Part shown: positions 1 through 39,363 of the stretch, one piece after another
How positions within the stretch are numbered: the first letter of the stretch is position 1
Layout: the number at the start of each line of letters is the position of its first letter
From: a virus
DNA length: 39,363 nucleotides
IMG/VR virus record: IMGVR_UViG_3300045999_004809
Span: 1-39,363 of that record
Direction: 5' to 3' (one strand)
Translations under genes and position numbers: made by a program
Notes under the pieces: generated by a model
Database searches by the model: none
What the model was told of the DNA's origin: nothing
Seen by the model: only the letters and a program-made list of their open reading frames with translations

Positions 1-543
1 CACCGTCCCGAAGTCGTTAGACGGATCCACGGGTCCAGGGATGATGAACACGGTGGCGATAGTGTCCGCATCCCCGAACAGTTCAGTCCCAGCAATCCCA
101 TCAGGGGTCATCACTAGGTTCAGGCTCGGTTCACCCACGGCACCCGTAGAGGCGAACCCTGCGATGTTCATCGAGGTGAACGCTGTCGTCGTACCCAGAG
201 CGGCAGAGGAACCGACACCTGAGACAGGGGCAGTCGTGTTGGCCTGGGCCGTGCCGACTGCACCAGCAGAGGCAAGCCCCGAAGGTGCCACTACCGCTGT
301 CAGGGCAGGAGAACCCACAGCCCCAGAACCAGCAGCAATCCCATCCACAGACAAGGCAGCATTCACCTGGGCCGTGCCCACAGTGCCAGCAGGAGCAACC
401 CCAGACACGGCAATAGTGGTGTTCGCCTGCGCTGTACCCACAGCCTCAGACGAGCCAATCCCGGTCGGGTAAACCGTCAGATCCAAACTCCAACCGAGGA
501 GCAGGACCGGACGTTCAGTGATGTCCTGAATCTGGACAGTCAC
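1..543 (-). CDS. Repeat-rich virion protein, cut by the left window edge
   Basis: The frame is open for 181 codons from a GTG at 543 to base 1 with no stop, so the C-terminal part lies outside the window. The GTG is preceded by AGGGG, which overlaps the stop of the upstream gene. After about 28 residues the protein is a chain of about seven degenerate repeats of 20-21 residues. Each begins G-(I/V/L/F), carries a small-residue stretch ending in VG or LG, then a T/S/N-rich strand. Alternating Gly/Ala/Thr/Ser/Val suggests stacked beta structure, as in phage tail appendage or head decoration proteins. It is last in the visible minus-strand structural block, after the capsid genes. The exact role is not recognised. 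Confidence 0.6.
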   Translation of the reverse strand, partial: MTVQIQDITERPVLLLGWSLDLTVYPTGIGSSEAVGTAQANTTIAVSGVAPAGTVGTAQVNAALSVDGIAAGSGAVGSPALTAVVAPSGLASAGAVGTAQANTTAPVSGVGSSAALGTTTAFTSMNIAGFASTGAVGEPSLNLVMTPDGIAGTELFGDADTIATVFIIPGPVDPSNDFGTV

Positions 544-554
544 TCAGTCAGCCC

Positions 555-983
555 CTACAGGGAGAAAATCTTGTTTGCGCCGCTATCCCACACCACGGTG
601 ATGTCGCCACCGGCAGGCTTAATCGGGATACCCGTGCCCGTGTCAATCCACGCAATCAGACGCTGCGAGGACGAGGACACATCAGCGCCACCAGTCGAAG
701 CAGACGACTGAAACAGCAGCAGCGCATGATCGCTTGCGCTAGACGCAGGCGTCGTAAACGTCACATCAGCCGCATCGAACACGCCATTAGTCACCGTCTT
801 GGATGCAAGCGCACCAGACGTAGCATGCAGCGTCGCACCAGCACCAGTCACCTCAGACACCGTGTTGTGTGCGGAAGAATATGTGTAACCCCGAACCAGG
901 GCAACCTTGATAACCGCCGTGTCAAGATCAATGCTTCCATCGAGGAAGCCTTCCTTGGCCTTAGGGAAGACAGCGTTCGCCAC
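555..983 (-). CDS. Small conserved phage structural protein (head/tail region)
   Basis: This 142-residue protein begins MANAVFPKAKEG. It resembles a widespread phage family whose members start MANAxxPKxKE, continue with a VKVALV-type strand and are found just after capsid genes. The start is GTG at 983, with AAGGAG about seven bases upstream. It is rich in Ala, Ser and Thr with predicted beta strands and has no catalytic motif or membrane segment. It lies between the 105-residue protein and the repeat protein in the late operon. A head-associated or tail-associated structural role is inferred from position and family memory, not from a known function. Confidence 0.6.
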   Translation of the reverse strand: MANAVFPKAKEGFLDGSIDLDTAVIKVALVRGYTYSSAHNTVSEVTGAGATLHATSGALASKTVTNGVFDAADVTFTTPASSASDHALLLFQSSASTGGADVSSSSQRLIAWIDTGTGIPIKPAGGDITVVWDSGANKIFSL

Positions 984-992
984 CTGTACTCC

Positions 993-1310
993 TTAGAATT
1001 GAACTACCTGCCCCGTCTTAGGGCTGTAATGGGCACCGTTGCTGAAGGTGTTGTTTGTTGCATCAAAGGCAGCGCCTGCCTTCTCCGATATCTCAATCGC
1101 CTTACGGATATCGGGAGTCCTAGTTGTCGCAGGCTGAATCCCTGCCGACCTCGCGGTCTTGTACAGATCCAGTTCAGCCTGCTTGCCACGCTCCCTGGTC
1201 CGGTCAATGCCCAGGTGTGACTTACCCCAGCCCACTCGCAGAGAAGCCGATCTCAGGCAATCCCCATAAGAGGCATGGTCTTTTGTGATACATCCGGTCC
1301 TACAAGCCAT
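993..1310 (-). CDS. Small conserved phage protein with N-terminal Cys motif
   Basis: The chosen start is ATG at 1310 (MACRTGC...), with GGAAGGA about ten bases upstream. An upstream TTG would be in frame but has no ribosome site. The 105-residue protein has three or four N-terminal cysteines, then a basic helical middle (ERGKQAELDLYKTARSAG) and a C-terminal segment reading FDATNNTF. Similar small proteins with an N-terminal CRTGCxTxDHxSYGxC pattern are common beside capsid genes in actinophages and environmental phages. Their function is unknown. A strong hairpin lies directly upstream, between this gene and the capsid gene, so its translation or transcript level may be set separately. Confidence 0.6.
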   Translation of the reverse strand: MACRTGCITKDHASYGDCLRSASLRVGWGKSHLGIDRTRERGKQAELDLYKTARSAGIQPATTRTPDIRKAIEISEKAGAAFDATNNTFSNGAHYSPKTGQVVQF

Positions 1311-1330
1311 ACAGATAAATCCTTCCAACG

Positions 1331-1372
1331 CCTGTAGGGGCCACCCCCACTATTTGAGGTGACCCCTACAGG
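1331..1372 (-). terminator. Strong hairpin after the capsid gene
   Basis: CCTGTAGGGG (1331-1340) pairs perfectly with CCCCTACAGG (1363-1372). A second CACC/GGTG stem lies inside. It sits between the capsid stop (1386) and the next gene's ribosome site. In the minus-strand direction there is no U-run after the stem. It may therefore be a leaky terminator or an RNA stabiliser that lets capsid mRNA exceed downstream mRNA. Confidence 0.6.
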
Positions 1373-1385
1373 TTGATCAGTTAGA

Positions 1386-2345
1386 TCAGGATGCGTTGAT
1401 CGAGCTCGAAGACTCGATGCGCCAGAGCGCCGCCTCGCGGTAACGCTTCCAGCCCAGAACGCCGTACCAGCCCAGAGGGCGGTGACGCATGAGCTTGTCA
1501 GTCACAGGACCGACAATGGTGTGCGGCTCCTCCGCGACAGCCTCAGCAAGCGCCTGCTTGCCAACGATGATCGTGCGGAACACGCGAGCCGAAGACGAAC
1601 CATCGGTCGTATTGTACATGCGCGGCGTCTCAATGAAGTACGCGCCATCAATCGTACCGATGAAACCAGGCCAGAAGTTCTCCGAAGCGTCGTACTTGTG
1701 GAGATCCTGGAAACCTCCACCCGTCGTCTCGCTGCGAATGTCGTGCGAAACCTCAGGGTGAATGTATGCAGCGTAGAGGCTGCCCTGACGCGGAACTGCA
1801 AGACCCGCACGCAGCTTCGACACACAGAAGCGGACATCCGTCAGGGCGATGGTGTCCGTCGCCTCAACCTGATTGGTTGCGGCAGGAGTGTCAGAAGCGT
1901 CACGGGCGTAGCGCACATTGCTGCCGCCACGAAGTTCCGTCATGGCAACCGCATCAAGCGAGTCAGCCATGTTGTAAGCAATGATGTCAGCCGCAGCCGG
2001 GTCAACATCAGACAGCGAGAACAGACCCAGCTTGCGGGTGAGCAGGGCAGCATTGCCGTACTCAGCCAGGGTCACCGTCACCGTGCTGGTGTTGCTCAGG
2101 GCAACAGCATCAGGATCGACGTTCTCAGTAAGGGTCGAGGTAGCCTGAGCCAGATCAGCATAAATCTGGAAGACAACGGACGAACCCGGCATGGCCTGCT
2201 GCACAGGACGCTTATCAGCAACATCACGGATGAGCGGCTGCGAACGCAGGGCCATCTCAACATAGCGATCATAAGCGGACTGGACAAGGTTAGTCATGCC
2301 AGTCTGGTTGCTGATCGTAGCCGAACCAGTGTAGGTATTAGCCAT
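1386..2345 (-). CDS. Major capsid protein, N4-gp56 type
   Basis: This 319-residue protein should form the HK97-fold capsid shell. It fits the N4-gp56 major capsid family in length and layout. The N-terminus is MANTYTG and is followed by a helix with QSAYDRYVEMALR. Next comes a strand carrying PGSSVVFQIYADL. A VTVTLAEYGNAALLTRKL strand leads into an alpha-helix with DIIAYNMADSLD. Near residue 200 there is an IHPEVSHDIR segment and near residue 220 a GFIGTIDGAYFIETPR segment, both typical of the P domain. It follows the scaffold gene closely, the usual late order, and is followed by a hairpin that could allow it to be expressed in excess. Confidence 0.85.
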   Translation of the reverse strand: MANTYTGSATISNQTGMTNLVQSAYDRYVEMALRSQPLIRDVADKRPVQQAMPGSSVVFQIYADLAQATSTLTENVDPDAVALSNTSTVTVTLAEYGNAALLTRKLGLFSLSDVDPAAADIIAYNMADSLDAVAMTELRGGSNVRYARDASDTPAATNQVEATDTIALTDVRFCVSKLRAGLAVPRQGSLYAAYIHPEVSHDIRSETTGGGFQDLHKYDASENFWPGFIGTIDGAYFIETPRMYNTTDGSSSARVFRTIIVGKQALAEAVAEEPHTIVGPVTDKLMRHRPLGWYGVLGWKRYREAALWRIESSSSINAS

Positions 2346-2387
2346 TGTTGAGATTCACCACCTTTCGCGGTTAGTTATTGGACTTGG

Positions 2388-2888
2388 TCAGTACACCGGG
2401 GGACCGCCAGAGTTCTGAAACAGAATCCTGTTCAGCTCTTCTGGCGTCTTCGCAGCGGCGATCATCGCCATAATCTGCGACTCGTCACCCACGGGTGCTT
2501 GTCCCGCGTTTACAACATCGTTGAACTGCTGATAGCCCTGGGGCACCTGAATGTCAGGCTGATTACCCATCTGCTCCTCGGCCTGCGATCCACCATTCAC
2601 AGCCGCAGTGGGCTGGAACACATCGCTACGGTCATCGAGCCAAGACGTAATCTCTGCCTCGTTACTCAGACCCTCAGGGATCAAATCAGCGATCTTCGGG
2701 TTGTAGCCACGCGAGGTGAGAACTTCCTGCACGCTGCGCTTACGAGATTCAACTCGGAAACCTGTCAGTTCCTGTTCGAGTTCCTTGATGCGACGCTGCG
2801 CTGCCTTGTGCGCTTTACGCACCTGGGTCATAGCGCCGTCATCGTAATCATCGAAATCGTCAGGCAGGTCGTACTCATGCTGGGCCAT
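2388..2888 (-). CDS. Scaffolding protein
   Basis: This 166-residue protein has the composition of a phage scaffold. The N-terminus is very acidic (DLPDDFDDYDD). A charged coiled-coil follows at about residues 20-55 (RKAHKAAQRRIKELEQEL). The tail is rich in Gln, Asn, Pro and Ala. It ends with a helical segment including EELNRILFQN, which could contact capsid. Position immediately upstream of the major capsid gene on the same strand supports the assignment. The ATG at 2888 is preceded by GAGGGTGAGGG. No protease motif is visible. The call rests on composition and synteny, because scaffolds diverge quickly. Confidence 0.75.
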   Translation of the reverse strand: MAQHEYDLPDDFDDYDDGAMTQVRKAHKAAQRRIKELEQELTGFRVESRKRSVQEVLTSRGYNPKIADLIPEGLSNEAEITSWLDDRSDVFQPTAAVNGGSQAEEQMGNQPDIQVPQGYQQFNDVVNAGQAPVGDESQIMAMIAAAKTPEELNRILFQNSGGPPVY

Positions 2889-2963
2889 ATGCCCTCACCC
2901 TCTTCTCATCCGTGGAAGTCGCCACCCACACGCATCACTGGGGAAGTAGACGCATGGCTGTGG

Positions 2964-2997
2964 CTATCGGTCTTATGACGCACACCGGGGCCGATAG
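2964..2997 (-). other. Short inverted repeat upstream of scaffold gene
   Basis: CTATCGG (2964-2970) and CCGATAG (2991-2997) form a seven-base stem with a 20-base loop, between the tRNA-like sequence and the scaffold gene. It has no U-tract. It could be an mRNA processing or transcript-end structure, but this is weak. Confidence 0.3.
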
Positions 2998-3010
2998 ATC
3001 CGGTTGTGGG

Positions 3011-3089
3011 TGGAGGTGACGGGAATCGAACCCGTGTCTGGGTCTGTGTCCTTCGTGAGGCTTTACAGTCCCGCTATCCATTCACCCCC
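3011..3089 (-). tRNA. Degenerate tRNA-Tyr(GTA)-like sequence
   Basis: On the minus strand GGGGGTG (3089-3083) pairs over seven positions, with one G-U, with CACCTCC (3018-3012). The T arm is complete: ACGGG, loop TTCGATT, CCCGT. A CTGTAAA loop, the usual tRNA-Tyr anticodon loop with anticodon GTA, is at 3068-3062. A longish region between anticodon and T arm fits the long variable arm of bacterial tRNA-Tyr. The D arm is defective: only AATGGATA, resembling a D loop, follows the acceptor and its 5' stem is missing. The anticodon stem forms only about three pairs. CCA is not properly encoded, since the end reads ACCCA. It is either a decayed tRNA or a structural mimic, lying between scaffold and internal protein genes. 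Confidence 0.45.
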
Positions 3090-3144
3090 GAGGACGCCTA
3101 CTGGCGTCCCGTGTGAACCCTGTACCAGCGGTAATCATCCACGC

Positions 3145-4332
3145 TTACATGTTCCTTTCAACGGCGAGAGAACCCGCAGAAGCGCCGCTCGATCCAGCAA
3201 ACCTGGCACGCTCCCTCTTCGCACGCCTCTCCGACGCGAGCTGCTTCTGTCGATCACCGAAAGCAGCATCCACACTGTCTGTCTGGTTAAACGCCTCACG
3301 GTCAATTCCAGCCAGGGTTGTTTCCCGGTCTGCGACCCTGCGTGCCTGGTCAAAGGTGCCCTCCAAGCGGGACATCGTTTCCATCTCAAACGGATTCTGA
3401 ATCTGACCCAGAGACGTACCACCCAGTCGCTCCGCGAGCGCCTTATCCATGCTGAACCCGGCACGCTCACCCGCAGCACCAATCTGTGCCGCTCGAGCCC
3501 TAGAACGCACACCCTCCTGCGTGCGGATAGCCTCATTGCGTTCCGCAGCAAACGCCAAGCCCTGCTCATTCGTGAGGCCCAGCATGTACGCCGTCAAGTC
3601 ACCGTCAGTAATGTTGTAGTACTGCTTCAGCTCCGCAGCAACAAGCGGATTCATTGCCTGCTTAGCGGCGATAACCCGCTCCTCAACTTCCTTAGGAGAC
3701 AGGCCGGCACCAATCAGACGGGCGTAGTCAGCAGGGCTGTCGTAGTAGGTTGGGTCAATGCCGTAGTTAGCCATGCTGTTCCGGTATGCAGACTCAAGTC
3801 CGATGTACTCGGCCTCACTAATGGCCTGACCACGACCGATCAGTTCAGCCATTCCAGCGAAGCGACGCTTATACACATCTGTGTCACGGAACTTCATCAA
3901 CACCGCATCAGTGCCGGCATCAGCCAGACCCTCAAGGATCCAACCCTCAACCTGACCCATCAATGTTGTGACATCAGCTTCCGCGAAACCGAACTGCTTG
4001 AACAGGCCACGCAGGTACTCACGGGCATTAGCCCGTGTAGCAATCTGCTGAGTGTTGTCCGCAGGCTCATCCTCAACCTCGTCAACAATGGGAGGCTTAC
4101 CGCCACCCACACCCTCACCGGGAGGACGGATACCCATATCGGGACGACGACCGGGGAGCGGCTGCTCAACCCAAGCCTCACCGCTCCACACCCACTCGTA
4201 GCCCTCCATAGGGGCACGAGGAGGCTGACCCACCGGACCCCCAGGAGGGCCGCCGGGATACTCAGGACCCCGAGAAGGTGGGGGAGTGACAGGCTTCGGT
4301 GCAGGCGGCTTCGGATTCTTCTTCTTTGCCAT
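3145..4332 (-). CDS. Putative internal virion protein with Gly/Pro-rich N-terminus
   Basis: This 395-residue protein starts with a basic tag (MAKKKNPK). About 80 residues dominated by Pro and Gly follow. A short EWVWSGEAWVEQPLPGR segment resembles the tryptophan-containing modules seen at the ends of phage virion proteins. The rest is helical, with ADYARLIGAGLSPKEVEERV and coiled-coil sequences, and ends in a basic RRAKRERARF tail. It lies third in a series of large helical proteins between portal and scaffold, the place of DNA-ejection proteins in short-tailed phages. Function is inferred from that position, and no enzymatic motif is visible. Confidence 0.55.
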   Translation of the reverse strand: MAKKKNPKPPAPKPVTPPPSRGPEYPGGPPGGPVGQPPRAPMEGYEWVWSGEAWVEQPLPGRRPDMGIRPPGEGVGGGKPPIVDEVEDEPADNTQQIATRANAREYLRGLFKQFGFAEADVTTLMGQVEGWILEGLADAGTDAVLMKFRDTDVYKRRFAGMAELIGRGQAISEAEYIGLESAYRNSMANYGIDPTYYDSPADYARLIGAGLSPKEVEERVIAAKQAMNPLVAAELKQYYNITDGDLTAYMLGLTNEQGLAFAAERNEAIRTQEGVRSRARAAQIGAAGERAGFSMDKALAERLGGTSLGQIQNPFEMETMSRLEGTFDQARRVADRETTLAGIDREAFNQTDSVDAAFGDRQKQLASERRAKRERARFAGSSGASAGSLAVERNM

Positions 4333-4334
4333 CC

Positions 4335-5447
4335 CTACCCCACGAATCCCATCATGCGAGCCAAATCAGACCCGATACTCGAATAGGTATTGAGAGCGTT
4401 ATTCGTGTACTGCCAACGCTCATCCTTCTTGATCGCCTGGTTGAACTCCCACAACGGCATCAACCGAGGTTCCTTCGTGGTTTGATCAATATCCGTAAAC
4501 GCTCTCCGGAGCAGCGGATCATTCAAATCCACTGAACTGGGATCCCGAAGTTCCAGCATCTGAGCAAGCTCACCGATGTAGCCCGAAGCCAAATCGCGAA
4601 CCGAACGATCCTTCGACAATCTGCCAGCGAACACCGGATACTTCGACTCGGCCTCAGCAATCAGCTCATTCCAGGCATCGTCCTGATCATAGTTCGAGTT
4701 CGGGTTCAGGATCTGCTGCGCGGTTCTCTTCGCCCAATCGGCATCACGAGTTAAACCATAGGCTCGAACAGCGTCAGACAAAGTCCGCTCCGTATCAAGA
4801 AGCGCCCCACCGGGAGTTAACTCGTTGCCGCCGGCCTGCTGCTTCCCAAACTGCCCAGCCAGCCACACGCGTAAGCCACGATCGTCAGAGTTCCAGCCCT
4901 GGTAGTAGTAACGTCGCGCAATCTTGTTCAGCAAATCGTCGGGAATGGCGATGTTGTACAGCTCATTCGCAAGATCACGAATCTTATCTCTCGCGTCACC
5001 GAGTGCCTCGTTCCACACCCCAGGCGGCTGGCTGAACTCCATCTCAAAGGCGGCACGCCACGCAGAACCCTTCTTCGGATCCAGCCACCAGTCAGTCTTC
5101 TTCAACTCACTGTTGAACGTCTGAGCGTCCCAGCCCTTACGCACAGCCTCATCAAACAACTGACGCAGTTCATCATCCGTGCGAACAAGATTCGCTACCT
5201 CAGGGCCGAGACGACTGAAGTAGTCCTCCATGAAGTCCCGGCGAGCCTCCTGGCGATCCGCACCCGGATCAGCATTACGGATCCTACGGAGGGCTGCTCG
5301 AGCTTCCCGCAACCGATCCTCAGCCGCATCGATCGCAGTAGCGGATCCAGTCTTCTTCTCGTCAGCAAGAGCCTGCTCCGCAAGACGAATGTCACGCTCC
5401 GCGATACGAACCGACTCGGGCTTCCTACGCCGCTCCTCAGCCATCAC
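4335..5447 (-). CDS. Putative internal virion protein, helical
   Basis: The protein has about 370 residues. The start may be GTG at 5447 or ATG at 5444, both in frame. The upstream gene's TGA overlaps them, so the two are translationally coupled, and a run of five G lies just upstream. The N-terminal 60 residues are a charged coiled coil rich in Arg, Glu and Ala. The middle carries tryptophan-containing helices (KTDWWLDPKKGSAWRAAFE, YYYQGWNSDDRG). The C-terminus is ARMMGFVG. It shares general style with its two neighbours and with the helical C-terminus of the 2140-residue protein. An internal core or ejection role is inferred from context. Confidence 0.5.
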   Translation of the reverse strand: MMAEERRRKPESVRIAERDIRLAEQALADEKKTGSATAIDAAEDRLREARAALRRIRNADPGADRQEARRDFMEDYFSRLGPEVANLVRTDDELRQLFDEAVRKGWDAQTFNSELKKTDWWLDPKKGSAWRAAFEMEFSQPPGVWNEALGDARDKIRDLANELYNIAIPDDLLNKIARRYYYQGWNSDDRGLRVWLAGQFGKQQAGGNELTPGGALLDTERTLSDAVRAYGLTRDADWAKRTAQQILNPNSNYDQDDAWNELIAEAESKYPVFAGRLSKDRSVRDLASGYIGELAQMLELRDPSSVDLNDPLLRRAFTDIDQTTKEPRLMPLWEFNQAIKKDERWQYTNNALNTYSSIGSDLARMMGFVG

Positions 5448-6370
5448 GCACCCCCAGCCAGAGACTGCATGAACACTTGGAAGTACTGGTCACCCTGACG
5501 CTCCCGGTAATCCTCCTGATCTTGAGCAAACTCAAGCGCAAGAACACCCGGATCAACACCACCAGAACCCACAACAGTGTCACCCTCCACAGACACCGTC
5601 TGCGGGTTCGCCATCTCAGCCTCGTTCAGAATCTTCAGGAACTGGCTGTACTCGTTCTGTGTAGGGTTGCGACCCAGAGCCTGCTGCATCGTCTGCATCA
5701 ACAGACCCTTAGCGGAAGTCGGGTTCGTCAGGCTGACCTGACCGCCCCCTCCACCGCCACCACCACCGCCGTAACCTCCACCGCCACCTCCGTAAGAGGA
5801 AGAACCGGAGGATCCCGTGTCAACAGCGGGGCCATCGAACAGAGACGGAGGCATGTAACCCGTAGCCACATCCTCCGCAAGGAGATCAAACGGATCCTTG
5901 TTAATCCCTCGAGCCGACAGATAGCCCGACATCTCAACATAGTTGCTGAACGTGGACTCTGCGGTGCGGGGACCGCCACCTAGAGCCTGAGCTGCGTTAG
6001 CCCACGCCTGCTGCTGCCACGCCGGCAAAGTACGAAAACGTCCCGCCGCTTCAGCCTGATCCACCTTCTCGTAATACTGGTCAGTCCACGAGACAATAGG
6101 ACGCATCACCTCAGGGGCAAGATCCCGAGGCTGCAACCGGAACGAGTCATGCGCCACCCCAGCAACAACCGAAGCGGCCTTGGATTCACGTGCGTCAAGA
6201 GCAGGACGGTACTTGAACAGCGGACCCGTGTACGAACCACCAGCAGCCACTTCCTGCTTGCCCTGGTTGTAAAGGGCAGCAGCACGGTCAGCAAGCCTGT
6301 CCGCAGACATGCCCGGATTCTCACGGCCAGCCGTCGCCACATTACGTGCCGTATCTCTCCACCAAGACAT
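5444..6370 (-). CDS. Putative internal virion protein with polyglycine linker
   Basis: This 308-residue protein begins MSWWRDTARN and overlaps the stop of the giant gene (TAATG). A helical N-terminal domain of about 190 residues contains WTDQYYEKVDQAEAAGRF and PAWQQQAWANAAQ. It is joined to a C-terminal domain by a low-complexity linker of Ser, Tyr and more than 20 Gly at roughly residues 200-225. The C-terminal part (LMQTMQQALGRNPTQNEYSQFLKIL) looks like a small folded helical module. Linkers of this kind join independently moving domains in virion proteins. The place between the giant protein and two other helical proteins argues for an ejection or inner-core component. Confidence 0.5.
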   Translation of the reverse strand: MSWWRDTARNVATAGRENPGMSADRLADRAAALYNQGKQEVAAGGSYTGPLFKYRPALDARESKAASVVAGVAHDSFRLQPRDLAPEVMRPIVSWTDQYYEKVDQAEAAGRFRTLPAWQQQAWANAAQALGGGPRTAESTFSNYVEMSGYLSARGINKDPFDLLAEDVATGYMPPSLFDGPAVDTGSSGSSSYGGGGGGYGGGGGGGGGGQVSLTNPTSAKGLLMQTMQQALGRNPTQNEYSQFLKILNEAEMANPQTVSVEGDTVVGSGGVDPGVLALEFAQDQEDYRERQGDQYFQVFMQSLAGGA

Positions 6371-9300
6371 TACCGGACCTCCACAGGTTCCCAGGCACCC
6401 GAATCCGGAATCGCCTTCGTGAACGTCACCACCAGGCCACGCTTCTGATCAAGGGTCAACGAATCACCCACATCATCCAGCCACAGATTGACAGCGATCT
6501 CCCACGTCTCACGCAACGCAGACTTCGCGTCATCCATGTTCACGCCCTCAGCGCGACCCGTAGCCACATCCTCATACTCTGACTTGAACGACAAGTACGC
6601 GTCGATCAGCGGGAGAGACATATTCGCGGCAGCATTCCCACGGGCCGACAGCGAAGTAGCCGCCTCCACAATCTCTCGAGCAACAACCCGATACTCACTC
6701 GCCTGAGTCCACCCATCAGAGTTCAACAGGTAGTCGATACCCCGGTACTCGTTACGGATCAGGGATCGACCCAGAGTGCGGATCTCCTCCTGCTCCGTCC
6801 ACACAGGGTTCTTCGACCCATCAGGCATGTACTCGGGAATACCGGACGTGTTCCGATCGAACTCGTTCTGAACATCAAGCCACTGCCAGTAACCGTCAGC
6901 CTTGATCATGTCTCCGGCGTACCGCTCCACTTCCTTCCACTTCGTGGCGTTGTACGTCTTCAACGCCTGGAAGGCAGCATTTGTCGTCGGAGCGTCCTTG
7001 CCCTCCGGCATGAACAACGACATGCCACGAGGAGCCTCTTCCCACACATCAAGGTTCGACTTCAAGTAGTCCACGTTTTTCAACGTGGGCGTGACATAGC
7101 CGTTGTCGTAGCCCTCAGACTGCGACTGGAGGAAGATCCCGTCAGTCGGGTTTGACTCCGTCCAGCGAATGTAGGCGTCCGTCCAGTCCGAGCCGTCGGC
7201 TAGGGAGGCTTCGACCATGTCGCGGAAAGCTGGACGCAGAGCCTGATAGCCGGCCTCACGGGCAGCAAGGGACGCGTAGTCGTCCATGTATTGCGGTGAC
7301 GATGGGGCGAAGAACCCGAAGATCAGGGACAGCAGCGACATCTCGACTGTGCGTGCCTGCATGGTGTCCATGAAGTCGTTGCGGACCTGCTCATCAGCCC
7401 ACTCCTCCGGGGTGGGGATCTGACCAGCGGCAGCAGTTGCGGCAATAGTCCGCATCGTCATCTTGTAGCCGAACGTCCCCGGTGCGTCTTCGCCGATAGC
7501 AGAGGTGATCACAGCCTGCATCTTCTTCACCACAGGGGGCAGGGCACCGTAGACCGCGCCCACGAGGTTCTCGCCGTATCCGCTGAACGGGCTATCAATG
7601 TCCTGCTGAGCCGCGATGTCACCAAACACCTGCGCCTCAATAGCCTTGAAGAAGTCCTGAGCCACAGGCATCGAACGCAGAATCGGCTGCAACGTCACCG
7701 CAGTCCACGGCGACGACGCCGTAGGCATCCACTGATTCGGATCCAGCGACGGTGACAGCCACTGCACCTTGCCGCCGAACGCCATCGGCGCAGCCGCATG
7801 CTTCATCGAGCCATACCCAAGCGCATGCGTGAACGGCTGAAATGCCGCCATGACAGGCGCAGACATCGGATAGATGAAGTACTCCCCGCCGTACTGATCC
7901 TTATGCACAAACCCGAAGTCCTGGCTCGCCTGCCACGCCAGCACAGCCTTCCAATACGCCATCGGCTCATACTTACCCGTGCGAATCAGACGACGACCGA
8001 AATCCTCCTGGGCACGGTAGTAGCGAGCAATGTTGCGGACCTGCCACGCAAGATTCGTCCGAATCGCAGGATTGTCCACATACGACATCGTCAAACCGTA
8101 AGCACGCTCAGCAGCAAGATCCGTCATCATGCGAGCTGCACGCTCTTCACCGAACACCTTCGCGTAACGGGCCTCCAACGGGGCCAACGCCTTACGCGTC
8201 TCCAAGTAGTTGCCGTAGAACAGCGGATTACGAGTCAACCGGGCAAGCGACCGCCCCATCATCTCCCACGCCGTCGTCCCAAACTCGCGACCGTCGTTCG
8301 CTGGAACCCACACCGGCTCCGACTGGTACACCAGAATCGACTCAGGATGGTCATACTTGCCCTGCATGAAATCTTCAACGAAGATTCGCTGCTCGTCACC
8401 ATCACCGATCTCGAAATACGGGCGACCCTTGTCATCTGTGCGACGCAACGCCCCGTAAAGTTCTTGGTTCCAGTCACCGTCACGGCCCGTAAACGTGGCA
8501 GCCATATCGTCCATCATGCGACGCACAACATCCTGCTCACGCTCAGCAGAGTTCAAACGCATGCGCTGACGCACATACGCCCAATCCTTCGACACCTTCG
8601 AACGGTTCACCACCTCGGTGATGATCTTCTGAAGAGCTTCTTGGTTCGTGCCACCGGGCGCATTGAGAGCCTCCCAGTAGCGCGGCAAGTAGTTCAATGC
8701 ACGCTGATTCAGGCTGTACTTCGCGGTCATAAACTGCAAGTGAGCCATCATAGCTCGAGCCTCACGATCAGACAGCGTCTTGCTGGACAAGCCCATGCGG
8801 GTCGCGTACTCGCGATCCAGATACACAGCCCGGTACAACTCACCATCAAGGTACGTGTACGTGCCCTCATCGCCAACAGCGGGAAGCGTCGAATCAGACA
8901 AGTGACGTGAAGACTCCGCAGCCTCTTCCTTGAACGCATACCCGTACTCGGAGTTGAGGAGCTGCTTCTCGTACGACAGGATCACGCGATCCTCAGGCGT
9001 CAACTCATCCATCGACTTCGCTCGAGCAAGACGGCGACCGAAAGCACGCAGACGCTTATCACCGGAACGAACCAACTTCTGGCGCATCAACGCTCGAGCA
9101 GCCAGATCCACGACAGCCTCACGCCCCGCAAGCGCGGCAGCGCGACGCTCAAACGACGACGTAGTCGGCACAAGGAACTGAGCCACACGGGCAAGCACCC
9201 CGTCACGGACCCGATCCGTACCCGAGACATACGTTGCCTTCTCGGAAAGATCAACCGCCATTGTGCGGAACACACCCAGCTTGCCGTGCCGGCCATACAG

Positions 9301-12300
9301 TTTCAAAGCCTGATCAAGCGACTTCTGGGCCGCTTCCTCATCACGACGAGCCTTATCCAACGTGGACTGCTCAGCCTTACCCGCACGCACGCGACGCTCA
9401 ACAGCAACAGTCTCACGCTGCGCCTTCTTGAACGCGACCTGCTTCGCGACCAGATCCTTGCTGTCACGCGCTGTCGCTTCAAGGACAGTCTGATCCATGC
9501 GCCGTCCCCGAAGGAACGGCTTCACCTTGCCGCCCGTCAACGCATACAGGCCAACATCCTCTAGGCCGTTACGAAATTGGAAACGCGGTCCCGCGAGTGT
9601 CCCCAACACCCACAGGTTCGTCACCGTCGAACCGACACGGTTATTGAACAGAAGCGCGTTCAACAAGGAGGTGCGAGCCATGTACCTGTCCAGAACCTGA
9701 AAGTTCGGGATGTACATTCGTGGACTCATCTGATCCGGGTACAGGCCACCACGGATACCCGCAGTCGTCACGTCCGGGCTTACCCGCTGAGCCAGCACAC
9801 CACCAGGCTTACGAGCCTGACGCACCATGTCCTTGCGGATCTGCTCAACGCTAGGAGGCTTCGGACGCTGCTCGCGATCCCACTTCGCAGCACGAGCCTG
9901 CAAATCCTTCAACTTCGCTCGAGCAGCAGCAAAGTCACCACCCTGAGCAATCAGCTCATCCAACTGAGTTTGAGCCGACTCGATAGCAAACGTGTACGGG
10001 TTGTCCAAATCCGCTGCTTCACGCAGCAGGCGTGCATGCTCATCCTGAGCGGCCTTAGCGATGTCACGCATCGCACCGCCATACCGGGCAATGTGGGAAG
10101 CGGCATACGCCTCACCCTCACGCACACCCGACATGAGTGCGAGCAGTTCACGCTCAGCCTGCTCATCTACCACGTTAACGCCACTTGCACGCAGGAACGT
10201 GCGGACCAGTCCCGTCAACGCCAGTTGCCGCTGGCCCTCGTTCGCCTCGGTCCAGAACGACCGCAGCATGTTCGCGGCACTCTTACCCATACCAGAGGCC
10301 ATCGCCATCTGGTACACCTTGTCCGCGTCACGAGCGGTATCGGTGATGATGCCGTTACGGGCATCAGGGATCACCGTCAACAGGCGACGATACTGGTCCC
10401 GCATGCGGGTAAACGACTCAGTGAACGTCGCGCCCTTGTTCCAAGCACGCTTCCGTGCCCACCCCTTCGTCCACACCTGACGCACATTGCCGGCCTCGTC
10501 CTTCTCCGTGCGTGCCCAGCCCGTCCACTTCGCCAAGCGACGATCTGAGCCAGGGCCACCCAGCATCGGGTCCAGAATGTTCCGGGCAACCCACGTGCGC
10601 CGGCCACCCTCACTCACTGCCTGCAAGTCAGAGAACGCTGCACCCAAAGCCTCAGCCGTGTCCTTGTCCTGCAACGCACGGGCAAGGACATCGATCTGCT
10701 CGTCACGAGGACGAGACGCCCAACCCTCACCGAGCTGCTGCTCAAGGATCCGCGTAGCCGACAACTGCGCCGACGTAGCATTCAACGTCTGGTTACGGAA
10801 CATGGACTGCACCACCGCACGGGCATGACCCATGTGCGGCACATACAGTGCCCGGTTACCTGTCTGCACAGCGATCTGTGAGTTCCATGCAGCCACAGGT
10901 GCATACGCCTCACCGACACGCATCGCGTTTGCACGCTCAGCCTCACGGCGAGCCTCCGGCGTGAACTGACTCAGGTAGTCCATGCCGCGCTTCGACGGAT
11001 CGATGGTGATGGGCTTGCCCGTGAGGACACGCTCCACATCGTCCATCGTCTGATAGAACTTCGCCCAGTCCTCAGCCGTCACAAGCCCACGCTCAAGAGC
11101 GATCTCCGTATGCTCCGGGGCGAAGAACCGTGACTCCCTAGACGTGAACTGACGGTTGTGAATCGCGAGTAGTTCATCGCGAGCAGCAGGATTCGTCTCA
11201 GCCTTAATCCGGGCGACAGACTCACCGAAGCGGTCATACACGCGAGCAACAGCCTCATCCTCGCGGATCGCTCGAGCGATACTGCCACCATGCTTGCTCA
11301 GCTTCCCTGCCATTCCGAACTTGGCAAGGCGTGCCGCTTTGCCGGCAGCACCAGCAATCAGCAGCGGGTCAAGCACGAACCACGACGACACGTTGACCGC
11401 GTCACGAGTCAAACCGAACTGAAGAGTGTCAGGGGTCATGCCCACGCTGGAGGCGACAAGGTTGCCGTAGTTGCCCTGGTCCCGGCCAGCGATCTGCACG
11501 AACAACTCGGCACCGTTGTTCTCATCCCCGCCGACGTTCTCGCCGCGCAACGCCGACGTGACAAGCGCCATCGCCTCGGGGTCACCGTCGATGCTGGCAA
11601 AGAACTTAACCATCGCGGTTTCATCTTCAGACTGCGTCGCCATGTAGTACGCGTACATGGTGTCGAAGTTCTTCTGCCCGTATTGGGAGATCAGTTCGTC
11701 AGCATCCGTCTGGGACACAAACCCTGGACTCACAGCGTTCCACACGGCGGCGATCCGCTCGGGAATGCTGGACTCAGCAGTCAAGGACTGTTCACCGTAA
11801 CGCGTGATCTGACCCTGAATTGAGGCTGCGTCGATCTGTCCACTGCGGAAAGCGGTCTGCGCCATCTGCGCCATGCGAGCAACCTGCGTGGTCGTCTCAA
11901 CACCAACCAGAAGTGCATCCACCAGCATCGTCAGAGGATTGATTCCCTGAGCTTCACGCGCATTCTCGATGCGCTGCTCAGCAGTCATGTCGCCGACGCG
12001 GCCCGGGATCCCACGAGACGCCACAACATCAGTGCCTGTCGCAGTCGTTGTATCCGGCTCTACCATCGCCTGCTGACGCGCAGCCTCAGCCGCCTGAGTC
12101 GCCTCACGACTGTACTGGTCAAGGAACGCGATAGCCATCACCTGCTGATCGGCAGGCAACGCAGCAATGATTTGCTCAGCGGAGCCGAGAAGCCCTTGCT
12201 CCCAGTACGCCTTCGCTGCATCAGCAGCCGCTCGAGCCACATACACGTTCTTCACAGTCGCGATATCGCGAGGATCAGCACCCGAGTCAACAATCGCCTT

Positions 12301-12792
12301 ATAGGCACCCGGTGCGTTCAACGCCAGCCACACAGCCTTCGACTGGTCGTCCTCAAGCGGAGACTGAACGTTATCGAAAGTGCGCCCGTAAGGCATCCGC
12401 ACCGTGCTGTCCGACAGCAGCATGTCCGAGTAGTTGCCCTCGTCGCCACCCGAACCGAAGAACTCGCGCTCCTCAGAAGTCAGCAGATCCGTGAACGGAG
12501 TGGCGTCAACGAGCGCCTGCTTGAGCGCACCCGTGGGCTGCAATAGCCCAACGCGCACAGCACTGGCGTACTGCTGCATCTCCCGCTCCATGCGGTCAGC
12601 AGTAAAGCGTCGATTGGTTGATGCGTTGACAAGGCCACGGATCTGGGCGTAACGCTCGTAGTTAGGCTGCGGTGCCGGATTGAACTCCGGGTTCCGCGCC
12701 ATAAGGTTCTGGGGCGACGTGACAGCGTTGTACGACATGGTTTCGTAGTTGAAACCTGACCCCTGCTGTTCGTCGTCCTTGCGTGGTGCCAC
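6370..12792 (-). CDS. Giant 2140-residue internal virion (ejection) protein
   Basis: This is the largest gene in the window. The GTG start at 12792 overlaps the upstream TAG and follows GGGGG. The protein is almost wholly helical, with many coiled-coil segments (about residues 930-1020 and 1130-1200 are rich in Glu, Lys, Arg and Ala). Hydrophobic or amphipathic stretches occur near residue 470 (SSWFVLDPLLIAGAAG) and close to residue 1850 (MSLLSLIFGFFAPSSP). I see no clear lysozyme, transglycosylase, protease or polymerase signature. Size, composition and place between portal and scaffold resemble the giant inner-core proteins that T7-like and N4-like phages eject into the cell. A tape-measure role is less likely, because tail genes do not flank it. 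Confidence 0.65.
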   Translation of the reverse strand: MAPRKDDEQQGSGFNYETMSYNAVTSPQNLMARNPEFNPAPQPNYERYAQIRGLVNASTNRRFTADRMEREMQQYASAVRVGLLQPTGALKQALVDATPFTDLLTSEEREFFGSGGDEGNYSDMLLSDSTVRMPYGRTFDNVQSPLEDDQSKAVWLALNAPGAYKAIVDSGADPRDIATVKNVYVARAAADAAKAYWEQGLLGSAEQIIAALPADQQVMAIAFLDQYSREATQAAEAARQQAMVEPDTTTATGTDVVASRGIPGRVGDMTAEQRIENAREAQGINPLTMLVDALLVGVETTTQVARMAQMAQTAFRSGQIDAASIQGQITRYGEQSLTAESSIPERIAAVWNAVSPGFVSQTDADELISQYGQKNFDTMYAYYMATQSEDETAMVKFFASIDGDPEAMALVTSALRGENVGGDENNGAELFVQIAGRDQGNYGNLVASSVGMTPDTLQFGLTRDAVNVSSWFVLDPLLIAGAAGKAARLAKFGMAGKLSKHGGSIARAIREDEAVARVYDRFGESVARIKAETNPAARDELLAIHNRQFTSRESRFFAPEHTEIALERGLVTAEDWAKFYQTMDDVERVLTGKPITIDPSKRGMDYLSQFTPEARREAERANAMRVGEAYAPVAAWNSQIAVQTGNRALYVPHMGHARAVVQSMFRNQTLNATSAQLSATRILEQQLGEGWASRPRDEQIDVLARALQDKDTAEALGAAFSDLQAVSEGGRRTWVARNILDPMLGGPGSDRRLAKWTGWARTEKDEAGNVRQVWTKGWARKRAWNKGATFTESFTRMRDQYRRLLTVIPDARNGIITDTARDADKVYQMAMASGMGKSAANMLRSFWTEANEGQRQLALTGLVRTFLRASGVNVVDEQAERELLALMSGVREGEAYAASHIARYGGAMRDIAKAAQDEHARLLREAADLDNPYTFAIESAQTQLDELIAQGGDFAAARAKLKDLQARAAKWDREQRPKPPSVEQIRKDMVRQARKPGGVLAQRVSPDVTTAGIRGGLYPDQMSPRMYIPNFQVLDRYMARTSLLNALLFNNRVGSTVTNLWVLGTLAGPRFQFRNGLEDVGLYALTGGKVKPFLRGRRMDQTVLEATARDSKDLVAKQVAFKKAQRETVAVERRVRAGKAEQSTLDKARRDEEAAQKSLDQALKLYGRHGKLGVFRTMAVDLSEKATYVSGTDRVRDGVLARVAQFLVPTTSSFERRAAALAGREAVVDLAARALMRQKLVRSGDKRLRAFGRRLARAKSMDELTPEDRVILSYEKQLLNSEYGYAFKEEAAESSRHLSDSTLPAVGDEGTYTYLDGELYRAVYLDREYATRMGLSSKTLSDREARAMMAHLQFMTAKYSLNQRALNYLPRYWEALNAPGGTNQEALQKIITEVVNRSKVSKDWAYVRQRMRLNSAEREQDVVRRMMDDMAATFTGRDGDWNQELYGALRRTDDKGRPYFEIGDGDEQRIFVEDFMQGKYDHPESILVYQSEPVWVPANDGREFGTTAWEMMGRSLARLTRNPLFYGNYLETRKALAPLEARYAKVFGEERAARMMTDLAAERAYGLTMSYVDNPAIRTNLAWQVRNIARYYRAQEDFGRRLIRTGKYEPMAYWKAVLAWQASQDFGFVHKDQYGGEYFIYPMSAPVMAAFQPFTHALGYGSMKHAAAPMAFGGKVQWLSPSLDPNQWMPTASSPWTAVTLQPILRSMPVAQDFFKAIEAQVFGDIAAQQDIDSPFSGYGENLVGAVYGALPPVVKKMQAVITSAIGEDAPGTFGYKMTMRTIAATAAAGQIPTPEEWADEQVRNDFMDTMQARTVEMSLLSLIFGFFAPSSPQYMDDYASLAAREAGYQALRPAFRDMVEASLADGSDWTDAYIRWTESNPTDGIFLQSQSEGYDNGYVTPTLKNVDYLKSNLDVWEEAPRGMSLFMPEGKDAPTTNAAFQALKTYNATKWKEVERYAGDMIKADGYWQWLDVQNEFDRNTSGIPEYMPDGSKNPVWTEQEEIRTLGRSLIRNEYRGIDYLLNSDGWTQASEYRVVAREIVEAATSLSARGNAAANMSLPLIDAYLSFKSEYEDVATGRAEGVNMDDAKSALRETWEIAVNLWLDDVGDSLTLDQKRGLVVTFTKAIPDSGAWEPVEVR

Positions 12793-13220
12793 TAAAGCCC
12801 CCGAGCCATCATCACGTCAGCGATGAAACCGATGTCCCCGGACTCGTCATATGCGGCGAGCGCCATCAGACGTGACGACACGGCACCCGTAACTGCACGC
12901 TGCTGCGGTCCCGGGCCGGGACCGAACGGTGCACCAGCCGTAATGGGCTCGTCAGGTCGTTCCGTAGGTGCGAACAGGGGAGTGGGAGCTGGACCCATCT
13001 CAACCGCTGGTGGTGCAGCCGCACGCCGACGCGGTCGCACCTCAGGTGACTTCGCCATCGGTGCAGAAGTCTGAAGATCCATCATCTCCTGACCCTCACC
13101 GTACTCGCCACCAGCGATGTACCTCGCGCCCTGACCGTCCGTGCGGCGCGACATAGCCCCAGGACCGGACACAGGAGCTGGGTTGCTTGGTCGGCGCATA
13201 CCGCCGTGACCCTCAGCCAT
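12792..13220 (-). CDS. Pro/Gly/Ala-rich small virion-associated protein
   Basis: This 142-residue protein starts MAEGHGGMRRPSNPAP and is dominated by Pro, Gly and Ala with scattered Arg, including a basic patch PRRRAAAPP. Only the last 35 residues (SRLMALAAYDESGDIGF and on) look folded. Its stop overlaps the GTG of the giant protein, so the two are coupled. It is probably an assembly partner or a flexible virion component. No family is recognised with certainty. Confidence 0.5.
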   Translation of the reverse strand: MAEGHGGMRRPSNPAPVSGPGAMSRRTDGQGARYIAGGEYGEGQEMMDLQTSAPMAKSPEVRPRRRAAAPPAVEMGPAPTPLFAPTERPDEPITAGAPFGPGPGPQQRAVTGAVSSRLMALAAYDESGDIGFIADVMMARGL

Positions 13221-13476
13221 CCTGCTCCTTCACCACAATCTTTGAAATGTCAGCCGCTGTTTCTTCAGCGAACTCTTCCCGATCCACCTGAACCCACTCG
13301 TGCGCTGACTGACCAAGGGCCAGTAGGGCAAGGTTCTGGAAATGTTCAGCAGCGGCTTGCGCCATCTGCGAGGCGAACATCATGGAGGTTGCGACCGTGT
13401 CGGAGTTGAACCAGGGTGTGGCTTCAACGACTACGGGTTGCTCGTCAATGATCTCGAACTCGTTGTCCTCGTCCAC
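13213..13476 (-). CDS. Small acidic protein of the late operon
   Basis: This 87-residue protein begins with an acidic stretch (MDEDNEFEIIDEQ). A helix rich in Ala and Met follows (SMMFASQMAQAAAEHFQNLALLALGQ), then a charged helix and an EQDG end. It overlaps the next gene by eight bases. Its acidity contrasts with the very basic proteins just upstream, so it could counterbalance or chaperone them, but this is inference only. No family is recognised. Confidence 0.5.
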   Translation of the reverse strand: MDEDNEFEIIDEQPVVVEATPWFNSDTVATSMMFASQMAQAAAEHFQNLALLALGQSAHEWVQVDREEFAEETAADISKIVVKEQDG

Positions 13477-13488
13477 ACCCGGTCCTTT

Positions 13489-13710
13489 CTATGCACGCTT
13501 CTTTTTCGTAGAACCCGGCGGTTTCGGACCCTCAGACCCTGCAACATCGGCAGCAGCACGACGCTTAGAAGCATTCTTCTCTGCCTGCTTCGCAGCCTTC
13601 TGCTGATCCTGAACATGCCGCCAGTACCTGTACCGGGCGCTTTCACGGCGATTGATGTCAGTACGAAAAATCAACTCACCGGAGCGTGAGTCCTTCTTCT
13701 GGTCTGCCAT
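13489..13710 (-). CDS. Small basic protein, lysine-rich cassette
   Basis: The protein has 73 residues (MADQKKDSRSGELIFR...) and carries an RYRYWRHVQDQQKAAKQAEKN helix and a PKPPGSTKKKRA tail. It is one of eight consecutive short proteins between 14867 and 13489, most of them strongly basic. It starts one base after the stop of its neighbour. Lys/Arg-rich tails suggest nucleic acid contact. The function is unknown. Confidence 0.55.
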   Translation of the reverse strand: MADQKKDSRSGELIFRTDINRRESARYRYWRHVQDQQKAAKQAEKNASKRRAAADVAGSEGPKPPGSTKKKRA

Positions 13711-13711
13711 G

Positions 13712-13978
13712 TCACCACTTCACCTTGTCAGCCCAGTAAGCCGCGCTCATCTTGCCCTTCGCAATGTTCGCCGCATGACGAGCCTTAAACGACGCCTGAC
13801 GTTTCGTAGGCTGCCTGTCACCCGTCACACCCTGCTGACCAAAACGAATCGTCTTGACCTGCGAACCTTCCTTAGCCACAACAACATGCGACTTCGTCGG
13901 ATGATTCGGGGTGCGCTTAGGCTTGTTGTAGCCAGAAACGCCAGCACGCTCTAGGCGCGAATCCTTCTTCGCAGCCAT
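13712..13978 (-). CDS. Small basic conserved phage protein (DUF6321-like)
   Basis: The ATG at 13978 overlaps the TGA of the upstream gene. A GTG one codon earlier is also in frame. The 88-residue protein reads MAAKKDSRLERAG, then GYNKPKRTPNHPTKSHVVVAKEG, an IRFGQQGV block and a KMSAAYWADKVKW end. I recognise this pattern from a widespread phage and bacterial family of basic proteins of unknown function that I recall as DUF6321. The RFGQQG and SAAYWAD motifs are its most constant parts. It sits inside the lysine-rich cassette after the portal gene, which suggests a virion-associated or DNA-associated role. Confidence 0.65.
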   Translation of the reverse strand: MAAKKDSRLERAGVSGYNKPKRTPNHPTKSHVVVAKEGSQVKTIRFGQQGVTGDRQPTKRQASFKARHAANIAKGKMSAAYWADKVKW

Positions 13979-14136
13979 CACTTCTTCTTTCTGACAGCAG
14001 CGTTGTCAACGAGATTGGGGTACGGCCTACCCGCCTTCTTCGCACGCGCCTTCGCAGCAGCCTTCTGAGCTGGGGTCAGGGGAGTGGATTTCTTGCGCGG
14101 GTTAGGCCGATCCCAGAACGCCTTCTTAGCGGCCAC
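13978..14136 (-). CDS. Very small Lys/Ala-rich protein, lysine-rich cassette
   Basis: The protein has 52 residues from a GTG at 14136, after an A/G-rich ribosome site inside the previous gene. It contains KKAFWDRPNPRKKS, an Ala/Lys helix (KAAAKARAKKAGRPYPN) and an AAVRKKK tail. The composition is like histone H1 tails. The gene overlaps the previous one by 11 bases and the next by a shared TGATG. Longer in-frame extension to 14235 is unlikely, because that stretch is the shadow of the upstream gene. Confidence 0.55.
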   Translation of the reverse strand: MAAKKAFWDRPNPRKKSTPLTPAQKAAAKARAKKAGRPYPNLVDNAAVRKKK

Positions 14137-14266
14137 TCTTCTTCTTCGGGCGCTCCTTGAGTTGACCCTTTGCGTTGTACAGCGACTTCTTAGGCGCAGC
14201 TTCAGGACGCAGTGTGCGCGATCCCTTAGAGCCACCCTTACCTGTGCGTCCTGCCTGAGCCTTCAT
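14126..14266 (-). CDS. Very small basic Gly/Lys protein, lysine-rich cassette
   Basis: This is a 46-residue frame from ATG at 14266 to TAA at 14126. It reads MKAQAGRTGKGGSKGSRTLR and ends LKERPKKKSGR, with about one residue in three Lys or Arg. The start shares ATGA with the upstream stop, so translation is coupled. It is too short for usual gene calling. The evidence is compact overlap, consistent strand and a composition shared with its neighbours. Confidence 0.5.
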   Translation of the reverse strand: MKAQAGRTGKGGSKGSRTLRPEAAPKKSLYNAKGQLKERPKKKSGR

Positions 14267-14442
14267 CAGCGAGCCTTCTTCTTAGCAGCAGCCTTCTTCG
14301 CAGTAGGCTTGCGCTTCTCGTAGCGGTAAGACTCAATCTCAACCTTGCCGCTGGGTCGGTAGACGCCCTGCGTAGTCGTGGTACGACCAGAAGACCCCTT
14401 GCCGCCCTTATTCTTCGTCGTACCTCTTGGTCGCATTGCCAT
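14266..14442 (-). CDS. Very small basic protein, lysine-rich cassette
   Basis: This is a 58-residue frame from ATG at 14442 (MAMRPRGTTKNKGGKGSSG) to TGA at 14266-14268. A short strand-forming centre (GVYRPSGKVEIESYRYEKRK) is followed by a Lys/Ala tail (KKAAAKKKAR). Both ends share TGATG junctions with neighbours. GGGAG lies upstream of the start. The function is unknown, and nucleic-acid binding is plausible from charge. Confidence 0.5.
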   Translation of the reverse strand: MAMRPRGTTKNKGGKGSSGRTTTTQGVYRPSGKVEIESYRYEKRKPTAKKAAAKKKAR

Positions 14443-14513
14443 CACTTGCTCCCGTTCTTGCTACCACCGTAGCCATTACCGACCTTCGACTGACACCCAC
14501 AGAAATTGCACAT
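14442..14513 (-). CDS. 23-residue Cys-containing microprotein
   Basis: The ATG at 14513 follows AGAGGGACCGCTG and overlaps the previous TGA. The frame reads MCNFCGCQSKVGNG and ends KNGSK before TGA at 14444-14442. The CxxCxC start could bind metal or form a redox motif. It is the only acid-free, Cys-rich member of the basic cassette. Coupled ATGA junctions on both sides and a good ribosome site support it being translated. Confidence 0.45.
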   Translation of the reverse strand: MCNFCGCQSKVGNGYGGSKNGSK

Positions 14514-14656
14514 CAGCGGTCCCTCTTTCCGACCTTCTTCGCCAACTTTGCCTGATTCTTCACGTACTGAGGAATACGCTTTGCCTCAGCAGTCTTGCGA
14601 GACGCAGAAGTACTCTTCTTCGCGGAGCCACCGCGAGCTGCCTGTGCTGCTGCCAT
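14513..14656 (-). CDS. Very small Lys/Ala-rich protein, lysine-rich cassette
   Basis: The protein has 47 residues from ATG at 14656. It runs MAAAQAARGGSAKKSTSASR, then a helix TAEAKRIPQYVKNQAKLAKK and ends GKRDR. It starts one base after the stop of the previous gene. Longer in-frame sequence upstream is a shadow of that gene. Predicted charge is strongly positive, as for its neighbours. Confidence 0.5.
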   Translation of the reverse strand: MAAAQAARGGSAKKSTSASRKTAEAKRIPQYVKNQAKLAKKVGKRDR

Positions 14657-14657
14657 G

Positions 14658-14867
14658 TCAGCGAGTCCCCTTACCCGAGCCACGAGTACCACCCGGCTGC
14701 TTCGCATTCGCATGATTCGTCCACGAATTAGCCGAACCAGCAACCTGATGCGGAAGCGCATTCGTGCCCGACACGTTCGACACATTCACATTCGGCGGCT
14801 GAACATAAGCCGCAGCCTTACCACCCTGATTCGCAGGCTTCTTAGGCGCTGCTGCTGGAACTGCCAT
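14658..14867 (-). CDS. Small Ala/Pro/Asn-rich protein, first of the lysine-rich cassette
   Basis: This 69-residue protein starts at ATG 14867, six bases after GGAG, directly behind the portal gene. The sequence MAVPAAAPKKPANQGG and the Asn/Val/Ser-rich middle (NVNVSNVSGTNALPH) look unstructured. The end GGTRGSGKGTR is basic. It could be a minor head component. No family is recognised. Confidence 0.5.
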   Translation of the reverse strand: MAVPAAAPKKPANQGGKAAAYVQPPNVNVSNVSGTNALPHQVAGSANSWTNHANAKQPGGTRGSGKGTR

Positions 14868-14876
14868 TACTTCTCC

Positions 14877-16709
14877 TTATGCGACGGGAACTCGACGGGA
14901 AATCGACGCAGCAAGATTCGGCTCGCCACGCTGCGTCAACCCAGCGAGCAGGACATTCAGATCAGGACGACCACCCGGCGGCAAACCCGCCTGACCCGGG
15001 GCCACACCACGAAGACGACCCAACGGGTCAATACCTTCCAACGACTCACCACCCAGCATGGGATCCTGCATGGGATCGCCAGGGACCGGGGAGGCAGCAT
15101 CAACCATCGGATCAACCATGCCGGGTGGCGGCTCAGGGGGAGCGAACGCTTCCGCGATCACTTCCTCAATCGGCTTACCCTTCTGCCGGCCCTCAATGAT
15201 CACCGCGAGGCGGGTAAGGATCTCCCCAGGATCCTGACCATTCTGGGCAAGAACAGGGATCGCCTGCGCGTAACCAGCCACCGCTTGACGCAGTGCCTGA
15301 CGCATGTCCTCGATGTCCAGCTTCTGCTCTTCCTCCGTCGCGTTTAGTGAGAACGGCAGGGATCGGCGTAGCCAGTCCTGGGAGATGAGTCGGTCACCAC
15401 GGGCCTGCAACCCAAATACCAGTGCGCGGTTAGGGTCCAGACCCGCCATGAGGCCATATTGAACATCGACCGAGTAATCGTTCTTGATGTTTTTCTCGGG
15501 CGAGTATGAAACCTCATAGGGTGTACCGTTGTCGTTGCCGCGAACAGTTTTGCGGAACGACGGCCAGCAGACCTCCTCCACTTCGAAGCAGAGGGCGATC
15601 AAATCCGTGTATGCCTCAGCGAACATGGCGTGCGCGGTGCGGACCTGGGTGTCGAACCCGGTCATCAATGCCTGCACGCCACGACCTGTGACGATAGATG
15701 CGTCTAGGTTGCCACCGCGAACCTCAGGGTAGCGGGAACCTTGACGCAGTTCCTGATCAAGAATGCCTTGCTCTTGGAACGCGGCAGGGGGAACCTCGAG
15801 CGGGATGCGCCGGATCTTCTCCGGCGTGGACGAACGCAGCACCGCATCAGAACCCAGCGACAACTCCTGCACATCCTGAGGGAGTGCGATAGGTGCCTGC
15901 ACTGACTTCTGTGCCGCTTCCATCGCGAGCAGCGCGAAACGTGCCTTCGCCACCTGAACTGCGATCACATCATCGAACTGACCACGCGGATCCTCGTCTA
16001 GACCAGGCCGGCGCACCTCCACCGCGAGGCACTTGCCCACCGGGTTGGGGGTGCGGAGCAGCTCAATGCCACCCTCACCGGGCAGGAACAGAATGTCCAC
16101 GTCCTTGTCGTGGTAGCGCACCACCTCGATCTTCGTGGTCGCACCCGGTGCCTGCGACAAGATCACGTTCTCCAACTGCGGGAACTTCGCGATCAGGTCA
16201 TCGATGTGGTAGTTGATCGTCTGGAACAGTGCCTTGACGCGGTCACGTCGATCCCGTACCGTGTAGCAGCCCATCGAATCCAGCCACTTGATGCGCGGCA
16301 TCCGCTCATCCCAGTCAATCTCAATGATGCCCGGGACGAAACCGTAGGTGACGTAGCGGTCGGCAGCGGCATACGCCTGCTTCTGCAACTGCGAATACTG
16401 CACGTAATACGTTGCAATGCGGGTACGCATCTCTGCGCGTTCCCGAGCCGCATCCGACACCATCGAAGAACTCGAGCAGTTGAACGACGGCAGGGGAGCG
16501 ATCACCTCGGACAGGTCCCGTGCCGCCACATCCACCATGTTCGCCACAATGGGGCGCGTGTACGGGCCATCCTCAGGGAACAGTTCAGGGAACACGTTCG
16601 CCATCTGACCGCAGCGCACCATCTTGATGTCACGCATGCGCTGGTCACGCGAGTTGTTTTGCACGCGCAGACGGTTGTAGAGGCCAGCCACCTCGGCAGT
16701 ACTGGGCAC
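14877..16709 (-). CDS. Portal protein
   Basis: This 610-residue protein starts at GTG 16709 after a textbook AGGAGG, five bases away, that overlaps the terminase stop. It should form the dodecameric ring through which DNA enters the head. Size and position directly after the terminase fit. The N-terminal part has a helix followed by a wing-like alpha/beta region (YVTYGFVPGIIEIDWDER). The middle carries clip/stem-type sequence (ELRQGSRYPEVRGG, TGRGVQALMTGFDTQV). The C-terminal quarter is a Pro/Gly/Met-rich tail (APPEPPPGMVDPMVD). No protease or other fusion is seen. Confidence 0.8.
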   Translation of the reverse strand: MPSTAEVAGLYNRLRVQNNSRDQRMRDIKMVRCGQMANVFPELFPEDGPYTRPIVANMVDVAARDLSEVIAPLPSFNCSSSSMVSDAARERAEMRTRIATYYVQYSQLQKQAYAAADRYVTYGFVPGIIEIDWDERMPRIKWLDSMGCYTVRDRRDRVKALFQTINYHIDDLIAKFPQLENVILSQAPGATTKIEVVRYHDKDVDILFLPGEGGIELLRTPNPVGKCLAVEVRRPGLDEDPRGQFDDVIAVQVAKARFALLAMEAAQKSVQAPIALPQDVQELSLGSDAVLRSSTPEKIRRIPLEVPPAAFQEQGILDQELRQGSRYPEVRGGNLDASIVTGRGVQALMTGFDTQVRTAHAMFAEAYTDLIALCFEVEEVCWPSFRKTVRGNDNGTPYEVSYSPEKNIKNDYSVDVQYGLMAGLDPNRALVFGLQARGDRLISQDWLRRSLPFSLNATEEEQKLDIEDMRQALRQAVAGYAQAIPVLAQNGQDPGEILTRLAVIIEGRQKGKPIEEVIAEAFAPPEPPPGMVDPMVDAASPVPGDPMQDPMLGGESLEGIDPLGRLRGVAPGQAGLPPGGRPDLNVLLAGLTQRGEPNLAASISRRVPVA

Positions 16710-16717
16710 CTAGCCTC

Positions 16718-18571
16718 CTAAAGAGTCACAAACATGCGGTCACGTTCAAACGAGTTCAAGTCCACCGTGGCCTGGGTGGAACGGTCATACTTCGTGGCGA
16801 AAGGGTTGTTCACGTGGGAGCGGGAGAAGTTCGTCATCGCCGCCACACGATCCCGGCACGCCAGTTCCGCGAACCACAACGCCATCACCGCGTCAGTCTT
16901 CTGCGTCTTCGGCGCAGCCGGATGCCACGTCACCAACTGCTCCACCAGAGCCTTCGTGGATTCCGACACGTGCGTGGAGGGCAGTTCAACAAGCTGGCGC
17001 TTGTCCTGCCACCCCGAAAACAACGTCGTCATCGAGGCCACACCGAAGTCCACGTCATGCTTATTCGCGCCCGTGAAATGCTCCCGCAGGATCGCACCCG
17101 CCCCCGCCAGGTACTCCCTGACCTCACGGTCCTGGGTGAGCATCGACTGGAAGGCGTTCTTCTCCACCCGCCACTCGATAATCCCGTACTTCGATGTCCA
17201 GTCACGGATCATCTGCCGGATCGCATCCGGCGTCATCGCCGGCTTATTCCACACATCCAGCACGTACCGCTTCTGGGTCACCGGATCCAGGCCGATCACC
17301 ACCGCAGCGGTGTGACCCGCCATCGCAGGGTCCAGGCCGGCAACCACGAGCAGCCCATCCATCCCATCCGGGCGGCAATTCGCCATCCCGCGAGGCATGA
17401 CCCCCGCCAGACGATTCCCATTAATCGCGCCACGGACAGCATCAGGATGGAACACGGCATCATCGGACACCTGCTGCTGCATGTACACCATCGCCCACGT
17501 GCGCGGGGCGATCCGGGCACGCTTCTTCGCCAGACGCGGCCCATTCCACTTCGGGAACAAACCATCCTCGTCCGGGTCGGCGTCCTTCTCCGTCGGATCC
17601 GGGTGATTCGTGCGCGGCCACAACGTCACCCAATCCTCAGGGCTGTCCGCTGTCTCCAACACCGCCGGCATCGACAAATACGTCCACGGCGAATCCTCTT
17701 CCGGGTAGCGAGTCGGATCCCGCAGCTCGGAATACAAATCCTTACCCGACAGGCGAGTGCCCACCACCAGCAGCATCCCATTCGCCGACAGGCGCGACAT
17801 CACCTCAGCCTGCAACCAGTCAATCTGCTTCTCGTACTCGTGCGCGTTCGTCAAATCAACCGCGTCATCCACAATCACAATGTCCGCACGCGCACCAAAA
17901 ATGTGCCCTCGAATACCCAGCGCCTGGACGGTCGGGTCCTTCTCACCCGAATCCCGAGCCTCCCCCGACACGTAAATCAAGTCCTGCGTCCACGACGCAT
18001 CCGACGACTCGAACCCCCCGGCGGGAGCGTAATGCGCGTGCATCTCCGTGAACTTCGGATGCGTCAACCGCGTCTTCACCGCGTACAAAAACTTCCGCGC
18101 CATCGCCTGAGTCTTCGACACAATAATCACGCGAATATTCGGATCCATCGCAATCCGATACGTCACATAATTAATCGTCAACGTCACCGACTTGCCATGC
18201 TCCGGAGGCATATTCACAATCGCCAGATCACGCTCACCCGGCTCGAACACAATCCCCGCAGGAGTCCACGAAGGGGCACGCCCCTCCATCAAATCCACCA
18301 CATTCTCCATATGCGGAAAAACCCGCATACCCAAAAACCGCTCCGAAAACTCCGGAAACCCCAGCTTCAGCGGCCCCACCCGCTGACGCATCCCCCGAAC
18401 CTCATCCACCCGCTGCGCGAAAACCGGATCCTCACGCCGCCACCGCTCATACGCCGACAACGTGCGACCCGCACGAACCAGCGACGCCTCCACCGTCAAC
18501 CCATCCGCAATCGACTTCAACACCAGTTGCTTCAACTCGGCAACAGAAACCGACTTCGAACGACCCGACAT
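16718..18571 (-). CDS. terL: Terminase large subunit with N-terminal HTH-like segment
   Basis: This 617-residue packaging motor has an ATPase and a nuclease half. A Walker A variant lies at about residues 121-129 (MPPEHGKSV) and Walker B at about 230-237 (IVIVDDAVD). The nuclease domain begins at about residue 410 (VAGLDPAMAGHTAAVVIGLDP), with later acidic residues in a RNase H fold pattern. The first 60 residues (ELKQLVLKSIADGLTVEASLV...YERW) resemble the helix-turn-helix DNA-binding end of a small terminase. No separate small subunit gene is seen in the window. The gene follows a structured leader, and the portal gene follows immediately. Confidence 0.85.
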   Translation of the reverse strand: MSGRSKSVSVAELKQLVLKSIADGLTVEASLVRAGRTLSAYERWRREDPVFAQRVDEVRGMRQRVGPLKLGFPEFSERFLGMRVFPHMENVVDLMEGRAPSWTPAGIVFEPGERDLAIVNMPPEHGKSVTLTINYVTYRIAMDPNIRVIIVSKTQAMARKFLYAVKTRLTHPKFTEMHAHYAPAGGFESSDASWTQDLIYVSGEARDSGEKDPTVQALGIRGHIFGARADIVIVDDAVDLTNAHEYEKQIDWLQAEVMSRLSANGMLLVVGTRLSGKDLYSELRDPTRYPEEDSPWTYLSMPAVLETADSPEDWVTLWPRTNHPDPTEKDADPDEDGLFPKWNGPRLAKKRARIAPRTWAMVYMQQQVSDDAVFHPDAVRGAINGNRLAGVMPRGMANCRPDGMDGLLVVAGLDPAMAGHTAAVVIGLDPVTQKRYVLDVWNKPAMTPDAIRQMIRDWTSKYGIIEWRVEKNAFQSMLTQDREVREYLAGAGAILREHFTGANKHDVDFGVASMTTLFSGWQDKRQLVELPSTHVSESTKALVEQLVTWHPAAPKTQKTDAVMALWFAELACRDRVAAMTNFSRSHVNNPFATKYDRSTQATVDLNSFERDRMFVTL

Positions 18572-18682
18572 AAAAAAACCCCACCCTCCACAAGGCGGCC
18601 AAATGAAGGGGACAATAACCAGGCCCGGTATCCACCCGAAACAAGGCAGACTCCACCACGCCGACAGGAAATAGATAAAACA

Positions 18683-18779
18683 TGTACGTCAATGACGTAC
18701 ACATAAACCCGGACCCCCCCAGGGGGTCCAGAAAAAAGACACGTTCGGGGTTCTCGCTCACTCCGTTCGCTCAAACCCC
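18683..18779 (-). promoter_or_regulatory. Structured leader upstream of the terminase gene
   Basis: Three consecutive palindromes lie between the late promoter candidate and terL. In minus-strand order they are: GGGGTT...AACCCC (18779-18747) enclosing the GAGCGA/GAGCGAG repeats, followed by a T6 run at 18737-18732; GGACCCCC, a 3-base loop and GGGGGTCC (18711-18729); and TGTACGTC-aat-GACGTACA (18683-18701). The first stem plus T-run could terminate, although about nine bases separate them. This looks like an attenuation, antitermination or mRNA-stability leader. Confidence 0.5.
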
Positions 18780-18784
18780 TCACT

Positions 18785-18813
18785 TATATAGTGCCTGCTC
18801 ATCGGCGTGTCAC
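18785..18813 (-). promoter_or_regulatory. Late promoter candidate for the virion operon
   Basis: On the minus strand GTGACA (18813-18808) matches five of six -35 bases and is followed after 17 bases by TATATA (18790-18785). The -35 element continues into ACACGCCG, a motif repeated in the 30.8-kb control region. It faces the terminase and has no other gene between. Confidence 0.5.
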
Positions 18814-19144
18814 GTGCACCACTGTGACCAACCTCACAAAGAAACACCTTGCAAACATGTACAAACCATATCCAAACGGACACACCACACACATCCCCCT
18901 ACCACCAAATACACACAGAACTACAAGGAGATTATTTATATATATGTACACACAGTAGTTAAAACCCTGGGGTCAAGCTCGTACGTGTGTTCGACCGCCG
19001 GTGCGTCGACCGATGGGGGACTATGGGCGCAATCACACCCCAGGAGGGGGGGGAGGGGGTGGCGACCGACCCCGCCCGACCCTGTCGTGTGTGTATATAC
19101 GGTGAGACTCTCCTATTGTCCTAGGTGGGGGGGTGTGTGTCATC

Positions 19145-19162
19145 GCATCGGATGCATCGGAT
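19145..19162 (+). repeat. Tandem 9-bp repeat
   Basis: GCATCGGAT is repeated directly twice (19145-19153 and 19154-19162) and then followed by GGATGGGG. It lies between the two divergent transcription units. It could be a protein-binding iteron, or merely chance in a low-complexity stretch. Confidence 0.4.
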
Positions 19163-19181
19163 GGATGGGGTGGCATGGGGT

Positions 19182-19197
19182 GCCGACCGTGGTCGGC
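19182..19197. promoter_or_regulatory. Palindromic operator candidate
   Basis: GCCGACC-gt-GGTCGGC is a perfect 16-base palindrome with a two-base centre, about 45 bases upstream of the rightward promoter candidate. The very short centre favours a dimeric protein operator over an RNA hairpin. Confidence 0.45.
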
Positions 19198-19242
19198 GGG
19201 GGGTGCTCGATTTCTGGGGTGGATGGATTTCGGCGTGGGGTA

Positions 19243-19270
19243 TTGCAATTAGTGACGGGGTGTGTATTGT
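19243..19270 (+). promoter_or_regulatory. Rightward promoter candidate
   Basis: TTGCAA (19243-19248) and TATTGT (19265-19270) are spaced by 16 bases, just before the first gene of the rightward module. The predicted transcript would start near 19277, giving a short 5' leader to the ribosome site AGGGGG. Confidence 0.45.
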
Positions 19271-19314
19271 CATGGGTAGCGGATAGGTGATCCGCATTCA
19301 TCTAGGGGGTTTCA

Positions 19315-19884
19315 ATGTCGGAGTCGACGTTAGATATGAGGGCGTTGGGGGATGCGATCCGCGGTGCGGGTTTCCCTGTTCGGATTGAATCGACGGGGGG
19401 TGGTTGCGCCACGATGTATGTGGGGGTGTGTGTGAATCCTGACACGGTGGACGATGCGCTTAGGTTTCCTGTCGTGTTGGGTCCGGGGGTTTTTGATCGT
19501 GATGGGGCATGGGCCGATTGGGAGGATTTCTATGTCGGTCCGGACAATGACGATGCCGATGGGATTGTGACGGATGCCACGTGGACGATTGAGCGGGCTG
19601 TCGATGTCGTGCGTGAGAATTTCGCACGGTGGGAGAATGCGACACGGGAATTCGTGGCGGCATACGGTGAGGTGACCGCGGTGACGTCTCCGACATTGAC
19701 CGCGGGGGAATTGGTCCGCATCCTGTCGGCATTGCCTGCCGATACGCCCGTGATCATGGTGATCGCGGATACCGATCACGCGTGCAACGTGACGGGCATC
19801 GACGTCGAATATGACGGGAATGATCACGCCGCGGATATCGCGGTGATCGCGTGTGCCGATAACTACGATCCGCGTCAATGGTGA
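19315..19884 (+). CDS. Acidic early protein of unknown function
   Basis: This 189-residue protein starts at ATG 19315, five bases after AGGGGG. It is rich in Asp, Val, Ala and Thr with a low pI. The C-terminal 60 residues (LTAGELVRILSALPADTPVIM...) resemble a short domain common in phage and bacterial proteins, in which a helix LxxxLxxLPxDTPV leads into a beta hairpin. The N-terminal half, with a CATMYVGVCV strand, is not recognised. It is first in the rightward module and so likely the earliest expressed. Acidic early phage proteins can mimic DNA, but here that is only a possibility. Confidence 0.55.
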   Translation: MSESTLDMRALGDAIRGAGFPVRIESTGGGCATMYVGVCVNPDTVDDALRFPVVLGPGVFDRDGAWADWEDFYVGPDNDDADGIVTDATWTIERAVDVVRENFARWENATREFVAAYGEVTAVTSPTLTAGELVRILSALPADTPVIMVIADTDHACNVTGIDVEYDGNDHAADIAVIACADNYDPRQW

Positions 19885-19895
19885 GGGGGAGCGTC

Positions 19896-20681
19896 ATGCT
19901 GAGAACGGTGGAATTGGAGCGTCGCGGGATTATCGATCCGGGGTGTCCTATTCATGGGCGGCGCGTGTGGGGGGAGATCCGGGCACGTCACGGTCTACGC
20001 CCCGATAACGGATCTAGTCTGCTCACGTTGCCATCGGCGCAACCTAAGGTGGGCAAGAATTACCGACCGACCGCGAGTGTGACGTTGCTTGCTGGGACGG
20101 ATGGGGGATTGTGCGTGTCGGACACGCATTGTCGCGCTACGTGTGTGGTGAATGAATCGATGAGGGCTCAGTATGCGAATGTTCGTGCGGCGCGTGCGGC
20201 GCGGACGGATTTCCTGACGGAACGCCCGGACCTATTTCTAGGGTTGTTGTTGGATCGGATGCAATGGGCGCACGATAGGCATGGGATCCTCGATGTCCGA
20301 CCGAATGCGAATTCGGATGTCGCGTGGGAGCGCATCGCCCCAGCTCTTTTTGCGCTGATTGCAACGTGGGACGGACGTGCCTATGACTACACGAAAAGGA
20401 TAGATCGCGTGGGTTTCCTTGCGGAGAATTATCGGACGACGTTTTCCGTGACGCGTCACACGCGTCCCGATACGGTCGCTCGAATCACGGGCCGGGGGGA
20501 CACGGTGACCGCGGTTTTCCCATCACTAGCACCGCTACCCGCGGTGTGGCGCGGTCTTGACGTTGTCGATGGGGACGTGACGGATGACAGGTTTTCGGAT
20601 CCGGCCGGCACGGTCGTCGGACTGTTGGGTAAGGGAAAGCTGCGGGGGGTGCTCGAGCATCCGCTGATTGTGCGTGCCTAG
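19896..20681 (+). CDS. GP88-like phage protein
   Basis: The start is set at ATG 19896, which follows GAGGGGGAG. An ATG 18 bases upstream overlaps the previous stop and lacks a site. The 261-residue protein has the recognisable pattern of the GP88 family of actinophages and plasmids. In order these are LPSAQPKVGKN, a Cys/His cluster (CVSDTHCRATC), an ARAARTDFL helix, a LDVRPNANSDVAWE segment corresponding to the RLNGTSDIxWE motif, and YDYTKR followed by YRTTFSVTR. I recall no settled biochemical function for the family. The Cys/His cluster suggests metal binding. Placement in the early rightward module is typical. Confidence 0.7.
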   Translation: MLRTVELERRGIIDPGCPIHGRRVWGEIRARHGLRPDNGSSLLTLPSAQPKVGKNYRPTASVTLLAGTDGGLCVSDTHCRATCVVNESMRAQYANVRAARAARTDFLTERPDLFLGLLLDRMQWAHDRHGILDVRPNANSDVAWERIAPALFALIATWDGRAYDYTKRIDRVGFLAENYRTTFSVTRHTRPDTVARITGRGDTVTAVFPSLAPLPAVWRGLDVVDGDVTDDRFSDPAGTVVGLLGKGKLRGVLEHPLIVRA

Positions 20682-20713
20682 ATTGCAACGTGTGTCCGTG
20701 GCGCGTCCGTTAT

Positions 20714-20754
20714 CCCCCGGCATGGGTCGGGGGGTAGCGGTCCCGGGACGGACC
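20714..20754 (+). promoter_or_regulatory. Two hairpins in the leader of the 96-residue gene
   Basis: CCCCCG (20714-20719) pairs with CGGGGG (20728-20733), and GGTCC (20739-20743) pairs with GGACC (20750-20754). They fill the gap after the GP88-like gene and precede the next ribosome site. No U-tract follows, so partial termination, processing or stabilisation are possible roles. Confidence 0.4.
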
Positions 20755-20781
20755 TGGGGTATCGGTTAGGGGGTGGTTGTG

Positions 20782-21072
20782 ATGGACATCTATTGCGGAC
20801 GGTGCGGAGAGCCGTGGGAGATCGAGTCATTGCACGAGGAGACGGATTATCGCCGGAGTGAGGGGGAGTCGGTCACGGTGTCGCGTGTGCGCGCCGATTT
20901 CGCGGCCCGGGGGTGTGTCGCGTTTTCTTTCGCGACGGATACGCAATGCGAGCTGGACACGGGGAACGTGCGTGCGATGGCTAGCGGTGCGCTGATGGAT
21001 TTGCTGGGGGATGACATCGATGGGGTGGCGGCGTTGCTCGATGATGCCGAGGCTTTCGGAATGTTTCGGTAG
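20782..21072 (+). CDS. Small zinc-ribbon-like actinophage protein
   Basis: The start is ATG 20782, about seven bases after GGGGGTGG. An upstream GTG in the same frame lies within the ribosome site. The 96-residue protein opens MDIYCGRCGEPWEIESLHEE, a CxxC followed by Trp and His. It continues with an acidic middle and FAARGCVAFSF, a pattern common in actinobacterial phage proteins of unknown function. The C-terminus is acidic and helical (LMDLLGDDIDGVAALLDDAEAF). A structural zinc site is likely from the Cys spacing. Confidence 0.6.
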   Translation: MDIYCGRCGEPWEIESLHEETDYRRSEGESVTVSRVRADFAARGCVAFSFATDTQCELDTGNVRAMASGALMDLLGDDIDGVAALLDDAEAFGMFR

Positions 21073-21084
21073 GGGGTGGAATCG

Positions 21085-21288
21085 ATGACGACTTTCTACG
21101 TGTGGTCATTCGCGGTCGGGCTTTTCCTCGTGCCGGCGCTACTCCTGGCGGGTTTCTCGTGGGCGCTCGAGCGACCGGGGATCACGGACCGGGGCATCAC
21201 TAGCACGGTGGCAGGTTTCGCCGTGTTGGCGGCGGGTTTCGTGACGTTGTGGGCGTGGATTCTTCCGACTCCGGGGGAGCTTTCCTAG
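21085..21288 (+). CDS. Small two-helix membrane protein
   Basis: This 67-residue protein starts at ATG 21085 after TAGGGGGTGG. Two hydrophobic segments are evident: about residues 5-24 (VWSFAVGLFLVPALLLAGFS) and about residues 38-61 (TVAGFAVLAAGFVTLWAWIL). The linker is charged (ALERPGITDRG). It is likely an inner-membrane protein made early, possibly altering the host envelope or excluding other phages, but the function is unknown. A strong hairpin follows its stop. Confidence 0.55.
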   Translation: MTTFYVWSFAVGLFLVPALLLAGFSWALERPGITDRGITSTVAGFAVLAAGFVTLWAWILPTPGELS

Positions 21289-21297
21289 GTGCGGAGT

Positions 21298-21324
21298 GTC
21301 GCCCACGTCTCGCACGTGGGCGAC
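21298..21324 (+). terminator. Perfect 11-bp hairpin after the membrane protein gene
   Basis: GTCGCCCACGT, loop CTCGC, ACGTGGGCGAC form a perfect stem ten bases after the stop at 21288. There is no U-run, but such GC-rich stems can end transcripts in actinomycetes. It would separate the first four genes from the microprotein genes that follow. Confidence 0.6.
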
Positions 21325-21363
21325 GCCCTGCCACTAGGGGCAGGCAATAGGTGAGGGGGAGTG

Positions 21364-21504
21364 ATGGCAGATATCGGAGCGTCTTGGGATCCGATCACGG
21401 GGACCGTGTCGGTGGATCCGTGCCCGGATTGTGGTGCGGGTAGTGGGGTGCCGTGTGCGTGGGCATGCTCGAGCAATTGGGATCCCGAGGGGGTGTCGTC
21501 GTGA
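21364..21504 (+). CDS. 46-residue Cys-rich microprotein
   Basis: The ATG at 21364 follows GAGGGGGAGTG, and the TGA at 21502-21504 overlaps the next GTG. The sequence reads MADIGASWDPITG and then DPCPDCGAGSGVPCAWACSS. Four Cys in CxxC...CxxxC spacing suggest one zinc site, similar to small Zn fingers of other actinophages. The strong ribosome site and coupled stop/start support expression. Confidence 0.5.
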   Translation: MADIGASWDPITGTVSVDPCPDCGAGSGVPCAWACSSNWDPEGVSS

Positions 21505-21644
21505 CGGGCTCGAGGATTAATCGGGACGGGACGGTGCTGCACTACGGGTCGCCAGGATTCGACGGACAGTGCGACTACGAGGGATGTCGTGGGCACGTCC
21601 GCACGGGCCGCTACTGCTGGTCACACGCACGGGGGAGGGGGTGA
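21501..21644 (+). CDS. 47-residue zinc-finger-like microprotein
   Basis: The GTG at 21501 overlaps the upstream TGA and follows GAGGGGGT. The protein holds CDYEGCRGHVRTGRYCWSH, a C-x4-C...C-x2-H arrangement. It resembles the small zinc knuckle (CxxxxCxxxxxxxGYCxxH) often found fused to phage HNH nucleases, but here it stands alone. It may have been cut loose from such a protein or act as a nucleic-acid-binding peptide. A more upstream in-frame ATG at 21465 is possible but has no ribosome site. Confidence 0.5.
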   Translation: MTGSRINRDGTVLHYGSPGFDGQCDYEGCRGHVRTGRYCWSHARGRG

Positions 21645-21648
21645 GCTG

Positions 21649-21888
21649 ATGTCGCGCAGACGTACCCCGAGGCAGGTGCTGGGGCCGACTGGTGGGGCTT
21701 GGGTTCGGATGGCTCCGGGGTGGTATCGCCACGAGGAGACGCGCTACCGGGTGATGAGGGTCGGGAATTTGTGGCACGTGTGGGGTGGAAGGTGGGACGG
21801 TGCCGCATTCAGGACATTGTGGGCGGCGCAGACGATGGTGGAGGGGGCAGGCCAGCTCGGGGATTACCGGGTCGGATCGCAGGACTAG
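21649..21888 (+). CDS. Small basic protein of unknown function
   Basis: This 79-residue protein starts at ATG 21649 after GAGGGGGTGAGC. The N-terminus is basic (MSRRRTPRQV). The rest is rich in Trp, Gly and Arg (WVRMAPGWYRHEETRYRVMR, WHVWGGRWDG), suggesting a small beta barrel. No family is recognised. It is the last gene before a 200-bp control segment. Confidence 0.5.
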   Translation: MSRRRTPRQVLGPTGGAWVRMAPGWYRHEETRYRVMRVGNLWHVWGGRWDGAAFRTLWAAQTMVEGAGQLGDYRVGSQD

Positions 21889-21963
21889 CACGATGTCGGA
21901 GTGTCGGTATATGTTGCATGCAATATGTGACTATGATTGTGTGACCGGGAGGGGGTGAACGGA

Positions 21964-21999
21964 ATGAACCATCGCTGCCGCGCATCAATGATCGACTAG
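21964..21999 (+). CDS. 11-residue upstream open reading frame (leader peptide candidate)
   Basis: MNHRCRASMID runs from ATG 21964 to TAG 21997-21999. It is preceded by GGGAGGGGG, one of the strongest ribosome sites in the window, which a 14-residue version from GTG 21955 overlaps. A -10-like TATGAT lies about 30 bases upstream. Directly after the stop comes a long-looped hairpin. The arrangement resembles a translation-sensing attenuator. The peptide itself may be unimportant. Confidence 0.4.
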   Translation: MNHRCRASMID

Positions 22000-22014
22000 T
22001 TCTGGCTCCATCAT

Positions 22015-22059
22015 CCCCGGAGGTGCGGGTTTCGTACCCCCTCGAGATCCCCTCCGGGG
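22015..22059 (+). promoter_or_regulatory. Hairpin between leader peptide and downstream genes
   Basis: CCCCGGAGG (22015-22023) pairs perfectly with CCTCCGGGG (22051-22059). The loop contains a smaller GGG/CCC stem (near 22028-22040). The 5' arm contains GGAGG, so pairing could hide a ribosome-site-like sequence. The element precedes the gene block that contains the Lsr2-like and WhiB proteins. Confidence 0.45.
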
Positions 22060-22099
22060 GTGGTGGTGGCAGCACTAGCACGAGCTGGAAGGAATGCGG

Positions 22100-22330
22100 A
22101 TGGTGTTTCAGCGGGTTGTGGCGACGCTCATCGAGCGGCCCCCGGATGGGTTCATGGTGACGTTCACCGATTCTGATGGTGCCCCGGACACGATTGTGTC
22201 GTGGTTCGCGCATGACATGGACGGTGCGTTGGATTGGGTGGAGACGGTGGTGCAGCAGTCCACGCTGGTTGTGGCACCACTAGCCCAGGATGGTGCCTAC
22301 TCGGTGTCGGTACTCGAGGATGAGGCATGA
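22100..22330 (+). CDS. Small hypothetical protein
   Basis: The ATG at 22100 fits GGAAGGA seven bases upstream. The ATG at 22094 is in frame but almost touches that site. The 76-residue product (MVFQRVVATLIERPPDG...) has alternating strands (FMVTFTDSDG, TIVSWFAHDM) and a helix (GALDWVETVVQQS), the pattern of a small alpha/beta protein. The stop overlaps the next ATG. No family is recognised. Confidence 0.5.
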   Translation: MVFQRVVATLIERPPDGFMVTFTDSDGAPDTIVSWFAHDMDGALDWVETVVQQSTLVVAPLAQDGAYSVSVLEDEA

Positions 22331-22449
22331 CTAGCAGGGGGAAGCCGGCCTTGTTCGGCTGGTGCATTGATGACTTGCACGAGAAGTGCATTGTGTGGTT
22401 GGTGAATTCGGATCGGCGGTGCGCCTGCACCTGCCATGACAACAAGTAG
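22327..22449 (+). CDS. 40-residue Cys/His microprotein
   Basis: The ATG at 22327 overlaps the preceding TGA (ATGA). The sequence includes FGWCIDDLHEKCIVWLV and CACTCHDNK, giving five Cys and two His arranged for zinc binding. The pattern CxxxxxxxxC...CxCxCH resembles one-zinc ribbons of other actinophages. Coupling and strand agree with neighbours. Confidence 0.5.
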   Translation: MTSRGKPALFGWCIDDLHEKCIVWLVNSDRRCACTCHDNK

Positions 22450-22458
22450 GAGAAGGTA

Positions 22459-22701
22459 ATGGATTCGACATCGATTGAGGAATACCCGCACGTGATGGTC
22501 CCGTCGTGGACTCCGGCGGTTCAGCCCGAGGTTGCGCCCGTGGTGGATGAGGCACCAGCCCCTACCCCCACCACTAGCAGCACTAGCAAGGTGGATTCGC
22601 GTGCGATTCGTGCCTGGGCGAGGAGCCAGGGCATCGAGGTGGGTGCCCGTGGGCGCATTAAGCCTGAGGTGATTGCAAGGTATACCGAGGCGATGCAGTA
22701 A
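22459..22701 (+). CDS. Lsr2-like C-terminal DNA-binding domain protein
   Basis: In this 80-residue protein, residues 46-80 (IRAWARSQGIEVGARGRIKPE and on) match the C-terminal DNA-binding domain of the actinobacterial silencer Lsr2. The match covers the IRxWARxxGxxV helix and the RGRI loop that enters the minor groove of AT-rich DNA. The N-terminal dimerisation domain of Lsr2 is absent. In its place is a flexible Pro/Ala/Thr/Ser stretch of about 40 residues. Such a protein could compete with host Lsr2 for binding and so relieve silencing of phage DNA, or could act as a phage silencer if it oligomerises otherwise. The start ATG is nine bases after GGAGAAGG. The stop overlaps the WhiB start. Confidence 0.75.
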   Translation: MDSTSIEEYPHVMVPSWTPAVQPEVAPVVDEAPAPTPTTSSTSKVDSRAIRAWARSQGIEVGARGRIKPEVIARYTEAMQ

Positions 22702-23000
22702 TGCGCTACCCGGAATTCGACGGCACGCAACAGTGCTCGTCCATCGGCACGAGCTTGTTCTACCCGGACAACCCATCGAACGTGACGGTGATGGAGAAGC
22801 AGATCATTCACCAGACCTGCTACTCGTGCCGTATCCAGTCGCAGTGCCTGGAGTGGGGGCTGCGGCATGAGGAGTATGGGTATTGGGGTGGGTTGTCACC
22901 GAATCAGCGGCGTGAGCTGCGACGGAAGGTGGGGATCCGGCTCGAGGTGGTGCCGGTGACGGCGTATGTGGGGCTTCAGAACGTGAAGCAGGCGTCGTGA
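22701..23000 (+). CDS. WhiB-family Fe-S transcription regulator
   Basis: The 99-residue protein carries the four WhiB cysteines at residues 12, 40, 43 and 49 (C...CxxCxxxxxC). The turn YWGGLSPNQR at 61-70 matches the family's G(V/I)WGG motif, and basic residues follow (RRELRRK). WhiB proteins bind a [4Fe-4S] cluster and act with the primary sigma factor. Phage versions are known, for example TM4 WhiBTM4, which interferes with host WhiB2. The ATG overlaps the stop of the Lsr2-like gene, so the two regulators are co-translated. The stop overlaps the next GTG. Confidence 0.85.
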   Translation: MRYPEFDGTQQCSSIGTSLFYPDNPSNVTVMEKQIIHQTCYSCRIQSQCLEWGLRHEEYGYWGGLSPNQRRELRRKVGIRLEVVPVTAYVGLQNVKQAS

Positions 23001-23137
23001 TCTGCCCCCATTGCCGAGCAGGTGGTGACCTGAACGGCCTGGGTGACAGGTTTGGTGCTACCCAGGCGCATCTGCGCTGCACGGACCTGAATTGTTCGTG
23101 CCAGCACGATGTGGGTGACAGGTGGGTGCGTGTCTAA
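22997..23137 (+). CDS. 46-residue zinc-ribbon microprotein
   Basis: The GTG at 22997 overlaps the WhiB stop. The sequence reads VICPHCRAGGDLNG, then LRCTDLNCSCQHDVGDRW. The CxxC...CxxxxxCxC spacing fits a zinc ribbon like that of small transcription-elongation or phage Zn-ribbon proteins. It ends at TAA 23135-23137 and overlaps the next start. Confidence 0.5.
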   Translation: MICPHCRAGGDLNGLGDRFGATQAHLRCTDLNCSCQHDVGDRWVRV

Positions 23138-23354
23138 GCCCGTGAAGGTGGCCTTCAATGAGATCCCTGACGGCCCGGACTATTCGTGGGCTGGTCCGCA
23201 GCACACGTGCCTGTGTGGCAACGACACGCTCGCTGTTGCTGCCCGTTTCGATGACAACAGGATCAGCTTCTATTTCTTGGATGCGAGGTGTTTGAGTTGC
23301 GGATCCTATTTAACCGTGCCGACCGAAGCAGACGACGAGCCATGCACGGCGTGA
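23130..23354 (+). CDS. Small zinc-ribbon-like protein
   Basis: The start is set at GTG 23130, which follows CAGGTGGGTGC. An upstream ATG in the same frame lies deep in the previous gene. The 74-residue protein has two Cys knuckles, CLCGND (near residue 27) and CLSCGSY (near 56), separated by about 27 residues with strands (AVAARFDDNRISFYFLDAR). That is a typical four-Cys zinc ribbon. The function is unknown. Confidence 0.5.
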   Translation: MSKPVKVAFNEIPDGPDYSWAGPQHTCLCGNDTLAVAARFDDNRISFYFLDARCLSCGSYLTVPTEADDEPCTA

Positions 23355-23539
23355 TCGGCACAGGGGATTCCTCGAATCGCATGTGGTGGAACCTGGGTGC
23401 GCGTGCCATGAAGGATCACATGCTGCGGGAGTTCACCTCGTGGGCGATCTCATGCCCGAATAGGGAAACCGCTGACGACCTGTGGGATTTCATCATTAAG
23501 GCGAGGGAGGTGAACGTTGATTTCGACACTCACGCCTGA
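23342..23539 (+). CDS. Small hypothetical protein
   Basis: This 65-residue frame is taken from ATG 23342, which overlaps the previous stop. An internal ATG at 23381 is an alternative. It is helical and Trp-rich (MWWNLGARAMKDHMLREF, SWAISCPNRETADDLWDF). No family is recognised. Its end overlaps the TTG start of the next small gene. Confidence 0.45.
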   Translation: MHGVIGTGDSSNRMWWNLGARAMKDHMLREFTSWAISCPNRETADDLWDFIIKAREVNVDFDTHA

Positions 23540-23627
23540 GGAGAAGCAGTTCTTGAACTATCAGGAGGCGGTGATCTATTCGATGATCGCCGACCGTTAC
23601 GACCGTGAAGACCCGGACGATTTCTAG
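23517..23627 (+). CDS. 36-residue microprotein with TTG start
   Basis: TTG at 23517 follows a very strong GGGAGGTG. The frame reads ISTLTPEEKQFLNYQEAVIY and ends DREDPDDF. It is acidic and helical. It is kept because of the ribosome site, overlap with the upstream gene and in-module strand. Confidence 0.45.
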   Translation: MISTLTPEEKQFLNYQEAVIYSMIADRYDREDPDDF

Positions 23628-23642
23628 ATTGGAGTGATTGCA

Positions 23643-23879
23643 ATGAGTGTCAAGAGTGACGCGTCCATTGGCGTGTATCTGGATGCGGAGAAGGCGACCG
23701 TGCGGGATGTGCGTGACTGGCTAGCCGAGGTGAACCGGCTGAACATCCCTGACAGTGCCCCGCTGGACGAGTGTGTCCTGTCCCTGTACCACCGCAGTCA
23801 GGTTCTCGAGTCTGTCCTCACGGAGTCATCTCTTGGTGTTGAGGGTTGGGACATCCTCGTGGGATTGTCACGTGTTTGA
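23643..23879 (+). CDS. Small hypothetical protein
   Basis: This 78-residue protein starts at ATG 23643, seven bases after GGAGTG. It is a mixed alpha/beta sequence (MSVKSDASIGVYLDAEKATV, RDWLAEVNRLNIPD). The N-terminal strand-helix order, with a Ser/Thr/Asp-rich loop, resembles a small family in other actinophages, but I cannot name it. It contains one Cys. Its stop overlaps the GTG of the next gene. Confidence 0.5.
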   Translation: MSVKSDASIGVYLDAEKATVRDVRDWLAEVNRLNIPDSAPLDECVLSLYHRSQVLESVLTESSLGVEGWDILVGLSRV

Positions 23880-24036
23880 GGATTGCTTCTGGTGTGCAGG
23901 CTCCCTCAACAACGAGGGGGTCTGCACATCGTGCGCTTCAATCTTCCCAGTCTTCCCAGATATCCATCGGCTGCTGCCTGAAGGCGACAAGGATGGTGCC
24001 GACAGTCCAGCCGGCGAGCAACCCAAGCACACCTAA
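23872..24036 (+). CDS. Zinc-ribbon microprotein that overlaps an opposing gene
   Basis: GTG 23872 overlaps the previous TGA. The 54-residue frame begins VFEDCFWCAGSLNNEGVCTSC, two CxxC knuckles twelve residues apart, a compact zinc ribbon. The rest is hydrophilic and ends in QPKHT. Its last 99 bases are antisense to a small membrane protein gene (23938-24069). The first 25 codons look genuine. The C-terminal half may be passively open. Confidence 0.45.
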   Translation: MFEDCFWCAGSLNNEGVCTSCASIFPVFPDIHRLLPEGDKDGADSPAGEQPKHT

Positions 24037-24069
24037 ACCAGCCAACACAGGCACAACCCACCAAGACAT
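23938..24069 (-). CDS. 43-residue single-span membrane protein
   Basis: ATG 24069 follows TAGGAG. The frame reads MSWWVVPVLAGLGVLGLLAG, followed by WTVGTILVAFRQQ and the acidic end MDIWEDWED. One transmembrane helix spans about residues 4-30. It is the last gene of the leftward early operon and runs tail to tail, with overlap, against the rightward module. The good ribosome site and membrane-protein composition support it despite its size. Confidence 0.55.
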   Translation of the reverse strand: MSWWVVPVLAGLGVLGLLAGWTVGTILVAFRQQPMDIWEDWED

Positions 24070-24077
24070 GCGATCTC

Positions 24078-24695
24078 CTAAACCCACGGTGGTTCACCAC
24101 CGAGCTTGTCCGACAATTTCCTGAGCGCATTCCTGACACGACGCCGGATCGTGGACTCGTGAGCCTGGTAGGTGGCTGCGAGGATCTGCACATCCATCCC
24201 GCCATCAGCGAACCGGGCCTGCAAAAGTTCCTGATCCTCTTCGGTGAGTGAATCGAGAGCGAACTTCACATCGACCAGCATCGCCAGCCGAGTGTTGCCC
24301 TCACCGGGACGTGACTGTGTACGTCCGTCCGTGTCATCCTCGAACGTGTTGAGGATCCAGTTGTCGTAGTCGTACACGTCGGGAAGCAGCTCGTGCAGGA
24401 TCGCTTCGGAGTAGAACGCGTGGTCTTGCACCTGGGTGCGGGTGAGGATGGCTCGTTCCTTGGTTGCCCAGCGCATGCCGGCCCGGTAGAGGGCCGTGCC
24501 CAGCTTCCCTGTCCCGACCTTTCCTTCTTCCCGCCAGCGGGACAACTTGTCCGGGTGTGCAGCCATCCACAGGTACATCTCGGATCGGATGTCATCGAAC
24601 TCGAGCAGGAAGCGTTGATTCCTGTGGACTCGTTTCGCTACACCATTGGCGATACGGATTTCCGTATCGGTGACCGTGGCTTCGGCTACCGCCAT
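24078..24695 (-). CDS. Sigma-like / HTH DNA-binding protein
   Basis: The start is set at ATG 24695, seven bases after GGGGGTG and overlapping the metallophosphoesterase stop. The long in-frame extension upstream is a shadow. The 205-residue protein ends in a sigma region 4-like helix-turn-helix (LTEEDQELLQARF...AATYQAHESTIRRRVRNAL). The N-terminal half (HRNQRFLLEFDDIRSEMYLW) resembles the region-2-like part of short sigma-70 proteins found in actinophages. It may direct host RNA polymerase to later promoters. The absence of a clear promoter-melting region leaves a plain DNA-binding regulator as the alternative. Confidence 0.6.
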   Translation of the reverse strand: MAVAEATVTDTEIRIANGVAKRVHRNQRFLLEFDDIRSEMYLWMAAHPDKLSRWREEGKVGTGKLGTALYRAGMRWATKERAILTRTQVQDHAFYSEAILHELLPDVYDYDNWILNTFEDDTDGRTQSRPGEGNTRLAMLVDVKFALDSLTEEDQELLQARFADGGMDVQILAATYQAHESTIRRRVRNALRKLSDKLGGEPPWV

Positions 24696-25435
24696 GAGTA
24701 CTGCACCCCCTCGAACACGAAAGACTTGTTCATAATCGGGATGGGTTGGGGGATGACGGTCTGACCGTCCACGTACACGACTGCCCAGCCCTGCTGCCAG
24801 TTGTGGGTCTTCGTGTACTGCATGCCGGGCGAGCGCATGTCTACGAGGTTCCCGACCTCCATACCCCACAGGGTGCGGGTCTGGACCCCGTTGATAGCAA
24901 ATGTTACCGGTTGATAGCCCTGGCGGTGAGTGTGCCCGATCACGCAATTCATGCCTGTGCGCCGAACCAGCCCTGCTGAAGTTGAGCCGGCAACCTGCAC
25001 CACACCAGCCTCGTCACCATGCATGAGCAGGGTGTTCGGGGCCATCTTGAAAGCCTTCTTGTGATACGTGATTCCCAATTCGGGGAGGCGTAGGAAGTTC
25101 TCCAACTCCAATTCGGGGGCACCGAGCAGGCCCGGAAGCCTGCGCGTGATCGACAACCACAACCGATCACAATGGTTCGATCTCGAGATGTGCTGCACCT
25201 GAAGATCCTTGAGGATCTGATGCGTGAGATCCCGATCCTTGCCGATGCTGCGTTCCCACTCCAACTCCGTGCCCTGCGCGTACTTGCTGATGGTCTGAAA
25301 ATCCATCTCGTCACCGACGCTGACGACCATGTCGTCCTTGGTTTTCGTGTCGGCGATGCATTGGGCTACAGCATCGACAGCTTTACGGTCGCAGTACGGT
25401 ACTTGCAAATCACTGATGGTGTAGATTCGGCGCAT
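24686..25435 (-). CDS. Calcineurin-like metallophosphoesterase
   Basis: The 249-residue protein carries the metal-binding motif series of this superfamily. It begins ISDLQVPY (Asp9, Gln11 in the DxH position), then SVGDEMDF (41-46) and SNHCDR (the GNHD/E position, near residue 87). A LLMHGDEAG follows, with GHTHRQG near residue 168. The first motif has Gln for His and the third has SNHC for GNHD, as in other phage members. Possible substrates are nucleic acid ends or nucleotides. It is encoded between a small protein and the sigma-like gene, in the leftward early operon. Confidence 0.75.
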   Translation of the reverse strand: MRRIYTISDLQVPYCDRKAVDAVAQCIADTKTKDDMVVSVGDEMDFQTISKYAQGTELEWERSIGKDRDLTHQILKDLQVQHISRSNHCDRLWLSITRRLPGLLGAPELELENFLRLPELGITYHKKAFKMAPNTLLMHGDEAGVVQVAGSTSAGLVRRTGMNCVIGHTHRQGYQPVTFAINGVQTRTLWGMEVGNLVDMRSPGMQYTKTHNWQQGWAVVYVDGQTVIPQPIPIMNKSFVFEGVQYSWR

Positions 25436-25454
25436 AGTTTCGTGTCTCCAAAGA

Positions 25455-25688
25455 TTATGAGTCGCGCTCTGTCAAAACTGGCACGGTTAGTGCCGCCACT
25501 CCATGATGGAAGAAAACTGCATACGCCCCCTCTCCGTCTGAGAGGTACACGAACCCGTGCTGCTCGAGTCGTTTCGCGATCTCAACGATGGACACCTGCG
25601 CCATCTTGATCACATGCCCACTGACCAGATGCACGTTAACGATGGGATCCACCATCTCCGACACGTCAGGGAAGTCCGAGCTATCCAT
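25455..25688 (-). CDS. Small hypothetical protein, coupled
   Basis: The 77-residue frame is taken from ATG 25688, which overlaps the upstream stop. Longer versions starting inside the previous gene lack a ribosome site. The sequence (MDSSDFPDVSEMVDPIVNVHLVSG...) looks like a mixed beta/alpha domain with a helix EIAKRLEQHGF and strands around YAVFFHHGVAALTV. No family is recognised. Confidence 0.5.
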   Translation of the reverse strand: MDSSDFPDVSEMVDPIVNVHLVSGHVIKMAQVSIVEIAKRLEQHGFVYLSDGEGAYAVFFHHGVAALTVPVLTERDS

Positions 25689-25947
25689 CAATGCACGCAT
25701 CCAGGCACAGCAGGTAGCCAATTGCGTCGGTAAGATTGTCGGCCTTGTGGGCGTGGATCTCTCGAGCGATCTTGATTTGCACAGAACACAACGCCACCTG
25801 CTGCGGGGTCACGCGAACGCCCAGGATGGGGGACCACAGGTCCGCGATCCGTTGAAAGTTCACGGACGGATGGTCATAGGCGGCTTGCCTGTCGCCCGTG
25901 ACCAGGCGCACAGCCTCGGTCGCCAGCTCAGCATTAATGGGCTTCAT
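25681..25947 (-). CDS. DUF6378-like phage protein
   Basis: The start is set at ATG 25947 (MKPINAELATEAVRLV), which shares ATGA with the upstream gene's stop. The 88-residue protein has the sequence TGDRQAAYDHPSVNFQRIADLW, then TPQQVALCSVQIKIAREIHAH and a DAIGYL end. This matches the small phage family that I recall as DUF6378, whose hallmark is GDRxxxYGxPxxNFxRIAxxW. It is helical and often lies near nucleotide-metabolism genes in phages. Its biochemistry is unknown to me. Confidence 0.65.
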   Translation of the reverse strand: MKPINAELATEAVRLVTGDRQAAYDHPSVNFQRIADLWSPILGVRVTPQQVALCSVQIKIAREIHAHKADNLTDAIGYLLCLDACIDG

Positions 25948-26063
25948 CGTTTCGGTGGTGGCACGAACACGGTGACCAGATACTTCGCCCGGTCCACCTT
26001 CACAACACTCAAACCCATCTCTTGCAATTGCCTGAGTAGCAGTTCCCAGTCCTGAGGGAGCAT
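25944..26063 (-). CDS. 39-residue microprotein between primase and DUF6378-like genes
   Basis: ATG 26063 directly abuts the primase TGA, and the stop TGA (25946-25944) overlaps the next ATG. The frame reads MLPQDWELLLRQLQEMGLSV, then VKVDRAKYLVTVFVPPPKR, a helix followed by two strands. No ribosome site is seen, so translation would depend on coupling. The clean, gap-filling position supports it. Confidence 0.5.
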   Translation of the reverse strand: MLPQDWELLLRQLQEMGLSVVKVDRAKYLVTVFVPPPKR

Positions 26064-26681
26064 TCACACCATCACCATTTCGATCACGGCCTGACGGCCT
26101 GCCGACACATACACGTCATTCACGTCCATACCTGGGGGCATCGACACCGCCACAGCCGTATCGACCTCTTTGCACACGGTCTTCCCGAATTGGCGACCAG
26201 CCTCATCCCCGTCGCACATCACGACGACACGGTTGTAGTCAGCCATCAGCAACTTGAAATGGTTCGCCCAATTGTTCGCACCGGGCACCCCGACCGTAGG
26301 CAGGCCACACATGGCTGAAGCAGTGATGCAGTCAGCCTCACCCTCCGTCACATACAGGGTTGGGGACTCGATGAGGAGATCCTTCACGTTGAAGAGCTTC
26401 GTCTTCGCGCCTGGACGTGACAGGTACTTCGGGCCGTCCGGGGTGAGAGATCGGTAGCGGATGTCCACGACACCAGCGGGTGTCAGGTAGGGGATGGCGA
26501 GCCTGCCGGTGTAGTCGCTGTCGCCAGCATGTTCACCGCTCACGTAGCCGAGCCGGAACGTAGTCGCCGCCTCGTGACTGAAACCTCTTGCCTTCAGATA
26601 CGGGGCGACCTGTTCCAGATCCAGTTGATACCGGGTGACTGTCTCCTCCAGTAATCTCCTCGCAGCGTCGGTAAGCTTCAC
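26064..26681 (-). CDS. DNA primase, TOPRIM catalytic half
   Basis: The start is GTG 26681, ten bases after GAGGGG. GTG 26690 is also in frame but touches that site. The 205-residue protein carries an N-terminal helical segment (YLKARGFSHEAATTFRLGYV). Primase-core sequence follows (LAIPYLTPAGVVDIRYRSL, PKYLSRPGAKTKLFN). TOPRIM motifs come next: YVTEGEADCITA (the catalytic Glu), then VVVMCDGDEAGRQF (DxD) and DVNDVY. The zinc-binding half is encoded by the upstream gene in another frame, with about 149 bases of overlap. Together they would make a DnaG-like primase, an arrangement known from actinophages. Confidence 0.8.
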   Translation of the reverse strand: MKLTDAARRLLEETVTRYQLDLEQVAPYLKARGFSHEAATTFRLGYVSGEHAGDSDYTGRLAIPYLTPAGVVDIRYRSLTPDGPKYLSRPGAKTKLFNVKDLLIESPTLYVTEGEADCITASAMCGLPTVGVPGANNWANHFKLLMADYNRVVVMCDGDEAGRQFGKTVCKEVDTAVAVSMPPGMDVNDVYVSAGRQAVIEMVMV

Positions 26682-26871
26682 GCCACCCACACCCCTCGTA
26701 CTCTTTTACAACAGCAACCAGATCCCCTTTGAAACCGCAACTGAAACACGTGATACCCCCGGTGTCGTTGGACACGCGACACGACGGCGTCTTGTCCGGG
26801 TGAAAGCCACACCGCACTGTTTGCCATCCGCGTTTCGGTGTCGGTAACTGCCATCCGTACTTCGTTAACAC
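26533..26871 (-). CDS. DNA primase, zinc-binding (CHC2-type) half
   Basis: GTG 26871 is the chosen start. A TTG at 26931 lies in frame within the upstream gene but has no ribosome site. The 112-residue protein has the primase zinc finger: VRCGFHPDKTPSCRVS, then GGITCFSCGFKGD. Its C/H and two-Cys spacings fit the CHC2 family. A helix VKEYEGCGWREAYRRCEE follows. The C-terminal 50 residues, from EITGGDSHP to the stop, are encoded in another frame of the TOPRIM gene. They are low-complexity and basic. A frameshift joining the halves, or two separately translated subunits, are both possible. Confidence 0.75.
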   Translation of the reverse strand: MLTKYGWQLPTPKRGWQTVRCGFHPDKTPSCRVSNDTGGITCFSCGFKGDLVAVVKEYEGCGWREAYRRCEEITGGDSHPVSTGSGTGRPVSEGKRFQSRGGDYVPARLRER

Positions 26872-26881
26872 CGCCCATAGG

Positions 26882-27277
26882 TCACCGCTTCTGTATGAAT
26901 AGGAGGAGTTCTGCAAAGTCTTCAGCCTCAATCACGATGTAGGACTTGGATATGGGGTGGTTGCGCCGCTTGATGGCGGCGGCACCGATGACGAGGGATG
27001 CTGGCTTGGGGTCGTGTACGTGTCTTGCTTCCCAACGCAATGCTTCTTCGGTTGCTTCCCGCATGTACCCGCTGAGGTCAATGCTCTTTTCGTTCTTCGC
27101 TTCGATCACGACTGCTAGGTCGTGGACACGGATGACCTCGTCCCCTTCGTCGTCCTTGCCACGTCGTACTAGGCGCATGATCTGGAGGAACTTGGATCGA
27201 AAGAAGTTTTCTAGGTCGATCTCGAACCCTGCACCTTTGCGCTTGTTCGCTCGAGCCTTAGCGGATGCGTCACTCAT
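26882..27277 (-). CDS. PD-(D/E)XK nuclease, Holliday-junction-resolvase-like
   Basis: The 131-residue protein has the order expected for the fold. A first helix carries a Glu (KGAGFEIDLENFF), then RLVRRGKDDEGDEVIRVHDLAVVIEAKN provides Asp and the E-A-K motif, and then a charged helix (REATEEALRWEARH). Similar phage proteins are annotated as Holliday-junction resolvases or VRR-type nucleases. It would resolve branched replication intermediates before packaging. The start (ATG 27277) overlaps the ATPase stop as ATGA. Confidence 0.65.
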   Translation of the reverse strand: MSDASAKARANKRKGAGFEIDLENFFRSKFLQIMRLVRRGKDDEGDEVIRVHDLAVVIEAKNEKSIDLSGYMREATEEALRWEARHVHDPKPASLVIGAAAIKRRNHPISKSYIVIEAEDFAELLLFIQKR

Positions 27278-28053
27278 CGTGTCTCCAAGTCCGCAATGTG
27301 CATCCGTGCCGGCTCATACACAAGCCACGACACCACACCACCGGAAGGATCAGCCGGGCCGTAACGGTTCTTCACCGCACACACCCCGAGAAACCCAGGG
27401 TTCGAGTTCGTCACGGTAAGGATGCAAGCCGGGGTCTGAGCGAGCTTGCCCATGATCGCCGAGCGTGGCGGGGCAGGGTTACCGGAAACACCCTCACTTG
27501 TGTGATGCAACGTTAGGAATGCAGCGGATGTCTCCCGACTCCACCATTTGAATTCCCTGAGCAGGGAACGCAGGGATTCCCAGGCGTCACCATCCGAATG
27601 CGTGCAGTCGATCAGGTTGTCGATGACCACGAGTTCGGGGTACTGCCCGTACAGTTCCACGAACGCATCAATCTCCAGCTCGATGTCAGACAAGGATGGT
27701 GCAGACTCAAAGCACCAGCGGATGTGCTTCGCCTGAGCGAGTACTTCACCTGCCCACTCAGAGTCAGCCATCATGGGTTCCACCTGGGACTGGTCAACGT
27801 CGGTGATCATGGATGCGAGGCGCAGCGCCATCGTGTGTTCGTGCGTGTCCGCACTGAAATACAGCGTGGGCCTCTGTGCCTGTAATGCCCAGTGCAGCGC
27901 CAGCGTGGACTTGCCGGCACCGGGGGGACCACTAAGCATGGTGATTTCTCCACGACGCAGGTGGATTTGGCGTGCCGCCAGGGACTGGTACACGTTGGGC
28001 AGGGTGGCTGCGATCTTGTTGCCTGCCTTGACGGCACGGTGGAGGCTACGCAT
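27274..28053 (-). CDS. RecA/DnaB-like ATPase (replicative helicase or recombinase)
   Basis: The 259-residue protein has Walker A at residues 42-50 (GPPGAGKST) and Walker B at about 141-147 (LVVIDNL). A conserved Gln/His region follows (AAFLTLHHTSEG). It lacks the N-terminal domain of full DnaB. It resembles the compact RecA-like ATPases that actinophages carry beside split primases, where they are called DnaB-like helicase. It lies upstream of the resolvase and primase genes, which supports a replication role. The ATG at 28053 overlaps the stop of the methyltransferase tail, with GGGAG nearby. Confidence 0.7.
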   Translation of the reverse strand: MRSLHRAVKAGNKIAATLPNVYQSLAARQIHLRRGEITMLSGPPGAGKSTLALHWALQAQRPTLYFSADTHEHTMALRLASMITDVDQSQVEPMMADSEWAGEVLAQAKHIRWCFESAPSLSDIELEIDAFVELYGQYPELVVIDNLIDCTHSDGDAWESLRSLLREFKWWSRETSAAFLTLHHTSEGVSGNPAPPRSAIMGKLAQTPACILTVTNSNPGFLGVCAVKNRYGPADPSGGVVSWLVYEPARMHIADLETR

Positions 28054-28345
28054 CTGGGAGCAGGCTCCCTATGTAGTGGGCGACGTTGACAGTGACGGCG
28101 TTGCCCATCTGCTTGTAGCGGTGCGAGTCAGCTAGGCCAGCAGTCCAGTCGTCAGGGAATCCTTGGAGGCGCTCGCACTCGATAGGCGTGAGACGTCGGA
28201 CACATGTTGCGTTACTGGCAAGCACGGTTGCTCGTGTCTCCGTCGCGTTGTCAAATGCGTTCAATGTCGGGGACACCCCCCCCCGCTTCCATGTCTCGTA
28301 GTCCTCGGGGTTCATGGCCCTGCGCGACTTCGTCCACGCTTCCAT
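28046..28345 (-). CDS. C5-cytosine methyltransferase, C-terminal part (frame 2)
   Basis: The 99-residue frame contains the last motifs of a DNA C5-methyltransferase: VRRLTPIECERLQGFPDDWT (motif IX) and YKQMGNAV (motif X). The preceding part (WTKSRRAMNPEDYETW, SPTLNAFDNATETRATVL) also looks like the usual sequence between target-recognition region and motif IX. It is +1 relative to the longer frame that encodes motifs I-VIII. The ATG at 28345 may not be a true start. The natural protein is probably one chain, broken by a shift. One of two nine-base G tracts lies in the overlap, at 28276-28284 on the + strand. Confidence 0.6.
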   Translation of the reverse strand: MEAWTKSRRAMNPEDYETWKRGGVSPTLNAFDNATETRATVLASNATCVRRLTPIECERLQGFPDDWTAGLADSHRYKQMGNAVTVNVAHYIGSLLPDA

Positions 28346-29198
28346 GTCGAACCTCCAAGACTCCCGGTAGATAGTTCAAGCTGACCCCGCCAGTGCTTTT
28401 GGCTTGCGGGGTTGGTGTGACAGTTGCATTCAAGGTCGTGTGTCTAAAGTCCACGGCTACAGCAGGCACCTGACTGGTGGACAGGGGGCCAGTCCCATCC
28501 TCAGTTATTCCGAGGCCGGGGTTCGCGTTGCCGTACCCCCCCCCGTTCTGCCAGTTGAAAGCGATGGCTCCACTACCTGTTCCAACGCCAATCGAAGCCG
28601 CTCTGGCAGAGGCTTGCCACGCTTCTCTGTACGCCGCAGGATCCCAGCGGCAGCCTTCCCACTCAGTAAGTAGCGGTCGTCTACCTGGGTGAGCAGCACT
28701 TGCGACAAGGAAGACTCGACGGCGACGTTGGGGCACTCCGAAGAACTGCGAATCCAGCACTTTCCATTCGATGTGAGGAAGCCCTGCGTCGTCCAATGCA
28801 AGGAGGATTGTCCCGAAATCGCGTCCCTGATTTGACGTAAGCAGTCCGGGGACATTCTCCAAGAGGAGCCATCTTGCTTGGACATGCGTCGTGAAAGCGA
28901 GTGCATCCCAGAAGAGGCCGGTACGTTCCCCGGCAAGTCCAGCTCGCTTTCCTGCGACGGATACGTCCTGGCAGGGGAACCCTCCACAAACAAGGTCGGT
29001 TCGTCCCACAAGTCCGATGGTGTCAGCGAACTCAATGGCAGTCCTCACATCATTATGCTTCGGTATGTCGGGCCAATGCCTGTCCAGCACGGTGCGGCAA
29101 TGCTTGTCGATCTCAACCTGGGCTATGCACTCGTGGCCTGCACGTTCCAGGCCGAGATCGAACCCGCCAACACCAGCGAACAGGGACACGAACTTCAT
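28251..29198 (-). CDS. C5-cytosine methyltransferase, N-terminal part (frame 1)
   Basis: The start is set at ATG 29198 (MKFVSLFAGVGGFDLGL, motif I), just behind the previous stop. The 315-residue frame includes motif IV CGGFPCQD with catalytic Cys76, motif VI ENV at 114-116 and motif VIII QRRRR from 157. A variable region with FNWQNGGGYGNANPG then follows, encoded across a G9 tract. The end of the frame (LEVRHGSVDEVAQGHEP...) does not resemble a methyltransferase, and motifs IX-X sit in the next frame. The break is probably near 28340-28390. The product would modify phage DNA to resist host restriction, or be truncated and inactive. Confidence 0.7.
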   Translation of the reverse strand: MKFVSLFAGVGGFDLGLERAGHECIAQVEIDKHCRTVLDRHWPDIPKHNDVRTAIEFADTIGLVGRTDLVCGGFPCQDVSVAGKRAGLAGERTGLFWDALAFTTHVQARWLLLENVPGLLTSNQGRDFGTILLALDDAGLPHIEWKVLDSQFFGVPQRRRRVFLVASAAHPGRRPLLTEWEGCRWDPAAYREAWQASARAASIGVGTGSGAIAFNWQNGGGYGNANPGLGITEDGTGPLSTSQVPAVAVDFRHTTLNATVTPTPQAKSTGGVSLNYLPGVLEVRHGSVDEVAQGHEPRGLRDMEAGGGVPDIERI

Positions 29199-29199
29199 G

Positions 29200-29655
29200 T
29201 CAGAGGCGAACAGTCTTCTGGCACTGCTGCGCCTTCGACGGCGCGGAGCAGACATAGAACGCCTTGTAAGGGCTGCCTGTCTTCTTGGAGATGCCTGCCG
29301 GCACCAGCTTCATCGGCTGACCGTGATCACACATCGGTGCAGGACCGGACGGTTCCGGTGCGGCAGGAGCAGCACCCCACGGATCCGATGCGGGAGCCGA
29401 CGCCTGAGCAGGTGCCCACGGGTTATCGGCAGGAGCAGCACCCGGTGCAGCCGAAGGGGCCGCAGCCACGAGGGTGGCGGCATTGGATGCGCCCACGCTG
29501 AGAGTGACTGACTCGATGAGGGTCTGCATGCCCTCAGCCAGTTCAGCCCAATGCATCTGGAACTCCGAAGCGGACCCGCCACGGACAGTGATCTGCACGT
29601 CGTGACCCGCAATGGGCAGGCGCACGTTCGCGCTGAAAGCGGACTCAGTTGACAC
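29200..29655 (-). CDS. Zn-ribbon protein with Pro/Ala linker (DNA-replication associated)
   Basis: The start is GTG 29655, five bases after GGAGGA. Eight codons upstream are also open. The 151-residue protein has an N-terminal beta/alpha segment (ANVRLPIAGHDVQITVRGG), a linker rich in Ala and Pro, and a C-terminal zinc ribbon. That ribbon reads CDHGQPMKLVPAGISKKTG, then YKAFYVCSAPSKAQQC. Such ribbons occur in phage proteins encoded beside Cas4/RecB nucleases. It may be a single-strand-binding or recruitment protein. No OB-fold is evident. Confidence 0.55.
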   Translation of the reverse strand: MSTESAFSANVRLPIAGHDVQITVRGGSASEFQMHWAELAEGMQTLIESVTLSVGASNAATLVAAAPSAAPGAAPADNPWAPAQASAPASDPWGAAPAAPEPSGPAPMCDHGQPMKLVPAGISKKTGSPYKAFYVCSAPSKAQQCQKTVRL

Positions 29656-29679
29656 TATTCCTCCAGTCAGATGTTGCAA

Positions 29680-30537
29680 TCAATCGTTTAAAAAAGGGAG
29701 CTTGTAGGGGGGCTTGCCGCCCACGGCGTAGCACGACGGTGCCACCGTGCATGTCTGGCACATGGACGTGACGTGGGGGAGGAACCGCTCGGAGCGGATG
29801 GAATCCTCGAAGGTGGACAGCCAGTAGGACAGCAGTTCGTCGGTGTAATGGGCAAGGGACACCAAGCCACCTACGTCGCCTTTGCGTGCCATGTAGTAGG
29901 CACCAAGGGTGGGGTTGTATCCGAGTCGCTGCCGGATCCCTCCCGCGTACACACCAAGCTGCGTACTAGCCGCAGGCTCACGTGACCCCGTCTTCAGATC
30001 GACCACGATCAGTTCACCGTGCTGGTTGACGAAGACCCGGTCGATGTAGCCGACGCACAGCACATTGGGGGAGGCGTCATCAGAGGTGACCATGTTGGGC
30101 AGCACCAGGGTGAAGTCGTACTCCACCATCGGGTGACCATCGACCTCGAAGATTTCCCACCCTGAGGTGCCCCGCCACTTGACGTAGTCGGCGAGCATGT
30201 TCGGGCCGTTCACATTCCACCACGTGCCGTCTTCCTTATTGGGGAACTGTTTGGTGGCGCGACCACCGGCACGCAGCGACTTCGACGGATCCACCTGGGC
30301 CATCTCCTGATCCCACGCATCCCGCCACAACGTGGCGAGCGTGGCAGTCGATCCCTTGTCGAACCATTCGGCAGCAAGGTGGAATGCCTTCCCGCCGACG
30401 TTCCAGTACGCCTCCTCCTGAGGCACCCGGTGGACACGGGTCAGACGGAACTTCTCCCCGCACTGCTGGAATGTGTCTAGGCTCGAGTAGGACACCGAGT
30501 TGCGTCCGGTGAGTTCTTCCACGGTGGGGCGGGTCAT
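29680..30537 (-). CDS. RecB/Cas4-like PD-(D/E)XK exonuclease with Fe-S cysteines
   Basis: The start is ATG 30537, sharing ATGA with the stop of the upstream gene. The 285-residue protein carries the RecB-family series: Cys26 (QQCGEKFRL), His53 (GKAFHLAAEW), the Asp of GYIDRVF, the DLK of VVDLKTG, and the QLGVYA helix. Three C-terminal cysteines (MCQTCTVAPSC) with Cys26 fit the Cas4/AddB iron-sulfur cluster. It probably resects DNA ends in replication or recombination. No CRISPR array or other Cas gene is nearby, so a CRISPR role is unlikely. Confidence 0.75.
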   Translation of the reverse strand: MTRPTVEELTGRNSVSYSSLDTFQQCGEKFRLTRVHRVPQEEAYWNVGGKAFHLAAEWFDKGSTATLATLWRDAWDQEMAQVDPSKSLRAGGRATKQFPNKEDGTWWNVNGPNMLADYVKWRGTSGWEIFEVDGHPMVEYDFTLVLPNMVTSDDASPNVLCVGYIDRVFVNQHGELIVVDLKTGSREPAASTQLGVYAGGIRQRLGYNPTLGAYYMARKGDVGGLVSLAHYTDELLSYWLSTFEDSIRSERFLPHVTSMCQTCTVAPSCYAVGGKPPYKLPFLND

Positions 30538-30737
30538 GGCTTCACCCACCAGAACAGGTGCCCGGTGGACAGCATGCCCATGTCCTGATCGTTGACTTCC
30601 TTGCCTTGGACGCCCAGCTCGTGGACAACCCGATCCCAGTCCAAGTCGGACCAGCCGGGTTCAGCGACGATCATCAGACCGCCGGCGACAGTGACCGACT
30701 TCACGGTATCGGTCAGACCCTGGTCAATCTTTTGCAT
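30534..30737 (-). CDS. Small hypothetical protein before the nuclease gene
   Basis: The start is set at ATG 30737 (MQKIDQGLTDTVKSVTVAGG). A GAAGGGC site lies close upstream, and the sequence before that is the operator region. The 67-residue product has strands (KSVTVAGGLMIVAEPGW), then a helix WDRVVHELG and the end STGHLFWWVKP. It is the first gene of the leftward metabolic operon after the control region. No family is recognised. Confidence 0.55.
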   Translation of the reverse strand: MQKIDQGLTDTVKSVTVAGGLMIVAEPGWSDLDWDRVVHELGVQGKEVNDQDMGMLSTGHLFWWVKP

Positions 30738-30773
30738 GCCCTTCAAAGTAGTCCCCCGATCTGACAGTCGCAA

Positions 30774-30827
30774 GGTGTGACACGGCGTGTCGTGTCTGAA
30801 ACTACAATGGTGTAATACGGCGTGTCG
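30774..30827. promoter_or_regulatory. Operator candidate: two 19-bp direct repeats with palindromic core
   Basis: GGTGTGACACGGCGTGTCG (30774-30792) and GGTGTAATACGGCGTGTCG (30809-30827) differ at two positions and are 35 bases apart. The first contains the near-perfect palindrome GACACGGCGTGTC (30779-30791). CGCAAGG (30769-30775) and CCTTGCG (30828-30834) flank the pair as an inverted repeat. Position just upstream of the leftward operon suggests repressor sites. On the minus strand each carries ACGCCG after GACA or the like, so they may equally be -35 regions. Confidence 0.6.
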
Positions 30828-30862
30828 CCTTGCGAAGTTGGATGTATGACAACACAATCACA

Positions 30863-30878
30863 GGGCGCCGGGGCGCCC
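30863..30878. terminator. GC-rich palindrome in the control region
   Basis: GGGCGCC-GG-GGCGCCC is a perfect 16-base palindrome. It lies between the HTH gene stop (30960) and the operators. With a two-base centre it is a better protein site than a hairpin, though it could end the HTH transcript. The surrounding 30835-30959 also holds a nine-G run (30949-30957) and no gene. Confidence 0.4.
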
Positions 30879-30959
30879 CCATAGTCTTTAAGTACTTACT
30901 GTTCTTACTACTTAGGCCCACGTCTCCCGAACCGCCACCCGCGTCAGCGGGGGGGGGCA

Positions 30960-31415
30960 TCATGGTTGATGCTTCGATAGGCCCGGACGGATCGGTGTTC
31001 CCTCGGGGAAGTCCCCAGCTTGGTCGGCCTTCACGTAGAAGAACCCAGGAACGGACTCCGGGTCGTATGCGACCACGACCTGTTCGTCCTCGATCATCGC
31101 AAGCCATGACTCGAACCTAGCCTGTTCGTCGTCAGGCAGGCTACCCCCTTGGCGAATTCGCCCTAGGTCCCTCAGCATCCGTGCGGGGTAGGCCGCTGCG
31201 TGCTGCGGCTTCACCCGCCAGGGGATCTCCCGGTCATATCGGGCCTGCTTCTTCGTCAGGCCGGCACGATGCATCGCTGCCGCCACCGTGGATCGAGCAA
31301 CTTTCTGCCCGGTCGTCTCATAGACTCGCTGCGTGACCTGTTCGTGCGTCAGACCTTCGTCCTGTACCCAACGCCGCAGGGTGGCGTTGTCGGGCAGGAT
31401 CCGTGGAGCTGGCAT
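30960..31415 (-). CDS. HTH DNA-binding protein (repressor/early regulator candidate)
   Basis: The start is ATG 31415, four bases after GGAGGG. An in-frame extension to 31475 has no such site. The 151-residue protein begins MPAPRILPDNATLRRWVQDE, and residues about 12-48 form a helix-turn-helix (GLTHEQVTQRVYETTGQKVARS). A basic patch and a helical C-terminal domain with an acidic end follow. Similar HTH proteins lie opposite the integrase in many actinophages. Diverging from the integrase, with attP between and operators downstream, it is a candidate for the lysogeny regulator, but no repressor function is proven by the sequence. Confidence 0.6.
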   Translation of the reverse strand: MPAPRILPDNATLRRWVQDEGLTHEQVTQRVYETTGQKVARSTVAAAMHRAGLTKKQARYDREIPWRVKPQHAAAYPARMLRDLGRIRQGGSLPDDEQARFESWLAMIEDEQVVVAYDPESVPGFFYVKADQAGDFPEGTPIRPGLSKHQP

Positions 31416-31462
31416 TCGACCCTCCAAAAGGGGATTTTTTTCCCATTTGGAACATACCACAC

Positions 31463-31590
31463 ATGTTGCAAACATATGTCTAACGGTCCCGTTGTGGCGT
31501 TACAGAAGTCATTCCACGTATTACAGGCAGCGTTTCGCCACGTCGTGTCCGAGGGGGGACTTGAACCCAACTCATATGTTGCAAACCTCA
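31463..31590. other. attP candidate with tRNA-3'-end-like core and arm-type repeats
   Basis: GGGGACTTGAACCCA (31555-31569) is the reverse complement of a tRNA T-arm (GGGTTCAAGTCC). That is the classic core for tyrosine integrases that insert in tRNA genes. ATGTTGCAAAC occurs in direct orientation at 31463-31473 and 31576-31586, as expected for integrase arm sites. The integrase start is 70 bases away. No complete tRNA is present, which fits attP rather than a tRNA gene. Confidence 0.6.
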
Positions 31591-31655
31591 GGTCATACGC
31601 CCTATAGTCTGTCACAAGTTGTGTTCAGACAAGTCACTAGACGGAGGGTTTCCCA

Positions 31656-32690
31656 ATGAATATGCGGATTTCTGAGGCCACGCAGGGCTACATCGATCAC
31701 TGCCGAATGCGTAAGCAGGCATATAACACGATTCGCACGAAGCAGACCGTGCTGGGTTTCGCCCTCGATGCGTGGGGCAACATTCAGGTGCGGAACATTC
31801 AGGCCCGACACATTGATGTGTTCTTCTCCACGCGTCCCGACTGGGCACCGAACACTACGAACAATTACGCCCAGGTGCTGCGTGGCTTTTTCAAATGGTG
31901 CCGGCTGAATCGGCATCTGCCTCGTGACGAGGATCCAATGGAGATTTGGAGCAATGTTCCTGACGATGGCAGGGAACGGTTCTATGTACCGGGGGACAGG
32001 TTCGGTGACCTGCTGGATGCTGCTGACCATCCGTTGGATCGCTGGGTCATAGCTCTTGGTCTGTTCACGTTGATGCGTGGCTCAGAGATCCGGTCGTTGC
32101 GGGTGGATGCGCTCGAGGGCAGGGGCACGGACCACCCGATGCTGAGGATTTTCCGGCATAAGACACGGGATCACGATGTGATGCCTGTGCCGTTGGAGTT
32201 GGTGGAGGAGTCGGATCGGTGGTTTCACTGGCTGCGCCAGGACAAGGGGATTGAGCAGCCGTCTTGGTATCTCGTGCCGCAGCGGCTGCACCGTGCCCAC
32301 GTGTGGAACGAGGAGAAGGGCCGCTACCTGTTCGCTTCCGGTAATCACGGGGTGGATCCGACGAAGCCGTTCAGGAACAATTACCTTCCGGTGCAGCGTG
32401 CCGTGGCACGCCTGGGAATGGATGGGACGCGGGTCGGTGTCCATACTTTGAGGGCTAGTGCCGCTAGGCATTTGTTCACGGAGTTGTCGAACATGGGCTA
32501 CGACGGTGCCCTGAGGCGTGTCTCGAGCCTGCTGGGGCACAAGAACACGACGACCACGGAACGGTATCTGGGGCTGTCGCTGGAGCGGTCTAGCCGGAAT
32601 CAGCAGTTCTCGGGGAACAGGATGTTTCCGTCGATGGCGCAGCCTGCGGGGGAAGTTGTCATGTTGCCTTCGGCGGTCAATAATGCGTGA
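31656..32690 (+). CDS. int: Tyrosine integrase
   Basis: The 344-residue protein starts at ATG 31656, seven bases after GGAGGG. It has an N-terminal core-binding SAM-like domain (residues 1-100). The catalytic domain has the expected residues: Arg141 (LMRGSEIRSL), Lys169 (HKTRDH), HxxR at 263-266 (HTLRASAARH), His295 (LLGHKNTTTT) and Tyr304 (ERYLGL). It should recombine attP with a host attB, probably in a tRNA gene. It is followed by a small coupled gene and terminators. The orientation away from the HTH gene places attP between the two. Confidence 0.9.
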   Translation: MNMRISEATQGYIDHCRMRKQAYNTIRTKQTVLGFALDAWGNIQVRNIQARHIDVFFSTRPDWAPNTTNNYAQVLRGFFKWCRLNRHLPRDEDPMEIWSNVPDDGRERFYVPGDRFGDLLDAADHPLDRWVIALGLFTLMRGSEIRSLRVDALEGRGTDHPMLRIFRHKTRDHDVMPVPLELVEESDRWFHWLRQDKGIEQPSWYLVPQRLHRAHVWNEEKGRYLFASGNHGVDPTKPFRNNYLPVQRAVARLGMDGTRVGVHTLRASAARHLFTELSNMGYDGALRRVSSLLGHKNTTTTERYLGLSLERSSRNQQFSGNRMFPSMAQPAGEVVMLPSAVNNA

Positions 32691-32691
32691 C

Positions 32692-32934
32692 ATGAAACGC
32701 ACCCAGGTTGTGCATGAGTGTGACGTGTGTGGGGATAGGGCCACGACGGTGACGGTGGCGTTCGCGGGGGAGTACCCGTGGTCGGTGGATTTGTGTGAGG
32801 AGCATGCGGCTCCGATCCGGTTGCTCGAGGCTCGGGGGGTTCAGTCGGCTGCCCCTCGTAAGCCGGCGATTCGTCCCCCGAAGACAAAAAAAGAGGGCCG
32901 TCCGAAGACGACCCATAAGGTGAAGCTGAAGTAG
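32692..32934 (+). CDS. Small Zn-knuckle protein with basic tail, coupled to integrase
   Basis: ATG 32692 follows the integrase stop by one base. The open frame upstream is an integrase shadow. The 80-residue protein has CDVCGDRATTVTVAF, then a VDLCEEHAAPIRL knuckle (two CxxC/CxxH pairs) and a very basic end (PPKTKKEGRPKTTHKVKLK). It resembles small actinobacterial proteins with an HECDVCG start, which are often near Lsr2 or phage genes. Probable nucleic-acid binding is inferred from charge. Confidence 0.6.
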   Translation: MKRTQVVHECDVCGDRATTVTVAFAGEYPWSVDLCEEHAAPIRLLEARGVQSAAPRKPAIRPPKTKKEGRPKTTHKVKLK

Positions 32935-32943
32935 GCCCAGGTG

Positions 32944-32961
32944 GGCACCCCGTAGGGTGCC
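32944..32961 (+). terminator. Hairpin after the integrase unit
   Basis: GGCACCC, loop CGTA, GGGTGCC follow the stop at 32934 by nine bases. A pyrimidine-rich tail (TCTCCCTGG) follows. It fits a transcript end for the integrase pair. Confidence 0.55.
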
Positions 32962-32976
32962 TCTCCCTGGCGATCT

Positions 32977-33053
32977 GAGCCATTCTGAGGGGTTCAAGGT
33001 ATGACCCTAGGGTTATGACTAGGGTACGGTACTCAAACCCCCCAGAATGGCTC
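32977..33053. terminator. Long inverted repeat between converging genes
   Basis: GAGCCATTCTGAGGGGTT (32977-32994) pairs with AACCCCCCAGAATGGCTC (33036-33053), 17 of 18 bases. The 41-base loop holds CCCTAGGG and two TATGAC...TAGGGT direct repeats. It separates the rightward integrase unit from the leftward endolysin and is followed by TATTTAATT on the + strand. A bidirectional terminator is likely, and a recombination or replication site is possible. Confidence 0.6.
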
Positions 33054-33075
33054 TATTTAATTGTGTCAGATATTG

Positions 33076-33690
33076 CTATGGAAGCAGGCGAGACAACCGG
33101 GCTTTGATTCCAGATTGATTTGGGTTGATTAGGCGAGCAATACGCCGACGCTCCTGCTTCAAATTGAGGCCATCAGGATCGTTCTTCCTGCCATAAGTAG
33201 GCAGACGAGGAACCCCATCCACCCCACCATCCGTCCACGTCTTATGGAACAGCAGGTTCTTAGCCGGCAACCCGTAATGCTTCATCAGGGCAGCGGTCCC
33301 CACCCGCAGCGACTCGAGCTGCTCAGGGATCCACGGCTCACCATACGTGTGATCCGTCTCGATCCCGATGGCGTGCCAGTTCATCTGATCCTTGGCAACA
33401 CCCCAACCAGCGCCACCCGCCCCCGCATGCCAACTCACCCCAGCGCAATACACGTGCCAGACACCCTTAGTGTCCACCCACATGTTCGCCGCAGGCCCGT
33501 TCGCAACCATCCACTCCAACGCACCAGGCGACGGACCTTCAGGGCTGGCGTCGTGATGCCAGAGAACAAACCGAAGATCAGGGTAGCCACCACCGGAAGC
33601 TGACCGTGACTTCCACGGACCAACCTCCTTGACCTTCACGCCGGCCTTACGCAGAACCTTCGCCGCGTCAGTCAGCCACACGCTACTCAC
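33076..33690 (-). CDS. N-acetylmuramoyl-L-alanine amidase endolysin
   Basis: The 204-residue protein fits the amidase_2/PGRP family. It has LWHHDAS near residue 45 (zinc His), NWHAIGIETDHT with the conserved Glu, and LFHKTWT with the second zinc His plus Lys. The N-terminal part (VWLTDAAKVLRKAG) resembles a short wall- or lysin-associated segment. It cuts the amide between muramic acid and L-alanine. No C-terminal cell-wall repeat is seen. It lies last in the lysis cluster, overlapping the holin stop as ATGA. Confidence 0.85.
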   Translation of the reverse strand: MSSVWLTDAAKVLRKAGVKVKEVGPWKSRSASGGGYPDLRFVLWHHDASPEGPSPGALEWMVANGPAANMWVDTKGVWHVYCAGVSWHAGAGGAGWGVAKDQMNWHAIGIETDHTYGEPWIPEQLESLRVGTAALMKHYGLPAKNLLFHKTWTDGGVDGVPRLPTYGRKNDPDGLNLKQERRRIARLINPNQSGIKARLSRLLP

Positions 33691-33959
33691 AGATCATCAT
33701 CCTCATCCGGCAGGACAACAGCCTCATCCACCAGGGACGGGCCAAGGAACGGACCCACGGAGTAGGAAGCAATAGAGGTCAGGACAGACACGACAGCGGC
33801 AGTCGCTGCCACAGCCAGACCCTGCTGCCAGTCAATCGTTAGCACAGTCACACCGGCAACGAACAGGGCCACCAAGGCTTGGCAGAAAGTTTTGATGGCT
33901 CGCTCGGACGTTGCGACCCAGAAACCACGATCATTCAGCAAGATGCTCAATCTCCTCAT
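33687..33959 (-). CDS. Holin (r1t-type)
   Basis: The start is probably ATG 33959. A TTG one codon earlier and another TTG near residue 7 are possible. The 90-residue protein has the r1t holin pattern: DRGFWVATSERAIKTFCQALVALFVAG, followed by VDW-type WQQGLAVAATAAVVSVLTSIASYSVG. Two hydrophobic segments (about 24-42 and 51-70) surround a short linker. The C-terminus is acidic (LPDEDDDL). It forms membrane lesions that release the endolysin. Overlap with upstream and downstream lysis genes supports this. Confidence 0.8.
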   Translation of the reverse strand: MRRLSILLNDRGFWVATSERAIKTFCQALVALFVAGVTVLTIDWQQGLAVAATAAVVSVLTSIASYSVGPFLGPSLVDEAVVLPDEDDDL

Positions 33960-34203
33960 CAATCCTCACAATCTCCCGCTCAATGCGGGAGATCCGTGTA
34001 GCCATGTCATCCACCTTCGTATGCAAGTCACCCAAAGACTTGCCACCGTTCTTAGGCATGCGAGCTTCGATATACCTTTCGAGAGGTTTCACGATGAGGA
34101 ACTTGCCTAAAGCAATCAGCGCACCAATAACGGCAGTCAGGAACGCCAGCACGATCGCTGCGTCCTGCACGATCTGAATCCAGTCAGGGGTGTCGTAACT
34201 CAT
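33931..34203 (-). CDS. Membrane-anchored coiled-coil protein of the lysis cluster
   Basis: The 90-residue protein has an N-terminal transmembrane helix (about residues 14-36, including AAIVLAFLTAVIGALIALG). A linker and a long charged coiled coil follow (LHTKVDDMATRISRIEREIVRIDEEIEHL). Such proteins are placed beside holins in actinophages and are probably DUF2746-like. They may be a second holin, antiholin or spanin-like part. The start ATG overlaps the tail-protein stop (TAATG). Confidence 0.65.
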   Translation of the reverse strand: MSYDTPDWIQIVQDAAIVLAFLTAVIGALIALGKFLIVKPLERYIEARMPKNGGKSLGDLHTKVDDMATRISRIEREIVRIDEEIEHLAE

Positions 34204-36086
34204 TACAACTCCCGACAGGTGACCACGAGGACACCGCCAAGACCGGACTGTTGACGCGGGGGAGAGGTCTGCACCATCTGGATGTCCTCGATGAGGACCG
34301 TGTACGTCTCCTTCGCGAGGAAGTCCTGAAGAACTACAGGTGTTCCTGCAATCAGAGCGTTACGCAGGTTCTGCCACCGGGTCATGGCGAACCCTGGGTA
34401 TCCCTGCTTCTGACCAAAGCGATCAGTCTCTGAATCAAATACGAGGAGCGGCAGTCGCCACACTTGCTTACGAGGCACAGCAGGCAAAGCCTTGAACTGC
34501 CAACCCCTAATCACCGGACCCTTAGTGGAATCACCCGCAGATCGGGTCAGCACAAACTTCAAACCAAGAGACTCAACAGGAACCGAAGGCACAACCTGAA
34601 CCTCAACGTTCGCTGACCCCTCAGGGAACGTGTAGATCGAAGCCTCAGTCCCACCCTGCTGCACCGTGGACACGGCCACGCTGCCCTTCAACTCACCGAA
34701 ACGCCGGACATTCAGGAACCGGAACGACTTCGACTCAAGCGTGTTGTACCGCACCTGGCCCGTGAACAGGGTTCCTGAGGAGACGAGAGTGGAGGCTGAG
34801 GTTATGTATGTTCCTGACCCGTTGACACCGACACACACCCGGTCAGACGAGCCAAGCAGGCACACCCCATCGACGGATCCCGTAACTCCGGTCGATACGT
34901 CAGTGGCGTAGGCAGCCCTGCCCGACGCATCAAGATCAGATAGATCAAGCCGAACCACCCCACTCTTACCGTCAATCGAGTCCTTGACACCAGCGAACAC
35001 AAACCTGTCAAAGCCAGTGAAGAACTCCACAGGTGCAGAGGACTGGTAGGTGAGTGCCCCGTAGGTGACCTGCCCCTGGTCAGACACCTGACCGATACGG
35101 ATCCCCTTGTTCGTCCCGATCACAATCAGAGAACCCAGGTAGGAGAACATGCCCGTCACATACTCACCGACAGGTAGTTCAGCCACGGTCACAGCAGCAG
35201 TCAACGTCGGAAGGGAACCATCCGACTCATCGACCGTGAACTTGTAGATCGCTGAGCTGTTGCCTGAATAGCCAGCAGCCAGGATCGCACCTGGGCTATC
35301 AACCGCAGCAGTCCATGTCCAGCCCGACTGAGGGTGAGTGTAAATGGCTGAAGGAAGTGCTCCACCTGTGAAACCACCCAACTCATGCAGGGCCGCACCA
35401 TAGGCGGCAATCAGACGCTGCTTCACCCACCAGCCCTTGCCAGCACTGCTAGCACCCGTCCACTTCGAGGAAGCAGTAGTGCCGGAAGCGGCAGCGAAAT
35501 CAATACCCGTGGCGTGGAAACCCCACACACCGTCACCCGTGGACACCAGCCATGACGGGTTAGCCGTCCAGCCTGTGATCTCCGTCGAAGACCCAGACCC
35601 GGTAGACCGGAACACCTTCGCATTCGTAGACAGGTACACATAGTTCGTGCCGCCACTGACCACAGACACACACCGGGCCGTACCCGTAGACGCATCCTGA
35701 AGGCTCATACTCCTCAGGAGTTTGAACTCACCAGGCGTCCAACAGTCAATACCCACAGATGAGGTGAACCGACGCATCACCCGCTCATCATCAGCAGGCT
35801 CCAAGAACGTGATACCTGTACCGCCCGAGAAGTCACGCTGACTGCGAAGCCACCAGCCCGTCAGGGACTGCTCACCAGGGTCACGCTGATTATCGAACTG
35901 CTCCTTATTGGAGGCAGTGAACCCGCGAGACATAGGGAACTCGTCACTCGCCACACCCAGGAACGGCTGACCAGCAATCGCCCACTCGTAGGCGAACGCA
36001 CCCAGGCTGAACTGGGTCAGGCTTGCAGAGTAGGCGACACCAATATCAAGTAGTGGTGTGTCTGTGATGTCTGTCAGGACAGTCAA
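34203..36086 (-). CDS. Large tail or tail-fibre structural protein
   Basis: The 627-residue protein is mostly beta-rich with repeated Gly/Ser/Thr motifs. Between residues 120 and 430 there is a sequence of repeats with WxxGDGVWGFHATG, SAIYKFTVDES and YLGSLIVIGTNKG types, the style of a beta-propeller. The C-terminal part (PVVLQDFLAKETYTVLIEDI) resembles phage baseplate/tail domains that bind DNA-exit parts. The start is TTG 36086 after GAGGGG, on the 3' side of a GC-rich hairpin. Functions such as tail nozzle or minor tail protein are inferred from size and position after the fibre genes. Confidence 0.55.
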   Translation of the reverse strand: MTVLTDITDTPLLDIGVAYSASLTQFSLGAFAYEWAIAGQPFLGVASDEFPMSRGFTASNKEQFDNQRDPGEQSLTGWWLRSQRDFSGGTGITFLEPADDERVMRRFTSSVGIDCWTPGEFKLLRSMSLQDASTGTARCVSVVSGGTNYVYLSTNAKVFRSTGSGSSTEITGWTANPSWLVSTGDGVWGFHATGIDFAAASGTTASSKWTGASSAGKGWWVKQRLIAAYGAALHELGGFTGGALPSAIYTHPQSGWTWTAAVDSPGAILAAGYSGNSSAIYKFTVDESDGSLPTLTAAVTVAELPVGEYVTGMFSYLGSLIVIGTNKGIRIGQVSDQGQVTYGALTYQSSAPVEFFTGFDRFVFAGVKDSIDGKSGVVRLDLSDLDASGRAAYATDVSTGVTGSVDGVCLLGSSDRVCVGVNGSGTYITSASTLVSSGTLFTGQVRYNTLESKSFRFLNVRRFGELKGSVAVSTVQQGGTEASIYTFPEGSANVEVQVVPSVPVESLGLKFVLTRSAGDSTKGPVIRGWQFKALPAVPRKQVWRLPLLVFDSETDRFGQKQGYPGFAMTRWQNLRNALIAGTPVVLQDFLAKETYTVLIEDIQMVQTSPPRQQSGLGGVLVVTCREL

Positions 36087-36100
36087 AGCAACCCCTCAGA

Positions 36101-36122
36101 GGGCGGGGCCGAAGCCCCGCCC
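36101..36122 (-). terminator. UUCG-loop hairpin upstream of the tail gene
   Basis: GGGCGGGGC, TTCG on the minus strand, GCCCCGCCC form a perfect 9-bp stem. It is directly followed by TCTGAGGGG, the ribosome site of the TTG-started tail gene. It is probably a transcription pause, terminator or RNA protection element. Confidence 0.6.
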
Positions 36123-36146
36123 CCATCAACTAGAAGGAGGAACCGA

Positions 36147-36752
36147 TCAGGTGAGGTCGAACCACAGGTAAGAGAAGGTCGCGGCACCCTGGTCAATCGC
36201 GGCAGCGGACGAGTTCACGGCATAAACGGTCACCGTGTTTGCAGCCGTCACAGCGGCACCAGCGAAAGCCAAACCCGTCGTCAGGGTCGGCACGTTGATC
36301 ACGACAATGTCACCAGCAGCAGCACCCGTCAGGGTGAACGTCTTCGAGCCCGTCTCGCCAGCGGCAATCTCATCGAAGTTAACCGACGCAGTACCCGTAG
36401 CCACCACAGCCTTCAGCGCAGCAGCCTTACCCACATACCGGGCAGCAATCTCAGCAGCGCCAAGACGGTCACCAGGATCAGGATCAACAGAGAACGTCAA
36501 CGTCTTACCGTCATTGATGTTCACGGTGCGCGTACCATCGGGGGTGTTCGCAATCTCAACACCATTACGCTTCACCGAGATCACAACAGCAGGGGTGTCC
36601 TTGCCAATGAAATAGGTCTTCGAGGTTGTGATCGTGTCAGGGAAAGACACAGCAGAGGACAGGGCGGCGTCACTGAACCATGAGCCACCTGTGAACTCAA
36701 CGACAAGTGTGTCGCTGGCACCGTTCGATACGGTGACGGAACCACCGGGCAT
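36147..36752 (-). CDS. Tail-associated structural protein with Ig-like C-terminus
   Basis: The 201-residue protein starts at ATG 36752, seven bases after AAGGAG. Residues 1-100 (VSNGASDTLVVEFTGGSWFSDAA, AVVISVKRNGVEIAN) are beta-rich. The C-terminal half repeats a well-known phage domain: VNFDEIAAGETGSKTFTLTG, then GDIVVINVP, GLAFAGAAVTAANTVTVYAVN and IDQGAATFSYLWFDL. It is typical of proteins found on tail fibres or phage heads. The exact role is not clear. Confidence 0.55.
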   Translation of the reverse strand: MPGGSVTVSNGASDTLVVEFTGGSWFSDAALSSAVSFPDTITTSKTYFIGKDTPAVVISVKRNGVEIANTPDGTRTVNINDGKTLTFSVDPDPGDRLGAAEIAARYVGKAAALKAVVATGTASVNFDEIAAGETGSKTFTLTGAAAGDIVVINVPTLTTGLAFAGAAVTAANTVTVYAVNSSAAAIDQGAATFSYLWFDLT

Positions 36753-36813
36753 AACTATTCTCCTTCTAGTGGGTGTTTCTCCTCACAGCTCCTGGCTAGT
36801 GAGGGCACAACAA

Positions 36814-36838
36814 AGGTGCGCCCACAAAGGGCGCACCT
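36814..36838 (-). terminator. Intrinsic terminator candidate
   Basis: AGGTGCGCCC, loop, GGGCGCACCT give a perfect 10-bp stem. On the minus strand it is followed by TTTGTTGT. It sits just downstream of the 17-residue peptide frame and upstream of the next gene. Confidence 0.65.
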
Positions 36839-36848
36839 GTAGGGGTGT

Positions 36849-36902
36849 TCAGTCTTCGTCGTATTCGACGTATCCAAGGAAGTCCCAGATGTCGTCGTCC
36901 AT
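36849..36902 (-). CDS. 17-residue acidic microprotein
   Basis: ATG 36902 follows AAGGAGTGGTT. The frame reads MDDDIWDFLGYVEYDED and ends at TGA 36851-36849. A terminator follows immediately. Such short acidic peptides with WDFLGYVEYDED occur between tail genes of other actinophages in my recollection. It may be a real microprotein or a leader peptide. Confidence 0.5.
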   Translation of the reverse strand: MDDDIWDFLGYVEYDED

Positions 36903-36985
36903 AACCACTCCTTATCTGGCATCAGGATGCAGGTTAAATGGCTGCTTTACTGCATTGCAGTGCAGCAGGGATCGATGGGGAACTA

Positions 36986-37034
36986 CTCATAAGCGGAAGT
37001 CAGGCTCGGCTTATGAGGGGTGGCGTTAACCCCT
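36986..37034 (-). terminator. Tandem hairpins after the Ala-rich gene
   Basis: AGGGGT/ACCCCT (37016-37034) and CTCATAAGC/GCTTATGAG (36986-37017) overlap slightly and cannot form fully together. They follow the stop at 37039. Alternative pairing could modulate termination between the tail genes. ACTGCATTGCAGT near 36950 adds another small palindrome. Confidence 0.5.
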
Positions 37035-37038
37035 AGTT

Positions 37039-37278
37039 TCACGCCCCGACTAGGGCGGCGGCTTCTTCCTCGGTCAGGCCCAGGGCGGCGAGCTTGGCGA
37101 CAGCCGACGCCTTGGCGGCAGCCTTAGCCTCCTCGGCAGCCTGTCGCTCGGTCTCCGCAGCGGCAGCGGCAGCCGCGTCAGCCTCTCGCTGCGCGATCTC
37201 CTCGGCGGTGAGGGGTCGCTCGGTCACGGTGCCGTCCGTGCAATCCACGATAACCGCGATGGGGGTGGTGTCAGACAT
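37039..37278 (-). CDS. Ala/Glu-rich coiled-coil small virion protein
   Basis: The 79-residue protein starts MSDTTPIAVIVDCTDGTVTE and continues RPLTAEEIAQREADAAAAAA, a strand followed by a long Ala/Glu/Lys helix, and ends LGLTEEEAAALVGA. Proteins with TxExxLTAEExAQREAD and a GLTxEEAxALxG end are common beside phage tail-fibre genes, where they are likely assembly or accessory proteins. GGAG lies upstream of ATG 37278. Confidence 0.6.
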   Translation of the reverse strand: MSDTTPIAVIVDCTDGTVTERPLTAEEIAQREADAAAAAAAETERQAAEEAKAAAKASAVAKLAALGLTEEEAAALVGA

Positions 37279-37286
37279 GGTGGCTC

Positions 37287-37814
37287 CTAAGCCTTAGTGA
37301 TGCCGTACAGGGTGAAAGACGAGTTGGTCATAAAATTGGCAACTTGGCTAATGACCTTTATCGACGTAATGGCTGCCGTATTTGCCCAAAGCCCAGCGAA
37401 CGCAATGATGAAGGCGTTATTGGCTGCGCCGCCATTTGTCTCTGTGGCGCTATCGCTTGACACGCTCTTATTGGTGCTGCCTGCATAGTTGGGAATGTAA
37501 ATAGCCGTTGAGGCGAACGTGCTCGCGGTTGTCGTGTCAGACGAGGAATAGCCGGATAGAAGCACCGACTGGGACGCGGCAGAGTAACTCGATGCGCTGG
37601 CGCTGTTGCCTTCTAGCGCACGCACGGAGTAGCCGGACCCGTTGCCGTTGAACTCTAGGTTGATGTTGTCGGCGGCTGGCCCACCCGTGCGCGCGGAGCG
37701 CGTCGAACAGACAAGCAATAGGTCCGTGTAGGTGCCGGGGATATCCGAGAAGGTGACATTGGCGGCGTTGCTGCCGAGAGTCTGCTTGGCAATCAGCTTC
37801 ATGGTCGTCGCCAT
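37287..37814 (-). CDS. Tail-fibre/receptor-binding type protein C (one of three related)
   Basis: The start is set at ATG 37814 after AGGGGG. An upstream ATG at 37841 lacks a site. The 175-residue protein has the pattern TFSDIPGTYTDLLLVC, then a NLEFNGNGSGYSVRALEGN strand pair and a C-terminal SSFTLYGITKA. The two neighbours share this arrangement (a DIPxTY motif, then FNGD.G.NY, then LYGxxxA), while the middle differs. Such jelly-roll-like proteins are linked with tail fibres and host binding in many phages. Confidence 0.6.
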   Translation of the reverse strand: MATTMKLIAKQTLGSNAANVTFSDIPGTYTDLLLVCSTRSARTGGPAADNINLEFNGNGSGYSVRALEGNSASASSYSAASQSVLLSGYSSSDTTTASTFASTAIYIPNYAGSTNKSVSSDSATETNGGAANNAFIIAFAGLWANTAAITSIKVISQVANFMTNSSFTLYGITKA

Positions 37815-37853
37815 GTCAGCGGCCCCCTGTTCGCAATTCATGGGTTAACGTCA

Positions 37854-38333
37854 TCACGCCGCCTTGATTCCGTAGAGGCTGACGGTGCCCGTCATGCTGC
37901 CGCCAGTAACGAAAAGCCGGATGGCGTCAATGGCAGCCGTGCTGCGCCACAGCCCAACAAGTCGAGCCACACCACCATCGGCGCGTCCAGACGCGGACAG
38001 CATGGTCTTGTTGACGTTCGTATTCGCGTAAGACATGACTTGGAGAACGCCAGAACTGATTGTGGAGGTAAGCCCAAAGGCCCAGAAGTTCGCGATTGAC
38101 GTATCGGAACTAAAGCGCTGACTGGCGGCAGAGGTTCCGTTTCCAGACAACTCTGTGCCCGAGTAGTTGGAGCCGGTGTCGCCATTGAATCTCAGTAGCA
38201 GCGATCGATTTGACGAGTTTGTCAGCGCTACTGACAGCACTAGGTCCGTGTATGTAGCGGGGATGCTGCTAAAGATCACTTCGGTTACCGCGCTCGGTGA
38301 TGCGGTGGCGATCGGCTCGTATGTCCTAGGCAT
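37854..38333 (-). CDS. Tail-fibre/receptor-binding type protein B (one of three related)
   Basis: The 159-residue protein shares motifs with its neighbours: VIFSSIPATYTDLVLSVAL, LLLRFNGDTGSNYSGTELSG and the end VSLYGIKAA. The middle (SANLGLTSTISSGVL-type) is beta-rich with Ser/Thr/Gly. The start ATG 38333 follows GGGGGTGGCC. It is probably a receptor-binding or decoration protein. Confidence 0.6.
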   Translation of the reverse strand: MPRTYEPIATASPSAVTEVIFSSIPATYTDLVLSVALTNSSNRSLLLRFNGDTGSNYSGTELSGNGTSAASQRFSSDTSIANFWAFGLTSTISSGVLQVMSYANTNVNKTMLSASGRADGGVARLVGLWRSTAAIDAIRLFVTGGSMTGTVSLYGIKAA

Positions 38334-38366
38334 CGGCCACCCCCGTCGTGAAATGTGTCGTTAGAG

Positions 38367-38915
38367 TCATGCGCGCAGCCCATACAACGCAGCGGTGCCG
38401 TGCTGGGCAAAGTTGCCGCCGTTCCCTGTAAGTGAAATGGACGTGACGGCAGCTATTGAGGACGGGAACCACATGCCACTTCTTAGGTAGACATCTCCTG
38501 AGCCATTCTTGTCAGCGCCGCCAAAAGATCGCGTAACCTTGTGCTTGCTGGTTGATGTGTAATCCAGAATGTCCAAGACGACTGCACCGAAGATGCTGGC
38601 AGTGTCTCCACTACCGGGAACAAAACCGGGAAAGATGTAGGAGCCCGCCGCCAGTCCAACGGCACTGGCAGATGACCCGTCGCCCTTCAACTGGTGGACC
38701 CTGACATAGTTGTTGCCAGTGTCTCCGTTGAATCGCATCAGCACATCTTCACTGGCACTTGTAAGCCGCAACAAATACCGAATCTGCAAGTGCTGGAAGG
38801 TGCCAGGAATGTCGCTAAACGTGATCGAGGACGCCCCGCCGCTGCCCACCGTCACCGTGGCGATCGACTCGAAATCACCACCACCGGCATAAATGAACGG
38901 ATTGATAAAGAACAT
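38367..38915 (-). CDS. Tail-fibre/receptor-binding type protein A (one of three related)
   Basis: The 182-residue protein shares SITFSDIPGTFQHLQIRYL, LMRFNGDTGNNYVRVHQLKG and the end TAALYGLRA with its neighbours. It begins MFFINPFIYAGGGDF, a hydrophobic start that could contact the preceding protein. The start overlaps the upstream stop as TGATG. Confidence 0.6.
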   Translation of the reverse strand: MFFINPFIYAGGGDFESIATVTVGSGGASSITFSDIPGTFQHLQIRYLLRLTSASEDVLMRFNGDTGNNYVRVHQLKGDGSSASAVGLAAGSYIFPGFVPGSGDTASIFGAVVLDILDYTSTSKHKVTRSFGGADKNGSGDVYLRSGMWFPSSIAAVTSISLTGNGGNFAQHGTAALYGLRA

Positions 38916-39363
38916 CAGGCGCGCCGCCCAATCAGGTACACCTTCGCGCCCTTAGCCCCCGTGCCTGCCACGTCGATGTCTATCGTGATCTCGGCATCAT
39001 CAGCGAGTGCGCTGTCGCTAATGACCGCAGCCGTGGCAGCCGTCGTGGAAGTTTTCTCGTTAGCGTCGATCGTGAGTTTCGTAGACAGGATCGTCGTCCC
39101 GCCCTCATTGATGTCGAACGTAGGCAGACCCGACGTCGAGGCCGTGGACAGGGACGCCCGTACCGCCGTCAGCGTCATCGCGAACGGCATCCGGAACGTG
39201 ACCTTAGCCGTGCCCGTGGTCAGGGCGGTTTCCTCGTCGGAGACCGCGATCCCGATGACTTCGGCAGGACCCTGCCAGATCAGGCCCGTGGACTCGCCAG
39301 AGGCCGCGACGAGTACCTGCCCGTTGGAGCCGACCGCGAGACGCGCAGGGGTGTTGTCAGCGG
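38915..39363 (-). CDS. Tail fibre/collar protein, N-terminus cut by the right window edge
   Basis: The frame is open from the right edge to TGA at 38915. It reads ADNTPARLAVGSNGQVLVAA, then a GLIWQGPAEV segment and RMPFAMTLTAVRASLSTAS, and ends AKVYLIGRRA. The first part is the known phage NTPxRLxVGxNGQVL repeat module of tail fibres. The rest is a C-terminal tip domain with FxMxLTxVRASLSTA, common in short tail or collar proteins. The N-terminus is outside the window. Joining to the left edge as a circle would put it in a different frame from the left partial gene. Confidence 0.65.
   Translation of the reverse strand, partial: ADNTPARLAVGSNGQVLVAASGESTGLIWQGPAEVIGIAVSDEETALTTGTAKVTFRMPFAMTLTAVRASLSTASTSGLPTFDINEGGTTILSTKLTIDANEKTSTTAATAAVISDSALADDAEITIDIDVAGTGAKGAKVYLIGRRA

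Follow-up and report, generated by a model that had tools for sequence, protein, structure and literature searches.

What a dense run of small cysteine-rich open reading frames does in a phage genome, and whether its members act together on host transcription, as a first-pass annotation had proposed, is the question raised by positions 20,782 to 24,036 of the window (the whole 39,363-nucleotide stretch analysed, IMG/VR record IMGVR_UViG_3300045999_004809).

Reality and composition of the cysteine-rich set

All eight ORFs, named here by their start positions (20782, 21364, 21501, 22327, 22701, 22997, 23130 and 23872), are present and encode 96, 46, 47, 40, 99, 46, 74 and 54 residues, respectively; as announced, several (five of the eight) are shorter than 60 residues. 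The predicted spacings were also all found, with CxxC in 20782, 21364, 22701, 22997, 23130 and 23872, CxxH (as CWSH) in 21501 and CACTCH in 22327. Coupling by ATGA/GTGA overlaps is borne out at 22327 (ATGA) and at 21501 and 22997 (GTGA), and further overlaps occur at 22701 (TAATG) and, over 8 bp, at 23130 and at 23872.

Cysteine content reaches 6.8% across the eight, against 0.61% in 28 other genes from this genome, and seven CxxC occur where 1.9 are expected from within-protein shuffles (p = 0.002). Composition proves little by itself, however, because Cys also makes up 2.3-4.6% of the wrong frames here. This is what would favour spurious ORFs, with Cys codons occurring by chance on a strand rich in G and T, an explanation that is scarcely credible in view of the selection acting on these frames. 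Among relatives with less than 92% identity, 175 of 178 Cys cells are retained, compared with 53% of non-Cys cells, so that the loss of cysteine conservation named beforehand as the finding that would count against the set is not seen. Values of dN/dS are mostly 0.1-0.7, and below 1 at useful divergence, indicating that the ORFs evolve as genes; invariant cysteines and purifying selection both extend to relatives as distant as about 30% identity. On account of the cysteine conservation and the dN/dS values the eight are real genes, under selection and with their putative ligands kept, and the chance-codon explanation is refuted for them as a set.

The proposed set of small metal-site proteins, accompanied by a WhiB regulator and an Lsr2 DNA-binding domain, is thus real and conserved. 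The set is dense, but the word "array" used for it misleads, since the eight belong to different families without significant mutual similarity (best non-self match E 0.08 over 7 residues); tandem duplication is ruled out as their origin on the same ground. Two pairs of conserved Cys/His ligands, as in the zinc ribbon/zinc finger class, are invariant in 23130, 23872 and 21364; 20782 has three such invariant residues, C5, C8 and C45, and a fourth ligand that changes among distant members. Neither a DNA search of isolated phages nor tblastn of 20782, 23130 and 21364 against them returned a match.

Upstream half of the module

The genes form part of a putative regulatory operon, conserved in a lineage of mostly uncultured actinobacterial phages, that would run rightward between about 19.3 and 24.0 kb. 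Its upstream half comprises:

19878-20681, + strand, gp88-family protein, upstream in the same rightward run (Pfam PF17338, E 5e-24)
20782-21072, + strand, 96-aa protein of the MDIYCxxCGEPW[D/E] family (69 loci in viral contigs)
21085-21288, + strand, small hydrophobic 67-aa protein, conserved (dN/dS about 0.3)
21364-21504, + strand, 46-aa protein CPDCGAGxGxxCxxxC with four conserved Cys (alignment; PF24623 below cut-off)
21501-21644, + strand, 47-aa protein Cx4Cx9CxxH (GTGA overlap with 21364)
21649-21888, + strand, 79-aa conserved protein without Cys (ORF, dN/dS comparison)
22100-22330, + strand, 76-aa protein without Cys (ORF, dN/dS comparison)
22327-22449, + strand, 40-aa protein GWC...C...CxCxCH (ATGA overlap with 22100)

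The 20782 protein carries Cys5, Cys8, Cys45 and Cys56 plus a nearly invariant His18, and D2, C5, C8, G9, E10, P11, W12 and C45 are invariant among 42 members of its family. It had no match in Pfam, and its AF2 model (pLDDT 90.5) no significant match among PDB folds; the best fold hit, a tRNA-dihydrouridine synthase (Z 3.5, 62 residues, rmsd 3.5), was not taken as meaningful. Many phages have a member of this family but neither WhiB nor ZR (the family of 23130, below) in the stretch fetched (63 loci). The 21364 protein shares the CPDCGA-G-C core of Phage_zn_bind_8 (PF24623), with only 13 positions aligned and a score (E 0.003, 17.7 bits) below the cut-off of 24, and it is not assigned to that family. 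Conservation is strong in the two remaining small proteins, with dN/dS of 0.06-0.23 and three of three Cys kept in 21501, and 15 of 15 Cys cells kept at 40-69% identity in 22327, which has members in relatives L094, L096, L099 and L047.

WhiB and the Lsr2 DNA-binding domain

Two host-type regulators had been announced among the cysteine-rich proteins. One, WhiB, is indeed among the eight; the Lsr2-like protein lies outside them and contains no Cys.

22459-22701, + strand, Lsr2 DNA-binding domain with RGR, behind a Pro/Ser/Thr-rich arm (Pfam PF23359, E 9e-15)
22701-23000, + strand, WhiB-like protein, 99 aa (Pfam PF02467, E 2.8e-11)

Assignment of 22701 to the Wbl proteins is supported by the Pfam WhiB domain (44.2 bits, cut-off 23.6), by the pattern C12-x27-C40-x2-C43-x5-C49, whose four Cys are invariant in 11 phages, by the turn GYWGG (Y in place of V/I) with the basic tail RRELRRK, and by PDB matches to WhiB, WhiB1, WhiB3 and WhiB7. 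The four-Cys motif, WGG turn, basic tail and PF02467 domain are shared with WhiB of mycobacteriophage TM4 and other actinophage Wbl proteins, although the best matches in isolated phages are about 36-39% identical and the first Cys spacing is longer (x27) in 22701. Unlike known phage Wbl genes, 22701 sits in a conserved block of peptides, and its stop is overlapped by the start codon of a gene for a small zinc-site protein.

In 22459 only residues 43-78 match Lsr2, above the curated cut-off and with PDB matches 6qkp and 2kng, and the first 42 residues are rich in Pro/Ser/Thr/Ala. Phage-encoded Lsr2-type proteins share this C-terminal DNA-binding domain with RGR; 22459 differs from them in consisting of that domain alone behind a disordered-looking arm. 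Because no N-terminal oligomerisation domain was detected in it, it is named an Lsr2 DNA-binding-domain protein rather than a full Lsr2.

WhiB and Lsr2 are among the commonest actinophage regulators, and WhiB of phage TM4 acts as a dominant negative of host whiB2 expression; common as phage WhiB proteins are, a role in infection has been studied for only one (PMC8612146). WhiB3 binds region 4 of sigma-A (PMC10245118).

Downstream half and the conserved block

22997-23137, + strand, 46-aa protein CxxC...CxxxxCxCQH (start overlaps WhiB stop; Cys conserved)
23130-23354, + strand, 74-aa zinc-ribbon protein CxCG-x24-CxxCG, ZR family (alignment, AF2, bacterial homologues)
23342-23539, + strand, 65-aa protein, conserved ZR neighbour (dN/dS comparison, neighbourhood in relatives)
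23517-23627, + strand, 36-aa ORF, in near relatives only
23643-23879, + strand, 78-aa protein with one conserved Cys, widely kept in the module (module comparison in relatives)
23872-24036, + strand, 54-aa protein CxxC-x9-CxxC (8-bp overlap with 23643; 32 of 32 Cys cells kept)
24078-24692, - strand, sigma-70 region 4 protein, convergent with the module (Pfam PF04545, E 1.4e-7)

About nine divergent phage lineages share the order WhiB, 22997, 23130, 23342, 23643, 23872, and in relatives the block faces a sigma-70-region-4 gene in the same position as 24078. The stop codon of WhiB and the start codon of 22997 overlap in the window and in the divergent relatives L003, L033 and L094. Conservation of the order in about nine lineages, together with this overlap, argues for some joint use of the genes. 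Isolated Nanopelagicales phages E7 and F5 also carry a whiB gene and a phage sigma-70 gene, as the window does; zinc proteins are not mentioned in the text searched of that description (PMC10202952).

The ZR family in phages and bacteria

C27, C29, C54 and C57 are invariant among 38 ZR members. Of the 24 ZR clusters that could be evaluated, 16 have a WhiB on the same strand no more than 2.1 kb away (upstream in 14, downstream in 2); no same-strand WhiB was found nearby in the other eight. Two other ZR members, searched against isolated phages, matched one uncultured phage only, in two records.

Bacterial ZR homologues adjoin zip, zur or znuA at 25 of 25 evaluable places (of 27, all from one actinobacterial order), the ZnuA, FUR and ZIP identities of the neighbours being confirmed by Pfam; in a second lineage the homologue adjoins an HU gene and not zinc genes. 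These neighbourhoods are the only independent functional hint for 23130, and they point to zinc uptake or the nucleoid protein HU, not to RNA polymerase. Phage and bacterial ZR interleave in a tree based on few alignment columns. A close bacterial cousin of ZR occurs in freshwater bacteria.

The AF2 model of 23130 (pLDDT 88.7) had no significant match among PDB folds (RPB9-, TFIIS- and MqsA-like hits, with E above 2, were not used), and its sequence gave E above 0.1 throughout against the PDB. The CxC/CxxC ribbon layout resembles that of DUF7160 (PF23718), phrog_1634 and Lar-type ribbons. A few ZR members match one or other of the first two weakly (one of 38 for DUF7160, E 0.00042), while the window protein matches neither, and PF23718 and phrog_1634 are without described function. 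The TIGR03655 anti_R_Lar model scores 13.9 bits (E 0.051) on the window protein and 19.7 bits (E 0.0008) on one bacterial ZR, both below its cut-off of 39.6.

What the module may do

An operon for host takeover, in which WhiB, the Lsr2 domain and small zinc adaptors would act jointly on transcription, is a reading to which we give about an even chance. WhiB would carry an Fe-S cluster and bind sigma region 4, of host or phage, and would therefore redirect or block host promoters. The lone Lsr2 domain would bind AT-rich DNA and, as no oligomerisation domain of the kind needed for silencing was detected, might serve as a counter-silencer. The other seven Cys proteins may be small folds held by structural zinc that work as protein or nucleic-acid adaptors in takeover, 22997 being the likeliest direct partner of WhiB because the two are presumably made together. 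The takeover reading draws support from the WhiB and Lsr2 domain and structure matches, the invariant Cys, the kept gene order with its convergent sigma-like gene, the WhiB genes near most ZR clusters, the overlap of WhiB with 22997, the actinophage literature and the confident AF2 folds for 20782 and 23130; set against it are the failure of both models to match a PDB fold, the eight ZR clusters without a nearby same-strand WhiB, the 20782 family's frequent separation from WhiB and ZR, and the bacterial ZR neighbourhoods, which alone give no sign of a role in transcription.

The same separation of 20782 from WhiB would suit a drawer of unrelated accessory genes, in which zinc (Fe-S in WhiB) merely holds the folds, the host targets are separate and only transcription is shared. 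That the eight are not paralogues, and that distant relatives keep only part of the set with other Cys peptides in the same slots, also agrees with this possible but somewhat doubtful account, which must nevertheless accommodate the kept order from WhiB to 23872 and the overlap of WhiB with 22997. The constant placing of bacterial ZR beside zinc genes in one order, and the interleaved tree, suggest instead a zinc-handling module, ZR being a phage copy of a bacterial zinc-uptake-response protein and the peptides buffering or delivering zinc or disturbing host zinc sensing during infection. We think this unlikely, as the phage module has no transporter or zinc regulator, WhiB uses iron, and the second bacterial lineage places ZR beside HU. 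Peptides that counter host defences, as the small zinc protein Lar does by alleviating restriction, are less probable still; the anti_R_Lar scores that suggest them are far under the cut-off, and zinc ribbons all look somewhat alike.

Returning to takeover of transcription, a rather improbable extension would have ZR built by actinophages into the WhiB operon, tying takeover to host zinc status, with the small ribbons as WhiB cofactors or as zinc sensors or buffers, and bacterial ZR as an undescribed member of the zinc-starvation response. The operon supplies concrete candidate partners of a phage WhiB, 22997 first and then 23130, with conserved ligands that can be mutated. Through ZR, environmental phages are connected with a protein that has no name yet and is encoded next to zinc-uptake genes in streamlined actinobacteria; this link can be tested without the phage, and the bacterial cousin offers a starting point for working out the role of such peptides.

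Candidate control elements

21284-21338, + strand, long intergenic hairpin (dG about -42) between 21085 and 21364
21885-21950, + strand, highly conserved intergenic stretch with palindrome ATGTTGCATGCAATAT (21911-21926) and TATGAT (sequence conservation)
21996-22078, + strand, structured leader RNA (dG about -58) ahead of 22100 and later genes
20519-22590, + strand, directed motif GGCA[GT][GC]ACTAGCACGG, eight copies in one direction (motif scan)

The stretch at 21885-21950 is a putative promoter/operator. A scan for sigma-70 promoters gave sites no more often than in shuffles. The hairpin also folds in L003 and L091, with an altered stem sequence. The leader, for which an Rfam search gave no match, recurs in L004, L091 and L019, and three of its pairs are compensated there. 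Together with the ACTAGC motif copies, whose cores lie at 20525, 21199, 21884, 22074, 22279, 22330, 22573 and 22582, the leader probably belongs to the control elements of the operon.

Genomic setting and conservation of the small cysteine-rich genes

The window is a complete IMG/VR virus record, 39,363 bases long. The large terminase of the virus shares 47-48% identity with its counterparts in Streptomyces phages, Manuel and Immanuel3 among them; this and the presence of a WhiB gene suggest an actinobacterial host. Leftward genes up to 18,571 encode virion and packaging functions, small genes pointing rightward occupy 19.3-24.0 kb, and replication and metabolism genes follow leftward from 24,078 on. 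A DNA-level search of isolated phages recovered none similar over the small-gene run.

Features of the small-gene run and its border
20519-22590 (20,525 to 22,582), all + strand: eight copies of the directed motif GGCA[GT][GC]ACTAGCACGG, almost absent elsewhere
21284-21338: strong intergenic hairpin, with stems altered yet pairing in relatives L003 and L091
21885-21950, in the 211-base gap before gene 22100: conserved palindrome ATGTTGCATGCAATAT plus TATGAT, putative promoter/operator
21996-22078, same gap: long leader hairpin, dG about -58, in which compensated pairs occur
24078-24692, convergent with the module: sigma-70 region 4 protein (PF04545), in the same place in relatives

The first-pass annotation had proposed an array of tiny metal-binding proteins at 20782-24036, and all eight of its cysteine-rich ORFs (20782, 21364, 21501, 22327, 22701, 22997, 23130 and 23872, named by start position) were found with the spacings and overlaps described. 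Cysteine makes up 6.8% of their residues versus 0.61% across 28 further genes of this virus, and they contain seven CxxC pairs versus 1.9 in within-protein shuffles (p 0.002); since translations of this stretch in the wrong frames likewise reach 2.3-4.6% cysteine, composition was not taken as proof. It is the comparison with relatives that identifies the eight as real genes, as judged from sequence. The expected conservation of cysteines was borne out, with 175 of 178 cysteine cells kept versus 1272 of 2384 other cells (53%) in alignments below 92% identity, counts that do not amount to a probability as the sequences are mutually related. Also, dN/dS is below 1 in nearly all useful comparisons of genes with relatives, the exceptions having very few changes. 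None of the eight is a copy of another.

The module is real and conserved, extends beyond the coordinates first assigned to it and consists mostly of unnamed families. WhiB, the Lsr2 domain and zinc ribbons are known kinds of protein; their conserved combination is new and its joint function putative.

Composition and synteny of the module

Gene 22701 encodes a WhiB protein (PF02467, 44 bits), matched to solved structures of WhiB, WhiB1, WhiB3 and WhiB7; the four cysteines and W and G residues of the 22701 protein are invariant across 11 phages. Gene 22459 carries an Lsr2 DNA-binding domain (PF23359, E 9e-15, residues 43-78) preceded by a Pro/Ser/Thr-rich arm, and a search for an oligomerisation domain in it found none. 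The zinc-ribbon (ZR) family of 23130 shares CxCG-x24-CxxC among 38 representative members, with C27, C29, G30, D51, C54 and C57 invariant. Its structure model (pLDDT 88.7) matches three predicted viral proteins and no solved structure.

The order WhiB-22997-ZR-23342-23643-23872, opposite the sigma-70 region 4 gene, is kept whole or in part in eight related loci (L091, L019, L033, L093, L094, L095, L096 and L100), and WhiB plus ZR in four more (L058, L051, L156 and L163). The start of 22997 overlaps the WhiB stop in the window, L003, L033 and L094, even where WhiB identity between them is only about 40%. In more distant phages the intervening slots are taken by other small cysteine peptides. 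Clustering ZR at 80% identity gave 26 clusters, of which 24 were evaluable. In 16 of these, WhiB is encoded on the same strand within 2.1 kb (14 upstream, 2 downstream). This neighbourhood was not selected for, because most loci were fetched via ZR and not WhiB, nor are these 16 independent events, since many of the phages are interrelated.

Among the other small proteins, 22997 (CxxC...CxCQH), 22327 (GWC...CxCxCH) and 23872 (CxxC-x9-CxxC) have members that recur in relatives, and 21364 has a CPDCGA core as in Phage_zn_bind_8, scoring below cut-off. The 20782 family (MDIYCxxCGEPW[D/E]; 69 viral contigs) has eight invariant residues among 42 members and a confidently predicted structure of a small knuckle followed by helices. 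This MDIYC/MPDIYCxxCGEPW family is spread over many phage contigs (L182-L233) in which the portions inspected contain neither WhiB nor ZR close by.

Candidate control elements and putative role

A matrix trained on relatives only ranks the eight motif sites ahead of all others genome-wide, part of which reflects shared descent because L003 and L091 are close to the window in this stretch. L019 (68-85% DNA identity) has 11 copies, some without counterpart in the window, and L091 has six; in both, every copy points the same way as the genes, and copies occur inside genes, where they fall in several reading frames, as well as in the gaps between genes. The copies look like stoperator-type or RNA-level sites. 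The leader hairpin, present in near relatives only, is conserved across four sequences (window, L004, L091 and L019), where three pairs are compensated, and matched no Rfam family.

WhiB3 is described as binding the main sigma factor at its region 4 (PMC10245118), the WhiB of phage TM4 acts as a dominant negative on host whiB2 expression (PMC8612146), and Lsr2-like proteins are described as silencing foreign AT-rich DNA (PMC7002338). From this literature and the module anatomy we propose a takeover operon: WhiB would reprogram promoters, the lone Lsr2 domain would compete with host silencing and the zinc miniproteins would serve as adaptors, 22997 being co-made with WhiB.

Bacterial homologues of the zinc ribbon

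One ZR homologue, in an Actinomycetota MAG, immediately follows genes for a FUR-family protein and a ZIP transporter. Strong ZR matches occur in 26 of 201 genomes from its order, at 27 places. At 25 of these places a zip, zur-like or znuA gene lies nearby; at the other two the contig ends on the side where zinc-uptake genes would lie. Sampling the class more broadly turned up another five genomes (1.8-2.6 Mb) where ZR sits immediately after an HU-type gene; Pfam identified this gene as HU in all three cases tested.

Bacterial loci of the ZR family
L234 (4655-6144), L235-L260 and L264: an unnamed gene for a zinc ribbon, next to zip, zur-like or znuA genes, in actinobacteria of that order whose ZR-bearing genomes are 0.9-1.4 Mb
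L272-L276: ZR-family gene immediately after HU, in a different lineage of actinobacteria

As bacterial ZR adjoins zinc-uptake genes, 23130, at least, may concern zinc itself. In a tree built on few columns, phage and bacterial ZR are interleaved, forcing at least two phage/bacterium label changes.
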